The notes beneath the pieces were generated by a model. It worked only from the letters and a program-made list of their open reading frames with translations, was not told the origin of the DNA and searched no databases. Shown here in pieces: positions 1 through 62,531 of a DNA stretch of 62,531 nt; position 1 is the stretch's first letter; the number at the start of each line of letters is the position of its first letter. Source of the stretch: Burkholderiales bacterium (lineage in GTDB: Bacteria; Pseudomonadota; Gammaproteobacteria; Burkholderiales; Thiobacteraceae); contig JADMJT010000024.1 in the NCBI GenBank assembly GCA_018781585.1, positions 1 to 62,531 of the forward strand. The letters are read 5' to 3'. The position numbers and the translations under genes were made by a program.

Positions 1-98
1 GCATCAAGCACGAGAAAAAAGGCGCAGGCAAGCTCATTATCGACTACGCTAACCTGGCGCAGTTGGACGCGATCATTCGGCGTATCTCGCGCGAGTAG
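1..98 (+). CDS. parB: ParB chromosome-partitioning protein, C-terminal fragment
   Basis: Only the last 31 codons are inside the window; the reading frame begins at base 3 and ends with TAG at 96-98. The peptide has a Lys/Gly-rich turn (HEKKGAGKLIIDY) followed by a short helix (LAQLDAIIRRISRE). This matches the C-terminal dimerisation domain of chromosomal ParB proteins, which typically end in a G-K-G-K-L-x-I-x-Y strand and an L-x-x-L-D-x-I-L helix. ParB binds parS and works with ParA in origin segregation. The fragment is short, so the call rests on this motif alone. Confidence 0.7.
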   Translation, partial: IKHEKKGAGKLIIDYANLAQLDAIIRRISRE

Positions 99-110
99 CC
101 CCGCCATCGG

Positions 111-141
111 CTTAAGCCTTTCTTAAGCTTCACCGCTTAAT
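111..141 (+). promoter_or_regulatory. Probable QseB/PmrA-type response-regulator box
   Basis: CTTAAG at 111-116 and CTTAAG at 122-127 are separated by exactly five bases, and a third near-copy CTTAAT lies at 136-141. CTTAA(G/T)-N5-CTTAA(G/T) is the established recognition pattern of PmrA/QseB-type OmpR regulators. The operon downstream ends with a regulator of that subfamily (1788-2456), so autoregulation is likely. A weak -10 candidate, TAGAAA, is at 151-156. Confidence 0.65.
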
Positions 142-174
142 CTGCAAGCGTAGAAACTTCAGATGGAGGCGATG

Positions 175-597
175 ATGAAGCACATTCCCCACAAACTAAT
201 GATCATGCTGGCCTTGGCGGCGACCGGGCTGACGCAACCCGTGTTTGCGCTAACTGCGGCCGACACGCTCAAGCAGCTCGAGCAAAGCGCAAAACAAACC
301 GACCCCACATTTAAAGGCGTTTCCGCACAACGCGGCGAACGCTTGTTTAAAACCACGCATGGCGCGGAGTGGAGCTGCGCTTCATGCCATACCGACAATC
401 CGGCCGCATCGGGCAAACACGCCAAAACCGGCAAGGTCATCGCGCCGCTTGCGCCGGCGGCCAATGCCGAGCGCTTCACCCGCCCGGACAAAGTGGAGAA
501 ATGGTTTCGCCGCAACTGCAACGATGTGTTGAACCGCGCTTGTACCGCGAGCGAGCAAGGCGATGTGCTGGCCTACCTGATGACGATCAAAAATTAA
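175..597 (+). CDS. SHP-type monoheme cytochrome c (DUF1924)
   Basis: Periplasmic class I-like cytochrome c of the SHP (sphaeroides heme protein, DUF1924) family, about 140 residues with a cleavable signal peptide ending near PVFA. One heme-binding motif, CASCH, is at residues 68-72, and a conserved Cys-containing C-terminal part (RRNCNDVLNRAC) follows. I chose ATG at 175 because GGAGG at 165-169 is then 5 bases upstream; the in-frame ATG at 163 would overlap that ribosome site. Characterised SHPs are high-spin, bind small ligands such as oxygen, and receive electrons from a diheme cytochrome c; both the diheme cytochrome and a cytochrome b561 follow in the same operon, which supports the call. 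The physiological substrate is unknown. Confidence 0.8.
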   Translation: MKHIPHKLMIMLALAATGLTQPVFALTAADTLKQLEQSAKQTDPTFKGVSAQRGERLFKTTHGAEWSCASCHTDNPAASGKHAKTGKVIAPLAPAANAERFTRPDKVEKWFRRNCNDVLNRACTASEQGDVLAYLMTIKN

Positions 598-607
598 GGA
601 GCGCAAA

Positions 608-1075
608 ATGCGATTTACATTCCAAACAATCTCACTCGCCTTGGTATCACTCGCAAGCATTATGTCCAGCGCACACGCAGCTGAGCATGTTTATAGCGCC
701 AACAATGTGAAGTGGAAGACAGAATGCAGCGCCTGCCATCTGGCGTACCCGCCGCAATTGTTGCCGGCTGAATCCTGGCGCGTGATGATGACGCAACTCG
801 ACAAACACTTTGGCGCCGATGCCAGTCTCGACGCTAAAACAGCGGCGGAAATCAGCGCCTTTCTGCAAGCGAATGCGGAGCGCAATAACCGTGCAACGAC
901 CGGCAAACCGTCGCTACGCATCACGGAGACGCGCTGGTTCAAGAAAGAGCATGACGAGGTACCGGCTCGGGTGTGGAGTAGCGCGGCGGTGAAGCAGGCC
1001 GGCAACTGCGCGGCATGCCATACCCAGGCGGAGCGCGGTGATTTCAGTGAACGTAGCTTACGTGTTCCACGCTAA
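608..1075 (+). CDS. Periplasmic diheme cytochrome c (DHC-like)
   Basis: 155-residue exported protein with a signal peptide cleaved near SAHA-A and two heme motifs, CSACH at residues 40-44 and CAACH at 134-138. The first part keeps the segment with LLPAESWRVMMTQLDKHFG that is characteristic of the DHC family found beside SHP genes. It probably passes electrons between membrane cytochrome b561 and the SHP-like cytochrome. AAGGAG just upstream of the ATG decides the start; the gap to the preceding gene is 10 bases, so the two are co-transcribed. Confidence 0.8.
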   Translation: MRFTFQTISLALVSLASIMSSAHAAEHVYSANNVKWKTECSACHLAYPPQLLPAESWRVMMTQLDKHFGADASLDAKTAAEISAFLQANAERNNRATTGKPSLRITETRWFKKEHDEVPARVWSSAAVKQAGNCAACHTQAERGDFSERSLRVPR

Positions 1076-1089
1076 AAGGAGTTTATGCG

Positions 1090-1773
1090 ATGAGCAATAA
1101 AATTATGGTGTGGGACTTTCCCACGCGCACCTTCCACTGGCTGTTGGCGCTCTCCTTTGTCGGTGCGTTCATAACCGGCGATTCCGAGCGCTATCGCGAT
1201 ATACATCTGCTGCTGGGATATACGATGATCGGGCTGATCGGGTTTCGTTTGATTTGGGGCATTGTCGGCACGCGCTATGCTCGCTTCAATACCTTTTGGT
1301 TTAAGCCAAGCGCGATTGCCAGTTACGTGCGCTCGATGTTCCAAGGCAAGCCCCAACATTATGTCGGGCACAACCCGGCCGGCAGCGTTGCGATTTTCTT
1401 GCTGCTGGGCTTAGGCCTGTTGTCCGGCTTGAGCGGTTTGGCCATCTACAATGAAATCGGTGGCGAGTGGCTGGAGGGGTTGCACGAGCTCAGCGCCAAT
1501 GCCATGCTCGCCGTGGTGATCGTGCATATCGTCGGCGTGTTCGTGAGCAGCTTCTTGCACCGCGAAAATCTGGCGCGGGCTATGATTACCGGCACCAAGT
1601 CGGGCGGACCGGCAGAAGGCATTCAGCAGCGCCATGCCTGGCTTGGGCTGCTGCTGTTGGCTACGGTGGTTGTGACGGCCTACGCTTACCTCTATAAAGA
1701 TTGGGCGCCACCCGGCCTGACACCGCTCTCGCAACAACCCGTGGCAACTGAGAAGCGGAAACATGATGACTAA
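1090..1773 (+). CDS. Cytochrome b561 family membrane protein
   Basis: 227 residues with about four hydrophobic helices: near 13-30, 38-55, 95-118 and a C-terminal helix near 182-200. It opens with the family signature VWDFPTRTFHWLLAL, in which the His is a likely heme ligand, and has further candidate ligands in the third and fourth segments (LHEL and VIVHIVGVF). This is the inner-membrane diheme b-type cytochrome that would oxidise quinol and feed the two periplasmic cytochromes c encoded just upstream. AAGGAG precedes the ATG. The gene is 14 bases after the diheme cytochrome and 14 before the response regulator. Confidence 0.85.
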   Translation: MSNKIMVWDFPTRTFHWLLALSFVGAFITGDSERYRDIHLLLGYTMIGLIGFRLIWGIVGTRYARFNTFWFKPSAIASYVRSMFQGKPQHYVGHNPAGSVAIFLLLGLGLLSGLSGLAIYNEIGGEWLEGLHELSANAMLAVVIVHIVGVFVSSFLHRENLARAMITGTKSGGPAEGIQQRHAWLGLLLLATVVVTAYAYLYKDWAPPGLTPLSQQPVATEKRKHDD

Positions 1774-1787
1774 CCCAAGGATGGCGC

Positions 1788-2456
1788 ATGCGCGTGCTGG
1801 CGGTGGAAGATGATGCACTCTTGGGTGACGCCATCCAGGCTGGCCTGAAGCAAGCCGGCTTCGCCGTGGACTGGGTGAAAGACGGCGTGGCCGCCCAGCA
1901 TGCGCTGGAAACCGAGCCCTATGCCGCCGTGGTGCTGGATTTAGGTCTGCCGCGCCTATCCGGACTCGACGTGTTGCAACGTTTGCGAGCGCGCCGAGAC
2001 GCCACGCCGGTGCTGATCCTGACTGCGCGCGATACGGTAGAAGATCGCATCAAAGGCCTGGATGCGGGCGCGGACGATTATTTGATTAAACCTTTCGATA
2101 TGGGCGAACTGGCGGCGAGATTACGTGCGCTGGTGCGTCGCGCGAGCGGCGAAACCGCTCCCGCGCTTTGCAACGGCGCGCTGGCACTCGATCCGGCAAG
2201 CCATCGGGTGACGTATCAAGGCTTAGCTGTTGAATTGTCCGCCAAGGAATTCGCCGTGCTGCAAGCGCTCATGCTCAATCTCGACCGCGTGCTGACGCGT
2301 GTCCAAATAGAGGCACAGCTCTACGCCTGGGGCGATGAAATCGAGAGCAATACGGTGGAAGTGCACATCCATCACTTGCGCCGTAAATTAGCGCCGGAAC
2401 TCATTCAAACCGTGCGCGGCGTCGGCTACCTCATGCCGCGCGCGCAAGCCGATTAA
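1788..2456 (+). CDS. OmpR-family response regulator, QseB/PmrA subfamily
   Basis: 222 residues. An N-terminal receiver domain (about 1-115) has the acidic pair EDD at 7-9, the phospho-acceptor Asp in VVLDLGLP and the conserved Lys in LIKPFD. A C-terminal winged-helix DNA-binding domain ends in TVRGVGYLM, typical of OmpR/PhoB regulators. Sequence flavour (VDWVKDG, LDAGADDYL, SNTVEVHIHHLRRKL) places it with QseB/PmrA. It is coupled to the histidine kinase starting 2 bases after its stop. The CTTAAG-N5-CTTAAG box at 111-127 in front of the operon fits this subfamily, so it probably regulates its own redox operon. Confidence 0.9.
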   Translation: MRVLAVEDDALLGDAIQAGLKQAGFAVDWVKDGVAAQHALETEPYAAVVLDLGLPRLSGLDVLQRLRARRDATPVLILTARDTVEDRIKGLDAGADDYLIKPFDMGELAARLRALVRRASGETAPALCNGALALDPASHRVTYQGLAVELSAKEFAVLQALMLNLDRVLTRVQIEAQLYAWGDEIESNTVEVHIHHLRRKLAPELIQTVRGVGYLMPRAQAD

Positions 2457-2457
2457 A

Positions 2458-3789
2458 ATGGCGCGCCGCCACCCTTCCCTCAAACGGCGCGTCTTAACGT
2501 TGGCCTTGGCCGGCATGGCGCTGGTGTGGGGGGGCACGGTCATCGTCACCTACTTCGATGCGCGCGAAGAGCTGAACGAAATGCTGGATGCGCATCTCAC
2601 CCAAGCCGCCTCGCTGCTCATCGCACAAACCACGGGCGAGTTCGAAGAAATCGAAACCGAACACGCGTTGCCGTTGCACAAATATTCGCGCCGGGTCGCG
2701 TTTCAGATTTGGGAACACGATCAGCTTCGCCTACATTCCGTCAATTCGCCGCAGACCCCGCTCACTAACCGCAAACAAGGATTCAGCGACAGTAATATTG
2801 CGGGTCAGCGCTGGCGCGTATTCAGCAGCCTGGATGCATCGGGCAAATTGCTGATCCATGTCGCAGAGCAGGCCGAGGTGCGCGACAAGCTGGCGCGCGA
2901 AGTGGCGAAAAACCTGCTCTATCCCCTGCTGATTGCGCTGCCGCTATTCGCCATCTTGTTATGGCTGGCGGTGAGTCGAGGCTTGCGTCCCTTGGCGAGC
3001 CTGACGCGCGAAGTGGCATTGCGCGAACCAGACAATCTGGCGCCGCTACCAGCCGGCGCAGCACCATCAGAAGTGCTGCCGCTGATTGGTCGCCTCAACC
3101 ACTTGTTCGAACGCATCGGCGCATCCATACAAAACGAGCGCCGCTTTACCGCCGATGCCGCACATGAGTTGCGCACGCCGGTAGCGGCGATCAAAGCCCA
3201 AGCGCAAGTGGCGCGTGGTGCACAGGACGCCACGGAGCGCATTCACGCGCTCGACAGCGTCATCCTCGGCTGCGATCGCGCCGCGCATTTGATCGAGCAA
3301 TTGCTCACCCTGGCGCGGCTCGATTCGCTGCAAAAATCCGTGCTGGAATCATGCGAACTGCAAACCTTGGCGGTCGAAGTCATCGCTGAAATGACGCCGC
3401 TCGCTCGGCAAAAAAACGTGCAACTGGAGTTGGCCGAAGGCGAAGCGGCAAGCGTGCAAGCCCTGCCCGGTTTATTGCGAATTTTATTGCGCAACCTGAT
3501 CGACAATGCCGTGCGCTACACGCCCGCCGGCACGCAGGTTCAAGTGCGGGTTGATCGTGAAAACGGCCAGCCGCGCATCACCGTCAGCGATAACGGCCCC
3601 GGCATTCCCGAGGAAGAGCGCGACAAAGTGCTGGAACGTTTCTATCGCCCGCTCGGCACCGGCGAGCAAGGCAGCGGCTTAGGCTTATCCATCGTGCAGC
3701 GCATCGCGGCGATTCATGGCGCGACGCTGCAATTGTCCAGCGGTGAAGCTGGGCGTGGGTTGCGGGTGATGATTGTGTTCCCCGTGTAG
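2458..3789 (+). CDS. Sensor histidine kinase, QseC-like
   Basis: 443-residue membrane kinase: TM1 near 13-32, a periplasmic sensor region of about 120 residues without an obvious known domain, TM2 near 152-172, a HAMP-like linker, then the dimerisation domain with the phospho-acceptor His in TADAAHELRTPVAAIKA. The ATPase domain shows the N box (NLIDNAVRYTP), G1 box (DNGPGIP) and G2 box (GSGLGLSIV). It starts 2 bases after the regulator and is surely its cognate kinase. Because it is fused transcriptionally to three cytochrome genes, its signal is likely a redox or small-ligand cue; this is inference. Confidence 0.9.
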   Translation: MARRHPSLKRRVLTLALAGMALVWGGTVIVTYFDAREELNEMLDAHLTQAASLLIAQTTGEFEEIETEHALPLHKYSRRVAFQIWEHDQLRLHSVNSPQTPLTNRKQGFSDSNIAGQRWRVFSSLDASGKLLIHVAEQAEVRDKLAREVAKNLLYPLLIALPLFAILLWLAVSRGLRPLASLTREVALREPDNLAPLPAGAAPSEVLPLIGRLNHLFERIGASIQNERRFTADAAHELRTPVAAIKAQAQVARGAQDATERIHALDSVILGCDRAAHLIEQLLTLARLDSLQKSVLESCELQTLAVEVIAEMTPLARQKNVQLELAEGEAASVQALPGLLRILLRNLIDNAVRYTPAGTQVQVRVDRENGQPRITVSDNGPGIPEEERDKVLERFYRPLGTGEQGSGLGLSIVQRIAAIHGATLQLSSGEAGRGLRVMIVFPV

Positions 3790-3811
3790 CGTTCAGCCGG
3801 CAAGCGCGCGG

Positions 3812-6809
<2,998 letters not shown>

Positions 6810-6813
6810 CGAA

Positions 6814-7293
6814 ATGCTAAAACAAGCCCTACTCTTAATTTCAGTCTTGAGCCTCGCCGCCTGCGGCTTCGAGTTACGCGGCAGCGCCGCACTGCCGTTC
6901 GAAAGCCTGTATATCGAAGGCGGGCAAGACATTGCCGTGGATCTGGAGCGTGCTGTACGCCCCACCGCCACCAAGGTCACCGATCGCGCGCAAGATGCCC
7001 AGGCTACGCTGCAAATTCTGGGCGAAGAACGCGAAAAGCGCATCCTGTCGCTGAACCGGGCTGGCCGCGTGAGCGAATTCCGTTTGCTCTACCGCGTGAG
7101 TTTCAAGGTAAGCGATCAAAAAGGCCGCGCCTTGCTCCCCACCCAGCAAATCGAACTGCGGCGCGACATTACCTTCAACGACAGCGAAACCCTGGCGAAA
7201 GAATCCGAAGAAGCGCTGCTCTACCGCGATATGCAAACCGATGCGGTGCAGCAGATCATTCGCCGTGTCAGCGTGATTCGCACCGCTTCCTAG
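6814..7293 (+). CDS. lptE: LPS-assembly lipoprotein LptE
   Basis: 159-residue outer-membrane lipoprotein. The signal peptide ends in a lipobox, LAAC, with the modified Cys at residue 17, followed by the family hallmark GFELRG. LptE plugs the LptD barrel and helps deliver lipopolysaccharide to the cell surface. The order leuS-lptE-holA is the standard gammaproteobacterial/betaproteobacterial arrangement, and the gene begins 4 bases after leuS, so the three are an operon. Confidence 0.93.
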   Translation: MLKQALLLISVLSLAACGFELRGSAALPFESLYIEGGQDIAVDLERAVRPTATKVTDRAQDAQATLQILGEEREKRILSLNRAGRVSEFRLLYRVSFKVSDQKGRALLPTQQIELRRDITFNDSETLAKESEEALLYRDMQTDAVQQIIRRVSVIRTAS

Positions 7294-7294
7294 C

Positions 7295-8302
7295 GTGCTG
7301 CTCCGCCCCGACAAGCTTTCCGCTCACCTTCAATCCGGCCTCAAGCCGCTGTATGTCGTCACCGGCGACGAGCCGCTGTTGGCGTTAGAGGCGGCGGATG
7401 CGATCCGCTTCCGCGCTAAGGAGCAAGGTTATCTGGAGCGCGAAGTGCTCACAGTAGAAGCGCACTTCAATTGGAGTTCCTTGCAAGCCGCCAGCGCCAG
7501 CCTGTCCCTATTCGCCAGCCTGCGCGTACTTGAAATCCGCATCCCTACCGGCAAACCAGGCAATGAGGGTTCAGCCGCACTGGAAGCCTTCTGTGCCGAT
7601 TTGCCGCCCGATACCGTGAGTCTGGTCTTGCTGCCCAAGCTCGACAAGCGCACCAAAGACAGTGCTTGGTTCAGCGCCTTGAGCCAGGCCGGGGTGGTGA
7701 TCGACGTGTATCCGGTCGATCTTGATGCCTTGCCGGAATGGATCGCGCGCCGCTTGGCCACACAGAACCAAAGCGCCGACCGCGAAACCCTCGCCTTCCT
7801 CGCCGAATCGGTGGAAGGCAATCTGCTCGCCGCTCACCAGGAAATCCAAAAACTGGGCCTACTCTACCCCGCGCGCAAACTGACTTTTGACGAAGTGAGC
7901 GAAGCAGTGTTGAACGTCTCCCGCTTCGATGTCTTCCAATTGGGCGACGCCATGCTCAATGGCGATGCAGCACGCGCCGCGCGCATCCTGGATGGCCTGC
8001 GCGGCGAGGGCGTGAAGCCGATCCCGATCCTGGGCGTGCTGGCCTGGTTGACGCGCAGCCTCAACAAAGCAAAGCTAGCGCTTACTCGCGGCGCAGATAT
8101 GAGCGGGGCGCTGCGTGAAGGCGGCTTCTGGGGCGACCGCCAAAACCTGGCGCGCCGCGCCCTGCCCCGATTGTCGGCCGAGACCCTGGCCCACGCGCAA
8201 CGCCATGCAGCGGAAATTGATAGAATGAGCAAAGGCCTGAAGCCGGGCGATGTGTGGGATGAGTTGTTGATGTTGGTGTTGGGGATAGCAAAAACACGAT
8301 AG
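7295..8302 (+). CDS. holA: DNA polymerase III delta subunit
   Basis: 335 residues, the usual length for HolA, the clamp-loader subunit that opens the sliding beta clamp. The N-terminal region (VVTGDEPLLALEAADAIR), the middle SVEGNLLAAHQEIQKL helix and the C-terminal collar region (LNKAKLALTRGADM, LPRLSAETLAHAQRHAAEIDRMSKGL) are family-typical. The start is GTG at 7295, one base after the lptE stop; no ATG is available at a sensible place. It lies immediately downstream of lptE as expected. Confidence 0.93.
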   Translation: MLLRPDKLSAHLQSGLKPLYVVTGDEPLLALEAADAIRFRAKEQGYLEREVLTVEAHFNWSSLQAASASLSLFASLRVLEIRIPTGKPGNEGSAALEAFCADLPPDTVSLVLLPKLDKRTKDSAWFSALSQAGVVIDVYPVDLDALPEWIARRLATQNQSADRETLAFLAESVEGNLLAAHQEIQKLGLLYPARKLTFDEVSEAVLNVSRFDVFQLGDAMLNGDAARAARILDGLRGEGVKPIPILGVLAWLTRSLNKAKLALTRGADMSGALREGGFWGDRQNLARRALPRLSAETLAHAQRHAAEIDRMSKGLKPGDVWDELLMLVLGIAKTR

Positions 8303-8313
8303 AAGCAAATAAA

Positions 8314-8709
8314 ATGAAGAAGACCCCAACAGATTATGAGATTTTGAGCAAAATATATGATGATTATTTCGATGAATATCGAACCTTTGAACAAAATAAA
8401 GAAATTAGAAGCTCTTACAATTATGTGCCAATCGATTTAAAGAAATTGGCAACTAAACTTGAAACGGATGAAAATATCCTTTTTGGTAGGCTCTACTATC
8501 ATCTTGAAAAAAAGTTTGGTTATACCAACCCAGACAATACAAATGTCCAATTTTTTGCAAAAAAAGTTGGAAAAGATATGCACTGCATACATTTTCCATA
8601 CCTTGCTTCTGTGTTGGCCTCTATGAAATCTGAGAACAGAAAATATATGGTTGCAACGTCTCTATCAGTAGTAGCAATCGTTATTTCAATAATCGCGCTT
8701 TTACTATGA
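8314..8709 (+). CDS. AT-rich orphan protein with C-terminal membrane anchor
   Basis: 131 residues, not recognised. The protein is rich in Lys, Tyr, Asn, Asp and Glu, with a soluble region of about 108 residues and one hydrophobic C-terminal helix (residues about 112-131, [19 protein letters not shown]) that ends at the stop, like a tail-anchored protein. Codon use and base composition are strikingly AT-rich compared with every neighbour. It is wedged between holA and proA, 11 bases after holA and abutting proA, and has no mobile-element genes beside it. Signs point to horizontal acquisition. A fold with two alpha/beta-like blocks ([30 protein letters not shown] may be a winged-helix-like part) is only a guess. 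Confidence 0.7.
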
Positions 8710-8717
8710 AACGAGAT

Positions 8718-9974
8718 ATGGACGTTAAACAATACATGCGCTCGGTAGGTGAGCAAGCCCGCGCGGCTTCGCGCGTGGTGGCGCGCGCCGACACCAACGC
8801 CAAGAACAAAGCCTTGCTGGCGATGGCGGATGCCATCGAGCGCGATCAGGCAAAACTGCTCGCGGCGAATGCTAAAGATATGGATGCGGCCAAGGCTTCC
8901 GGCTTGGACAGCGCGTTGCTCGACCGGCTGCAAATCAACGCCAAAGGTGTTGCAGGCATGGCCGAAGGCTTGCGCCAGATCGCTGCACTCGCCGACCCGG
9001 TGGGTGCGATCACGGATTTGAATTACCGGCCCTCCGGCATCCAGGTGGGCAAAATGCGCGTGCCGCTGGGCGTGGTCGGCATCATTTACGAGGCGCGGCC
9101 GAATGTCACCGCCGATGCGGCCGGGCTGTGTTTGAAAAGCGGCAACGCCGCCATCCTGCGTGGCGGTTCGGAAGCGATTAACTCTAACCAGGCCATCGCC
9201 GCCTGCGTGCGTGAAGGCTTGGCGGCCGCGGGGCTGCCGGAAACGGCGGTGCAAGTGATTGAAACCACCGACCGCGCCGCGGTGGGTGAGTTGATCACCA
9301 TGAAGGAATTCGTCGATGTGATCGTGCCGCGCGGCGGCAAGGGCTTGATCGAGCGCCTGATGAACGATGCGCGCATCCCGGTGATCAAGCATCTGCATGG
9401 CGTGTGCCATGTGTACATCGACGATCATGCCGATCTGGAAAAAGCGACGCGTATCGCGGACAACGCTAAGACCAGCCGCTACGGAACGTGCAATACCATG
9501 GAGACGCTGCTAGTCGCACAAAGTGTGGCGCAAAGCGTGTTGCCGAAGCTTGCGAAAATTTATATCGACAAGGGCGTGGAGTTGCGCGGCTGTGCCGCCT
9601 CGCGCGCCATCGTGTCGCAAATGAACGCTGCGACGGACGAAGATTGGATCACCGAATATCTCGCGCCGATTTTATCGGTGCGCGTGGTATCGGGTTTAGA
9701 TCAGGCCATTGAGCACATCAACACTTTTGGCTCGCAACACACCGACGCCATCGTGACCGAAGACTACACGCGGGCACGGCGTTTCCTGCGCGAAGTGGAT
9801 TCGAGCAGCGTGATGGTGAATGCCTCGACCCGCTTTGCCGATGGCTTCGAATACGGCTTGGGCGCGGAGATCGGTATTTCCACCGACAAGATCCACGCGC
9901 GCGGCCCGGTAGGCTTGGAAGGGCTGACTTCGCAAAAATATGTGGTGCTAGGCGATGGGCAAGTGCGAGGTTAA
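8718..9974 (+). CDS. proA: Gamma-glutamyl phosphate reductase
   Basis: NADPH-dependent reductase making glutamate-5-semialdehyde in proline synthesis; 418 residues, full length. Aldehyde-dehydrogenase-fold signatures are present, including [36 protein letters not shown] and the active-site Cys region [15 protein letters not shown] prefer ATG at 8718 ([18 protein letters not shown]), which matches the conserved family N-terminus and has ACGAGA upstream. An in-frame ATG at 8706 overlaps the stop of the AT-rich gene. In this group proA is followed by nadD, as here. Confidence 0.95.
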
Positions 9975-9977
9975 GCT

Positions 9978-10631
9978 CTGAACCCCATCGGTATTTTTGG
10001 CGGCACCTTCGACCCTATTCATTTCGGCCATCTGCGCTTGGCGCAAGAAGCGGCTACCGGTCTTGCTCTGCACCAAGTGCGCTTTATTCCCGCAGGCGAG
10101 CCGTGGCAGCGTGACGCTCCGCGCGCGTCTGCGCAACAGCGTTTAGAAATGGCAAAACTGGCGTGCGCGGGCAACCCGCACTTCGTTGTGGATGATCGCG
10201 AACTCCGCCGCCCCGGCCCCAGCTATACCGTGGATACGCTCACCGAATTGCGCGCCGAGCTGGGCGCGGATCAGCCATTGTGCTTGCTGCTGGGCGCGGA
10301 TGCTTTCCTCGGCTTGGCGAGCTGGCATCGCTGGCAAGAGATTTTTAATCTCGCGCATATTGCCGTGGCACATCGCCCCGGATTCGCCCAAGCAAGCTGG
10401 GCCGGCAGCATGCCGCCCGCTTTGCAGCAGGCGTTGGCCGCGCGCCAAACGGTTGACCCGAGTGCATTGGCTAAAGCGCCTGCCGGGCAAATTTTGACGT
10501 ACCCTCTTACCCCCTTAGACATTTCCGCGTCCCGTATCCGTAACGATTTGCAGCAAAACAAAAGCCCGCGCTACCTAGTGCCGGACGCGATCCTCAACTA
10601 TATTTCCCAAAACAAACTGTATAGCGAATGA
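9978..10631 (+). CDS. nadD: Nicotinate-nucleotide adenylyltransferase, apparent CTG start
   Basis: NadD adenylates nicotinate mononucleotide in NAD synthesis. The nucleotidyltransferase motif GGTFDPIHFGH lies at residues 8-18 and the second motif ISASRIR near the C-terminus. The only frame position that keeps the first motif and follows the in-frame TAA at 9972-9974 is CTG at 9978, which gives (M)NPIGIFGGTFDP and a normal length of 217 residues. GAGG at 9967-9970 is 7 bases upstream of that CTG, a good Shine-Dalgarno spacing. A TTG at 10038 would remove the ATP-binding motif and so is not credible. The gene overlaps rsfS by ATGA. Confidence 0.93.
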   Translation: MNPIGIFGGTFDPIHFGHLRLAQEAATGLALHQVRFIPAGEPWQRDAPRASAQQRLEMAKLACAGNPHFVVDDRELRRPGPSYTVDTLTELRAELGADQPLCLLLGADAFLGLASWHRWQEIFNLAHIAVAHRPGFAQASWAGSMPPALQQALAARQTVDPSALAKAPAGQILTYPLTPLDISASRIRNDLQQNKSPRYLVPDAILNYISQNKLYSE

Positions 10632-10987
10632 CACCTGAAACCATGAAGAAAGCGGCTGTCGCCGCGCTGGAAGACATCAAAGCGAGCGACATCGTCGTGT
10701 TGAACGTCAAAAAACTCACCTCGATGGCGGATTACATGATTATCGCCAGCGGGGAATCATCACGCCAAGTCAAAGCGCTGGCGCGCAACGTCGCCGACAA
10801 GTTGCGCGAAGCCGGCGCAGAAATCGTGGGCGTCGAAGGCGAGGAAAGCGGTGAATGGGTGCTGGTCGATCTCGGCCACGTCATCGTGCATGTCATGCAC
10901 CCGGCGGTGCGCGAGTACTACAACCTGGAAGAGCTGTGGACCGCGCCGAAGGCTGTGCGCAAAAAGCTTGCGTCGAAGGACGCCTAG
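10628..10987 (+). CDS. rsfS: Ribosomal silencing factor RsfS
   Basis: 119 residues of the RsfS/Iojap family, which binds ribosomal protein uL14 (L14) and blocks joining of 50S and 30S subunits in slow growth. Family motifs are clear: DIVVLNVKKLTSMADYMIIASGES, VEGEESGEWVLVDLGHVIVHVM and YYNLEELW. Its ATG overlaps the nadD stop (ATGA), implying translational coupling. The order proA/nadD-rsfS-rlmH is widely conserved. Confidence 0.95.
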   Translation: MTPETMKKAAVAALEDIKASDIVVLNVKKLTSMADYMIIASGESSRQVKALARNVADKLREAGAEIVGVEGEESGEWVLVDLGHVIVHVMHPAVREYYNLEELWTAPKAVRKKLASKDA

Positions 10988-11033
10988 ATCAAATCTTTCC
11001 ACAGGTAAAAGCGAAAAAGGATTTGCATTTGAG

Positions 11034-11068
11034 TTTATCCGTGTTTATCTGTGTGCATCCGTGGTTCC
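11034..11068. repeat. Dispersed ATCYGTG triple repeat upstream of rlmH
   Basis: Three copies of ATC(C/T)GTG at 11037-11043, 11047-11053 and 11057-11063, spaced exactly 10 bases apart and followed by GTTCC. The same kind of sequence is scattered between genes in many bacterial genomes, where it gives spurious peptides such as FICVHPWFQ. It fills much of the 89-base gap between rsfS and rlmH. Confidence 0.6.
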
Positions 11069-11076
11069 AATAATAA

Positions 11077-11547
11077 ATGGACCTCATCATCGCCGCCGTC
11101 GGCACCCGCATGCCCAACTGGGTAGATGAGGCATTCGCCGAATACCAGAAGCGCATGCCACGAGAAGCGCGGATTCGGCTCATGGAAATTAAACCGGATA
11201 AGCGCGATGGCGGCAAGACCGCGCAGCAAGTGATGAGCGTGGAGGCCATGCGGATCGAAGACGCGCTGCCGAAAGATTGTTTGCGCATCGTGCTGGACGA
11301 GCACGGCAAATCTTTCACCAGCCAGGCGCTGGCACAGGAAATGCAAAAATGGCTGGGGGCCGGTCGCGATGCAGCGCTGATCATTGGTGGCGCGGATGGC
11401 TTGGCGCCGGAGATCAAATCCCGCGCCGATCTGCTGTGGTCATTGTCACCGCTCACGCTACCCCATGGCATGGTGCGCGTACTGCTCGCGGAGCAGCTTT
11501 ATCGCGCGCACAGCATCTTGCATAACCACCCTTATCATCGCGAGTAG
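11077..11547 (+). CDS. rlmH: 23S rRNA pseudouridine-1915 N3-methyltransferase
   Basis: 156-residue SPOUT-class methyltransferase acting on Psi1915 in helix 69 of 23S rRNA. It starts MDLIIAAVGTRMPNWV, carries the SAM-binding knot region (ALIIGGADGLAPEIKSRADLLWSLSPLTLPHGMVRVLLAEQLYRA) and ends in the typical HNHPYHRE. Length is exactly that of the family. No clear Shine-Dalgarno is seen before the ATG, where a dispersed repeat ends 8 bases upstream. Confidence 0.96.
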   Translation: MDLIIAAVGTRMPNWVDEAFAEYQKRMPREARIRLMEIKPDKRDGGKTAQQVMSVEAMRIEDALPKDCLRIVLDEHGKSFTSQALAQEMQKWLGAGRDAALIIGGADGLAPEIKSRADLLWSLSPLTLPHGMVRVLLAEQLYRAHSILHNHPYHRE

Positions 11548-11554
11548 GGTCATC

Positions 11555-12181
11555 GTGAGTAATCCCTCGCGCATCCTGTGGCTCGGCATCTATTTCGGTG
11601 TGCTGATTTGGTCCGCCATTGCGCCGAAAGACGGATTCACCTGGTTGCTTGAAGTGGCGCCCGCGCTGATCGGCTTTGCGGTGTTGGCCGCCACTTATCG
11701 CCGCTTTCCCTTAACCCCGCTTGCCTATTGGCTGGTGCTTATCCACAGTGTGATCCTCATGGTGGGCGGACACTACACCTACGCTGAGGTGCCGCTGTTC
11801 GATTGGTTGCGCGAGTGGCTGCATTGGCAGCGCAACAACTACGACAAAGTCGGCCATCTGGCGCAGGGGTTCATTCCGGCGATACTGGCTCGGGAAATTT
11901 TATTGCGGCTTCACGTGGTGCGCGGTCGCGGTTGGCTGGTGTTCGTGGTGGTGAGCTTCTGCCTGGCGGTGAGTGCGCTATATGAAATCTTGGAATGGTG
12001 GGTGGCAGTTGCCTCCGGCGATGCCGGCGTGGCGTTTTTGGCCACCCAGGGTTATGAATGGGATACGCAATCCGATATGGCGCTCGCGGGACTGGGAGCG
12101 GTGCTTGCCTTGGGGGCATTAAGCAAATTGCACGACCGGCAGTTAGCCATCGGTGATTCGCGCGCAATGGCCACAAAATAA
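11555..12181 (+). CDS. YjdF/DUF2238 family inner-membrane protein
   Basis: About 208 residues with six hydrophobic helices. The conserved block GGHYTYAEVPLFDW and the following NNYDKVGHLAQGF and YEILEWW plus YEWDTQSDM match the DUF2238/YjdF membrane family, whose function is unknown; the conserved His/Asp/Glu residues in the helices suggest a catalytic or metal-linked role, but that is inference. I chose GTG at 11555, which has TAGGG 5 bases upstream and begins 7 bases after rlmH. A longer frame reaching back to 11384 overlaps rlmH and is not credible. Confidence 0.85.
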   Translation: MSNPSRILWLGIYFGVLIWSAIAPKDGFTWLLEVAPALIGFAVLAATYRRFPLTPLAYWLVLIHSVILMVGGHYTYAEVPLFDWLREWLHWQRNNYDKVGHLAQGFIPAILAREILLRLHVVRGRGWLVFVVVSFCLAVSALYEILEWWVAVASGDAGVAFLATQGYEWDTQSDMALAGLGAVLALGALSKLHDRQLAIGDSRAMATK

Positions 12182-12226
12182 GGTAAGCTTTCGAGCACAA
12201 ATCTTACTAATCGAGATGGGGGGAAT

Positions 12227-12427
12227 ATGCATAAGCTGATCGCAAACGGGGGGTGCGCTGTGGGTGTGCTGGGCGTGATCTTGACGGTAGCTGCGGGAAT
12301 TTGGCGCGTGAGTGGGCATTTTCATCTGGCGGGGTTTGAAACCATAACGTTGTTTGTGGGCGGCATGGGCCTGATGCTCATCGGCTGCTTTGCCAAATTG
12401 CATTTGCTCTCGTCATCCCGCACCTAA
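12227..12427 (+). CDS. Small two-helix membrane protein
   Basis: 66 residues, not recognised as a named family. Two hydrophobic helices, about residues 8-26 (CAVGVLGVILTVAAGIW) and 40-60 (TITLFVGGMGLMLIGCFAKLHLL), are linked by a short polar turn (RVSGHFHLAGFE). A GGGGG run 4-8 bases before the ATG can act as ribosome site. It sits between the YjdF-like gene and maf, with a weak terminator-like hairpin after it. Small inner-membrane protein; function unknown. Confidence 0.6.
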   Translation: MHKLIANGGCAVGVLGVILTVAAGIWRVSGHFHLAGFETITLFVGGMGLMLIGCFAKLHLLSSSRT

Positions 12428-12452
12428 TTACCCTAACGGTTTTTGTCGGCTT

Positions 12453-12480
12453 TGCCGCCTCAGCGGCATTCCTTCTTTTT
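12453..12480 (+). terminator. Weak terminator-like hairpin before maf
   Basis: TGCCGC (12453-12458) pairs with GCGGCA (12463-12468) across a CTCA loop, followed by a T-rich stretch (12469-12480). The stem is only 6 bp, so efficiency is doubtful. Confidence 0.4.
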
Positions 12481-12482
12481 GC

Positions 12483-13082
12483 ATGATTATGGCGGCAGCG
12501 ACACAAATATACCTTGCTTCGCAATCCCCGCGCCGGCGTGAATTACTCCAACAGATCGGGATCAAATTTCGCGTGCTGGCGCCGGACGTGAATGAGGCGG
12601 CCTTGCCGCGTGAGGCGCCTACTGACTATGTCGAGCGTATTGCTCGGATCAAAGCCGAGGTCGCGTGGATGCGGGTGGTGGAACGGCGCATGAAGCGGTA
12701 CCCGGTCTTGGCGGCGGATACCGCGGTGATTTTAGGCCGGCGTATTTTGGGTAAACCGCAAAGTGATGCCGAGGCGGCGTCGATGTTGCAAGCGCTCTCC
12801 GGACGAACGCACCAAGTGATCACGGCGGTGGCCATGGTGTTTGAGGGCAAATTGAAGCTGACACGCTCCGAATCGGCCGTGACTTTCCGGCGTTTGGCAT
12901 CGGACGATATTCTGCATTACGTGGCAAGTGGCGAGCCGCACGATAAAGCAGGGGCTTACGCGATACAGGGATTCGCCGCCGCGTTTATTTCACGCATCGA
13001 CGGCAGTTATTCGGGCGTCATGGGGCTGCCCTTATTCGAGGCCTCACGCTTACTTAAATCATTCGGTGTTCAGGTGTTATGA
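12483..13082 (+). CDS. maf: Maf-family nucleotide pyrophosphatase
   Basis: About 199 residues of the Maf/YhdE family (dTTP/UTP or modified-nucleotide pyrophosphatases, YhdE-like by the LASQSPRRRELL signature). The catalytic Asp lies in VLAADTAVILG, and the later motif DKAGAYAIQGFAAAFI is family-typical. I choose ATG at 12483 (an alternative is ATG 12489); an upstream in-frame ATG at 12390 lies within the preceding small gene and adds non-homologous sequence. The stop overlaps the rng start by ATGA, as in the common maf-rng pair. Confidence 0.95.
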   Translation: MIMAAATQIYLASQSPRRRELLQQIGIKFRVLAPDVNEAALPREAPTDYVERIARIKAEVAWMRVVERRMKRYPVLAADTAVILGRRILGKPQSDAEAASMLQALSGRTHQVITAVAMVFEGKLKLTRSESAVTFRRLASDDILHYVASGEPHDKAGAYAIQGFAAAFISRIDGSYSGVMGLPLFEASRLLKSFGVQVL

Positions 13083-14527
13083 GCGAACAAATTCTGATCA
13101 ATATTACCCCGCAGGAAACGCGGGTGGCGGTGATGCAACAAGGCGTGGTGCAGGAACTGCACATCGAACGCGCGTCCAGTTATGGCATGGTCGGCAATAT
13201 CTACCAGGGGCGTGTGTGCCGGGTGTTGCCCGGCATGCAGTCGGCGTTCGTGGAAATCGGGTTGGAACGCGCCGCATTTTTGCATGTGGCGGATATTTGG
13301 CAGCAAAAACAGGACGAAGAAAAGCCGATCGAAAAGTTATTGTTCGAAGGCCAAACCATTCTGGTGCAGGTGATCAAGGATCCGATCGGCACCAAGGGTG
13401 CGCGGTTGTCGACGCAAATGAGTATCGCCGGCCGCTTGTTGGTGTATTTGCCGCAAGAATCGCACATCGGTATTTCGCAGCGCATTGAAGCTGAACAAGA
13501 GCGCGAGTTGCTACGCAGCAAGCTGCAGCAACTCATGCCGTCCGAGGTGAAGGGCGGCTTCATCGTGCGCACCAGCGCCGAAACGGCCACCGATCACGAG
13601 CTATTAGCCGATATTCATTATTTGCAGCGGATCTGGAGCCGCATCGGGGAGCAGGCCAAGACCGCCGCGCCGCAGGCCATGCTGTACCACGAGCTTAATT
13701 TGGCGCTGCGCGTGCTGCGCGATTTCGTGTGGGACGAAACTGATCGCATCATTGTCGATTCGCGCGAGACCTACGGCAAGCTGCAATCGTTTTCCGCCAA
13801 CTACATGAGCAATGTTGCCTCGCGCCTGGAGCACTATCAGGGCGAGCGCCCTTTGTTCGATTTGTATTTGGTGGAAGATGAAATCGAAAAAGCGCTTTCG
13901 CGCAAAGTGGAGCTGAAATCCGGCGGTTATTTGATTATCGACCAGACCGAGGCCTTGACCACCATTGATGTGAATACCGGTGGCTTTGTCGGCGTGCGCA
14001 ATTTTGACGACACCATCTATAAAACCAATCTTGAGGCGGCGCATGCCATCGCGCGCCAACTGCGTTTGCGCAATCTCGGCGGCATTATCATTCTCGATTT
14101 CATCGACATGGAAAATGTCGAGCACAAAGCTTCGGTGCTGGAGGAATTCAAAAAAGCCCTTACGCGCGATCGTACGCGGATGACGGTCAACGGTTTTTCT
14201 ACGCTCGGCTTGGTGGAAATGACGCGCAAACGCACGCGCGAAAGCCTGGCCCATATCTTATGCGAAACCTGCCCGACCTGCCAGGGCCGAGGGGAGCTGA
14301 AGACCGCGCAGACCGTGTGCTATGAGATTCTGCGCGAGCTGTTGCGCGAAGCGCGGCAATACAGTGCGCGCGAATTCCGCATCCTGGGGTCGCAGCAGGT
14401 GATCGACCTGTTCCTGGACGAGGAATCGCAAAGCCTCGCGCAACTCGCCGACTTCATCGGCAAACCCATCTCCTTGCAAGTGGAAACGCAATACACCCAG
14501 GAACAGTACGATATTGTGTTGATGTAA
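13079..14527 (+). CDS. rng: Ribonuclease G
   Basis: 482 residues, the RNase G length of the RNase E/G family. An S1 domain at about 36-120 (GNIYQGRVCRVLPGMQSAFVEIG) is followed by the catalytic DNase-I-like region with metal-binding Asp residues in TTIDVNTGGF and IILDFIDM, and the Zn-link motif CETCPTCQGRG. It processes the 5' end of 16S rRNA and takes part in mRNA decay. Translationally coupled to maf through ATGA. Confidence 0.97.
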   Translation: MSEQILINITPQETRVAVMQQGVVQELHIERASSYGMVGNIYQGRVCRVLPGMQSAFVEIGLERAAFLHVADIWQQKQDEEKPIEKLLFEGQTILVQVIKDPIGTKGARLSTQMSIAGRLLVYLPQESHIGISQRIEAEQERELLRSKLQQLMPSEVKGGFIVRTSAETATDHELLADIHYLQRIWSRIGEQAKTAAPQAMLYHELNLALRVLRDFVWDETDRIIVDSRETYGKLQSFSANYMSNVASRLEHYQGERPLFDLYLVEDEIEKALSRKVELKSGGYLIIDQTEALTTIDVNTGGFVGVRNFDDTIYKTNLEAAHAIARQLRLRNLGGIIILDFIDMENVEHKASVLEEFKKALTRDRTRMTVNGFSTLGLVEMTRKRTRESLAHILCETCPTCQGRGELKTAQTVCYEILRELLREARQYSAREFRILGSQQVIDLFLDEESQSLAQLADFIGKPISLQVETQYTQEQYDIVLM

Positions 14528-14552
14528 ATCCGGCAGGCAACCGCCCGCGAAT

Positions 14553-15368
14553 TTAAGGTTTGGCCGGCTGGCTAGGCCGCCGCTGTAACTCGGGGTCGAA
14601 TACCAGTACAACATCTTGATCTGTCTCGGGCGTGTTGTTGATTAAGGCCGGGAGCGTGGGCAGCGCCGGCAGCAGGGCGAGGCTGGGCTGAAGCTGCGGC
14701 GCGGTGTCGAGCGTATTCGATATGCGGTGAATGGCGCCTGGTTCCCGTGTGGGCTTGCGCGCCAGCCAAACAGTCCCCGCATAGGCGAGCCCAGCGAATA
14801 CGGCCAGCACGACGAACCATTTGAGCGGAGGGGTGAGGGGTGAGGAATCGAGTTCCAAGCGGTAGTTCACACGCTGGTTTAGCGTGGATCGGGATAGCCG
14901 CCGCAACAGGGGACGGTGACCGCACAGCACAATATTAATAGGGTAGTTGCTCAGCTGGCGGATGCTTTCCAGCAGCGCCGCCGAGAATAGATGCGCGCCT
15001 TCGCATAACAATACAAAACCACCGCGCGGCGCAGATTCGCACAGACGCTCACCGACTTTGGCCGCGAGTTGCATCGGGCTTAAATCGTGTGTTGGCAGAT
15101 TGAGCTGACCGGCGAGTGCGGCGAACAATTCTTGTGAATTCAGCGCGGCTTTGATCCGCAGCACGGAGTCGTGCTGCGATACGGCGTGGGTGAGATCAGC
15201 GAGAAACCCGCCCATGCGCCCCGTGTCACGCCCCGTAGCAAGCACTACAACTTGTCGCTCGACCCGGAGCATCATGGCGATTTGCTCCGCAAGGCTGATT
15301 TCCGATTCGACTAGGGCGCTGGTCGTGGGCAGCCAGGGGATGGCGCTGGTCGCGGCAATGGTGCTCAT
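14553..15368 (-). CDS. Degenerate ExeA/DamX-like membrane protein
   Basis: 271 residues. The N-terminal half resembles the AAA-type ATPase of ExeA/GspA and DamX, but the expected P-loop has become [15 protein letters not shown] (no GK[ST]) and the Walker B region reads [10 protein letters not shown] instead of hhhhDEAQ. A single membrane helix follows (about 183-203, [20 protein letters not shown]) and then a Pro/Leu/Thr-rich periplasmic tail without a SPOR domain. In gammaproteobacteria aroK-aroB is followed by damX, so position supports the relation. The ATG overlaps the dgt stop (ATGA). I infer loss of ATPase activity; role perhaps in peptidoglycan or pilus assembly, unproven. Confidence 0.7.
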
Positions 15369-16492
15369 ATTTCTTCCACCGAAAATAAGTGGCGATACTC
15401 CTTCATTGCATAGCGGTCGGTCATGCCGGCGATATAGTCTGCAATGGCGCGCGCTTGGTCTTGGTGGGCTTTGTCCTGGTATTGCGGCGGCAGCAGCTTT
15501 GGATCTTGCATGAAGGCATCGAACAGTGCCTTGATGATGCGCCGCGCCTTGCCGCTCATGCGGTTGACGCGATAATGTTGATACAGCTGTGTGCGAAGAA
15601 ATTGTTTCAACTCGCGCTGCTCGGTGCGGATCGTGTCGGAAAAGCCGATGAGTGGCTGTGCCCGGCGTACGTCGTCAATCGAGCGTGGGTTAACGAGGGA
15701 AATATTTTTGGTGCTCTGCGCTACCAGATCGGTGATCAGCGTATTGATCATGCGCCGCACCGTCTCGTGGATGACGCGGCGGCCGTTAAGCACAGGATAG
15801 CGCTGCTTGACTTCACCCAGATGGCGCGCGAACACGGTGACGTGGGAGAGTTGATCCAGCTCGATTAAGCCGGAGCGCAGCCCATCATCCACATCGTGGT
15901 TGTTGTAAGCGATCTCGTCGGCCAGGTTGGCGACTTGCGCTTCGAGCGAGGGTTGCAGTTTTTGCAGGAAGCGTTCGCCAATCTCGCCTAGCTGTTGGGC
16001 ATTGGGCAGTGAGCAGTGTTTAAGAATCCCTTCGCGTGTCTCGAATGTAAGATTCAGCCCATCGAATTCCGCATAACGCTCCTCCAGCATGTCAACTACG
16101 CGCAGCGACTGCAGGTTGTGCTCGAAGCCACCGTAGTTTTTCATGCAGGCATTCAAGGCGTCTTGCCCGGTGTGACCGAACGGGGTGTGGCCCAAGTCAT
16201 GCGCGAGCGCGATCGCTTCGACCAAGTCCTGATCCAGCCCTAGGGAGCGCGCGATCGCGCGTCCGATTTGGGCAACTTCGAGGGAGTGTGTGAGGCGGGT
16301 GCGGAATAGATCGCCCTCGTGATTCACGAATACCTGGGTTTTATATTCGAGACGGCGAAATGCGGTGGAATGAATAATACGATCGCGGTCGCGCTGAAAC
16401 TCAGTGCGGCCGGCAGGGGCAAGCTCAGGATGGCGGCGGCCGCGGGATTGCTCGGAGGTTGCAGCGTAGGCGGCGAGCTCAGCCATGCGCAA
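15365..16492 (-). CDS. dgt: dGTPase-like HD-domain triphosphohydrolase
   Basis: 375 residues of the deoxyguanosinetriphosphate triphosphohydrolase-like family, in which an HD domain binds metal and removes tripolyphosphate from dNTPs. Metal ligands are visible in [14 protein letters not shown] and [19 protein letters not shown], with the later Asp in [16 protein letters not shown]. Start is ATG 16492 or ATG 16486; either overlaps the end of aroB, so the genes are co-transcribed. aroK-aroB-dgt is a common betaproteobacterial order. Confidence 0.94.
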
Positions 16493-17567
16493 CGCTCGCC
16501 GCGATAGTTTCCTTGAGGGCCTCTGTGGGCACGTCGGCGCTCAGCACGGCGTGGCCGAGCGCTTTCAACAGCACGAAGCGAATTTTGCCGGCCTCGACCT
16601 TTTTATCCAGCCCCATCAGATCAAGGTATTTATCAAAGCCCAAATCGGGGGCAAGGGCGGGTAGCCCAGCTTTGAGGATCAGCGCACGGGCGCGCGCCAC
16701 GTCGGCATCGGACAACCAGCCCAGCCGGTGCGACAGCTCGGCTGCCATGATCATGCCCGTACCCACCGCCTCGCCGTGCAGCCAGGCGCCGTATCCCATG
16801 CCGGCTTCGATCGCGTGGCCAAACGTATGGCCGAGGTTGAGCAGGGCGCGGTTGCCTGATTCGCGTTCATCCGCAGCGACCACGTCAGCCTTGTTTTGGC
16901 ATGAGCGGTGAATGGCATAGGCAAGTGCGGCGGGATCGCGCGCAAGCAGCTTATCCATATTGGCTTCAAGCCAGGCTAAAAAAGGTAAATCACGAATCAA
17001 GCCGTATTTAATCACTTCGGCTAAGCCGGCAGAAAGCTCCCGGTCTGGTAGCGTGTTAAGTGTGTCGGTATCGGCCAGCACCAATTGCGGCTGATAGAAC
17101 GCGCCGATCATGTTTTTGCCCAAGGGATGATTGATCCCGGTTTTGCCGCCGACCGAGGAATCGACCTGGGCCAACAAGGTGGTCGGAATCTGAATGAAGG
17201 GCACGCCGCGTAAATACGTGGCCGCGGCAAATCCAGTCAGATCGCCGATCACGCCACCACCCAACGCGATCAGGGTGGCTTTGCGCTCCATGCGATGGGT
17301 CAGCAAGGCATCGTAAATCTGCTTGAGCGATTCGCTGTTCTTATAAGCTTCGCCATCCGGCAGCACGATCGGCAAAACCTTGATGCCATTTTGCAGGAGG
17401 ATGTTTTGTACGCGCTCAAGATAAAGCGGGCCGACGGTGGTATTGGTGACAATCGCCGCTTGCGGAATTTTCAAGTGCGGCAAGATCAGCCCAGGCTGGG
17501 TCAACAGCCCGCCGCCGATGTGTATGGGATAAGAGCGGTCGCCTAAAGCAACGGTGAGGGTTTGCAT
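16479..17567 (-). CDS. aroB: 3-dehydroquinate synthase
   Basis: 362 residues, standard length. Converts DAHP to 3-dehydroquinate, the second step of the shikimate pathway, with NAD and Zn. The glycine-rich NAD-binding stretch [21 protein letters not shown], the substrate loop [18 protein letters not shown] and the zinc-ligand region [12 protein letters not shown] are all present. It starts 16 bases after aroK on the same strand and overlaps dgt at its 3' end. Confidence 0.97.
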
Positions 17568-17583
17568 GGGCCAACAGTATAAC

Positions 17584-18108
17584 TTATGCGCCGGTTTCCC
17601 TTAAGCGGCGCTCTACTTCGCGCACCGCGTGGTGCACGTTTTGTTGTCCGGAAGTGATAATGATGTCGGCGATTTCCCGGTAGAGTGGGTCGCGCTGCCG
17701 ATACAATTCGTCGAGTTTCGCTTTTGGGTTAGCTGTCTGAAGTAGGGGGCGATTTTTGTCGTGTTTCGTGCGTGCGTACAAATCATCAACCCGCGCATTG
17801 AGATAGACCACGGTGCCATTTTGCGCCAGTGTCGCCCGGTTTTCCGGCCGCAATATCGCACCGCCACCGGTAGCCAGCACCACGTCCTCACGTTGACTGA
17901 GTTCCAGTATCAACGCAACCTCGCGCTCTCGAAAGCCGTCCTCACCCTCCAACTCAAAAATCAGCGGGATTTTAACCCCTGTGCGATGCTCCAACTCGTG
18001 ATCGCAGTCGATGAAAGTCTTGTGCAGGCGCTTCGCCAGCAGCTTGCCGATGGTGGTTTTGCCCGCACCCATGAGGCCGACCAAAAAAATATTGCCCGTC
18101 TTAGACAT
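17584..18108 (-). CDS. aroK: Shikimate kinase
   Basis: 174 residues. Phosphorylates shikimate. It has the P-loop [12 protein letters not shown], the shikimate-binding Asp/Arg region ([13 protein letters not shown]) and the GGG motif ([11 protein letters not shown]). The start, [17 protein letters not shown], agrees with the family. The ATG (complement of 18106-18108) sits at the boundary of the 4-base loop of a 13-bp perfect hairpin, which is followed by seven Ts that encode Ile-Phe-Leu; no convincing ribosome site is visible. Thus translation initiation and transcription past this point are probably both affected by the hairpin. Confidence 0.96.
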
Positions 18109-18120
18109 AAGACGGGCAAT
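18083..18120 (-). terminator. Intrinsic terminator embedded in the start of aroK
   Basis: On the minus strand a perfect 13-bp stem (ATTGCCCGTCTTA with its complement, plus-strand arms 18091-18103 and 18108-18120) closes a 4-base loop and is followed by A then T7 (complement of 18083-18089). A second 7-bp hairpin (arms 18122-18128 and 18134-18140) stands just before it. It would end pilMNOPQ transcripts or attenuate aroK. Confidence 0.75.
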
Positions 18121-18154
18121 TTTAGCGGAATTACCGCTAAGCCGCGATTGCAGC

Positions 18155-20284
18155 TTAGCGCAGATTCAAGGTGTCTTTGAGAATGCGCGGTGTGACGAAG
18201 ATCAAGAGCTCGGTCTTATCGTCGCGCTTTTGCGTATTTTTGAACAGCGGGCCGATGAAGGGGAGATCTCCGAACACCGGAATCTTGGTCACGGTGGTGC
18301 GCTCATCCTCGGTGTAGATGCCGCCAATGACCACGGTGCCGCCATTTTCCACCAGCACCTGGGTGGTAATTTGCTTGGTGTCGATAGCCGGGCCGGAAAC
18401 GGTGTCTGCGCCACGGCTGTCCTTATTGACCCGCAGATCCATGATTACGTTGTCGTCAGGCGTGATTTGCGGCTTCACTTTGAGGCTCAGTACCGCCTTC
18501 TTGAAAGAAACGCTCGTGGCGCCGCTGCTGGTCGCTTGTTGGTAGGGAATTTCCGTACCCTGTTCGATGGTGGCCTCCATCTGGTCCGACGTAACCACAC
18601 GCGGGTTGGAAATGATTTTGCCACGACCGTCGGCCTGTAAGGCCGAGAGCTCCAGATTCAGGAACCGGCCCAAGACGGACTTGAATAGGACGAAGGACAG
18701 CGCACCGGAGCGGAAGCCGCCGATGGCGCCGGCAGCCATGTTCACATTTAGCTGCTGTTGATTAAAAGTCGGCACATCCGCAGCCTGGCCGGTATGGAAA
18801 CCAGGGTCTTCAATTTGACCGCCGAAAGACAGACGGGTACTGCCACCGCTGCTGACAGGATAGCCAGTGCCACTGGAATCATGTAGACCAAGCCGGATAC
18901 CCAGGTTTTTGCTGAACGAATCGCTGGCCTCGACGATGCGCGACTCGATCATCACCTGCTTCACCGGCACGTCGATTTGGGCCAGCAACAAGCGGATCTC
19001 ATCCATCTTGGTCGGGGTATCCTGAATAAACAGCGTGTTGGTGCGGGCATCGATCACCGCGCTGCCGCGTTTAGACAGGATGCGCTGCGTGGCATCCGTC
19101 AATACTTTGACAAAGTTTTCCGCGCGTTGAAACTTGAGGTGGAAGGTTTCGGTATGCAGTGGTTCCAAATCGAGTATTTGCTGTTTGGATTCGAGCTCCA
19201 GTTTTTCTTTGGTGGCCAGCTCATCCGAGGGGGCAATCCAAACCACCGTGCCGTTTTTGCGCATGGAGAGGCCCTTGCTTTGCAGGATGATATCGAGTGC
19301 CTGGTCCCATGGCACATCTTTCAAGCGTAGCGTGAGGTTGCCGGTGACGGTGTCGCTGGTAATGATGTTGAGCCCGGTGAAATCGGCGATGACTTGTAGC
19401 ACCGCGCGCACTTCGACATTTTGGAAATTGAGCGAAAGCTTCTCGCCCGTGTACTTCTTGGCGCGGTTGGACTTGGTAGGATCCTCCACGATGGCTTTAA
19501 TGTCGACGATAAACTGTTTATCACTTTGGTAAGCCGAATGCTCCCACTCGCCCTTCGGCTCAACCGTGATACGGGCGTTTTTACCCTGGCTAAACGTATC
19601 CACGGTTAAAACCGGCGTGCCGTAATCGGTGACATCCAAGCGCCGTTCCAGGTTGCGCGGCACGGCGGTATTTAGAAAGTCGATAATTAGGCTCTTGCCC
19701 TGCTGCCGAATGTCAATACCGGTGCTGGTGTCGGAAAGATCGACCACCACGCGCCCCTCGCCATTCTTACCGCGGCGGAAATCCACATCGCGCAAGCTAT
19801 GGGTGGAAGAGCTGTCTTTGGCTTCGGCAAACTGCGCGGTATTGTTGGCGACCACAGCGGATGATGAGCCGCCTTGGAGGGAGATAATAAATTGATTCCC
19901 TTCGCTACGGGTTTCGTATGCCGTGGGGCGCGAAAGATTCAGCACCAAGCGAGTGCGGCCGCCCGATTGCACTACGTTCACACTGCGCATCGCGCCTTCA
20001 TTGATGGCAAGACTGTTTTTGCCCCATTGATTGGCGGTATCCATGAAATCGAGGGCTATCCGCGGCGGGTTATTCACAGTGAACCCGGCCGGCGGGGTTT
20101 TCAATGCTTGTTTTAGTCCCAGCGTAATGACCACCTTGCCGCCCTGCTGCACGGTGTATTCCACGCTGGTGATCCCATTACTAGGCGCATTTTCCTGCGC
20201 CGAACCGGGAAGCGCTATCGCCACCAGAAGTGCTGCCGCGAAAAATTGGACGATTGGGGTATACAGCTGCTGAGTAATTTTCAT
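18155..20284 (-). CDS. pilQ: Type IV pilus secretin PilQ
   Basis: 709-residue outer-membrane secretin through which the type IV pilus exits. A signal peptide ends near PGSAQA; two AMIN-type peptidoglycan-binding regions (about 38-150 and 160-275) are followed by the STN/secretin N0 region ([33 protein letters not shown]), the N1 domain, and the secretin barrel (about 460-709) with [16 protein letters not shown] and [12 protein letters not shown] at the end. Last gene of pilMNOPQ, 12 bases after pilP, before aroK, as in most proteobacteria. Confidence 0.97.
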
Positions 20285-20296
20285 GTCGTACCTCTG

Positions 20297-20824
20297 CTAT
20301 TTCTTGGGGGTCTGCTGGGCCGATGGTTCTGACATTTCGAGCTTTGTTGCGCGCTCGGTCCAATCCCCGCCGCTATCTTGGACGATTTCGGTGAGGGTAA
20401 TCTCGGTGTCGGTGACTTGGGTCACAATGCCAAAATTCTGGCCCATGTAGTTGCCTTGCTTGACGCGATACAGATTGTTGTCAGGTGTTTTGACGAGCGC
20501 GAAAATCATTTTATTTTGTTGCAAGGTGCCGACCATTTTTAAGCCTTCTAGCGGATAATTCTCCAGGATTTGCTTGACATGGTCGCGAGGCGGTTGAGTG
20601 CCGCCTTTTCCCTCGCCCGGCGGCGGCGTGAGTTTGCGCGGCTTAAAGGGGTCGGGCAGATCGGTCGCGGCATAGGTGAACGGCTCATACGGTTTGACTT
20701 CGGGTAGTGGCTCTACCTTGCCGCGCAAGTCCTTGCCGGCACTGGCGACAAAGGTGCGCGGGTCGTCGCCGTTCCCGCAAGCCGCGAGTAGGCTAAGCAG
20801 GGTCAATACGGTGAAATTCTTCAC
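20297..20824 (-). CDS. pilP: Type IV pilus lipoprotein PilP
   Basis: 175-residue inner-membrane lipoprotein with lipobox LAAC (Cys 16). PilP links the PilN/PilO inner-membrane complex to PilQ. The central block YPLEGLKMVGTLQQNKMIFALVKTPDNNLYRVKQGNYMGQNFGIV is the typical PilP beta-domain. The start is GTG, sharing GTGA with the pilO stop. Poly-Pro linker region (about 60-85) precedes the domain. Confidence 0.95.
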   Translation of the reverse strand: MKNFTVLTLLSLLAACGNGDDPRTFVASAGKDLRGKVEPLPEVKPYEPFTYAATDLPDPFKPRKLTPPPGEGKGGTQPPRDHVKQILENYPLEGLKMVGTLQQNKMIFALVKTPDNNLYRVKQGNYMGQNFGIVTQVTDTEITLTEIVQDSGGDWTERATKLEMSEPSAQQTPKK

Positions 20825-21450
20825 TTCTTGGCTCCCTTATCTTTCGCGGCCTTTTTGGTTTTCGCGATTTCTTCTTCATCCAAATAGCGGTAGGTCATGG
20901 CGACAGCATCCAGCGCCAAGATGCCATCCTTAGTTTGGGAAATGGCGAGGTTATTCAGCGTCACAATGCGCGGAAGTTGCGCTACATCGCTCGCGAAGCG
21001 GCCCAAGTCATGGTAGCTGCCTGTAATGCGTACAGTAATCGGCAGCTCGGCATAGAAATCCCGCATCGTTTCCGCGCCGGGCTTGAACAAATCAAACTCC
21101 AAGCCGCGTCCCAGGCCGGCTTGGTTGATATCCGTCAACAGCGCGTCCATTTCTGATTTGTTGGGTAGTTGGCGCACCAAAGCACCAAAAGCCTGTTCGA
21201 TTTCTTTGACCTGCTCGCGATACAGGTCGAGGTTCAGCGCTTGTTTTTTCTTATCGAGAAACTCTGTGCGCAGCCTTTGCTCCTCTTGCCGCGATTGATC
21301 CAGCGCCTCCATTTGAGCTTTCCAGATAAACCAATAGCCGGCGAGCAACAAAGCACCAAACAGGATCGCCATCGCCGCCACCTTGAACGGAACGGGCCAA
21401 ACGCCCATATCTTTAAAACTAAGCTTGTTGATATCGTCGGCAAGACTCAT
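20821..21450 (-). CDS. pilO: Type IV pilus alignment protein PilO
   Basis: 209 residues: short cytoplasmic start, one membrane helix (about 25-43, VAAMAILFGALLLAGYWFIW), a coiled coil (about 48-100, QSRQEEQRLRTEFLDKKKQALNLDLY region) and a ferredoxin-like C-terminal domain. It dimerises with PilN to align the pilus machinery in the periplasm. The ATG overlaps the pilN stop by ATGA. A basic Lys-rich tail ends the protein. Confidence 0.95.
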   Translation of the reverse strand: MSLADDINKLSFKDMGVWPVPFKVAAMAILFGALLLAGYWFIWKAQMEALDQSRQEEQRLRTEFLDKKKQALNLDLYREQVKEIEQAFGALVRQLPNKSEMDALLTDINQAGLGRGLEFDLFKPGAETMRDFYAELPITVRITGSYHDLGRFASDVAQLPRIVTLNNLAISQTKDGILALDAVAMTYRYLDEEEIAKTKKAAKDKGAKK

Positions 21451-22037
21451 GATTTCTTGTCCTTGGGCTGCTTAGTGGTGGAAGCCTCTTCCTTTTGCGG
21501 CGCAGAGACTTTAACGTTTAAGCTGAATTCGTTGGCGCGCAAGTTGTTTACCGTCACCGCTTTGATTTCCACTAAATCCGGGGTTTCAAGCCAAGGCGAG
21601 GCCTCCAGGTTGCGCATCAACGTTGAGACTCGCGCATTGGACTGGGCATAGCCCTGAATATTCACTACCTTGCCGGTTTGCTTGATGCCTTTCAAATAAA
21701 TACCTTCAGGTAATAGTCGCACCATCTGGTCAAACAAGTGCACCGCCTCCGCCCGGTCGGCTTGAAGATCTTCGACCACGGTTTTCCGATCCAATAGAGA
21801 CTTGGTCTTGTCTTTCAGGGCTTTAATTTCCTCGATTTCCGTGTTGAGCTTAGTAATTTCGCTCTTCAAATACTGGTTGTTGCCATTTTGATGCTCGATC
21901 ATGCCGGCGATGGCGACATAGCCGAGCAGAACTGACAGCGCACCCAAAGCCGCTACGCCGCCCGTGATAAACAGCATTTGTTGTTGGCGGGCTTTGCGTT
22001 TTTCCTCGCGGTGAGGCAGCAGGTTGATGCGGATCAT
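21447..22037 (-). CDS. pilN: Type IV pilus assembly protein PilN
   Basis: 196 residues. The N-terminal MIRINLLPHREEKR motif, which binds PilM in the cytoplasm, is intact and is followed by one membrane helix (about 25-46) and a periplasmic coiled coil plus small domain. Start and stop both overlap neighbours through ATGA, so pilM, pilN and pilO are translationally coupled. A Lys-rich C-terminus (KEEASTTKQPKDKKS) resembles many betaproteobacterial homologues. Confidence 0.95.
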   Translation of the reverse strand: MIRINLLPHREEKRKARQQQMLFITGGVAALGALSVLLGYVAIAGMIEHQNGNNQYLKSEITKLNTEIEEIKALKDKTKSLLDRKTVVEDLQADRAEAVHLFDQMVRLLPEGIYLKGIKQTGKVVNIQGYAQSNARVSTLMRNLEASPWLETPDLVEIKAVTVNNLRANEFSLNVKVSAPQKEEASTTKQPKDKKS

Positions 22038-23107
22038 TTATCGAACCTCCGCATGGCCAGCCCGCACGCGATCAGCAGTGCGGGGGCATCCATCGTCAAT
22101 TGTTTCGGCTTGATGCGTGACGACAAGGCCATGCTGGCGAAAGGATTGGCGATCATGGTGCTGGATTGCGCACGGGTGGCGACAATTTCGTCCAAGCCGG
22201 GGATCATGGCGCAACCGCCCGCCAATAAAATATGGTCAACGCGATTGAATTGGCTAGATGAAAAGAAAAACTGGATCGCGCGCGCAACTTCCAAAGCCAG
22301 GGTATCCATGAAAGGCTGCAAAACCTCGGCTTCATAATTCTCAGGCAAGCCACCCTGACGCTTGGCAATGTCGGCCTCTTCCGAGGAAAGGCTATAACGG
22401 CGCTGAATTTCTTGGGTAAGCTGGTTTCCACCAAAACTTTGCTCGCGCATATAAATGGACTGACCATTGTGCAGCACGTTGATATGCATCATCGCGGCGC
22501 CGATATCGACGACCGCCACGGTTTGGTCGCGCCCAGCATTGGGCAGTTGCTGCGACACCAATTCGCATGCGGTTTGCGTGGCATAGGACTCCACATCCAC
22601 CACTACCGCTTTGAGACCCGCGCTTTCCGCTGCCGCGACGCGGTCTTCTACTTTTTCCTTGCGTGAGGCGGCAATCAGCACCTCGACATCTTCCGGGCCG
22701 CTGGGCGAAGGGCCAAGCACCTGGAAGTCGAGGTTCACCTCGTCTAGTGCGAAGGGAATATATTGATTGGCCTCAGTTTCGACCTGGGCTTCCAGCTCGT
22801 CTTCGCGCAGGCCGGCAGGAACGATGATTTTCTTGGTGATGACGGCGGCGGCGGGCAGGGCTAAGCTTACATGTTTGATACGCGTGCCCATGCGCTTCCA
22901 AGCGCGCCGCATGGTTTCGGCCACAGCTTCCAAGTTCATGATGTTGCCATCAGTCACCGCGTCTTTGGGCAAGCTTTCGATCGCATAACGTTCGACCCGC
23001 AGCAGATTTTTGCCGGCCTGCTCAATTTCCACCATTTTCACGGCGGAAGAGCTAATGTCTACCCCAATAAGCGGGGGCGACTGGGACTGGAACAAGTTGG
23101 CTAGCAA
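22034..23107 (-). CDS. pilM: Type IV pilus actin-like protein PilM
   Basis: 357 residues of the actin/FtsA-like PilM family. It opens with LIGVDISSSAVKMVEI, the phosphate-1 nucleotide-binding loop, and carries the phosphate-2 loop (VAVVDIGAAMMHINVL) and the adenine-binding region (LAGGCAMIPGLDEIV). Cytoplasmic platform protein that recruits PilN. First gene of pilMNOPQ, with a sigma70-like promoter just upstream on the minus strand; divergent from mrcA, the standard arrangement. Confidence 0.96.
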   Translation of the reverse strand: MLANLFQSQSPPLIGVDISSSAVKMVEIEQAGKNLLRVERYAIESLPKDAVTDGNIMNLEAVAETMRRAWKRMGTRIKHVSLALPAAAVITKKIIVPAGLREDELEAQVETEANQYIPFALDEVNLDFQVLGPSPSGPEDVEVLIAASRKEKVEDRVAAAESAGLKAVVVDVESYATQTACELVSQQLPNAGRDQTVAVVDIGAAMMHINVLHNGQSIYMREQSFGGNQLTQEIQRRYSLSSEEADIAKRQGGLPENYEAEVLQPFMDTLALEVARAIQFFFSSSQFNRVDHILLAGGCAMIPGLDEIVATRAQSSTMIANPFASMALSSRIKPKQLTMDAPALLIACGLAMRRFDK

Positions 23108-23146
23108 GTCAAAATCCCTTTCTAATCGGGCTGGTTAGACGATCTT

Positions 23147-23176
23147 AGTATAATTTACGTTAAATCCTAGCAACAA
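23147..23176 (-). promoter_or_regulatory. Probable sigma70 promoter of pilMNOPQ
   Basis: On the minus strand TTGTTG (complement of 23171-23176), an 18-base spacer and TATACT (complement of 23147-23152), about 40 bases before the pilM ATG. Confidence 0.5.
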
Positions 23177-23229
23177 CCTTTTATCCTGTAAAGCGTTTTT
23201 TTCATATCGTCCGACTTCTTCTTAACGGC

Positions 23230-23235
23230 TATAAT
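23230..23235 (+). promoter_or_regulatory. Possible -10 element for mrcA
   Basis: A perfect TATAAT is present but no good -35 is seen at 16-18 bases. It would leave a long leader of about 165 bases before mrcA. A second TATAAT at 23149-23154 overlaps the pilM promoter. The rest of the 298-base gap shows no gene. Confidence 0.35.
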
Positions 23236-23405
23236 GGCGCAACTTTGATGCTGACAGCCAGAGATAAAGAAAATTTAATGCCGTGCGAGTAGCAAAATAC
23301 GCAAATCGGCGATAACAAATTGGCGCTGACTTTACCCCCCGGTTTAAACTTCAGGTTCTATCAATTTATTAAGGCGGGCCCTCGCCTAAGGGCTTAAACA
23401 CTTCC

Positions 23406-25700
23406 ATGACGCACCGCTGGTGGTTATTGCCGCTCAAACTGGCAATGTTGTTAGTCGCTATATTCGTTTTCGTCGCAGCCTTGGCGTCAGTGTTGGTTTA
23501 CCCGACGTTGCCCTCCCTAGAGTCTTTAACTGATTATCAACCGAAGCTCCCGCTGCGGATTTATACCGCTGATGGTGCGTTGCTCGGCGAGTTTGGCGAG
23601 GAGCGTCGCTCGGTGGTGAAAATCGAGACCGTGCCGAAAAAGCTCATTCTGGCGATCTTGGCGGCGGAGGACGACCGGTTCTTTGCGCATGGCGGGGTGG
23701 ATTACCTGGGCGTGGCACGCGCTGCATGGGCCAATGTGAGCCGAGGTGGCGCGCGTGAGGGTGCGAGCACCATTACTATGCAGGTAGCGCGGAATTTCTT
23801 TTTATCGCCCGAAAAGACCGTCACCCGAAAATTCAATGAAGTGCTGATGTCATTCAAGATTGAGCACAACCTCAACAAGAATCAGATCCTTGAGCTTTAT
23901 ATCAACCAAATCTACTTGGGCCAGCGGGCGTATGGCTTTGCCGCCGCCGCCCAGACCTATTTTGGCAAGACCCTGGATAAGTTGTCCGTGGCCGAAATGG
24001 CCATGATGGCTGGCTTGCCTAAGGCGCCCTCACGCAACAACCCGGTGGCCAATCCGACGCAAGCCGGCAAGCGCCAGCATTATGTGCTGGGCCGCATGCA
24101 CGACTTGAAATACATTTCGGATGTGGAATACCAGGTAGCGTTGAAAGAAAAGCTGCATGTACGCCACGACACTAGCATTTCTGAGGCGCCGGGCGATTAC
24201 GTGGCCGAAATGGCGCGGTTGCTGATGATTGAGCGCTATCAGGATGCCACTTATACCAGTGGCTTTAAGATTTACACGACTCTGCGCAAGGTAGATCAAG
24301 AAGCGGCCAGCGACGCTGTGCGCCAAGGTGTGCTGGATTATGACCGGCGCCATGGTTGGCGTGGGCCCGAGGCGCAATTGGTGTTGCCGTCTAACTCGAC
24401 CGAAGAAGTGTTGGACGACCTGTTGCAAGATTACGACGAGGCCAGCGGCCTTATCCCGGCGCTGGTGCTGGCAGCCGACCCCAAGCAGGTCAAGGTGTTT
24501 GCCAAGAACGAAGGTTTTCTCAATTTGAGCGGTGAAGCGCTGGCTTTTGTCCAGCGCAGCCTGCTAGACAAGGCGAAGAGCAAATTCAAGCCGGGTGCCG
24601 TGATTCGGGTCGTCAAAGACGCCAAAGGCCGCTGGCTGGTCGCGCAATTGCCCCAAGTCGAGGCCGCGCTGGTGGCGATGAACCCCGTCGATGGCGCGAT
24701 TCGCGCCTTGATTGGCGGCTTTGACTTCGGTCGCAACAAATTCAACCATGTGATTCAGGCCTGGCGCCAGCCGGGCTCCAGCTTCAAGCCTTTTATTTAT
24801 TCCGCCGCAATAGAAAAAGGCCTGACCCCGGCCACCATCATCAATGACGCGCCTATCGTGCTAAGTCCAGCGCAAACCGGCGGCAAAGTATGGGAGCCGA
24901 AAAATTTCGACGGTACCTATGCCGGCCCGATCCGCATGCGTTTGGCGCTCACTAAGTCAAAAAACCTGGTGTCGATTCGCATCCTGCAAACCATTGGCAC
25001 GCGCTACGCCCAGGACTACATCACCCGCTTCGGTTTTAACGCCGAGCAACACCCGCCCTATCTCACCATGGCGCTCGGCGCCGGTTCCACCACGCCATTC
25101 CAAATGGCCAGCGCCTATAGCATTTTTGCGAATGGCGGCTATCGCGTGAATCCGTATTACATCGAGCGCATCTTGGATGCGCGCGGCAAGGTGCTGGCGC
25201 AGGCCAACCCGGTGCGCGCGGGCGAGACGGCAGAACGTGCAATTGATGCGCGCAACGCGTTTATCATGACTTCCATGATGCAAGACGTGGTGCGCTTCGG
25301 CACCGCCGCGCGCGCCATGCAACTCGGGCGCGGTGATTTGGCCGGCAAGACCGGCACCACCAACGATCAAGTCGATGCTTGGTTCTGCGGCTTCAACCCA
25401 AGCCTGGTTGCAGTGGCGTGGATTGGTTTTGACCAGCCACGCTCTCTCGGCGGCAATGAAACCGGTGCCCAGGCCGCGCTGCCCATGTGGATGAGCTACA
25501 TGGGGCGAGCGCTTAAAGGCGTGCCCGAGATTGCGCCGTCGGTACCCGATGGCGTGGTCAGCGTCATCATCGATCCAGCGTCGGGCAAGCGCTCAAGCGA
25601 GGGCCGTGCAGAATACTTCTATCAAGAAAATCTGCCGAGCGAACGGCCGAGTTGGGGCGATGAGGGCGCGGGTGAGGATGTAAAGAGTCAGATTTTTTAG
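23406..25700 (+). CDS. mrcA: Penicillin-binding protein 1A (bifunctional)
   Basis: 764 residues. One N-terminal membrane anchor (about 8-32), then a GT51 glycosyltransferase with the catalytic Glu in LAAEDDRFFAHGGVDYLGVARA and the GASTITMQVARNFFL motif, an OB-like PCB_OB domain (about 300-420), and a transpeptidase with SSFK (catalytic Ser 458), SKN and KTGTT motifs. It makes and crosslinks peptidoglycan. Gene opposite pilM, as in most proteobacteria. The immediate upstream sequence offers only a weak ribosome site, so the start could move slightly. Confidence 0.96.
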   Translation: MTHRWWLLPLKLAMLLVAIFVFVAALASVLVYPTLPSLESLTDYQPKLPLRIYTADGALLGEFGEERRSVVKIETVPKKLILAILAAEDDRFFAHGGVDYLGVARAAWANVSRGGAREGASTITMQVARNFFLSPEKTVTRKFNEVLMSFKIEHNLNKNQILELYINQIYLGQRAYGFAAAAQTYFGKTLDKLSVAEMAMMAGLPKAPSRNNPVANPTQAGKRQHYVLGRMHDLKYISDVEYQVALKEKLHVRHDTSISEAPGDYVAEMARLLMIERYQDATYTSGFKIYTTLRKVDQEAASDAVRQGVLDYDRRHGWRGPEAQLVLPSNSTEEVLDDLLQDYDEASGLIPALVLAADPKQVKVFAKNEGFLNLSGEALAFVQRSLLDKAKSKFKPGAVIRVVKDAKGRWLVAQLPQVEAALVAMNPVDGAIRALIGGFDFGRNKFNHVIQAWRQPGSSFKPFIYSAAIEKGLTPATIINDAPIVLSPAQTGGKVWEPKNFDGTYAGPIRMRLALTKSKNLVSIRILQTIGTRYAQDYITRFGFNAEQHPPYLTMALGAGSTTPFQMASAYSIFANGGYRVNPYYIERILDARGKVLAQANPVRAGETAERAIDARNAFIMTSMMQDVVRFGTAARAMQLGRGDLAGKTGTTNDQVDAWFCGFNPSLVAVAWIGFDQPRSLGGNETGAQAALPMWMSYMGRALKGVPEIAPSVPDGVVSVIIDPASGKRSSEGRAEYFYQENLPSERPSWGDEGAGEDVKSQIF

Positions 25701-25710
25701 CTGAATAAGC

Positions 25711-26343
25711 ATGCCCAATGACCACCATTCCCCTCGCAAGCAAATGCGCGAACGCATCGCGCAACTCGCTGCGCGTTTGATGGCGGCAGATGGCGTGCAG
25801 GATTTTGCCCTGGCCAAGCGCAAGGCCGCGCGCCAGCTCGGGGCGGACGACACCCAAAACCTGCCCAACAACATCGAGATCGAGCAGGCATTACGCGACT
25901 ACCATGAGCTGTATCAGCGCGATGAACAGCGCGTGCGTGTGCGCGAAATGCGCCAGCAAGCGCTGGCGGTGATGCGCGAGCTGGCATTGTTCGATCCTCA
26001 TCTTACCGGCGCCGTCCTGGCCGGCACGGCAACACGCTTTTCAGACATCAGCTTGATGCTGTTTACCGATAACCCAAAAGAGGTCGAGTTATTTCTGCTC
26101 AACCGCAATATTTCTTTCAAATTCAGTGATAAGCGTTACCGTTTCGGCGACAAATTGCGTAGCGTGCCGGTTCTCACGATTACCAGCGGCGAGCATGAGG
26201 GTGTTGATGCGGCTATATTTTCGACAGCGGATTTGCGTCATGCGCCACGCCATGTTGGGGATGGTCGTCCCGTGGATAAAGCGCGTCTATCTGAGGTTGA
26301 GGCACTGCTTGAGGCCGACAACAACGCGCTTGGTTCCATGTGA
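25711..26343 (+). CDS. Conserved hypothetical protein, nucleotidyltransferase-like
   Basis: 210 residues. The first 95 are mostly helical and charged (RERIAQLAARLMAADGVQDFALAKRKAARQLGADDTQNLPNN region), the rest alpha/beta. FDPHLTGAVLAGTATRFSDISLMLFTDNPKEVELFLLNRNISF recalls the minimal nucleotidyltransferase pattern (G[GS]xxRG-xSDxDL), but the second Asp is replaced, so catalysis is doubtful. No signal or membrane segment. It starts 10 bases after mrcA and is probably co-transcribed with it. I do not recognise a named gene. Confidence 0.75.
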   Translation: MPNDHHSPRKQMRERIAQLAARLMAADGVQDFALAKRKAARQLGADDTQNLPNNIEIEQALRDYHELYQRDEQRVRVREMRQQALAVMRELALFDPHLTGAVLAGTATRFSDISLMLFTDNPKEVELFLLNRNISFKFSDKRYRFGDKLRSVPVLTITSGEHEGVDAAIFSTADLRHAPRHVGDGRPVDKARLSEVEALLEADNNALGSM

Positions 26344-26397
26344 ATTGAGCGGGTGGAGGGTGTTGGCATAAGCGATCCACCTCTCACGCCAAAACAT

Positions 26398-26422
26398 CGT
26401 CATAGGCGTCGCCTAAGTGACG
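26398..26422. promoter_or_regulatory. Palindrome, possible activator site upstream of sigma54 promoter
   Basis: CGTCA TAGGCG, one base, CGCCTA, two bases, TGACG form an interrupted 11-bp inverted repeat. It lies about 92 bases before the -24 element at 26515, a normal position for a bacterial enhancer-binding protein such as PrsR. It could instead be a terminator stem for the preceding gene, although no T-run follows. Confidence 0.4.
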
Positions 26423-26513
26423 AAATGTGGCCTTTTACAAGCAACGCGCTTTTGTGGCTATAGTAAGCCTCTGTTTTTTTATAACATTTTAGGTAATGAC
26501 GTCGGCATGGCGC

Positions 26514-26528
26514 TGGCATGAAGTATGC
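26514..26528 (+). promoter_or_regulatory. Sigma54 (-24/-12) promoter of the sugar transferase
   Basis: TGGCATGAAGTATGC has GG at 26515-26516 and GC at 26527-26528 with exactly 10 bases between, the invariant sigma54 spacing. Predicted start near 26540, about 46 bases before the ATG at 26586. A sigma54 activator (PrsR) is encoded two genes downstream. Confidence 0.7.
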
Positions 26529-26585
26529 TTTAGTAAGCGCAATCCTTCGACGTTAACATTTTCCAGGCAAAGCCATCAGCCAAAC

Positions 26586-27977
26586 ATGATCCGCGTTTTT
26601 AATTTTTATCTTTCCAAAGGGGTGCTCCTCCTGTTGGCGGTCGAGGCGCTGCTGTTGCTCGTGGCCGTGCCACTGGGTATCCACTCGCGTTTTCAAGGCA
26701 CGCCCTGGGCGCCTGAAACGGCGGTTGTTTGGACCAATTCGGTCGTGTTTTTGGGGCTGGGCTTGGTGGTGCTAAGCGCATTCGGGCTCTATCGCCGCGA
26801 TTTTGAAGAAGGCATGGGCAGCATGCTGTTCCGTGTCGGGGCCAGCTTTCTGCTTATTTTGGCGGGCATGGCGTTGGTGTATTACTTATTCCCGGGTATT
26901 TATCTCGGGCGTGGTGCGCTCGGCGCGGCATGCCTGATCGGGGTCAGCGCTATTGCGCTCGGTCGCGTGATTTTTTTCCGTTGGGCGGATTTGGAGCTGC
27001 TCAAACATCGTGTGCTGGTGCTGGGCACCGGCACGCGTGCGGCCAAGGTGATGGATCTGCTGCGGGTGAGCGACAACAGCCGCCGCATGCATGTCGTGGG
27101 TTTTTTACCGCTGCAGGGGGTACACCACTTCGTAGATCATAGCCGTATCCTGCCGGACCAAGCCAAGCTGTCCGAAATCGTCGACAAATATCAAATTGAT
27201 GAAATCGTGATCGCGGTACGTGAGCGCCGCGGCGGCGGCTTGCCGGTGAACGAGTTGCTCGACTGCCGTTTGAAAGGTGTACATGTGGTGGAATTGTCCA
27301 CCTTCTTCGAGCGCGAAAGGGGCCAAGTGCAACTGGAATCGCTCAACGCGAGTTGGATGGTATTGTCGGAGGGGTTTCAGCAAGGCATTGTGCGCGATTT
27401 GGTGAAGCGGCTATTTGATCTGTTCACCAGCTTTACCATGCTCGTTATCGCCCTGCCAATGATGGTCTTGACCATGCTTCTCATCGCGTGGGAATCGGGT
27501 TTTCCGATTCTGTATCGGCAGGAACGAGTAGGCCAAGGCGGGCGCATTTTCACTATTTACAAATTTCGCAGCATGGTGCAAAACGCGGAAAAAGAGGGCG
27601 CACCGCAGTGGGCACAGGCGGGCGATGCGCGGGTGACTAGAATCGGCAATGTGATACGCAAGCTGCGCATCGATGAATTACCACAAATCTTCAACGTATT
27701 TCGCGGGGATATGAGCTTTGTCGGCCCACGTCCGGAGCGGCCCTTCTTTGTCGATCAATTGATCGAACAAGTCCCCTATTACGCCTCGCGTCACAGCATC
27801 AAACCCGGTATCACCGGCTGGGCGCAGGTGCGCTATGCCTATGGCGCTTCACTTGAGGACGCGATCGAAAAATTGCAATATGACCTCTACTATGTAAAAA
27901 ATCACACTTTCTTTCTCGATTTGCTGATCTTGTTTCAAACCGCGCAAGTCGTGCTGTTTGGCAAAGGGGCAAGGTAA
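26586..27977 (+). CDS. PEP-CTERM-associated sugar transferase (EpsB type)
   Basis: About 463 residues. Four to five membrane helices (within 1-130), a Rossmann-like domain (VLVLGTGTRAAKVMDLLR) and a C-terminal bacterial sugar transferase domain with KFRSMVQNAEKEG, RIDELPQIFNVFRGDMSFVGPRPERP and KPGITGWAQVRY. It transfers a sugar-1-phosphate to undecaprenyl phosphate to start exopolysaccharide synthesis; the long form of about 460 residues is typical of PEP-CTERM/XrtA loci. I chose ATG 26586 because the sigma54 promoter at 26514-26528 lies upstream of it; an in-frame ATG at 26496 precedes that promoter. Confidence 0.9.
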   Translation: MIRVFNFYLSKGVLLLLAVEALLLLVAVPLGIHSRFQGTPWAPETAVVWTNSVVFLGLGLVVLSAFGLYRRDFEEGMGSMLFRVGASFLLILAGMALVYYLFPGIYLGRGALGAACLIGVSAIALGRVIFFRWADLELLKHRVLVLGTGTRAAKVMDLLRVSDNSRRMHVVGFLPLQGVHHFVDHSRILPDQAKLSEIVDKYQIDEIVIAVRERRGGGLPVNELLDCRLKGVHVVELSTFFERERGQVQLESLNASWMVLSEGFQQGIVRDLVKRLFDLFTSFTMLVIALPMMVLTMLLIAWESGFPILYRQERVGQGGRIFTIYKFRSMVQNAEKEGAPQWAQAGDARVTRIGNVIRKLRIDELPQIFNVFRGDMSFVGPRPERPFFVDQLIEQVPYYASRHSIKPGITGWAQVRYAYGASLEDAIEKLQYDLYYVKNHTFFLDLLILFQTAQVVLFGKGAR

Positions 27978-27986
27978 ACCGGCAAT

Positions 27987-30110
27987 ATGGGTGACACGAC
28001 ACTGAGCATCGGGGCAGTCAGCTACGGCATTGCGGCGGTCGCGTTTGTGCTGCTGACCGGGCTGCTGGTCTCCGGCTGGCGCGGCAAATTTCAAGGGGCG
28101 TTATTGGCCGCCGCGGCCGGGGTAACCGCGTTGTGGGCGGGATTGAGCGCCTATGCCAGTGCGGCTGCCGGCGCGTTGTCCGCATTTGCTGACCTGTTGG
28201 AAATCGCTCGCGACGGTCTGTGGCTATTGTTCTTGTGGCGGCTGCTAGTATCGCGCGCGTTGTCTGAGGACATCCCGACTCACCAGCGAATGAAGCGCTG
28301 GTTTGGGTTTGTCACCTTCGTGTTCGCCGTCATTTTTATAACGACGCTCGCACTGCATACGCATCTGTTAGCCTTCTCCGCGCAAGGTACATTTATTACG
28401 GTCATTATCGGGCGCGTGGTGCTCGCCGTGATCGGCCTGGCCTTGGTAGAGCAACTCTACCGCAATGCACCCGAGGCACAGCGTTGGGCCATCAAATATT
28501 TTTGCTTAGGTTTGGGCGCGCTTTTCGCGTATGACTTTTATCTCTATTCCGATGCCATGCTGTTCCGTGTTGCCGACGCCGGTATTTGGAGCGCGCGCGG
28601 CTTCATCAATGCGTTGGTGGTGCCACTGATCGCGGTGTCCGCCGCGCGCAATCCGCATTGGTCGCTGGATGTTCATGTATCGCGTCGCGTGGTGTTTCAC
28701 AGCGCGGCGCTGTTTGGCGCCGGAGCCTATTTGCTGGTCATGGCCGGGGTGGGGTATTACATCCGGCTGTTCGGCGGCAATTGGGGCGGGGTGCTGCAAG
28801 TCGCTTTTCTCTTCGGCGCGGCCGTTATCCTGCTCGCGGTGCTGTTTTCCGGCGCGTTGCGCGCGCGGCTCAAGGTGTTTTTGAGCAAACACTTTTTTAA
28901 CTACAAGTATGACTATCGGGAAGAGTGGCTGCGCTTTACGCATACACTTTCTGCCGGTGAGCCGGGCTTGAAGCTGCGCCAGCGCTCGCTGCAAGCCGTG
29001 GCGGAGTTGGTGGATAGCCCGGCCGCCGCCTTGTGGGTGGAAGAGGCGGGGGTATTTCGCCAAGTGGCGCAGTGGAATCTGCCCGCCTTGAGCGACATTG
29101 AAGATGAGCATTGCTCGCTCTGCCGCTTTCTCGCCGAGCGGCAATGGGTGGTTAATCTTAAGGAGTACGCCAATGAACCTGATATTTATGGTGAGCTCCG
29201 GCTGCCGGTGTGGATGTCGTCCTTGCCCCGAGCGTGGCTGGTCACGCCCTTGATCCTGCACGAACAGCTAATGGGGTTTATCGTTCTGACAGAATCCCGC
29301 AGCCCACGCGAATTCAACTGGGAAGACAGTGATTTACTCAAAACCGCGGGGCGACAAGTGGCGGTGTATTTGGCGCAAATTCAAGCGACGGAATCGCTGG
29401 TCCAGGCGCGCCAGTTCGAATCTTTCAACCGCTTGTCTACTTACGTGGTGCATGATTTAAAAAACATCGTCGCACAATTGTCTTTACTGCTCGCCAACGC
29501 GCAAAAGCACAAACACAATCCGGAATTTCAAGAAGACATGCTGACTACTGTGGATAACGCCGCGCAACGCATGACCCGGTTGCTCGCGCAATTGCGTACC
29601 GGGTACCAGTCCGCGCAGCAGGCGACCGGGGTGGATCTAATCTCTTTGCTCGAGCGGCTGATGAAAGAAAAAGCCCACTTTCGCCCCGTGCCGCAGTTGA
29701 CCGCCCCGTCGCAGCCCGTATGGGTGATCGCGGACAAGGAGCGTTTGTCGCGTGTACTGGGTCATTTGGTGCAAAACGCGATCGAAGCAACGCCGGAAAC
29801 CGGTGCGGTGAGCGTGGTGCTAGAGACGCAGGACGAAAATGCGCGGATTACGGTGCAAGATAATGGCCGGGGGATGGACGAAGAGTTTATGCGCGAAAAA
29901 TTATTCCGCCCATTCGAGACCACGAAAATAACCGGTATGGGTATCGGTGCCTATGAGTGCAGAGAATACGTACGCGAACTGCGGGGTGAAATCCACGTGA
30001 CCAGCCACGTTAATCTGGGGACGACATTCACGGTGACGCTACCGCAGCGTAGATCGGTGGCGCAAGAAGAAAAAGAACAATCGCCTATGCAAGGAGCGAC
30101 CGGTGCCTAA
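27987..30110 (+). CDS. prsK: PEP-CTERM system histidine kinase PrsK
   Basis: 707 residues. About eight membrane helices fill residues 1-290, followed by a GAF-like domain (about 310-465) and a kinase core with phospho-acceptor His 489 in TYVVHDLKNIVAQLSLL, N box (HLVQNAIEATPE), G1 (DNGRGMDEEF) and a G2-like MGIGAYECREYVRE. The His box VVHDLKN and this topology are those of PrsK, which pairs with PrsR in exosortase (PEP-CTERM) exopolysaccharide systems. It starts 9 bases after the sugar transferase and overlaps prsR by 8 bases. Confidence 0.92.
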   Translation: MGDTTLSIGAVSYGIAAVAFVLLTGLLVSGWRGKFQGALLAAAAGVTALWAGLSAYASAAAGALSAFADLLEIARDGLWLLFLWRLLVSRALSEDIPTHQRMKRWFGFVTFVFAVIFITTLALHTHLLAFSAQGTFITVIIGRVVLAVIGLALVEQLYRNAPEAQRWAIKYFCLGLGALFAYDFYLYSDAMLFRVADAGIWSARGFINALVVPLIAVSAARNPHWSLDVHVSRRVVFHSAALFGAGAYLLVMAGVGYYIRLFGGNWGGVLQVAFLFGAAVILLAVLFSGALRARLKVFLSKHFFNYKYDYREEWLRFTHTLSAGEPGLKLRQRSLQAVAELVDSPAAALWVEEAGVFRQVAQWNLPALSDIEDEHCSLCRFLAERQWVVNLKEYANEPDIYGELRLPVWMSSLPRAWLVTPLILHEQLMGFIVLTESRSPREFNWEDSDLLKTAGRQVAVYLAQIQATESLVQARQFESFNRLSTYVVHDLKNIVAQLSLLLANAQKHKHNPEFQEDMLTTVDNAAQRMTRLLAQLRTGYQSAQQATGVDLISLLERLMKEKAHFRPVPQLTAPSQPVWVIADKERLSRVLGHLVQNAIEATPETGAVSVVLETQDENARITVQDNGRGMDEEFMREKLFRPFETTKITGMGIGAYECREYVRELRGEIHVTSHVNLGTTFTVTLPQRRSVAQEEKEQSPMQGATGA

Positions 30111-31485
30111 CCAAGAAAATCAACAATCAAAAAACCTTCTACTCTTGGTCGAAGATGACCTGGGGCTGCAAAAACAGCTTAAATGGAGCTTCGATGACCT
30201 GGAGGTGGTGATCGCCGGTGACCGCGAAGCGGCGCTGACGGCGGTGCGCCGCTATGAGCCGCCGGTGGTGACGCTCGATCTCGGCCTGCCGCCTGATGCG
30301 GATGGTGCAACGGAAGGGTTGGCCACGCTGGAACAAATTTTAGCATTGGCGCCCACCACTAAAGTTATCGTTGTCTCCGGTAACCAAGATCGCACCAATG
30401 CAGTAAAAGCGGTGGCGCTCGGCGCCTATGATTTTTATCACAAACCCATCGAGCCCGAGATTCTGCGCTTAATCGTCAACCGCGCCCTGCACCTGCACCA
30501 GTTGGAAGCGGAAAACCGCAAACTGCAAGTACGCCAAGGCACGGCGCTGCAAGGCATCATTACCGGTAGCGCGGTGATGCTAAAAATATGCCGCACCGTG
30601 GAAAAGGTCGCGCCGGTAGATGCCACGGTCTTGCTGCTCGGTGATTCCGGCACCGGCAAGGAGTTGTTTGCGCGAGCCTTGCATGATCTTTCGCCGCGCG
30701 CGACCCAGCGCTTTGTCGCAATCAACTGTGCCGCGATTCCGGAAAATTTGCTGGAAAGCGAATTATTCGGTTATGAAAAAGGCGCATTCACTGGTGCTGG
30801 CAAACAAACCAAGGGCAAAATTGAATATGCCGACCACGGCACCCTGTTCCTGGACGAAGTCGGCGACCTACCGTTCCCGCTGCAAGCAAAACTGCTCCGT
30901 TTTTTGCAAGAGCGAGTGATCGAGCGCCTCGGCGGACGCGAAGAGATTCCGGTTGATGTGCGGGTGGTTTGTGCGACCCATCAAGACCTGCGGCGCCTGA
31001 TCGAACAAGGCCGTTTCCGTGAGGATTTGTTCTACCGCATCAGCGAGATCACCATCAACATCCCGCCGCTCAAGGAACGCGAGGGCGACGCACTGATGTT
31101 GGCGCATGCTTTTATCGAAAGATATAACGCGCAATACGGCAAAGCCCTGAAAGGGTTCACGCCCGATGCGTGCGCCGCGATTGAGGGCCATGCTTGGCCC
31201 GGCAATGTGCGAGAGATGGAAAATTGCCTGAAGCGCGCCGTTATCATGAGTGAGGATAACCGACTCAGCGCACTCGATCTGGGACTCGCGGTCAACGAAG
31301 CGGAAGCGGCCCCGCTGAATCTTCGACAAGTGCGGGAGATCGCCGAGCGCGAAGCAGTCAATAAAGCCATCAATCGCGTGAACGGCAACATTGCGCGCGC
31401 GGCGGAACTGCTCGGCGTATCGCGGCCGACGCTCTATGACATGCTCGGGCGCTTTGGGATTCAGACTAAAGACCAAGCCAAATAG
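30103..31485 (+). CDS. prsR: PEP-CTERM system sigma54 response regulator PrsR
   Basis: 460 residues. Receiver domain (about 12-135, Asp in VVTLDLGLPPDAD), AAA+ domain with P-loop GDSGTGKE and the sigma54-contacting loop GAFTGA at residues 227-232, and a C-terminal Fis-type helix-turn-helix (NIARAAELLGVSRPTLYDMLGRFGI). GTG start at 30103 with AAGGAG 7 bases upstream, overlapping prsK. It is expected to activate sigma54 promoters; two such promoters lie in this block at 26514 and 37632. Confidence 0.94.
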   Translation: MPNQENQQSKNLLLLVEDDLGLQKQLKWSFDDLEVVIAGDREAALTAVRRYEPPVVTLDLGLPPDADGATEGLATLEQILALAPTTKVIVVSGNQDRTNAVKAVALGAYDFYHKPIEPEILRLIVNRALHLHQLEAENRKLQVRQGTALQGIITGSAVMLKICRTVEKVAPVDATVLLLGDSGTGKELFARALHDLSPRATQRFVAINCAAIPENLLESELFGYEKGAFTGAGKQTKGKIEYADHGTLFLDEVGDLPFPLQAKLLRFLQERVIERLGGREEIPVDVRVVCATHQDLRRLIEQGRFREDLFYRISEITINIPPLKEREGDALMLAHAFIERYNAQYGKALKGFTPDACAAIEGHAWPGNVREMENCLKRAVIMSEDNRLSALDLGLAVNEAEAAPLNLRQVREIAEREAVNKAINRVNGNIARAAELLGVSRPTLYDMLGRFGIQTKDQAK

Positions 31486-31572
31486 GGCGGGTACGGAATT
31501 CACATAGAAAAAGCGAACTTTCCCTGATATTCTCAAAAAATATCAACGTGCCGCAAAGCGGTGCGCAGTGTC

Positions 31573-31604
31573 AACCGGCCGCGGGGTTTGGGCGGTTCTT
31601 TTTT
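31573..31604 (+). terminator. Probable terminator after prsR
   Basis: AACCGGCC (31573-31580) pairs with GGGCGGTT (31590-31597) with one mismatch, followed by C and T6 (31599-31604). It would separate prsKR from prsT. The rest of the 210-base gap holds a small TGATATT/AATATCA inverted repeat (near 31523-31544) but no clear promoter. Confidence 0.55.
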
Positions 31605-31695
31605 ACTTGCCCGAACGTGCGACTAAAGCAGTTGGGGAAAGCTCACAATACAGCAGCGGTTTAGCCTACCGCCAAATAAATCCACGGAGGATGCC

Positions 31696-34485
31696 ATGTT
31701 TAGGTTTAATCGTTTGATCCCGATGACCCTGTGTCTGATCGCCGCATGCTCGCTCATCGCTTGCAGCAAGGAAGGCGATAGCCAAAAACTCGTGACGTCG
31801 GCCAAGCAAGCACAAGACAAAGGCGATTTAAAAGCGGCAGTCATTGAGCTTAAAAATGCGCTACAGAAAAACCCAGAGAACGTTGAAGCGCGCGCGCTAT
31901 TGGGAAAGCTCTACATCAAACAAGGCGATCCGGGGAGCGCGGAGAAAGAATTGCGCAAGGCAATACAACTCGGAAAGGATAAATCCCAATTGCTGCCCGA
32001 ACTGGGCCAGGCCTTGTTGCAGCAGGGGCAGTTTCAGAAAGTGATCGACGAAATTCAGGCGCCGGCCGGTGCGCCGCCTTTGCTCCGCGCACGCATCCTC
32101 GTGCAGCGAGGCAACGCCTACTTGTCTCTCGGGCAGCAAGATAAGGCAAAAGCTTCGATGGAAGAGGCCCGGACACTGGCACCCGATTTGGCGGAGGTTT
32201 ATTCCGGCTTGGCGGTGCTGGCCATGGTGGAGCAAAAAGACGATGAAACCACCGCACTGATCGACACCGCTATCGCCAAAGACCCCCAACGCACCACGTC
32301 ATGGTTAATGAAAGGGGATTGGCTGCAAGCCAAAGGCAAGCCGGAAGAAGCGGTCGGGGCGTACCAGTCGGCGCTCAAGGCGGATTCGCGATCGGTACAA
32401 GCGCATAGCAAGCTGGCGAGCGTTTATTTGTCACAAGGCAAGTTCGACGCGGCGCGCCAGGAGGCCGCCGCGATCAAAAAGCTGGATCCACAGCATCTGG
32501 AAGGTAAATTCCTCTCGGCGCGGATTGATTTTCAGCAGAAAAACTACACCGCCGCCCGCGATACGCTGCAAGAAATACTCAAGGCCGTCCCGAACCATGT
32601 GCCCAGCATGACACTGTTCGCTGCCACCGCGATCGAGCTTGGTTCATTCAACCAAGCCGAGCAGTATTTGCTGCCGGTGCTTCAGCGTTTTCCAGGGAAC
32701 GCACTGGCGCGTAGTTTGTTGGCGACAGCACAAATGAAGACCGGGCAACATGAAAAAGCCCTGGAAACCCTAAAACCCCTGCTTACGGAACCACAGCCAG
32801 ATCCCATTGTTTTAGCGATGGCAGGGGAGATTTATTTAAAGTTAAAACAATTCAGCAAATCGACAGAGTTTTTCGAGCGGGCTGCCAAAGGTAGTCCTCA
32901 AAATGCTGGGGTGCGCACCTCATTGGCGTTAAGCCGGCTGGCTGCAGGGCATACAGAGGAGGCGCTGTCTGACTTGAAAGTCGCTTCGGGTCTCGAATCC
33001 GACAAGGGCCGCGCGGATATCATGTTGATCATGGCGCATGTCAATAATAAAGCGTGGGATCAAGCGCTCAAAGCGATCGATGTCTTGGAAACGAAGCAAC
33101 CCGCCATTCCGCTCAGTCACAATCTACGCGGTGCGGTGTATTTGAACAAAGGAGATAGCGCGCGCGCGCGCGCAAGCTTTGAAAAAGCCTTGTCGATGGA
33201 TCCCGTCTATTTTCCCGCAGCAATGAATCTGGCCCAACTCGACATGAAAGACAATAAGCCGGATGCAGCGCGCAAGCGGTTTGAGTCGGTCTTAAGCAAA
33301 GACAAGAGCAATCTTCAAGCAATGCTTGCCATCGCCGCCATGGAAGCCGACGCCAAGAACGAAAAAGCGTACCTGGAGTGGATAAATAAAGCCGCCATTG
33401 CACACCCTGCGGCATTGCAACCGCGCCGCCTACTGGCGCAGCATTACTTGCGCAAGAACGATCCGCAAAAAGCGCTTACCGTTGCGCGCGAAGCGGCCAA
33501 TGCCAACCCAACCCAGCCGGAAGCGCTCGATTTGCTGGGCATAACCCAAATGGCGGCAGGCGAGAAAGACAATGCGATCGTGTCCTTCACCAAACTGGCG
33601 ACGCTCAGCCCCACCAGTCCGCTCCCACAGATGCGCCTCGGCGCGGCGCAAGAAGTAGTGAAAAACTCCGAAGCGGCGCGAACGGCGTATCAAAAGGCGC
33701 TTGCAATCAAGCCGGATTCCGTTGACGCCCAAGTAGCGTTGGCGCGGCTCGAGTTCCAAGCTGGCCGCAAAAGCGAAGCGATAAAGCTGATCCAACAAGT
33801 TCAAAAGCAACACCCTACTTTACCGGCGGGCTATTTGCTGGAAGGCGATTTGCTGAATGCCGACAAGCAATATGACAAAGCGGTTGAGAAATATGAGCAA
33901 GCGTACCGTCTCGGCAAATCCGGCGAACTCGTGGTGCGAATACATGCCGCCTTAACGCAGGCCGGTAAAGCACGCGATGGCGAGGCCAAGCTGCTGCAAT
34001 GGTTGAAGGAAAACCCGCAGGATATCTCGGCGCGCAATTACTTGGCCGATGCGTATTTGCAGCAGAAGCAATACAAGTCTGCCGCTGAGCAGTATCAGGT
34101 GATGCTGACGCAAACACCGCAAAGCTTGATCGTCCTTAACAACCTGGCGTGGGTTTACCAGCAGATGCAGGATAAGCGCGCCTTGGCGATCGCTGAGCGG
34201 GCACACAATTTGGCCCCGGATAATCCAGCCGTGACAGACACCTTGGGTTGGATTCTGCTAGAGCAGGGCCAAGTTGCGCGCGCGCTGCCGCTGCTTCAAA
34301 AGGCCTTCGCCAAGCAGCCGGACAATCTGACGTTGCATTATCACTATGTTGTGGCGCTCGCACGCAGTAATGATCGCGTCCGGGCGCAAAGCGAGCTTGA
34401 GCGCCTGCTCGGGCGCGGCATGTTGTTTCCCGAAGAGCGGGAAGCGCAGAGCCTGTTAAAGCAACTTAAAGCCGGGGCGCGTTAG
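31696..34485 (+). CDS. prsT: PEP-CTERM TPR lipoprotein PrsT, copy 1
   Basis: 929 residues. A signal peptide with lipobox (LIAC, Cys 23, or the earlier IAAC at 18) is followed by more than twenty tetratricopeptide repeats covering nearly the whole protein. Length and repeat layout are those of PrsT, the putative TPR lipoprotein of exosortase/PEP-CTERM exopolysaccharide systems. GGAGG lies 6 bases before the ATG. A (GC)n run at about 33158-33174 encodes Ala-Arg repeats. Immediately followed by a second PrsT of the same length, so this is a tandem duplication. Probably an outer-membrane-anchored scaffold; function untested. Confidence 0.93.
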   Translation: MFRFNRLIPMTLCLIAACSLIACSKEGDSQKLVTSAKQAQDKGDLKAAVIELKNALQKNPENVEARALLGKLYIKQGDPGSAEKELRKAIQLGKDKSQLLPELGQALLQQGQFQKVIDEIQAPAGAPPLLRARILVQRGNAYLSLGQQDKAKASMEEARTLAPDLAEVYSGLAVLAMVEQKDDETTALIDTAIAKDPQRTTSWLMKGDWLQAKGKPEEAVGAYQSALKADSRSVQAHSKLASVYLSQGKFDAARQEAAAIKKLDPQHLEGKFLSARIDFQQKNYTAARDTLQEILKAVPNHVPSMTLFAATAIELGSFNQAEQYLLPVLQRFPGNALARSLLATAQMKTGQHEKALETLKPLLTEPQPDPIVLAMAGEIYLKLKQFSKSTEFFERAAKGSPQNAGVRTSLALSRLAAGHTEEALSDLKVASGLESDKGRADIMLIMAHVNNKAWDQALKAIDVLETKQPAIPLSHNLRGAVYLNKGDSARARASFEKALSMDPVYFPAAMNLAQLDMKDNKPDAARKRFESVLSKDKSNLQAMLAIAAMEADAKNEKAYLEWINKAAIAHPAALQPRRLLAQHYLRKNDPQKALTVAREAANANPTQPEALDLLGITQMAAGEKDNAIVSFTKLATLSPTSPLPQMRLGAAQEVVKNSEAARTAYQKALAIKPDSVDAQVALARLEFQAGRKSEAIKLIQQVQKQHPTLPAGYLLEGDLLNADKQYDKAVEKYEQAYRLGKSGELVVRIHAALTQAGKARDGEAKLLQWLKENPQDISARNYLADAYLQQKQYKSAAEQYQVMLTQTPQSLIVLNNLAWVYQQMQDKRALAIAERAHNLAPDNPAVTDTLGWILLEQGQVARALPLLQKAFAKQPDNLTLHYHYVVALARSNDRVRAQSELERLLGRGMLFPEEREAQSLLKQLKAGAR

Positions 34486-34504
34486 TCGAAAAATTGGAGC
34501 AGAG

Positions 34505-37294
34505 ATGAAACGAAAATATCAAAGTATGCGTTTGCCTATCGCCATCCTTCTATTGGGTACGATGCTCGCATTGGGCGGATGCGACAAACTACGCAGCTAC
34601 ACAGACGCTGAGCATGTGCAGCGAGCTAAAGATTTTCAGGCGAAAGGCGAATCGAAAGCAGCCGTGATCGAGCTTAAGAATGCGCTCAACAAGAATGGCA
34701 GCAATGCCGAGGCGCGGTGGCTGCTGGGTGAGGCCTATCTCGATTTTGAAGAGGGCGCGCAGGCGGAAAAAGAGCTAAAACGTGCCGGAGATCTGGGTAT
34801 TAACGCCGATACCTTAATGATCCCCCTTGGCCGCGCGTATTTGCTGCAGGGAAAGTATGGCGAAGTGCTGGCTGAGATCGCGCCCGGGAAACAGGCTTCA
34901 GCACGTTCGCGGGCGCATATTCTGAAGTTGCATGGGGATGCGCAGGTTGGCTTGCGCAAAGGGAAAGAGGCGTGCGGCCTGTATGAGCAGGCGCACCAAG
35001 CGGATACTAAATTTGTTGATGCGTATTGGGGGCGCGTGTGGTGTGCCACGGTTAAAGGGGATTTGAATAGTGCGCGGACTATATTAGAGGCCGCCTTGGA
35101 GATCGATCGATCTAACGCGCGGACCTGGGTATATCTTGGCGACTTCGCGCGGCTTGAGCGGCGCTATGCTGAGGCCGAGCAGGCCTACTTAACAGCGCTT
35201 AAGATCAGACCCCAGGACAGAGAGGCCCAGCTGAATTTGGCTTCGGTTTATTTGACACAGAACAAACTCGACGCCGCGTCGAAAGAGATTGAGAAGCTCC
35301 GCAAAGCATTTCCCCGGCTTCCCCACCCCCGCTATTTGGAGGCCCTACTCAGTTATCGGCAGGGAAAATACCCGGTTGCTCGCGACCAACTGCAAGAGCT
35401 GGAGCGCACTGAAGCTGGTTTTCCACCGGCTTTGTTGCTGTCTGGCACGGTGTCGCTCCAACTCGGGGAGTATGAGGCTGCCGAGAAGAGCGTGACGGTG
35501 TTTCTTGCGCGACAACCTAACAGCACGTTTGCGCGTGAGCTTCTGGCGGAAGTTCAGTTGCGGAAGGGGCGCGCCAGTCTCGCGCTTGAAACCGTTACCC
35601 CGCTACTCGATCGCGAAACGGTAACCGCACGGGCGCTGAGTATTGCCGGCGAAGCTTCCGTGGCCAAGGGCGACTTGGCGCAAGCGACCAAATATTTTGA
35701 AAGGGCGAGCAAACTGCAACCCGATAGCGCCGTTATTCGCACAAATCTTGGAACAAGCCGGATGAGACAGGGAGATGTCAGCCGCGCTGAGGCTGACCTT
35801 GAAGCGGCATCCAATCTGGATCAAAAGCATACCGCTGCGGACATCGCCTTGGCCATCACCCGCCTTCAGCGTAAAGACTATGAGGGTGCGTTTGCAGCCA
35901 TCGCTGCGCTGGAAAAGAAACAGCCATCCAGCCCCATTCCGTACAATTTGCGTGGCAGCGCGTATCTTGAAAAGCGCGATATAGCCAACGCGCGCAAAAG
36001 TTTCGAGCAAGCGTTGGCTATCGATCCGGCTTTCATGCCCGCCGCAAAAAGCCTGGCGCAAATCGACATGCAGGACAAAAAGCCAGATGCCGCGCGCAAG
36101 CGTTTACAGAATGTGCTGGCCAAGGATGACAACAACGTCGGCGCCATGCTTGCCCTTGCGGATATTGCCGCAGCAGAGAAAAAAGAGAAGGAATATCTGG
36201 AGTGGGTTGAAAAAGCCGCCAAAGCCGACCCCAAGGCGCTGGAGCCCAAGTCCCGAAAAATCGACTATCTCCTGAGCAAGAAAGAAACCCAAAGCGCAAT
36301 GGCGCTGGCGCTCGAAGTGAAGAACGCGAACACCGGTAGCCCCCAGGCTTGGGAGTTGTTGGGCCGCACCCAGCTTGCGGCGGGTGAAAAAGAAAATGCG
36401 ATTGATTCGTTCACCAAGGTAACGCAACTTGTGCCGGAATCGCCGCGCGCTTATCTAGACTTGGGCGCGACTCTCGCCAGCGTAGAGCGTTGGAGTGATG
36501 CGCGTAAAACTTTTAGCAAGGCCCTAACCCTCAGCCCAGATTTCTTAGACGCGCGTCGCGCGTTGATTGTGCTGGAACTACAACAAAATCGCGGAGCCGA
36601 GGCGCTGAAGCTCGCTGAGGAACAAACCCGCAGACAACCGAAATTGCCGATCGGCCCGATCATGGAAGGCGATGTGCATATGGCGCAAAAACAGTTCGCC
36701 CTGGCGTCCAAGGCCTATGAGCGAGCCTTTGGCGTGGCTAGGGCGGGCGAACTGGTCATCAAGTCTCACCACGCCATGCTGCGCGCCGGTAACGCAAATG
36801 ATGCGGATAACCGTATGCTCGCTTGGCTCAAGGAGCGGCCCGATGACGTTGGCTCGCGCATGTACCTGGCCGATAGTCTTATCGTACGCACAGATTTTAA
36901 GGGGGCGGTTGGGCACTACGAACTCGCGCTGCAAAAAGACCCTGACAATGCGTCCATTCTCAACAATTTGGCGTCGGTCTACGCCGAATTGAAAGATAGT
37001 CGCGCGCTGGCAACGGCAGAGCGGGCCTATAAACTTCAACCCAAAAGCGCCGCCATTCAGGATACGCTCGGCTGGATACTGCTAGTGCAAGGCCAAACGG
37101 CGCGCGCGGTGAGCCTGCTCAAAGACGCAGTGGCAAGCGCGCCAAAGGCAGAAGTGGTCCGCTATCACTACGCCGTAGCACTTGCGAAATCGGGTGACAA
37201 AGTGAAAGCCAAACAGGAGCTGGATTCGTTGCTAAAAGACACCAAGGACTTCCCCGGCAAATCTGCGGCCGAAGCCTTGCGTAAGCAGCTGTAG
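34505..37294 (+). CDS. prsT: PEP-CTERM TPR lipoprotein PrsT, copy 2
   Basis: 929 residues, the same number as copy 1. Lipobox LGGC with Cys at 26, then TPR repeats throughout. The two copies share blocks such as KAAVIELKNAL near the N-terminus, SFEKAL/SFEQAL near the middle and DTLGWILL(E/V)QGQ(V/T)ARA near the end, so they arose by duplication, but divergence in most other positions shows it is old. The gap to copy 1 is 19 bases with GGAG before the ATG, so they share a transcript. Paralogue specialisation is likely. Confidence 0.92.
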   Translation: MKRKYQSMRLPIAILLLGTMLALGGCDKLRSYTDAEHVQRAKDFQAKGESKAAVIELKNALNKNGSNAEARWLLGEAYLDFEEGAQAEKELKRAGDLGINADTLMIPLGRAYLLQGKYGEVLAEIAPGKQASARSRAHILKLHGDAQVGLRKGKEACGLYEQAHQADTKFVDAYWGRVWCATVKGDLNSARTILEAALEIDRSNARTWVYLGDFARLERRYAEAEQAYLTALKIRPQDREAQLNLASVYLTQNKLDAASKEIEKLRKAFPRLPHPRYLEALLSYRQGKYPVARDQLQELERTEAGFPPALLLSGTVSLQLGEYEAAEKSVTVFLARQPNSTFARELLAEVQLRKGRASLALETVTPLLDRETVTARALSIAGEASVAKGDLAQATKYFERASKLQPDSAVIRTNLGTSRMRQGDVSRAEADLEAASNLDQKHTAADIALAITRLQRKDYEGAFAAIAALEKKQPSSPIPYNLRGSAYLEKRDIANARKSFEQALAIDPAFMPAAKSLAQIDMQDKKPDAARKRLQNVLAKDDNNVGAMLALADIAAAEKKEKEYLEWVEKAAKADPKALEPKSRKIDYLLSKKETQSAMALALEVKNANTGSPQAWELLGRTQLAAGEKENAIDSFTKVTQLVPESPRAYLDLGATLASVERWSDARKTFSKALTLSPDFLDARRALIVLELQQNRGAEALKLAEEQTRRQPKLPIGPIMEGDVHMAQKQFALASKAYERAFGVARAGELVIKSHHAMLRAGNANDADNRMLAWLKERPDDVGSRMYLADSLIVRTDFKGAVGHYELALQKDPDNASILNNLASVYAELKDSRALATAERAYKLQPKSAAIQDTLGWILLVQGQTARAVSLLKDAVASAPKAEVVRYHYAVALAKSGDKVKAKQELDSLLKDTKDFPGKSAAEALRKQL

Positions 37295-37631
37295 CAAGTG
37301 GCCCGCTACTTGGCTTGGAAGCCTTCCTTCTTCTATACCCTATATATAGGATTCACACCCGCAAGGCAGGGGAAGATAGGGCAGCAGCATTGAATGCCTT
37401 CGCCCCCCTTGGCGTACTATGCTGCGATTCTGATTTATAGGGTTATCGGCATAGCACTGGAGGCATTCATCTGTGCTTGATACAGGGCACTGGTTTCCTC
37501 TGCCCTGCGTTTTCTGATGATCTCTGTGCCCTGCCTTAATTGTCGGTTTTTTTTACACTTTCGTTGCTAATTTCCCGGCGATGTATGGGTGAAATCATAA
37601 AAACCGTTACTATTCATGCTGTTGTAAATTC

Positions 37632-37646
37632 TGGCACGCTACATGC
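37632..37646 (+). promoter_or_regulatory. Sigma54 (-24/-12) promoter of the PEP-CTERM gene
   Basis: TGGCACGCTACATGC has GG at 37633-37634 and GC at 37645-37646, 10 bases apart, and a perfect TGGCACG -24 block. Predicted start near 37658, about 80 bases before the ATG. Likely target of PrsR. Confidence 0.75.
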
Positions 37647-37654
37647 TATACAAC

Positions 37655-37684
37655 TTACGTAGGGTAAATTTACGCAGGGTAATT
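37655..37684 (+). repeat. Tandem 15-base repeat at the transcription start
   Basis: TTACGTAGGGTAAAT (37655-37669) and TTACGCAGGGTAATT (37670-37684) are adjacent, followed by a partial third copy (TTACCG). They cover the predicted sigma54 start site and early leader. Confidence 0.6.
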
Positions 37685-37739
37685 TACCGAACCAATTAAA
37701 CCGCATTACGTTTTAACTATAAATTGAAGGAGTTGAATC

Positions 37740-38555
37740 ATGAACAAGTCGCTTTTCAAATCTCTAGTGGTGGCAGGTGCTTTCGCAGCCTCTGCTAACG
37801 CTCAAGCTGCTATGAATCTTGGCGGTATTTTGATTGATCCGGGCTTTCATATCGAAGTCGCCTCCCTTTTCGAAAACCCCGTTTTCCTCGTGGGCCAAAC
37901 GCTTACTGGTTATGGTGAAGTGACCCAAATTAATGCTAGTGCGGCTTTCTGCGCTGGCGGCCTGGGAACTTGTGAACTGACGTATCGATTTGGCGGCTAT
38001 ACGGTAAGCGCCATTTCCCCGACAGCGGTTTCTTTCACTGGCGGCTGGGTGAATTTCTATGTTGGCACCGGCGTCACTAACGATTTTAACCCGTATGGTA
38101 GCGCCAGTTCGGCTGCTGATATTACCGCCGTTACTAACGGCGTCCTTTGGCTGACGCTTATGGGCCACGACAATGGTGGTTTCACATTGGCAGGTACCGG
38201 CTCAAACATCGGCACGGGGAATGACATCGGCTTCGGTGGTGGTTTGTTGGATGTGGACTTCACTGGCCTAGCAAATGGTAATGCCGCTGGCGCTGGCGCG
38301 ACTGCAGGCATCAATTTTGACACCAACAGCCAACCCGACCTTCTGGCTGGATTCGCCGATTTCCAGTTTACCTCGACCTTTGGTACGGGTGTGGTGCCTC
38401 ACGCTGCCGAATGCGCGGGTGGAACCCTGACCTCCTGTCTGCCAGGCGCTGCAACGCTGCGCGGCGTTGCGATCCCCGAGCCAGCTAGCTTAGCTTTGAT
38501 CGGCGCTGGTTTGCTCGTCGGTGGCGCGGTATCCCGCCGCCGCAAGCAAAAATAA
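37740..38555 (+). CDS. PEP-CTERM sorting-domain protein
   Basis: 271 residues. A signal peptide (cleaved near ANAQA-A) leads into a Gly/Ala/Asn/Thr-rich extracellular protein that ends in the exosortase recognition tail: PEP at 246-248, the hydrophobic stretch ASLALIGAGLLVGGAV and a basic end SRRRKQK. Such proteins are cut and sorted by an exosortase (EpsH/XrtA type) and linked with exopolysaccharide. Two Cys pairs (CAGGLGTC and CAGGTLTSC) may form disulfides. AAGGAG precedes the ATG, and a sigma54 promoter and terminator bracket the gene, so it is a single-gene transcript. The exosortase is not in this window. Confidence 0.93.
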   Translation: MNKSLFKSLVVAGAFAASANAQAAMNLGGILIDPGFHIEVASLFENPVFLVGQTLTGYGEVTQINASAAFCAGGLGTCELTYRFGGYTVSAISPTAVSFTGGWVNFYVGTGVTNDFNPYGSASSAADITAVTNGVLWLTLMGHDNGGFTLAGTGSNIGTGNDIGFGGGLLDVDFTGLANGNAAGAGATAGINFDTNSQPDLLAGFADFQFTSTFGTGVVPHAAECAGGTLTSCLPGAATLRGVAIPEPASLALIGAGLLVGGAVSRRRKQK

Positions 38556-38580
38556 AAACCCCTTTAGGGTCATTGCGAAG

Positions 38581-38608
38581 CCCCCATCTTAGGATGGGGG
38601 TTTTTTTT
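38581..38608 (+). terminator. Rho-independent terminator after the PEP-CTERM gene
   Basis: CCCCCATC (38581-38588) and GATGGGGG (38593-38600) form an 8-bp stem with a 4-base loop, followed by eight Ts (38601-38608). Confidence 0.9.
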
Positions 38609-38668
38609 GTGCGCCGCCTAAGGCCGGCCGATTGGACTGCCGCCCCGCCTGCAGCTCGTGCTATTGGG

Positions 38669-39742
38669 TTAACGATATATTAGTTCTGACAGTTCGCGAC
38701 GGGTTGAGCGTGAACTTGGCGGGGCCACTACTTGTCGCCCGATTCTGCCCAGAAAAGGGGCTTGTTCTGAGCCGAGGCCGAACCGGAGGTTAAATTCCTG
38801 CGCTATGGCGGTCGCTTTACTTGCGGTGCCGGGTTCCGTAGAGAAACTACGAGCCCGCTCCCCATAATAAGCGAAGGCTAGCGTGGCAAACGCGGGTTGC
38901 ATGACCAGCCCCAACGAGGCGGCCGTCAGCCAGAAGCGCTGCAGTGCCTGGCCTGCGGCGAGAAAGATCTCGTCGCGGCTCGTGAGCGCTTGCGGGCAGG
39001 TGAAGGCGAAGTGGGCCGCGCAACGCAGTCCGGGCAGCACATCCATTTCGATCACGGGCATGAGCGGCCCGGCGAGGTAATGATTAAGAAACGACGCCCG
39101 CGCCCAGTTGCCTAGCGCCCATCTCATAAGCTGACGCGTCATCGGGTCGAGACCAACCGCTGTGGCGGGCACGCGATCTGGGCTCAGACGATTGTCCCAG
39201 TCGATGATCCTTTGGTGAATGGCGAAAGTTTCCGGGATGGTTAACCTAAGCCAGGTAGCGCGTGCGTTCAGGCGCGTAATGGCCCATTTTTCCGCGAATG
39301 TCTCGAACCAGCGAATCTGAAACATTGGGCCAACGGCGGATTGCAGCGCCTGCTTTTCTGCCTCTGTGAGCGCTTGCATTCGATAGGGCCTGCGATCGAC
39401 GGAGCGCTGCTTGATCCAAGCGGCGAGTGGATCCTGCGCCAGCGAGGGTAACAAGGGGAAATCGATCTCGAACTTGAGCGCGGCGGGGTCTTCAAATGCA
39501 AGCACCCACTTCATGCCACGCGCTTGGCTGCTGGCCGCGATGCGTAAGGTTTCGAGCATGACCCCGCTGGTGGTTCGGGTGGCTGCGCCGCCAAAGTCGT
39601 AAACATCGTTCTCCCGGCGAATATGCAATCGAAGCCGATCTTCGCCCAGAATTTCGAAACGCCAGGGTTGTAGGTTATCTCCGCTAGGCGCCCAGCGGGC
39701 AAGCTCGAGTATTGATTTGAGCACTTCAGGAATGTCGCTCAT
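38669..39742 (-). CDS. Nitroreductase-family protein
   Basis: 357 residues, longer than simple nitroreductases (about 200). The N-terminal LARWAPSGDNLQPWRFEIL and the C-terminal FWLTAASLGLVMQPAF are FMN-binding-type signatures of the nitroreductase fold, with a long insertion between (about 130-250). No membrane helix is clear. It shares ATGA with the ThiF-like gene upstream and is the last of a three-gene operon with a FeeM-like acyltransferase. By analogy with other E1-plus-nitroreductase pairs it may be an FMN-dependent oxidase acting on an activated or acylated product; this is inference. Confidence 0.8.
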   Translation of the reverse strand: MSDIPEVLKSILELARWAPSGDNLQPWRFEILGEDRLRLHIRRENDVYDFGGAATRTTSGVMLETLRIAASSQARGMKWVLAFEDPAALKFEIDFPLLPSLAQDPLAAWIKQRSVDRRPYRMQALTEAEKQALQSAVGPMFQIRWFETFAEKWAITRLNARATWLRLTIPETFAIHQRIIDWDNRLSPDRVPATAVGLDPMTRQLMRWALGNWARASFLNHYLAGPLMPVIEMDVLPGLRCAAHFAFTCPQALTSRDEIFLAAGQALQRFWLTAASLGLVMQPAFATLAFAYYGERARSFSTEPGTASKATAIAQEFNLRFGLGSEQAPFLGRIGRQVVAPPSSRSTRRELSELIYR

Positions 39743-40611
39743 TTGCGGGTAACTCTAGCCCGCAGCATGCGACGCGCAATGGCGATCAACAGCCGCTGCA
39801 AGGGGTTGGCATTGCCGCCAGGTAGCCAAGTGCGTTTCAGACGGTTGGTGTAGGCATCGAAATGCATGCCCCGTGGCGCCGCCAGTGTTTTGCCACGGCC
39901 AAGCAAGATTTTGAGAGCTTCGGTGGCGGCGATGCTGGCGCAAAGCTGTGTGGCCATGCCGGTGGATGGACCGCGTTTGTTCGCTAGATCGACTCGGTCT
40001 GGGTCGACAAGGTAGCCCATGTGCAGCCGGGCAGGTGCTAAGCCCAACAGGAATCGCAAAGCCTTTTCGTCGTCTGGCAGATCACCCCAGCGAAAGAACT
40101 GTTCGAAAGTCATGCCGCCAGGCATGAAATTGAGCAGGGCCGCACCCATGCCTAAGGGCGCCACGGTAATCGCCGGTATGCCGCGCTCAGCGCAAGCGCG
40201 GAAAGTGGCCCGGCGTGCCTCAAAGGCAAAAAAATCCAAGCCGTCCACGTACAAATCCGTATTGGCAAGAAACTCGACAAGGTTCGCTTCACTCACAGGC
40301 TCGCGCAGAATGCGGATATCTATCTCAGGGTTGATGTCTCGCGCCGCACGCGCCATGACTTCAGTCTTGTCTTGATGGAGCGTGGACATGGCCGCACCCG
40401 CCTGACGATTAAAGTTGGTGATCTCGAAGGTGTCAGGATCGGCGATGGAGAAGTGGCCAACACCAAGGCGCGCCAAGGTGATGAGATGCAGCCCGCCAAC
40501 GCCACCCATGCCGGCAATGGCGATGCGTTTGCTGCGAAGCGTGCGCTGTTCGTCGGCTGTTACCCAGCCGATGTTGCGCGAGAACGCTTCGTCATAATGG
40601 AAAGTTGTCAC
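39739..40611 (-). CDS. ThiF/E1-like adenylyltransferase
   Basis: 290 residues of the ThiF/MoeB/HesA family. The nucleotide-binding GMGGVGG is at about 34-40; DPDTFEITNFNRQAGA carries the Asp and Arg of the ATP site, and YVDGLDFF the second Asp motif. The CxxC zinc pairs of ThiF and MoeB are missing and only isolated Cys residues remain, so it is not a canonical ThiF. A basic C-terminal tail (RRMLRARVTRK) follows. It begins 3 bases after the FeeM-like gene and overlaps the nitroreductase by ATGA. It likely adenylates a carboxylate, but no small carrier protein is encoded nearby. Confidence 0.85.
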   Translation of the reverse strand: MTTFHYDEAFSRNIGWVTADEQRTLRSKRIAIAGMGGVGGLHLITLARLGVGHFSIADPDTFEITNFNRQAGAAMSTLHQDKTEVMARAARDINPEIDIRILREPVSEANLVEFLANTDLYVDGLDFFAFEARRATFRACAERGIPAITVAPLGMGAALLNFMPGGMTFEQFFRWGDLPDDEKALRFLLGLAPARLHMGYLVDPDRVDLANKRGPSTGMATQLCASIAATEALKILLGRGKTLAAPRGMHFDAYTNRLKRTWLPGGNANPLQRLLIAIARRMLRARVTRK

Positions 40612-40614
40612 GCG

Positions 40615-41379
40615 CTAATCACCTCGTTGTAGTCGTTCGGAGATACCATCTTCGTCCTTGGTGCTAAGGAAGTACGGATAGACCGAACGCACGCCGGGAA
40701 TGTCAACGAAGTGCCCGCCGTAGCGCGCGATCTGATCCTTCGCATAGGCCATGGATAGGTGCAACAACACAGCCGGAGCATGGACGCGTGGGCACATCCG
40801 CGTTTCACCGAGCGGTTCGAAGCCGAGCATGCGCTTGTAGAAAACCACGTGGCGCGGGTTGACTTCTATCACCACGTCGGTGGCGCCATGGATACGGTGC
40901 GCGTAGATGTAGGCGAGTTGAAACAGCGCGGCGAGCACCTGTTTGGATTGCAATGCTTGGTCGACTGCGAGCTTCGTGAACTCGCACACCGTGGCGCCGG
41001 AGGTGCGCAGCCGATCAATTTCATCGTGGTAAAGCTGGTCTACCAACAGCCCGCTGGGTGAATCCAGCCCAATCGTCAGCGTGCCGATAGAAACACCGGC
41101 GGTGTCGGCCATGAGGGTGATGCGATTGGGGCTGTCTTCATTCAGGCCGGCCGTATCATAGCCGCGCCAGTTATACATTTTTTTGATGAGCAGACTGGCC
41201 GATTCGCGCCGACCCTCGGAGTTGGCCAGACGGATTTTAAATTGCTGCTGGCTGAGTGAAATATTGTGGGTATCCGCCCGTTCTTCGCGTTCGAGCGAAA
41301 GCGGCCGCAGCGGGTTGTCGAGCGGCAAACCGATGATGGTTTGTTTCCAATGGTCGGCCGGATTGTCCGTATGGCTCAT
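40615..41379 (-). CDS. FeeM-like N-acyl amino acid synthase / PEP-CTERM acyltransferase
   Basis: 254 residues with a GNAT-like acyltransferase fold: IKKMYNWRGYD, ITLMADTAGVSIGTLTIGLDSPSGL, CEFTKLAVDQALQSKQVLAALFQLAYIYAHR and DVVIEVNPRHVVFYKRMLGFEPLG. These are features of the FeeM/N-acyl amino acid synthase family, including members associated with PEP-CTERM/exosortase systems. The enzymes join a fatty acyl group from acyl carrier protein to an amino acid. AGGA 7 bases before the ATG supports the start. First of three genes with the ThiF-like and nitroreductase-like ones. Confidence 0.8.
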   Translation of the reverse strand: MSHTDNPADHWKQTIIGLPLDNPLRPLSLEREERADTHNISLSQQQFKIRLANSEGRRESASLLIKKMYNWRGYDTAGLNEDSPNRITLMADTAGVSIGTLTIGLDSPSGLLVDQLYHDEIDRLRTSGATVCEFTKLAVDQALQSKQVLAALFQLAYIYAHRIHGATDVVIEVNPRHVVFYKRMLGFEPLGETRMCPRVHAPAVLLHLSMAYAKDQIARYGGHFVDIPGVRSVYPYFLSTKDEDGISERLQRGD

Positions 41380-41603
41380 GCGATATTCCTACCCCGTTTT
41401 TTCGCTTGTTCTGGCATTGTCGCTGGCGATACCCTGCCGCTTTAGTGCTACGACAAAAAACATTTTCCGTGACATCCAGCGGACGCGCTCGCGCTAGAAA
41501 GCGTCTTCGTAATCAAACAAGCCTGACTCACAACAATATTCAGTCTAGCACAACGGCATTAGCGTAAATCGATCATCGGCAAGCGTTGCCGAAGGCGATG
41601 TGG

Positions 41604-43919
41604 CTAGCGTTTGTGCTGTTGACGTCGCGCTTTTACCGCGCGAAGTTTTTTGTTGTCGCGCCAGATTTGATGTTTGTTCCAAAGCACGATCAGGGCGGGC
41701 AACAGCAGTAGTTCCAGCAACTGGCCAGAAAGCAGCCCGATAGCGGCGAGCATGCCGAAATTGGCGGTCGGTTTGAACTCGGATCCGATGATCAAGGTAA
41801 ATTGACTGACTAATACCAGCGTGACGGCCAGCACCGCGCGGCCCGAAGCCTCGAAACTGCGCGCTAAAGCGAAGGTTGGGCTCGCGCCTTGTTGCAAGCG
41901 GTGCTGGTAACTGTGATAGAGATGAATCGTATCATCCACGGTAATCCCAAGCACGACACCGGCAATCACGCTCGTTGCCATATCCAGTGGAATACCCGTA
42001 ACAGCCATCACCACGATAATAAAATACAGCGGCGCAAGATTGGGAATCAAGCAGATCAAGGCGGCGATGGGTGAGCGCCAGAGCAACACCAGCAATACAA
42101 AGATCAAAGCGAACGCCCAACCGAAACTCTTTATTTGACCGATGACGAGTAAATCCTGCATATCCGAAAATAAACGGCCATAGCCGGCGACTTCTGCTTT
42201 TAAGCCCGGGATCGGGTGTGCTTGCAGATGGGCGCGGATCGTGTCGATGACTTCGCCAATCGCGTTCGCGCCATGCACATTCACGTTCAGCGCGATGCGT
42301 GTGCGTTGATACTCGCGATTGACGAATTCGCCTAAATCACGTCCGTCATAAACCAGTAGCAGTTGACTCAGCAGTTTGTCGCTTTTGGGTAAATCGCGAT
42401 AGCGCGCATCTTCACCGTGAAAAGCCCAGTTCATTTCCTCGACAATGTCCACCATGGAAACCGTGCGATCAACCTGTGGCAAGGTCGCCACCCACTTTTG
42501 AAATTCCTGAAGCCCACGCAAAGTCTCCACCCGCTTGAGCGAATCGCGGCCTGCGCCATCGAACACCACTTCAACGCCAATTACGCCCGAGAGATTTTGT
42601 TCAACGATCTTGGTTGACCGGCTTAGCCCGTGAGATTCGGGAAAGAATTTAATAAAATCGGTCTCTACTTGCACCTTCGCAAGCAACGGCACGGCCAAGA
42701 TGATGGCAATGGCGCAAGTGATGAGTGTTAGGCCTGCATGGCGCATGGAAAAACCAGCGATCGCAAAGGCGACTTTGCCGGTGCTACGAAATCCGCGTTG
42801 CGGCCAGCGGCCCTTATCCCATTTCACCAGCAGTGGCGGCACTAAATGAAACACGACGAGATAGACTAGCGCTACGCCTGCCACGCCGACAAAACCGAAA
42901 ATCTGAATCGGCGGAATCGGCGTGAAGATCAAGCTTGCCATGCCAGCACCCGTGGTGAGCACGTTGAACAAGGCGGCCTTGTGCACGTCTTTAATCGCGC
43001 GGATCACGCGCGTTGGCCGCCGCAATTTTGCTTGGCGCGCGCGCTGCAAAGACGCGTATAGATGGAGCAAAGTGGCGATGGTATAGGCTGAAAGCAGCGG
43101 CGGAACCATCGCCATGACGAAGGTAAAGGGTTTTCCAATAACGACCAGCACAGCAAGGGAAGGCATGACGACCGTCATCATCGCCACCGCGCCGATGATA
43201 ACCGGTGCGGGACGACCGACCACCCAAATCAGCAGGCCAATGCCGATCGCCATGGTGAGCGGGATTAAGGCAGCGCTGTCCGCCAGCATGGACAACATAC
43301 CCGCGCTCTCCAGCGCGACGGTACCCGCCACGGCCACCAGCTGCTTATCCAAGCCGACGGTTTTTACCGCCCGATAGAGCTCGCTTTTGATTTCATGGCG
43401 TTGCGTACTCTCTTGCAGCAGAATGGGGCGCACCGCGATCGCCAGTGCCGAGCCATCTTTGGCCACCAGCAAGCCGGGCGCAAAACGATCGGCGAGTGCG
43501 CGCGCGCGGCGCGCCTCCGGTGTGGATTGAGCGAGCGTTTTGGGGTCGATTAACGTTTCTACCGCGAAGCCGTCATCGGTCGCCGCGATATGGTCGGCGT
43601 TGGTGACAGCAAAAACGCGATCCACCAATTTGTGTTTCTGTAGTTGCTGGGTGACCCGGTCGAACTTCGAGAGAAAATCAGCAGAGTACAAATCCGGTCC
43701 GGCGAAAACAGCAATCAGCAATTCGTCGTTCGGGAATTCTTTGCGTAGGCCTTGCTCCATCGCAACCGCCCGTGAATCGGCGGGGAAATAGAGCTCTAGT
43801 GCGTTATTGAAATGAATATAGCGCGCGACAAGGATGATCGAGGCCAGGTTGACGACCACGATCAACGCTACCGTGACTTGCCACGGCAGCAAACGCCATT
43901 TCAGTATTTGACTTGCCAC
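41604..43919 (-). CDS. RND/MMPL-family transporter
   Basis: 771 residues with about twelve membrane helices in two halves. Each half starts with one helix and a large periplasmic loop (after about 30 and about 405), then five helices. MMPL-type signatures occur near GIGLLIWVVGRPAPVIIGAVAMMTVVMPSLAVL and VVLGITVDDTIHLYHSYQHRL, the latter with the charged pair that carries proton flow in helix 4/10. Lacks the drug-pump docking domains of AcrB, so a lipid or hydrophobic-molecule exporter is more likely. It overlaps the beta-barrel gene by 19 bases. Confidence 0.88.
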   Translation of the reverse strand: MASQILKWRLLPWQVTVALIVVVNLASIILVARYIHFNNALELYFPADSRAVAMEQGLRKEFPNDELLIAVFAGPDLYSADFLSKFDRVTQQLQKHKLVDRVFAVTNADHIAATDDGFAVETLIDPKTLAQSTPEARRARALADRFAPGLLVAKDGSALAIAVRPILLQESTQRHEIKSELYRAVKTVGLDKQLVAVAGTVALESAGMLSMLADSAALIPLTMAIGIGLLIWVVGRPAPVIIGAVAMMTVVMPSLAVLVVIGKPFTFVMAMVPPLLSAYTIATLLHLYASLQRARQAKLRRPTRVIRAIKDVHKAALFNVLTTGAGMASLIFTPIPPIQIFGFVGVAGVALVYLVVFHLVPPLLVKWDKGRWPQRGFRSTGKVAFAIAGFSMRHAGLTLITCAIAIILAVPLLAKVQVETDFIKFFPESHGLSRSTKIVEQNLSGVIGVEVVFDGAGRDSLKRVETLRGLQEFQKWVATLPQVDRTVSMVDIVEEMNWAFHGEDARYRDLPKSDKLLSQLLLVYDGRDLGEFVNREYQRTRIALNVNVHGANAIGEVIDTIRAHLQAHPIPGLKAEVAGYGRLFSDMQDLLVIGQIKSFGWAFALIFVLLVLLWRSPIAALICLIPNLAPLYFIIVVMAVTGIPLDMATSVIAGVVLGITVDDTIHLYHSYQHRLQQGASPTFALARSFEASGRAVLAVTLVLVSQFTLIIGSEFKPTANFGMLAAIGLLSGQLLELLLLPALIVLWNKHQIWRDNKKLRAVKARRQQHKR

Positions 43920-45322
43920 CCGAGCGTAACTAAGTCGTGGTCACGATGAAAACCGCCGATGCCTTGGCTGTCGCCGCTGAAAAAATGTGCCGCGAGGTAG
44001 AGTTCATGCGCATCGAAGCCCAAATAGGCGATCCGCGGGCTCACGTAAGTATCACGGTGGTTAATGCCTGAAACAAAGCGCAAATTCGCCTTCCACCGCC
44101 CTTGGCCAAAGGGGTGTTCGATATCGCCGGTGAGTGCGTAAACATTTTTCCACTCCGCCAATAATTCTTTTGTGTGCAACTGATGCGCGACGAGTTGCAG
44201 TGTGGCGCGGGTTTCTTTATCGCCGGGATAAAATTCCACGCCAGCGACCAGATCATGCGAAGCGGGCGTGATATAGCGCAAATCTTGAGTGGTTGCCGGC
44301 GTATCCACACTATAGGCGCCTTCAAAACGCCAAGTCGCACCGGCGGCTTGAAACTCCAATTCTGCGCCACCCACCGTGCTCATCGGGTGTATCGCGGTAA
44401 AGGTGGGCCCGGCCACGTTCGCCAAAGCGACGGCCGGGGTTGCCCCCGCCAATATTTGCGCCCGCAGGTCTGGATTGATGCGGTAATACGGCGTGGATTG
44501 GCGAACACGCTGCAAACTCAGGCCCCAATCCAGGCTGCCTTGGGCGCGGGTGAGCCGTATACCGCCGCCGCCGGCGCCATGTTTATCCTCGGCGAAGCTG
44601 CCATTCTGCAAAAAGTGGCGCGTAGCCGCCGTATCGAGCACGCCGATCGCCAAGCCGCGCCGCCGGTCGACTGGGTGCCATACGCTTTCACCGGGAGGCA
44701 ATTCCGCGGCTTGGAATGAGGGCACCCACACTGCGTCCAATTTCAGGTCATCGAAAAATTGCTCCAACCGTAGGGCGGGTACGGCGCGCCGCCGGTTAGG
44801 CAGGCGGTCTAATATGAAGCGGTTAAGATCGGCGCGGCTTAAGCGGTCGATCGGCTGAATTTCGTCTGTGCGCCCCCAGGCAATATTTTGTGTGCCAAGC
44901 GTGAAGCGTGTGCCCTCGCCGCGCCAACGCAAGAAGTTTTCCGTGTAGTCGGCGCGGACTCGATCAAAATCGGGTGTGCCCGTTTGCCAATAGCCATCGA
45001 AGCGTGCGCCCAGCTGGAATTCCCATTGCCGGTTGGGCTGCCAATTCATGCTGACGGCGGCGTGCAGGTAGTTATTGGAATCCGGCGCTGCGTCGCCGAG
45101 GAACACCCCCGTTTCCACTTGTAACTTATCGATCTTGAAAGTGACGCCTTTGGCGGCGGATGACTGGTTCTTGCGTTTACTGGGTTTTGCAGCGGGCGCA
45201 TCGCCCAACTCGTCGCTAGCGGCGTAGCTGGCGGTAGAAAGCGCAAATAGCGCCGTGGTGAGTAAGGGAGCAAGCTTCAGATGTATGCGCATGGGTTTCC
45301 TCATTGCTTTTGGCGGCTTCAC
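43901..45322 (-). CDS. Outer-membrane beta-barrel protein of the RND operon
   Basis: 473 residues at most. A signal peptide sits at about 14-35 (LLTTALFALSTASYAA), so the true start may be ATG at 45304 or 45292 rather than 45322. The rest is alternating amphipathic strands with many aromatic residues (GARFDGYWQTGTP, DYTENFLRWRG, WGLSLQRVRQS) and ends in a typical barrel end, DLVTLGWQVKY. It resembles DUF1302-like or alginate-export-like barrels. ATGA overlap with the upstream gene and a 19-base overlap with the RND gene show tight coupling. Confidence 0.75.
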   Translation of the reverse strand: MKPPKAMRKPMRIHLKLAPLLTTALFALSTASYAASDELGDAPAAKPSKRKNQSSAAKGVTFKIDKLQVETGVFLGDAAPDSNNYLHAAVSMNWQPNRQWEFQLGARFDGYWQTGTPDFDRVRADYTENFLRWRGEGTRFTLGTQNIAWGRTDEIQPIDRLSRADLNRFILDRLPNRRRAVPALRLEQFFDDLKLDAVWVPSFQAAELPPGESVWHPVDRRRGLAIGVLDTAATRHFLQNGSFAEDKHGAGGGGIRLTRAQGSLDWGLSLQRVRQSTPYYRINPDLRAQILAGATPAVALANVAGPTFTAIHPMSTVGGAELEFQAAGATWRFEGAYSVDTPATTQDLRYITPASHDLVAGVEFYPGDKETRATLQLVAHQLHTKELLAEWKNVYALTGDIEHPFGQGRWKANLRFVSGINHRDTYVSPRIAYLGFDAHELYLAAHFFSGDSQGIGGFHRDHDLVTLGWQVKY

Positions 45323-46146
45323 GGCCGGTATTCTTCCTCGACACCTTCATCTTCCAAGGCCTGGGTGGTAAATAACTGCGTCGGCAGGCGCCGGTCAAAA
45401 ATGATTTTGTCTATGGTCAGACGGGTTTGATTGCCACTCGCCAGATCACTTACTGTGCTGTCGAGTACCGTCCAATAGCCTTGTATTTTTCCTGTTTTTT
45501 TCACCTGCATGCGCTTACTTGGTTCTTGCAGATTTTTTTCGTAGTAATCGATTTGCAGGGGCAGCAGGGTCACGGGATCGATCCAGCTTATGCGCTTCAA
45601 ATACACGGAATTACTTGCATCGACAGGCGTGCTTTCGAGCACTTCACACACCACGCTATTTAAAGTCTCGCGCCGGAGAATGCGATGCTGATCCTGCGTA
45701 GGTTTGCGGTCGCGCAGGTCTTCGTAGTAATACTCCGAGTTCACGAAGCGTCCACCTTTGCGCGAGGCGCTGATCCGGCGCACTCGATCCATGGCCGGCA
45801 GGTAGATCCATTGATCGCTGTCAGCATGGGGGTGGTCTAATGTAAGCAGGCCCGTACCGCTAATGTCCGCGGGTTCGGTGAATCGGCTTAAGACGGCTAA
45901 TTCCCCCGGCTTGCGTTTCAAGCGGTAAATGACCAGGCGTCGCACACGTGGACTACGCCCCGGCTCAGTTAAGGTCATGGTGGTCAGTGCGGTAGAGTCG
46001 CGGCCATCGGCCCGGTCGTAAAGGTGTTGCGCGAGTTGCGCGCCGCTATCATCCGCCAGTGCCTGGGCTGCGAAGATCAATGTCGTTACCCCCGCCAGCA
46101 AGACTTGGGTCAGCCTGGATTCCCACGCAAAAGACATAAGTTTCAT
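45319..46146 (-). CDS. LolA-like outer-membrane lipoprotein-sorting protein
   Basis: 275 residues. Signal peptide ends near ALA-DDSG. The domain with TALTTMTLTEPGRSPRVRRLVIYRLKRK, SDQWIYLPAMDRVRRISASRKGGRF and ITWIDP-type strands is the LolA/LolB-like lipid-binding fold annotated as an outer membrane lipoprotein-sorting protein, here as a periplasmic shuttle candidate (soluble, no lipobox). First of three genes with a barrel and an RND pump, which together could carry a lipid-like substrate from inner to outer membrane. Confidence 0.85.
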   Translation of the reverse strand: MKLMSFAWESRLTQVLLAGVTTLIFAAQALADDSGAQLAQHLYDRADGRDSTALTTMTLTEPGRSPRVRRLVIYRLKRKPGELAVLSRFTEPADISGTGLLTLDHPHADSDQWIYLPAMDRVRRISASRKGGRFVNSEYYYEDLRDRKPTQDQHRILRRETLNSVVCEVLESTPVDASNSVYLKRISWIDPVTLLPLQIDYYEKNLQEPSKRMQVKKTGKIQGYWTVLDSTVSDLASGNQTRLTIDKIIFDRRLPTQLFTTQALEDEGVEEEYRP

Positions 46147-46469
46147 TTAAATAGACGCCCGCCACGACAACTTGATCTTGGTTTTTGTATCAATCAACCA
46201 TAATTATTTCATGGTGTTACAATGAATAATTCAAGTAAACTATAGACTAGTTTAACGGGTTTGCCGAGCGGTTTTTTGGCAAAACCGCATGCTGAATACA
46301 AAAATTGCTAAGAAAATGGGAGCTGCACGCTGCTGTTGATTACGGGCTTGCCCATTCAATCAAATATTATGCACCGCAACTTTTAGTATAGCGTGATCAA
46401 GTTTAGGTGTAGCAGCATGAAGCTATTTTAGGGACAATGGTTGATCGATTTGCGCGCGGATTTGGCGCC
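46147..46469 (+). other. AT-rich divergent intergenic region
   Basis: About 320 bases between the RND operon and the PilZ gene, clearly more AT-rich than the surroundings. It has an inverted repeat AATTATTTCAT (46202-46212) / ATGAATAATT (46222-46231) with one unpaired base, suitable for a regulator, and an 8-bp hairpin GCGGTTTT/AAAACCGC (46268-46288). No complete sigma70 or sigma54 promoter can be assigned with confidence. Confidence 0.5.
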
Positions 46470-48235
<1,766 letters not shown>

Positions 48236-48239
48236 CTAC

Positions 48240-48245
48240 ATTATA
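48240..48245 (-). promoter_or_regulatory. -10 element of hemB, possibly leaderless
   Basis: A perfect TATAAT on the minus strand ends 7 bases before the hemB ATG, so the start of transcription would coincide with the start codon. No Shine-Dalgarno is visible and no strong -35 is found. Confidence 0.45.
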
Positions 48246-48356
48246 CCTTTCCGGTTGAGTGGCATGCGCCAGAAGAATAAATGCCTGAATTTAAGGCCCG
48301 GGCAAAAACTTTGCTTAATTCCTGGAACTTAACAAAAACATGCCTATCATAAGAAG

Positions 48357-48463
48357 CAGACGGTAGTGATATCGTCTCCCGCTTCTCCTCCCTGAGCGGG
48401 GCCTTAATCCCCATTAAGGCGTTCCGCCCCCGGTTTTTGTTCCCCTTTAACCGGGGGTTTTTT
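48357..48463 (+). ncRNA. Putative small RNA with anti-SD-like loops
   Basis: Three consecutive hairpins: CCCGCT/AGCGGG (48378-48383/48395-48400) with a loop holding CTCCTCC; GCCTTAAT/ATTAAGGC (48401-48408/48413-48420) with a CCCC loop; and a terminator CCCCCGGTT/AACCGGGGG (48427-48435/48449-48457) with T6. A -10-like TATCAT at 48345-48350 gives a transcript of about 107 bases. CTCCTCC can pair with Shine-Dalgarno sequences. The location next to engB matches that of Spot 42 (enterics) and ErsA (Pseudomonas); it also resembles, from memory, the betaproteobacterial toxic small RNA family in Rfam. Exact ends are inferred. Confidence 0.7.
48427..48463 (+). terminator. Terminator of the small RNA
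   Basis: A 9-bp stem CCCCCGGTT/AACCGGGGG and six Ts (48458-48463). It reads in the plus direction, whereas both flanking genes are on the minus strand, which is the main reason to propose a plus-strand transcript here. Confidence 0.85.
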
Positions 48464-49061
48464 ATTGCTCAGCAGAAGCGTTTAGCCAGTTACCGATAAT
48501 CGCTTCGGCTTCTTCCGCCCCCATTTTTTTCAGGCTTGAAAACAGCTGCACGCTACATTGCGGGTAAGCTTCCTGCAAGACCATTCGCACCTCGCGCAAG
48601 ACCGTGCCCGCCTGGCTTTTTGATAATTTATCTGCTTTGGTCAACAGAATATGAATCGGCCGCCCGGTTGGGCCAAACCAATTCAGCATTTGTCGGTCGA
48701 GCGGGGTCAAGGGATGACGTATATCCATAATCAGCACCAGCCCCGCGAGCTCGGCGCGCGTTTCTAAATATTGCGCCAACACAGCCTGCCAGTGTTTGCG
48801 CACCGATTCCGGCACCTCGGCATAACCATAGCCTGGCAAATCGACCAAATAATTGCCATCATAAATTCGAAAGAAATTGAGCAGTTGCGTGCGCCCTGGC
48901 GTCTTGCTGACAAAAGCCAGCTTGCGCTGGGCGAGCGTGTTAATCGCGCTGGATTTGCCGGCGTTCGAGCGCCCGGCGAAGGCGATTTCGCGCGCGGTCA
49001 CGGGTAAGGTGACGAGGTCGTGCACCGAGACCTCGAATTCAAGCTGACTAAATAACGACAT
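48462..49061 (-). CDS. engB: Ribosome-assembly GTPase EngB (YihA/YsxC)
   Basis: 199 residues of the YihA/YsxC GTPase family, needed for 50S assembly. P-loop [13 protein letters not shown]2/G3 ([24 protein letters not shown]), and G4 TKADKL are present. Its stop codon lies in the T-run of the small-RNA terminator, so the two transcripts converge. It diverges from cytochrome c4, as engB does in Pseudomonas. Confidence 0.96.
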
Positions 49062-49182
49062 GGGAATCCATTTTGCGCTTGGCGAGAGGGGGAATAGTTA
49101 GGTAGAATAAGGGTTTACTAATTTTCACTGGCCCCAAGACATCAAAATAGCCTTGGGACAAGAACAGCTTAAGGAGCTTTCC

Positions 49183-49818
49183 ATGAAACAAATTTTGGCG
49201 TTGGTTCTGCTTGCAGGCGCTTCCATAACCGCCCAAGCCGAAACCGCTCCTGCTAAAGGTGACGCAGCCCGTGCGCAGACAATCGTGAATGGCGTGTGCG
49301 CCGGGTGCCATGCCGCCGACGGCAACAGCGCGGCCCCTGCGAATCCTAAGCTAGCCGGGCAGCCCGCGGAGTATATCACCAAGCAATTGAAGAACTTTAA
49401 AGACGCGGCGAAAGAGCCGAACAAAGAAGGCGCGCGCAAAAGCGCGGTGATGGGCGCCATGACGGCCACGCTGAGCGATCAGGACATGCTCAATATCGGC
49501 GCTTATTATTCCGAAAAGGCCATCAAACCCGGCAGCGCTAAATTGCCCTACGACGCAGGTAAAAAAGTGTATCAAGGCGGCAACTCGGGCACGGGCGTGC
49601 CAGCCTGCGCCGCGTGTCATGGCCCGACTGGCGCCGGTATCCCGTCACAGTTTCCGCGCTTGGGTGGCCAGCATGCGGATTACATCCTGGTGCAGTTGAA
49701 AGCCTTCCGCTCAGGCGATCGCGCAAATGACGCGGGCAAAATGATGCGCACCATCGCCAACAAAATGTCCGATCAGGAAATGCAGGCGGTAGCGAATTAC
49801 GTGTCTGGCCTGAAATAA
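49183..49818 (+). CDS. Diheme cytochrome c4
   Basis: 211 residues. Signal peptide (cleaved near AQA-E) then two homologous cytochrome c domains with heme motifs CAGCH (39-43) and CAACH (142-146) and their distal Met residues in MGAMTATLSDQDMLNIGAYY and MMRTIANKMSDQEMQAVANYV. Cytochrome c4 donates electrons to terminal oxidases such as cbb3. The start is ATG 49183, with AAGGAG 7 bases upstream; an in-frame ATG at 49153 precedes it but lacks a ribosome site. Followed by a strong bidirectional terminator. Confidence 0.95.
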   Translation: MKQILALVLLAGASITAQAETAPAKGDAARAQTIVNGVCAGCHAADGNSAAPANPKLAGQPAEYITKQLKNFKDAAKEPNKEGARKSAVMGAMTATLSDQDMLNIGAYYSEKAIKPGSAKLPYDAGKKVYQGGNSGTGVPACAACHGPTGAGIPSQFPRLGGQHADYILVQLKAFRSGDRANDAGKMMRTIANKMSDQEMQAVANYVSGLK

Positions 49819-49844
49819 GCCAAACCCCACAGTAGGAGAAAAAA

Positions 49845-49867
49845 GGGAGGCATCGCCTCCCTTTTTT
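49845..49867. terminator. Bidirectional terminator between cytochrome c4 and hemL
   Basis: GGGAGGC/GCCTCCC (49845-49851/49855-49861) with a 3-base loop, A6 on one side and T6 on the other, so it can serve both convergent genes. Confidence 0.9.
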
Positions 49868-51152
49868 ATTGGGCGCGCATACTCGCGAAGACGCGCGCTG
49901 CCGCATCCAGCGTGAATTGAATCTCCGCTTCGGTGTGCGCGCTGGAAACAAAACCCGCTTCATACGCCGAGGGTGCGAGATACACGCCCTCATCCAGCAT
50001 GGCGTGGAAGAAGCGGTTGAACGCCTCTTTATCGCACTGCATGACTTCGGCGTAGCTGGTGGGCGGCGTGGCACTGAAGTACAGGCCGAACATGCCGCCG
50101 ACGGATTGGGCGCAGAAGGCGATGCCTTCTTTCTTGGCGGCAACACTTAAGCCTTCCACAAAGGCTTTGGTGCGCGCAGTCAATTGCGCGTAGAAGCCCG
50201 GCTGCTGCACCTGTTTCAACGTGGCCATGCCCGCCGCTACCGCAACCGGGTTGCCGGAGAGCGTGCCGGCTTGATACACCGGGCCATTCGGTGCGAGCTT
50301 TTCCATGATGGCACGCTTGCCGCCAAATGCGCCGACTGGCAGGCCGCCGCCGATAATTTTCCCCAGCGTGGTGAGGTCGGGGTCGATGTGGTAGAGGCCT
50401 TGTGCGCTTTGCAAACCGACGCGAAACCCCGTCATCACCTCATCGAAAATCAAGACCGCACCGTACTTCGTGCATTGTACGCGCAGGGTTTCCAAGAAGC
50501 CGGGCAGGGGCGCGATCAAATTCATATTGCCGGCCACCGGCTCGACGATCACCGCCGCAATGTCGCTGCCAATTTGGGAGAAGAGTTGTTCCACACTCGC
50601 ACTGTCGTTGTAGGAAAGTGTGAGCGTATGCGCCGCCACTTCGGGCGGCACGCCGGCGGAACTAGGTTGGCCGAAAGTCAACGCGCCGGAGCCCGCCTTT
50701 ACCAACAAGGCATCGGCGTGACCGTGATAGCACCCTTCAAATTTTACGATGCGACTACGGCCGGTGTAGCCGCGCGCGAGACGAATCGCGCTCATGGTGG
50801 CTTCGGTGCCGGAGGACACCAAGCGCACTTCTTCCATGCTCGGCACCAGCTTTATCAATAGCTCGGCCATCTCCAATTCGCGCGCGGTGGGCGCACCGAA
50901 TGACAGGCCCAACTCGGCAGCTTCTTGCACGGCGCGCACCACCTCCGGGTGGGCGTGCCCGGCGATCATCGGTCCCCAGGAGCCGACGTAATCGACATAG
51001 CGTTTATCATCCTCGTCCCAAACATGCGGCCCGAGCCCACGCTTGATGAAACACGGCGTACCGCCGACTGAGCGGAAGGCGCGCACGGGCGAATTTACCC
51101 CGCCAGGGATGAGTTGTTGCGAGCGTTGGAACAGCGTTTCGTTACGAGTCAT
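49866..51152 (-). CDS. hemL: Glutamate-1-semialdehyde 2,1-aminomutase
   Basis: 428 residues. PLP-dependent enzyme that makes 5-aminolevulinate in the C5 pathway. [34 protein letters not shown] and the active-site Lys in [20 protein letters not shown] are all present. Completes the heme branch with hemB in this window. Convergent with cytochrome c4; the stop lies in the shared terminator. It follows thiE with a 12-base gap, so thiD-thiE-hemL is one operon. Confidence 0.96.
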
Positions 51153-51164
51153 ACCAGTTCTTTC

Positions 51165-51794
51165 TTAATGACGTGTTGCAAATAGGCTAGAAAATGCTTG
51201 GGCGCACGCTTCGACATTCGGCGTATCAAACAGCGCGGAAATCACCGCAATTGCATCTGCACCGGCGTCAATCAAAGATTGCGCATTCGCTAGGGTGATG
51301 CCGCCGATCGCCACGACCGGCAGGTGCAATTGGGTTTTTGCCTCAACCAGCAAACTCAAGGGACAGGGCCGCGCCCCAGGTTTGGTGGCCGAGGGATAGA
51401 AGCTGCCGAATGCGACATAATCCGCGCCTTCGGCTTCGAATCGCAACGCCCGTGCGAGATCTTGATAGCACGACACACCGATGATTTTGTCTGGCCCCAG
51501 ATTAATGCGCGCTTCGATTAAACGCGCGTCGTCTTCGCCCACATGCACGCCATCGGCCTCGATGAGGGCGGCCAAGCGCACATCATCGTTCACGATTAGC
51601 GGTGCATGAAAGTCGCGGCAAAGTTCCAGCAACTCGGTCGCCTGTTCGTGCTTCAGGGCGACATCGGCGGATTTGCTGCGGTATTGCACCCATTGCGCGC
51701 CGCCCGCCAAGGCGGCCCGCGTTTTGTCGAGTAATTGCGCGGTATCCCCGGTTTCCGGCGTGATGGCGTAGAGCCCTTTAATGGCCGGCTTCAT
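51165..51794 (-). CDS. thiE: Thiamine-phosphate synthase
   Basis: 209 residues, TIM-barrel fold. Couples HMP-pyrophosphate and thiazole phosphate. The motifs QYRSKSAD, NDDVRLA, GVHVGEDDARL and AFGSFYPSATKPGA bind diphosphate and Mg. I place the start at ATG 51794 (MKPAIKGLYAITPETGD); it overlaps thiD by 17 bases. A longer frame reaching to 52016 runs back through thiD and is rejected. Confidence 0.95.
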   Translation of the reverse strand: MKPAIKGLYAITPETGDTAQLLDKTRAALAGGAQWVQYRSKSADVALKHEQATELLELCRDFHAPLIVNDDVRLAALIEADGVHVGEDDARLIEARINLGPDKIIGVSCYQDLARALRFEAEGADYVAFGSFYPSATKPGARPCPLSLLVEAKTQLHLPVVAIGGITLANAQSLIDAGADAIAVISALFDTPNVEACAQAFSSLFATRH

Positions 51795-52602
51795 CAGAGT
51801 CGCGCGCCCAAAATAGGCGATCGGGAATGTATTGCCCCATGCCGGGGCGGAAGCCTGCTTGCAAAGCATGCCAGGTAAAATCCTGCGCATCCTTGGTCGC
51901 GTCAAAGATGTCGAGCCCATGCGCGATAGAAGCGGCGATAGCGGAAGCCAGCGTGCACCCCGATCCATGGTAACTGCCCGGCAGCCGCGGCCAGAGATTG
52001 CTCGCCAGCACGCCATCGATACCGTACAGGGTGTTCACCACTTGCGGCGTGTTTTCGTGCGTCCCGGTAATCAACACAAATTCACAGCCCAAGCCGACCA
52101 GGCGCGATGCGCATTCCTCCAGGCTGGGCTCGTCTTCCTCATTGCCCTCGTCTTGCGCCAAGCGCCGAGCTTCCAGGCTATTCGGCGTTAGCAGCGTGGT
52201 CTGCGGGATCAGCATGTCGCTGAGCGCCGCAATCATGTTTTCGGAGGCCAACTCATCCCCCCGCCCGGAGGACAACACCGGGTCTAGTATCAGCGGAATA
52301 TCGGGGTAATCGGACACGATCGCCGCAATCGCCGCAATCGTCTCCACGCTGCCCAACATTCCGATTTTAAACGCGGCCACCGGCATATCTTCCAGCACCG
52401 CGCGCGCCTGATCGGCGACCCACTCCGCGTCCAGCACGAAGATGTCGTCCACGCCCAAGCTGTCTTGCACCGTGATCGCGGTGATGACGGACAAGGGGTG
52501 GCATCCCATGGCGGCGATGGTCAGCAAATCAGCTTGAATGCCTGCGCCGCCGGACGGGTCGCTGGCAGCGAAAGTGAGAACAATAGGGGGGGTGTCGGCC
52601 AT
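51778..52602 (-). CDS. thiD: Hydroxymethylpyrimidine/phosphomethylpyrimidine kinase
   Basis: 274 residues of the ribokinase-like ThiD family, which phosphorylates HMP and HMP-P in thiamine synthesis. DPSGGAGIQADLLTIAAMGCH and the C-terminal GSYHGSGCTLASAIAASIA (anion hole with catalytic Cys/Gly) are diagnostic. First gene of thiD-thiE-hemL; diverges from rubredoxin with only 89 bases between, leaving no room for a full TPP riboswitch and none is seen. Confidence 0.95.
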   Translation of the reverse strand: MADTPPIVLTFAASDPSGGAGIQADLLTIAAMGCHPLSVITAITVQDSLGVDDIFVLDAEWVADQARAVLEDMPVAAFKIGMLGSVETIAAIAAIVSDYPDIPLILDPVLSSGRGDELASENMIAALSDMLIPQTTLLTPNSLEARRLAQDEGNEEDEPSLEECASRLVGLGCEFVLITGTHENTPQVVNTLYGIDGVLASNLWPRLPGSYHGSGCTLASAIAASIAHGLDIFDATKDAQDFTWHALQAGFRPGMGQYIPDRLFWARDSDEAGH

Positions 52603-52691
52603 GGGATTTGAGTGCTTGGTGACGCCGGATTGGCTTTAGGCCGGTCTGCGCAGGTAAAATGCAATTTTAAACCAAACCCCCCCGGCTTCCC

Positions 52692-52856
52692 ATGAAAACC
52701 TATATGTGCTTGATTTGCGGCTTTATCTACGAAGAAGAGAAAGGCCTGCCGACAGAAGGAATCGGCCCCGGCACGCGCTGGGAAGATGTTCCGCCCAACT
52801 GGACCTGTCCGGATTGTGGCGCGCGCAAGGAAGATTTCGAGCTGATCGAAATCTAG
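52692..52856 (+). CDS. Rubredoxin
   Basis: 54 residues, the whole length of a rubredoxin. Iron is bound by four Cys in CLICG (6, 9) and CPDCG (39, 42), with the conserved aromatic and Gly/Pro positions (FIYEEEKGLP, GTRWEDVPPNWTCPDC). It transfers single electrons, for example to oxygenases or reductases; partner unknown. The gene lies between thiD and pilG, the common beta/gamma arrangement. Confidence 0.97.
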   Translation: MKTYMCLICGFIYEEEKGLPTEGIGPGTRWEDVPPNWTCPDCGARKEDFELIEI

Positions 52857-52997
52857 ACATCACAATCTTGTTGGGGCGTTGAAACTTCAGCGCCTCCGAC
52901 GGGAAAGAGTGATTACTCTACCGACACCCCTTATTAAGATTTCCGACAAACAGCCGATATTCTAGATTCGAAGCGAATTTCGCGCCCTATGTGCTAT

Positions 52998-53012
52998 TGG
53001 CATGAATATTGC
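52998..53012 (+). promoter_or_regulatory. Sigma54-like (-24/-12) promoter upstream of pilG
   Basis: TGGCATGAATATTGC: GG at 52999-53000 and GC at 53011-53012 with 10 bases between, and TTGC at the -12. The core is also a palindrome (TGGCA and TGCCA). Start would be near 53024, giving a leader of about 140 bases. Confidence 0.6.
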
Positions 53013-53086
53013 CACTGTGTTTAGGGCAAACGCTCGAAAGCCTGAAGGTTAGGCGCGAAACTTCGGGTAGTTTCTGAGAAATAACC

Positions 53087-53114
53087 TTTACCTTTATTGA
53101 TTTTATTTTACAAT
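53087..53114 (+). promoter_or_regulatory. Sigma70-like promoter upstream of pilG
   Basis: TTTACC (53087-53092), a 16-base spacer and TACAAT (53109-53114) in an AT-rich stretch, about 50 bases before the GTG start of pilG. Confidence 0.5.
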
Positions 53115-53166
53115 ACCGGAAAGGCCGGGGTTCAGAACGGCCAGACAGGTATGGCGTGGAGGTGAC

Positions 53167-53568
53167 GTGTCGGAGCAAAACAATCTAGCGGGCATTAAGG
53201 TCATGGTGATCGACGATAGCAATACCATTCGCCGTAGCGCCGAAATATTTCTCGTGCAATCGGGATGCGAGGTCATTTTGGCGGAGGATGGATTCGATGC
53301 CATGTCCAAAATTACGGATCACCAGCCGGACGTGATTTTTGTCGATATCATGATGCCGCGCTTGGACGGCTACCAGACCTGCATGTTGATCAAGAAAAAC
53401 CAGCGCTTTCGGGAAACGCCCGTCATTATGCTATCGAGCAAAGATGGTCTGTTCGACCGCGTGCGCGGACGCATGGTGGGGTCAGATGAATACCTGACCA
53501 AGCCATTTACTAAAGAAAGCTTGTTGCAAGCGGTGAAAAAGCATGTGCTCACCCGCAAAGCAGCGTAA
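53167..53568 (+). CDS. pilG: Twitching-motility response regulator PilG
   Basis: 133 residues, a single receiver domain. MVIDDSNTIRRSAEIFL, phospho-acceptor Asp in VIFVDIMMPRLDGYQTCMLIKK and the conserved Thr/Lys (IMLSSKDG, YLTKPFTKE) are present. PilG is a CheY-like output of the Pil-Chp system acting on pilus extension and on cAMP signalling in Pseudomonas. It starts with GTG at 53167, with GGAGG a few bases before. First gene of pilG-pilH-pilI-pilJ-chpA. Confidence 0.94.
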   Translation: MSEQNNLAGIKVMVIDDSNTIRRSAEIFLVQSGCEVILAEDGFDAMSKITDHQPDVIFVDIMMPRLDGYQTCMLIKKNQRFRETPVIMLSSKDGLFDRVRGRMVGSDEYLTKPFTKESLLQAVKKHVLTRKAA

Positions 53569-53589
53569 TTGATTTGGAGAATTCGAATA

Positions 53590-53955
53590 ATGCCTATTAG
53601 CAAAATCATGGTGGTGGACGATTCACCCACCGAACGCCACTTCTTAGGTGAGTTGCTCACCAAACAAGGCTATCAAGTCGTGATGGCGGAGAGCGGTGAA
53701 GAGGCCATGGAAAAGGCTAAACAACTCAAGCCGGATCTGATTCTCATGGATGTGGTAATGCCAGGCTTGAATGGCTTCCAAGCCACCCGCGCGATTACCA
53801 AGGCCGAAGAGACGAAGAACATCCCGGTCATCATGTGCACCTCCAAGGGCCAGGAAACCGACAAAGTGTGGGGCATGCGCCAAGGCGCCCGCGATTACGT
53901 GGTCAAGCCCGTTAACAAAGACGATTTGCTGCGAAAAATCGCCGCATTAGGTTAA
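53590..53955 (+). CDS. pilH: Twitching-motility response regulator PilH
   Basis: 121 residues, a single receiver domain: [16 protein letters not shown], Asp in [18 protein letters not shown] and [10 protein letters not shown]. PilH is the second CheY-like regulator, thought to set pilus retraction and to act as a phosphate sink for ChpA. Start ATG 53590 with GGAGA 10 bases before; an in-frame codon at 53569 is too far upstream for the ribosome site. Confidence 0.94.
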
Positions 53956-53974
53956 GTTAAACGAACGACGTGTA

Positions 53975-54490
53975 ATGGCCAAAAAAGTCAGCCTGCGAGC
54001 ATTTCAAGAGGGTGTAGTCGCCCGTCTTAAGGAAGCGCAATCCGGCGCGGCCAAGCAGGCCGCCTCCAAAATGGGCGTGCAAGTAGGGCAAGAAAAATGG
54101 CTAGTGAATTTGCCCGATGTGGGCGAGGTGACGCCACTACCGCCCTTGCTGAAGGTGCCGTTGACCCGGCGCTGGTTCGCTGGCGTGGCGAATGTGCGGG
54201 GCGTGCTGTATAGCGCGGTGGATTTTTCTGATTTCCTGGGCGGCGAGCCGACTCTAGCCAACGTCGATAGCCGGCTGTTGCTGGCAAACGGTAAGTATCA
54301 CGTCAACGCAGGCATCATCGTGCATCACATGCTGGGGCTGAAAAACCCGGAACAATTTCAGACTGGCGATTCGAGCAATTTGCCGCCGTGGATCGCCGCC
54401 GAGTACATCGATAATGATGGCAATATTTGGAAAGAGCTCAATATGGCGGGGTTGATCGGCCACCCCGATTTTTTGAATGTGGGCGCCTAA
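53975..54490 (+). CDS. pilI: CheW-like protein PilI
   Basis: 171 residues with a CheW domain (about 35-165, including KWLVNLPDVGEVTPLPPLLKVPLTRRWFAGVANVRGVLYSAVDFSDFLGG). PilI links receptor PilJ to kinase ChpA. A basic/hydrophilic N-terminal extension of about 30 residues precedes the domain. It starts 19 bases after pilH. Confidence 0.92.
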   Translation: MAKKVSLRAFQEGVVARLKEAQSGAAKQAASKMGVQVGQEKWLVNLPDVGEVTPLPPLLKVPLTRRWFAGVANVRGVLYSAVDFSDFLGGEPTLANVDSRLLLANGKYHVNAGIIVHHMLGLKNPEQFQTGDSSNLPPWIAAEYIDNDGNIWKELNMAGLIGHPDFLNVGA

Positions 54491-54547
54491 CCGCGCCTGT
54501 ATCACTCGCAAAAGTAAACAGCCTAAAGGCTAGGAACGGAGAAGACC

Positions 54548-56650
54548 ATGGCATTCTTCAAGCTCCCGAAGAAAGACAAAAAATCGAAGAGTACCGGCAG
54601 CACCGGCGTGCTGCATACCACGCTCATCATGCATGGGCTGCGCAAGCTATCCGGCAAAGATGCGGCGCAAATCCCCCTGATCGGCAACTTGCCGCCGGAA
54701 AAGCAAATCGCCTACACCGCGATTGCCACCTTGGTTTGCGTGATCTTGACCGGCTCCTTAATGGGCTACAGCAACTACCAAGTAAACCTCAAGGCGGATT
54801 TTGTGGGGACCGCGACGGAGATGCAGATGTTGTCACAACGCATCGCAAAAGGCTCACAGCAGGCGGTGTTGGGTAACAAAGAGGCCTTCAAACAGCTGAG
54901 GGACGGCAAAACAAAATTTGACACCAACTTGAAACGCCTCACCAGTGACTCGCCGTCTTCTGCGCAAGCGATTTTGAGTGACCTCAATAAGCAATGGGGC
55001 AAGATGTCGAAAGAAACCGCCTCGATTTTGACCCAACAGCAAAGTTTGGAAAAATTGAACCAAAGCGTAGCGGCGATCAACGCAGCCAACGTGCAAATGC
55101 TGGAACTGTCACAGCAAGTCGTCGCGCTCATGGTGCAAGCCGGCATTCCGCAGCGCGACGTGTCCATCGCGTCCGACCAAGTGATGCTGACGCAGCGCAT
55201 GGCGAAGAACGCCAACAACCTGCTCTCTTCCGATGTGATCGATCCCGAAGTTGCATTCTTGCTGGGTAAGGACGCCAGTGCTTTCCGCGACACCCTGAAC
55301 GGCCTCATCGTCGGTAGCGAGGACTTGCGACTGACTGCCGTGAAAGACGCGGACATCCAGGAAAAGCTCAGTGAGCTGAGCGGCGTGTTCAAAGCATTCG
55401 ACACCAACGTGAACGACATTCTGCAAAACATGCAAAACCTGGTGAACGCCAAGGCCGCCAGCCGCGCAATTTTCGATGCATCCGATCCCATGCTGACGGG
55501 CACCCAGAAGCTGACCGATAATTATGAAAAACTCGGCGCGTTCAGCGGCTGGTTCGCCGTGGTGTTCGGTTTCCTAGCCCTGGTGAGCGCGGTGTTGCTG
55601 GCGTGGTCATTCATTAATGACGCGCGCCAACGCGCAGTACGCAGTGAAGAAGAAAACAAGCGCAACCAGGAAGCGATTCTGCGGCTCTTGAACGAAATGG
55701 GCGATTTGGCGGAAGGCGATTTGACGGTGAAAGCTTCGGTGACTGAAGACATTACCGGCGCCATTGCGGACTCCATCAACTACACGATTGACGAGCTGCG
55801 CATCTTGGTGGCGGAGATCAATAAAGCGACCGAGCAGGTGACCACCGCCTCGCAGCAAGCGCAGGCAATTACCGCGCAACTTCTCGACGCCGCGCAACGT
55901 CAATCGAAAGAGATTGAAGAAACCTCGGCTTCGGTGTTGAAAATGGCGGGATCGATTAACGAGGTGTCGGCAACAGCGGTCGAATCCGCGCGTGTGGCGC
56001 AGATTTCGCTGGACGCGGCAGAAAAAGGCCAGTCGGCGGTGCAAGACTCCATCTCCGGTATGAACGAGATTCGCGAGCAGATCCAAGAGACCGCGAAACG
56101 CATCAAGCGACTGGGCGAATCCTCGCAAGAAATTTCCGAGATTGTGGAGCTGATTTCAGACATTACCGAGCAGACCAACATTCTGGCCTTGAACGCGGCA
56201 ATTCAAGCGGCGTCGGCGGGTGAAGCGGGTCGCGGGTTTACAGTGGTGGCGGAAGAGGTGCAGCGTCTGGCAGAACGAAGCGGTGAGGCAACCAAACAGA
56301 TCGGCGCGATCGTGAAAACCATTCAAACGGACACGCACGATGCCGTGGCTGCTATGGAAAAAAGTACCCAGGGTGTGGTCGAGGGCGCGAAACTGTCCGA
56401 CGCCGCAGGCCAGGCGCTATCCGAGATCGGCCGCGTGTCGCAAGAACTTGCGGGCCTGATTCATAGCATCTCTGAAACTACGCTAGCGCAAACCGAAGTG
56501 GCGCAAACCGTGGCAAAAAACATGCAAGACATTCAAAACATTACTACTCAAACCACAGAGGGTACGAAGCGCACTGCCGTGTCCATCGGCCAGCTCGCCA
56601 ACCTGGCGGCGGATCTGAAGGGCTCAGTGGCCGGCTTCAAACTGTCCTAA
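54548..56650 (+). CDS. pilJ: Type IV pilus methyl-accepting receptor PilJ
   Basis: 700 residues. Cytoplasmic N-terminus, TM1 (about 57-78, [21 protein letters not shown]), a PilJ-type periplasmic sensor (about 80-330), TM2 (about 336-356), HAMP (about 370-425), and a long methyl-accepting signalling domain with the highly conserved hairpin tip [24 protein letters not shown]. It senses surface contact or pilin in Pseudomonas. GGAG lies just before the ATG; pilI ends 57 bases upstream. Confidence 0.94.
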
Positions 56651-56653
56651 ACC

Positions 56654-59600
56654 ATGAGCCTGACCGAATTCGACATTGGTCCCCTGACCTGGGTCAAAGG
56701 GGAGATCGACACGGCCTTGCACAAGGCTAAAGAGCAGCTCGCCCACTTCGCAGCGAATATCGAAGACACCACGCCCTTGCGTTTCGCACAGCCTCATCTG
56801 CATCAGGTCAAGGGTGCGATTCAGATGGTGGGCTTGGATGGCCTGGCGCGCTTTGCGGAAGAAGTGGAACGCTTCATGGCCGCGCTCGAAGCGCGCGAAG
56901 TCGAGCCCACCGCCGATACGCTCGATCTACTCGATCAAGGGTTCAACACCATCTCGAAATATTTGGATGAGTTGATGGGCGGTGCGCCGGATGTGCCGCT
57001 GAAGCTTTCCGCTGCTTTCAACCAATTGCTGGCCGCACGCAAGGTCGAACGCGTGTCGGAGAGCGATCTGTTTTTCCCTGATCTTGCCGTGCGCGCACCA
57101 AAATCCGATGCCCCGCCTCCCGTGGCGGAAGCAGAGCGGCCCCGCTATGTGCGGAACTTGCGTACCCAATATCAAAAAGGCTTGCTCGGTTACTTGCGCA
57201 ACCCAAATGATCGTGCCGGACTCGCCGCGATGCGCGATGCCTTAGCGGCGATCGAATCGAGCCAAACCCAACCTGCCGCGCGCACCTTTGTTTGGAGTGC
57301 GGCGGCATTCGTAGAGGGTTTGCTCGAAGGGGGCCTGCCAGCCAATTTCAATGTCAAAAGTCTGTGCGGCCGCATCGATCAACAAATCCGCCGCCTCGCG
57401 GAAAACTCCACCAAAGTGGCGGAGAAGCTCAATCGCGATGTCCTGTATTACGTGGCCAGCGCCAAATCCGCCACGCCACGCTTAGCGAGCGTCAAACAGG
57501 CGTTTGAACTAGAAAGCTATTTGCCGCCGGAGCTCGTCTCATCCGCGCCCGCCGATCTGGCGCTGGAGAAAGCCAAACCCATTCTGCGCGAACTGGCCGA
57601 TTTGGTAAGCGCGGCGAAAGAAGCGTGGCTCAAGTTCAGCGCCGGCAACAAAGACATCCTCAAAATTTTCCAGGACCATACTCGGCGCGCGCTGAGCAAA
57701 AGCCAAGCGCTGGGCTTTGAGCCCTTGACCGGGTTGGTCGAAAAAATCGCCAGTGGTGCGGATGAATTGGCGGCGAGTGGTGAAGTGTCGGAAATGGTGT
57801 CGATGGAAATGGCCACGGCGTTGATGCTCACCGAGAATGCGGTGGAAACGTATGCGCGGCTCACCCCCGAATTCGCGCGCCAAGCCGAGGTGCAAGGTCG
57901 CCGTTTGCAGGCCAGCCTGCTCGGCCAATCCACCGACGATATCGAACAAGTGCCGCTGCTCGACGAAATTTCGCGCAAGGCGCAAGAAAAGCTGTTGCTC
58001 AATCAAGTCGGCACCGAGATCCAAACCAATCTGCGCCACATCGAGCAAGTGCTCGACGCCTTTTTCCGCGATCACACCAAGCGCGCAGATATCCCGGGGC
58101 TTACCTCCTATATCCGGCAAGTTTTTGGCGCATTGCAGATTCTGGAATTGGAGCGTGCGGCTGATTTGTTGAATGCCTGTCAACGCATTATCGACAAATT
58201 TACCGACGCGAATTATCAGCCTGAGCAGCGCGATCTGGAATTGGTGGCAGAAGGGTTGAGCAGCCTCGGCTTCTATATCGAAGCGGTACAGCATGGCCGC
58301 AACGACGCTTTCAATATCATCGCGCCGGTGATCAAAACTTTCCCGGGCATCAAAAACAGCGAAGTGCGTGACAGTGATGAGATCGAAGTGGCCGAGGTGA
58401 TGGAAGCGGCACCCGCGCCGCTCGAGCGTCCCACGGTTAGTGTCGAGTCAGGCATCGAAGAGCAGAAGCGCCACGCGCAAGCCTTGTTTGACGTTTGGAG
58501 TAACGCACCCACGGCGGAGCATCGTAGTGAATTGCGCAATCAACTCTCAACGCTGGCGCAAGACGCCGATCTGATCGACGATGGAACGTTGAAGGAGCGT
58601 GCCGCCAAAGCGCTGTCCGCCTTGGAGCAAGCGGGCGAAGCGCCCTCCGCTGCAGTGGGCACAGCAGTTGCGGCGTTGACCGCGCCCAAGGTGGCGGCGG
58701 TCGCGCCCTCGGCGGAAACCGCGCGTTTGATCGAAGCCAGCAAGGAAGTCGTCGACCGCGAGTTACTGGAAACCTATCTTGAAGAGGCTGCGGAAGTGCT
58801 CGCCACCGTGCGCGAGCATCTTGGCATTATGCGTCGCCGGCCTCATGATCATGAAGCGCTGATCACGATCCGTCGTGGCTTCCATACCCTAAAAGGTTCC
58901 GGCCGCATGGTGGGCCTGAAAGATTTGGGCGAAGTGGCGTGGGGTATCGAGCAAACCATGAATCGTTGGCTGGAAGAGGAAAAAGACGCCACACCGGAAT
59001 TGCTCGACATGATTCAGCAGGCGCATGATGCATTTGCGGGCTGGGTCGAAATTTTAAATCGTGACGGCACGGTGGAAGTGAATGCCACCGACCTTCTCGC
59101 TACGGCAGCGTCCCTGCGGGAGGACCCCTCCGGCCCTTTTGATTTGTCGGCCCGGCGCGAGGCCTTAATCGCCTCACGTCAGGCCGCTATCGAGCCGGCG
59201 CTTGACACCACGATCGAAATTTCCGCACCCGCACTAGAAGTACCCGCGGAAACGGAAATCACCCTAGAAGCGCCTACAGAAGAAGCCTTTTTCTTAGAGC
59301 TGGTAGAGCCCGAAGCGGCTGTTGAGCCAATGCCCGAAACGGACGTTGCGCTCGAACCCGAATCTGAGTCAATTGAACTCGAAGCGATCGAAACAACTTC
59401 GGCCGCAATTGATGAACTCCCCGCCCCCCCAGAAATTTCTGACGAGCCGGAAGATATCCAAATCGGCAGCAGCAGCATTAGCGCGGGGCTATACCAACTT
59501 TTCTTGGACGAAGCGGCGACCCACGTCGCTAGTTTAGATGCTGGGCTTGCCCAGATTCAGACGAATCCGGCACACCCCGTCGCGTACGACTATATGCGCG

Positions 59601-62311
59601 CAGCGCACACCCTGGCTGGGATCTCCAGCACCGTCGGCTTTACCTTAACTGCCGACTTGGCACACGCATTAGAGCAGTGGCTGATGGATGTGTTGCATAA
59701 TCCGCGCACTTTGAATGCACACGCGTTGCAAGTGATGCAAGACGCGGTGGTGAGCCTGAAAGGCATGTTGACCGCGATTCAAAGCCGCGAAGCGCCGCAG
59801 GCAGCCGACTTTTTGGTCGACTACCTCAAGCAAATGGTGACCGATGCCCGCAAGGCGCGCGAACAGGACGAGCAGGCAGAATTGGAAGCCCTAATGGCGC
59901 CGCCTGAAGCCGAACCGACAATCGAAGAACCGGTTGCAGCCGCACCTGCCGCACCGCCGGCGAGCGAGGTCATTTCCTTCCCGGCGCACGCGCAAGCCGC
60001 GCCGCCCCAACCCAACTTGAGGGTCGTACCGATGCGAGAAAAACCCGACGCGATCGAAATCGACAGCAACATTAAAGACGACGTGGACGAACAACTCCTG
60101 CCCGTATTTTTGGAAGAGGCGCAGGAATTGATGCCGTTCATCGGAACCCAGTTGCGCGCCTGGCGTGATAAGCCGACGCAAACCGATGCCTCACAAGCGT
60201 TACAGCGCGCGCTGCATACACTCAAGGGCTCTGCACGCATGGCGGGCGCCATGCGCTTAGGTGAATTCACCCACCACATGGAGACGCGCGTCGAGACCAT
60301 GGTGGATGGCGGAGCGCCAGCCAACGAATTGTTCGATGATCTGGATAATTATTTCGATGCGGTCGGCGATTTGCACGAGGCATTGATCAAGGGCGAGAGC
60401 GTCGAAGCGATCGCGCCGGTTGCGCCCGTGGTGCTGGGTATGCAAGCCCAAGCCACCTTGCCACAAGCCGACATCCTGGCCGAGATGGAGCAGGCCGCTG
60501 CGCGCGCCGTGTTGCGCGTACGCGCCGATACCGTGGATCGCCTGGTGAATGAAGCGGGCGAGGTGAGTATCACGCGCTCGCGCATCGAAGGTGAGATGTT
60601 GCACTTCAAGCAATCGCTCAAAGACTTGACCGAAAACGTGATCCGCCTGCGCAATCAATTGCGTGAAGTGGAGATTCAGGCCGAGTCGCAAATGCAGTCG
60701 CGTATATCGGCGGCGCAGGAAACGCAATTTGATCCGCTCGAATTCGACCGTTTTACCCGCTTGCAGGAAATCACGCGGATGATGGCGGAGAGCGTAAACG
60801 ACGTTGCCACGGTGCAACAGACCTTATTAAAAAACCTGGATGAAGCCGAAGCGGCCTTGATCGCGCAAGGCCGGCTCAATCGCGAATTGCAGCAAGGCTT
60901 GATGCGGATTCGCATGGTGCCCTTGTCAAACATCACCGAGCGGCTACACCGCATCGTGCGCCAGACGGCAAAAGACGTGGGCAAAAAGGCCGCGCTTAAA
61001 ATCGAAGGCGAGAGTGTTGAGCTCGATCGCTCGGTGCTGGAAAAAATGACTGCGCCCTTCGAGCATCTGTTGCGCAATGCCGTGGCGCACGGTATCGAAA
61101 CCGACCACGACCGTGAAATCGCGGGCAAGGCTGAAATCGGCGGCATCGTGCTTCGGGCGCGCCAAGAAGGCAACGAGGTGGCGCTAATCATACGTGACGA
61201 TGGCGGCGGCATCGATCTCGATCGCGTGCGCGCGAAGGCGGTGGAGCAGGGATTGATCGGCGCGAATGATGACATCCCCGCCGCAAAACTAACCGAATTG
61301 ATTTTTCAAGCGGGTTTTTCTACCGCATCCGAAGTCACACAGGTATCGGGCCGCGGCGTCGGCATGGACGTCGTGCGCAATGAAATCGCCAGTCTCGGCG
61401 GTCGGATCGAAGTGGATTCCGACAAAGGTCAGGGCACGACCTTTACCATTTATTTGCCGCTCACCTTGGCAGTGACCCAGGTGGTGACAGTGAGTGCAGG
61501 GGAAAACCAATTCGCGCTGCCATCCTCGATGGTAGAGCAAGTGCAGGAAGTGAAACCCGCCAAGCTGGCCGAGATCTATCAGGCCGGACAAGTCGATTGG
61601 TTAGGCAACACCTACCCGCTGTATTATTTGCCGCGCTTGCTGGGCAACCTGGAGGCCGCTCCGGAGGCCAAGTCTTATTCCTCCGTGATCCTGCTGCGCA
61701 GCGGTACGCACCGCGTGGCGGTGCATGTCGATGCGTTGCAGGGTAATCAAGAGGTGGTGGTTAAAAACATCGGGCCGCAATTGGCGCGTGTCTCCGGCAT
61801 TTCCGGCGCCACGGTGCTGGGTAACGGCGAAATCATGCTCATCATCAACCCGGTGCAACTCGCGCACCGCGAGACGCCGCATGCCGCAGCAGGGCAGCCC
61901 ACCATCGCCGTTAAACGGGAAGAGCTGGTCACGGCGCCGATCATCATGGTGGTGGACGATTCACTCACCGTGCGCAAAATTACCGGCCGCCTGCTGTCGA
62001 AAGAGGGTTACCAAGTGGTGACCGCCAAAGACGGCGTGGACGCGCTGCAGCAACTACAAGAATACCGCCCGGCGGTAATGTTGGTGGACATTGAAATGCC
62101 GCGCATGGATGGTTTCGAGCTGACCAAAAACGTGCGCGGCGACGCCGATACCGCAGGCATCCCCATTATTATGATTACCTCGCGCACCGCCGAGAAACAC
62201 CGCAACTACGCGCGCGAACTCGGGGTCAACGTCTATCTGGGTAAACCTTACCAAGAAGATGAGCTGCTTTCGCATATCGCGCATTTTGTGCAGCAAGGCG
62301 TTACGGCCTGA
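56654..62311 (+). CDS. chpA: Giant CheA-type hybrid kinase ChpA/PilL
   Basis: 1885 residues. At least four phosphotransfer (Hpt) sites: His 50 (HQVKG), His 744 (HTLKGSGRM), His 985 (AHTLAG) and His 1188 (HTLKGSARM); the stretch at about 160-560 looks like degenerate Hpt repeats. Then dimerisation helices (about 1285-1430), the HATPase (about 1460-1600; FEHLLRNAVAHGIE, DDGGGIDLDRVR, GRGVGMDVV), a CheW domain (about 1610-1750) and a C-terminal receiver with Asp 1812 (VMLVDIEMPRMDG). An acidic linker (about 850-930) separates Hpt modules. It phosphorylates PilG/PilH and is driven by PilJ. Starts 3 bases after pilJ. No pilK or chpB lies between or after. Confidence 0.95.
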   Translation: MSLTEFDIGPLTWVKGEIDTALHKAKEQLAHFAANIEDTTPLRFAQPHLHQVKGAIQMVGLDGLARFAEEVERFMAALEAREVEPTADTLDLLDQGFNTISKYLDELMGGAPDVPLKLSAAFNQLLAARKVERVSESDLFFPDLAVRAPKSDAPPPVAEAERPRYVRNLRTQYQKGLLGYLRNPNDRAGLAAMRDALAAIESSQTQPAARTFVWSAAAFVEGLLEGGLPANFNVKSLCGRIDQQIRRLAENSTKVAEKLNRDVLYYVASAKSATPRLASVKQAFELESYLPPELVSSAPADLALEKAKPILRELADLVSAAKEAWLKFSAGNKDILKIFQDHTRRALSKSQALGFEPLTGLVEKIASGADELAASGEVSEMVSMEMATALMLTENAVETYARLTPEFARQAEVQGRRLQASLLGQSTDDIEQVPLLDEISRKAQEKLLLNQVGTEIQTNLRHIEQVLDAFFRDHTKRADIPGLTSYIRQVFGALQILELERAADLLNACQRIIDKFTDANYQPEQRDLELVAEGLSSLGFYIEAVQHGRNDAFNIIAPVIKTFPGIKNSEVRDSDEIEVAEVMEAAPAPLERPTVSVESGIEEQKRHAQALFDVWSNAPTAEHRSELRNQLSTLAQDADLIDDGTLKERAAKALSALEQAGEAPSAAVGTAVAALTAPKVAAVAPSAETARLIEASKEVVDRELLETYLEEAAEVLATVREHLGIMRRRPHDHEALITIRRGFHTLKGSGRMVGLKDLGEVAWGIEQTMNRWLEEEKDATPELLDMIQQAHDAFAGWVEILNRDGTVEVNATDLLATAASLREDPSGPFDLSARREALIASRQAAIEPALDTTIEISAPALEVPAETEITLEAPTEEAFFLELVEPEAAVEPMPETDVALEPESESIELEAIETTSAAIDELPAPPEISDEPEDIQIGSSSISAGLYQLFLDEAATHVASLDAGLAQIQTNPAHPVAYDYMRAAHTLAGISSTVGFTLTADLAHALEQWLMDVLHNPRTLNAHALQVMQDAVVSLKGMLTAIQSREAPQAADFLVDYLKQMVTDARKAREQDEQAELEALMAPPEAEPTIEEPVAAAPAAPPASEVISFPAHAQAAPPQPNLRVVPMREKPDAIEIDSNIKDDVDEQLLPVFLEEAQELMPFIGTQLRAWRDKPTQTDASQALQRALHTLKGSARMAGAMRLGEFTHHMETRVETMVDGGAPANELFDDLDNYFDAVGDLHEALIKGESVEAIAPVAPVVLGMQAQATLPQADILAEMEQAAARAVLRVRADTVDRLVNEAGEVSITRSRIEGEMLHFKQSLKDLTENVIRLRNQLREVEIQAESQMQSRISAAQETQFDPLEFDRFTRLQEITRMMAESVNDVATVQQTLLKNLDEAEAALIAQGRLNRELQQGLMRIRMVPLSNITERLHRIVRQTAKDVGKKAALKIEGESVELDRSVLEKMTAPFEHLLRNAVAHGIETDHDREIAGKAEIGGIVLRARQEGNEVALIIRDDGGGIDLDRVRAKAVEQGLIGANDDIPAAKLTELIFQAGFSTASEVTQVSGRGVGMDVVRNEIASLGGRIEVDSDKGQGTTFTIYLPLTLAVTQVVTVSAGENQFALPSSMVEQVQEVKPAKLAEIYQAGQVDWLGNTYPLYYLPRLLGNLEAAPEAKSYSSVILLRSGTHRVAVHVDALQGNQEVVVKNIGPQLARVSGISGATVLGNGEIMLIINPVQLAHRETPHAAAGQPTIAVKREELVTAPIIMVVDDSLTVRKITGRLLSKEGYQVVTAKDGVDALQQLQEYRPAVMLVDIEMPRMDGFELTKNVRGDADTAGIPIIMITSRTAEKHRNYARELGVNVYLGKPYQEDELLSHIAHFVQQGVTA

Positions 62312-62322
62312 CGGCCGGGCGT

Positions 62323-62419
62323 CAGGATTCGGGATTCAGGGAACCCCGGAGTTGGTGCAGCCTGATAGGCCGCGCCTGCCGACTGAAGGTTTTCCCCGAA
62401 TCCTGATTCCTGAATCCTG
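62323..62419. repeat. Inverted GGATTC-type repeat after chpA
   Basis: CAGGATTCGGGATTCAGG (62323-62340) is nearly complementary to the stretch CCTGATTCCTGAATCCTG (62402-62419), forming an 18-bp stem with two mismatches and a loop of about 60 bases; the GATTC(A/G)GG unit is itself repeated. Such elements are common between betaproteobacterial genes; here it separates two convergent genes. Confidence 0.6.
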
Positions 62420-62421
62420 CC

Positions 62422-62531
62422 TTAAGGGTGCGACCAATCCACAATCCCCAAGTAGTAAGTGACGAGCACTACCCCACCGAACACAATGCGATACCAGGCG
62501 AAGGGAACGAAGGTGTGGCTGGAGACAAATT
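62422..62531 (-). CDS. uppP: Undecaprenyl-diphosphatase UppP, C-terminal fragment
   Basis: The last 35 codons and the stop (complement of 62422-62424) of a gene that continues past the window. The peptide [22 protein letters not shown] is the typical C-terminal membrane helix of UppP/BacA, which recycles undecaprenyl pyrophosphate for peptidoglycan and polysaccharide synthesis. Only this end is visible, so the assignment rests on the FAWYRI(V/L)FG motif and the hydrophobic tail. Confidence 0.8.

Follow-up and report, generated by a model that had tools for sequence, protein, structure and literature searches.

An RF02837 (anti-hemB) small RNA beside engB, with a predicted sigma-E-type promoter and sequence links to ErsA and sX13

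The gap between engB and hemB in the window (the whole stretch of 62,531 nucleotides that was analysed) holds what is, judged by sequence and predicted fold, a genuine small regulatory RNA belonging to the Rfam family RF02837 ("anti-hemB"). It is a fresh member of a family that has already been catalogued. The reading that we favour, and consider probable, is that of a trans-acting sRNA of about 109 nt, most likely transcribed by sigma-E under envelope stress, that represses by loop-to-Shine-Dalgarno pairing and shares a locus-bound ancestor with sX13 of the Xanthomonadaceae and ErsA of Pseudomonas. According to this model, envelope stress would free sigma-E (of the RpoE/AlgU type), the RNA would be transcribed and it would stop at a terminator of its own that abuts the 3' end of engB. 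The exposed C-rich loops, foremost the near-invariant CCUCCCUGAG loop of hairpin 2, would then pair with G-rich Shine-Dalgarno regions, and the translation of a group of mRNAs would be repressed.

RF02837 is the sole family of Rfam release 15 that matches above its gathering score in the 62.5-kb window. The match covers positions 48375-48465 on the plus strand and the full length of the model (72.5 bits, E 4.7e-15, model positions 1-81, cut-off 49.5), and at E<=0.001 the window copy is the one RF02837 match in the host genome. Our own betaproteobacterial model, which has the window copy among its members, scores 110.4 bits at 48349-48465. The best estimate for the transcript is about 48357-48465 (plus strand, 109 nt), with the 5' end placed from the promoter and the 3' end from the terminator. 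This segment has a predicted minimum free energy of -48 kcal/mol (z -5.47; reached by 0/200 shuffles) and is predicted to fold into four hairpins, the last of which is the terminator. Hairpin 1 (48358-48377) is predicted by folding, lies outside the Rfam model and has a covarying stem. Hairpin 2 (48378-48400), drawn from the alignment A1 described below, displays the near-invariant loop UUCUCCUCCCUGA at 48383-48395, the presumed seed, and hairpin 3 (48401-48420), drawn from the fold, displays CCCC at 48409-48412. The intrinsic terminator (48426-48465; terminator prediction and fold) combines a C-rich loop, UUCCCCUUU, with a T tract that overlaps the engB stop codon. The earlier note had described, between two minus-strand genes, a plus-strand small RNA with an intrinsic terminator preceded by two strong hairpins and with the loops of hairpins 2 and 3, all of which agrees with the family match and the fold; hairpin 1 is extra to its list, and it did not name RF02837.

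Both flanking genes lie on the minus strand, 229 bases apart: hemB (porphobilinogen synthase, 47225-48232; NF006762 504.6 bits, PF00490) is the divergent neighbour and engB (YihA/YsxC GTPase, 48462-49061; TIGR03598 226.7 bits) the convergent one. The window copy has the placement of RF02837, in the engB-hemB gap and convergent with engB. On the minus strand, a TATAAT starts 13 nt ahead of the hemB start codon (window 48233-48245), and the hemB leader may be very short. The labels PEP-CTERM, cytochrome c4, trpB-like and chemotaxis-like for neighbouring genes are ones that we presume.

Membership of the betaproteobacterial toxic sRNA family RF02278, which the earlier note had brought up, is very improbable. 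This family has CUCC loops of the same style ahead of a terminator, and its model does match at the same place in the Rfam covariance search, but with 23.0 bits against a cut-off of 50. The RF02278 RNAs are double-hairpin RNAs whereas the window RNA has four predicted hairpins, and in the excerpts of PMC5688073 the RF02278 label stands on ncS03, ncS05, ncS27 and ncS62 but not on ncS04, the anti-hemB RNA of Burkholderia cenocepacia biofilms.

RF02837 is widespread in the order of the window, where 232 of 300 genomes match at E<=0.001 and 190 score above the cut-off. The class and order searched are taken by us to be Gammaproteobacteria and Burkholderiales of GTDB, and relatives in the order bear the names Burkholderiales, Betaproteobacteria and Hydrogenophilales. 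Seventy-one betaproteobacterial copies were fetched: the window and the 30 best-scoring copies (31), and 40 hand-picked for family spread from about 150 listed. L030, a near duplicate of L029, was dropped, leaving 70 loci for neighbour counts; L246, whose locus ends close upstream, was also dropped from alignment A1 and from the promoter counts (69 copies). Across the 69 copies of A1, CCUCCCUGAGCGGG is nearly invariant, as are CCTCCCTGAG and its stem, an invariance flattered by the way in which the copies were picked. Helix 2 is paired in 99.1% of the cells of A1. Covariation is seen in the stem of hairpin 1 and in that of the terminator. Both-sided changes occur in 14 of the 19 pairs, including 7/7 in helix 1 and 6/7 in the terminator stem. 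The covariation score is 0.299 compared with 0.148 for shuffled alignments (reached by 0/500 shuffles) and falls to 0.04-0.07 once the partners are slid. Hairpin 3 is absent from the RNAalifold consensus of A1. An invariant loop on compensated stems would be the expected look of a pairing seed. The C-rich anti-Shine-Dalgarno loops of the earlier note are present.

The gene to which the RNA is linked is engB. It adjoins the RNA in 63 of the 70 betaproteobacterial loci (54 convergent, 9 codirectional), compared with 55 for hemB, and convergent engB and divergent hemB occur together in 50. At three loci (L026, L245 and L246) engB is still convergent and hemB was not found beside the RNA. At the nine codirectional loci (L019, L029, L248, L250, L256, L258, L261, L267 and L271) the RNA stands after engB and shares its strand, so that the orientation has changed and the linkage has been kept. 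The partner gene of the RF02837 RNA is engB, and the family carries in "anti-hemB" the name of its less constant neighbour.

These counts bear on a second alternative, that the RNA is, in line with the family name, a cis-antisense regulator of hemB whose site of action is the leader of that gene, or that it partners read-through transcripts of engB-hemB. The 55 copies beside hemB speak for it, as does the antisense position of the sRNA in the engB-hemB gap: read-through RNA from engB would cover the sRNA and could pair with it. However, the sRNA begins about 125 nt ahead of the hemB start codon and is transcribed away from hemB, no hemB match lies beside 15 of the 70 betaproteobacterial copies or in the flanks of 149 gammaproteobacterial engB loci (0/149), and the hemB start site is an unremarkable partner for the main loop (-7.3 kcal/mol, compared with a median of -8.0 for 44 window ORFs). 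We regard regulation of hemB in cis as improbable.

Upstream of the RNA lies a predicted promoter sequence of the sigma-E/AlgU type (48325-48351, plus strand), with GAACTT at 48325-48330, a 16-nt spacer and TCATA at 48347-48351, which is a strict match to the AlgU consensus GAACTT-N16/17-TCtgA (PMC10651043). The strict pattern (GAACTT-N16/17-TCNNA) is found in 33/69 betaproteobacterial copies versus 0/69 controls and in 22/57 gammaproteobacterial copies versus 2/57. The corresponding counts for a relaxed form are 53/69 (window included) versus 1/69 and 29/57 versus 2/57, and the shuffle means for a near-identical pattern are 0.5 (beta) and 0.3 (gamma). GAAC[TC] is located 46-52 nt ahead of the Rfam start in 54 of the 69 betaproteobacterial copies. 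The relaxed pattern is missing from 16/69 betaproteobacterial copies, several of them narrowly, and from 28/57 gammaproteobacterial ones. The ErsA locus examined (L315) has a strict match; three sX13 loci in two genomes and the Spot 42 locus do not match the sigma-E pattern. The -10-like TATCAT of the earlier note is present at 48345-48350, where it overlaps the TCATA of the sigma-E-type site; it reads better as part of that site than as an ordinary -10 element, and a simple sigma-70 scan of 47800-49000 returned no promoter. From this sequence the window RNA would be under sigma-E control in vivo, and position, shape and promoter together suggest a betaproteobacterial cousin of ErsA and sX13 that is induced by envelope stress.

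Several side observations concern the promoter. Elsewhere in the window the strict AlgU-type pattern recurs just once (39470-39496, plus strand), inside the minus-strand ORF 38669-39742 and probably by chance. Loci L002, L003 and L020 fail the sigma-E pattern and have upstream either GGTATATGATAGC or the near-palindrome GGTATATCATACC; this region may be a substitute promoter, an operator or the remains of a sigma-E site. The family f32 is presumably Burkholderia-like, and if the three loci are Burkholderia-like, their failure might, as a guess, fit a flat expression of ncS04. The qPCR of ncS04 gave no significant difference across the 7 conditions tabulated; according to the text, the conditions tried included SDS membrane stress (PMC5688073).

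The promoter sequence also bears on the view that the element is a mere transcription terminator of a neighbouring gene, without an independent RNA. The terminator does abut the engB stop codon, but conserved loops and a promoter sequence lie upstream of it, and ncS04 has been reported from dRNA-seq, 3' RACE and Northern blotting in B. cenocepacia (PMC5688073); we give this view hardly any weight.

Relatives of the RNA occur at engB and polA in other Gammaproteobacteria. The survey of the window's class covered 274 genomes, at least 3 of them from its order; 154 match RF02837 at E<=0.01 and 14 score above the cut-off. Matches below the cut-off are also found in E. coli and four more of the 14 control genomes, so weak matches alone mean little and the place of a match is what counts. 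The 150 matches listed in this survey comprise 65 in genomes without a listed engB place and 85 that are placeable; among the latter, 50 (48 genomes, window included) sit 15-391 nt past the 3' end of engB, 46 of them convergent, and 35 are elsewhere, not beside engB. Twelve loci outside the window's order (L033-L044) are above the cut-off, with polA in the 1.5-kb flank of 7 and engB in that of 6.

A covariance model made from betaproteobacterial copies only (R1) was applied to 149 gammaproteobacterial engB loci (the best 150 of 234 genomes by engB score, minus the window's own; 5 of the 149 have less than 600 nt past engB). R1 reaches at least 20 bits beside engB in 55 of the 149; where polA adjoins engB the count is 38 of 52 loci, elsewhere 17 of 97. 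There are 68 convergent R1 matches in all, 15 of which are below 20 bits and outside these 20-bit counts. The best background scores are 13.8 bits in 216,553 bases (porin, PrrF, own polA and more distant engB loci) and 15.8 bits in the rest of the window. The gammaproteobacterial relatives keep the hairpin order and the CCUCCCUGAGCGGG hairpin, and many read CCCCAA in the loop of hairpin 3. The 15.8-bit match (38510-38608) is a strong terminator after ORF 37740-38555, itself PEP-CTERM-like by eye, and serves as a yardstick for false positives. Two to four RNA copies within about 1 kb, siblings whose loops diverge, were seen at L121, L201, L157, L200 (beside engB) and L249, and also at G469:C33, G560:C3, G559:C1, G448:C7 and G446:C5, the G560 cluster being about 5 kb from engB.

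A second model, R2, was made from 45 gammaproteobacterial copies and has no betaproteobacterial copy, sX13 or ErsA inside. R2 recovers 11/11 betaproteobacterial copies supplied (38.6-70.6 bits), strong scores that are partly circular because its members were chosen using R1, and both sX13 loci at their exact place (48.3 and 35.3 bits). It finds 17 of the 22 beta-type named loci L272-L293, missing L278-L281 and L287, and it also misses the Methylomonas locus L294. In genome G460 the top R2 match (29 bits) starts 118 nt after the polA domain match and is ErsA by Rfam (121.3 bits). This genome has PrrF, which we take as a pointer to Pseudomonas, and its engB is on another contig than ErsA. When 18 gammaproteobacterial RF02837 loci were scanned at E<=0.5, three co-matched ErsA (L034, L041 and L060; 30-33 bits) and two co-matched sX13 (L052 and L059; 36-38 bits), all below the cut-offs of those families. 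R1 has no match on the ErsA locus L315 and scores 15.0 and 12.6 bits on sX13, within background, so the links to ErsA and sX13 rest on intermediates. On the window RNA itself, the sX13 model RF02232 scores 20.6 bits (cut-off 50), the ErsA model RF01719 has no match at E<=10 in 48200-48600 (cut-off 50) and the Spot 42 model RF00021 has none at E<=10 (cut-off 80). As background, R2 scores 18.5 bits on PrrF, 30.8 (G311) and 26.4 bits (G463) elsewhere in the sX13 genomes, which are paralogues or noise, and 22.7 bits elsewhere in G460 compared with 29 for ErsA. It reaches 20 bits or more at 9 of 38 hand-picked genomes (E<=0.01; mostly without an R1 match) and in just 2 of 81 gammaproteobacterial engB loci that lack an R1 match near engB. 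In the 274 class genomes RF02232 is above its cut-off in 2 and RF00021 in 0.

Spot 42 shares the place, convergent with engB (yihA) and facing its 3' end, in the order polA-spf-yihA, which is also given in PMC3295665. R2 matches Spot 42 at its exact position with 14.0 bits, which is no evidence because the terminator at 38510-38608 (15.8 bits with R1) and PrrF (18.5 bits with R2) score higher, and the match was dropped. The earlier note had proposed a positional analogue of Spot 42 and ErsA; the place holds for both, ErsA (together with sX13) is in addition linked by sequence through the gammaproteobacterial intermediates, and Spot 42 is linked by place only. Its interpretation is, overall, partly supported.

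From these sequences, anti-hemB, sX13 and ErsA look like one locus-bound family, and we infer common descent as against convergence. Convergence would mean that C-rich sRNAs with several hairpins evolved separately at the convergent engB/polA gap, and that the three are alike in place and style and not in ancestry. It draws on the C-rich anti-Shine-Dalgarno loops of other sRNA families (weak LhrC and ar14 matches), on the intermediates needed to reach ErsA and sX13, on the R2 score of up to 30.8 bits elsewhere in an sX13 genome and on Spot 42, which has the place without the sequence. The 12 loci above the RF02837 cut-off outside the window's order, each in its own genome and 7 of them flanked by polA, argue against convergence, as do the low R1 background and the CCUCCCUGAGCGGG string, hairpin order and promoter spacing, which come back together. 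Independent origin is unlikely in our estimation. A broader form of the common-descent reading is tentative and somewhat doubtful: that a single ancient sRNA has stood beside engB since the ancestor of the Beta- and Gammaproteobacteria, giving rise to anti-hemB, ErsA, sX13 and also Spot 42 (by now unrecognisable by sequence), and that it was ancestrally a sigma-E-controlled anti-Shine-Dalgarno repressor of translation whose promoters changed later in Spot 42, sX13 and some betaproteobacterial copies. The alphaproteobacterial ar14 model co-matches the RNAs of L059, L053, L040 and L312 (up to 40.5 bits, E 0.0005, cut-off 58.8), reflecting either convergence on anti-Shine-Dalgarno loops or a deeper link.

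The proposed mode of action is modelled on the characterized relatives. Reporter tests indicate that sX13 represses by means of its C-rich loops and requires G-rich sites on the mRNAs that it targets (PMC3771888), and ErsA, encoded between polA and engB, is raised by sigma-22 and lowers oprD (PMC8575079). By analogy, the window RNA would repress through its CCUCCCUGAG loop. Porins were tried as candidate targets. When pairing with loop 2 was ranked against 44 window ORFs, the start sites of 5 of 8 porins from the window's genus placed in the top 3, with a bipartite complement, CTCA..AGGAGAG (a ninth porin, L333, was excluded because its start is unclear). Across the order this motif is found in 1/28 porins and 1/59 controls. 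Pairing with loop 2 is stronger at the 28 porin than at the 59 control start sites (p 0.037), in a set for which 2 of 30 loci yielded no start and several of the 28 starts used seem misplaced, and scrambled loops equal loop 2 in 5/200 cases for the median difference and 2/200 for p. Pairing with the terminator loop is stronger for porins too (p 0.0009). The 16S anti-Shine-Dalgarno sequence separates porin from control start sites as well (p 0.004), so that the loop-2 signal is not separable from Shine-Dalgarno strength, and porins are at best putative targets.

With its linkage to engB, its sigma-E-type promoter and its connection to ErsA and sX13, RF02837 gains a testable role, that of an envelope-stress sRNA of many Betaproteobacteria. 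Among the publications listed in literature searches, none joins anti-hemB with ErsA, sX13 or Spot 42. The proposed grouping of anti-hemB with sX13 and ErsA in one engB-bound family, and the reading of its usual promoter as of the sigma-E type, appear to be new as far as those listings reach. Two RNAs considered as counterparts were set aside: the Neisseria sigma-E sRNA, which lies in another gap (NMH_1566/NMH_1568, dnaE side; PMC3240639), and ncS35, which has different neighbours (PMC5760752).

Among known RNAs, the window RNA, itself above the RF02837 cut-off, is closest to the anti-hemB RNA ncS04 (105 nt, 3' end mapped; PMC5688073), which is of similar length, and the engB-hemB gap is the place of most betaproteobacterial copies examined. 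A Burkholderia survey (PMC3521395) also lists an anti-hemB RNA in a table, and the excerpts of these two papers give no function for it. The present description differs in the sigma-E-type pattern of 53/69 copies, which the excerpts of PMC5688073 do not mention, and in hairpin 1, which the Rfam model leaves out. Spot 42 (RF00021) of E. coli resembles the window RNA in its convergent place and similar length but has no sequence similarity above background and no sigma-E pattern. ErsA (RF01719) shares the place after polA, the sigma-E-type promoter sequence, recovery by R2 and three intermediates that match both families (ErsA below its cut-off), whereas the window RNA has no RF01719 match, ErsA has three stem-loops and a U-rich linker (PMC8575079) and engB is on another contig in the one ErsA genome examined. 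sX13 (RF02232) differs in the missing sigma-E pattern and in the score of its model on the window RNA, but it too lies downstream of polA, is recovered by R2 (48 and 35 bits) and has three stems, whose C-rich loops act on G-rich sites (PMC3771888). The authors of the sX13 study pointed out that sX13, Spot 42 and ar7 have the polA locus in common and raised the question of similarly acting sRNAs at this locus in other bacteria (PMC3771888). The present family bears on that question, and the results for sX13 and ErsA offer a starting point for a family with matches in 232 of the 300 genomes searched in the order.
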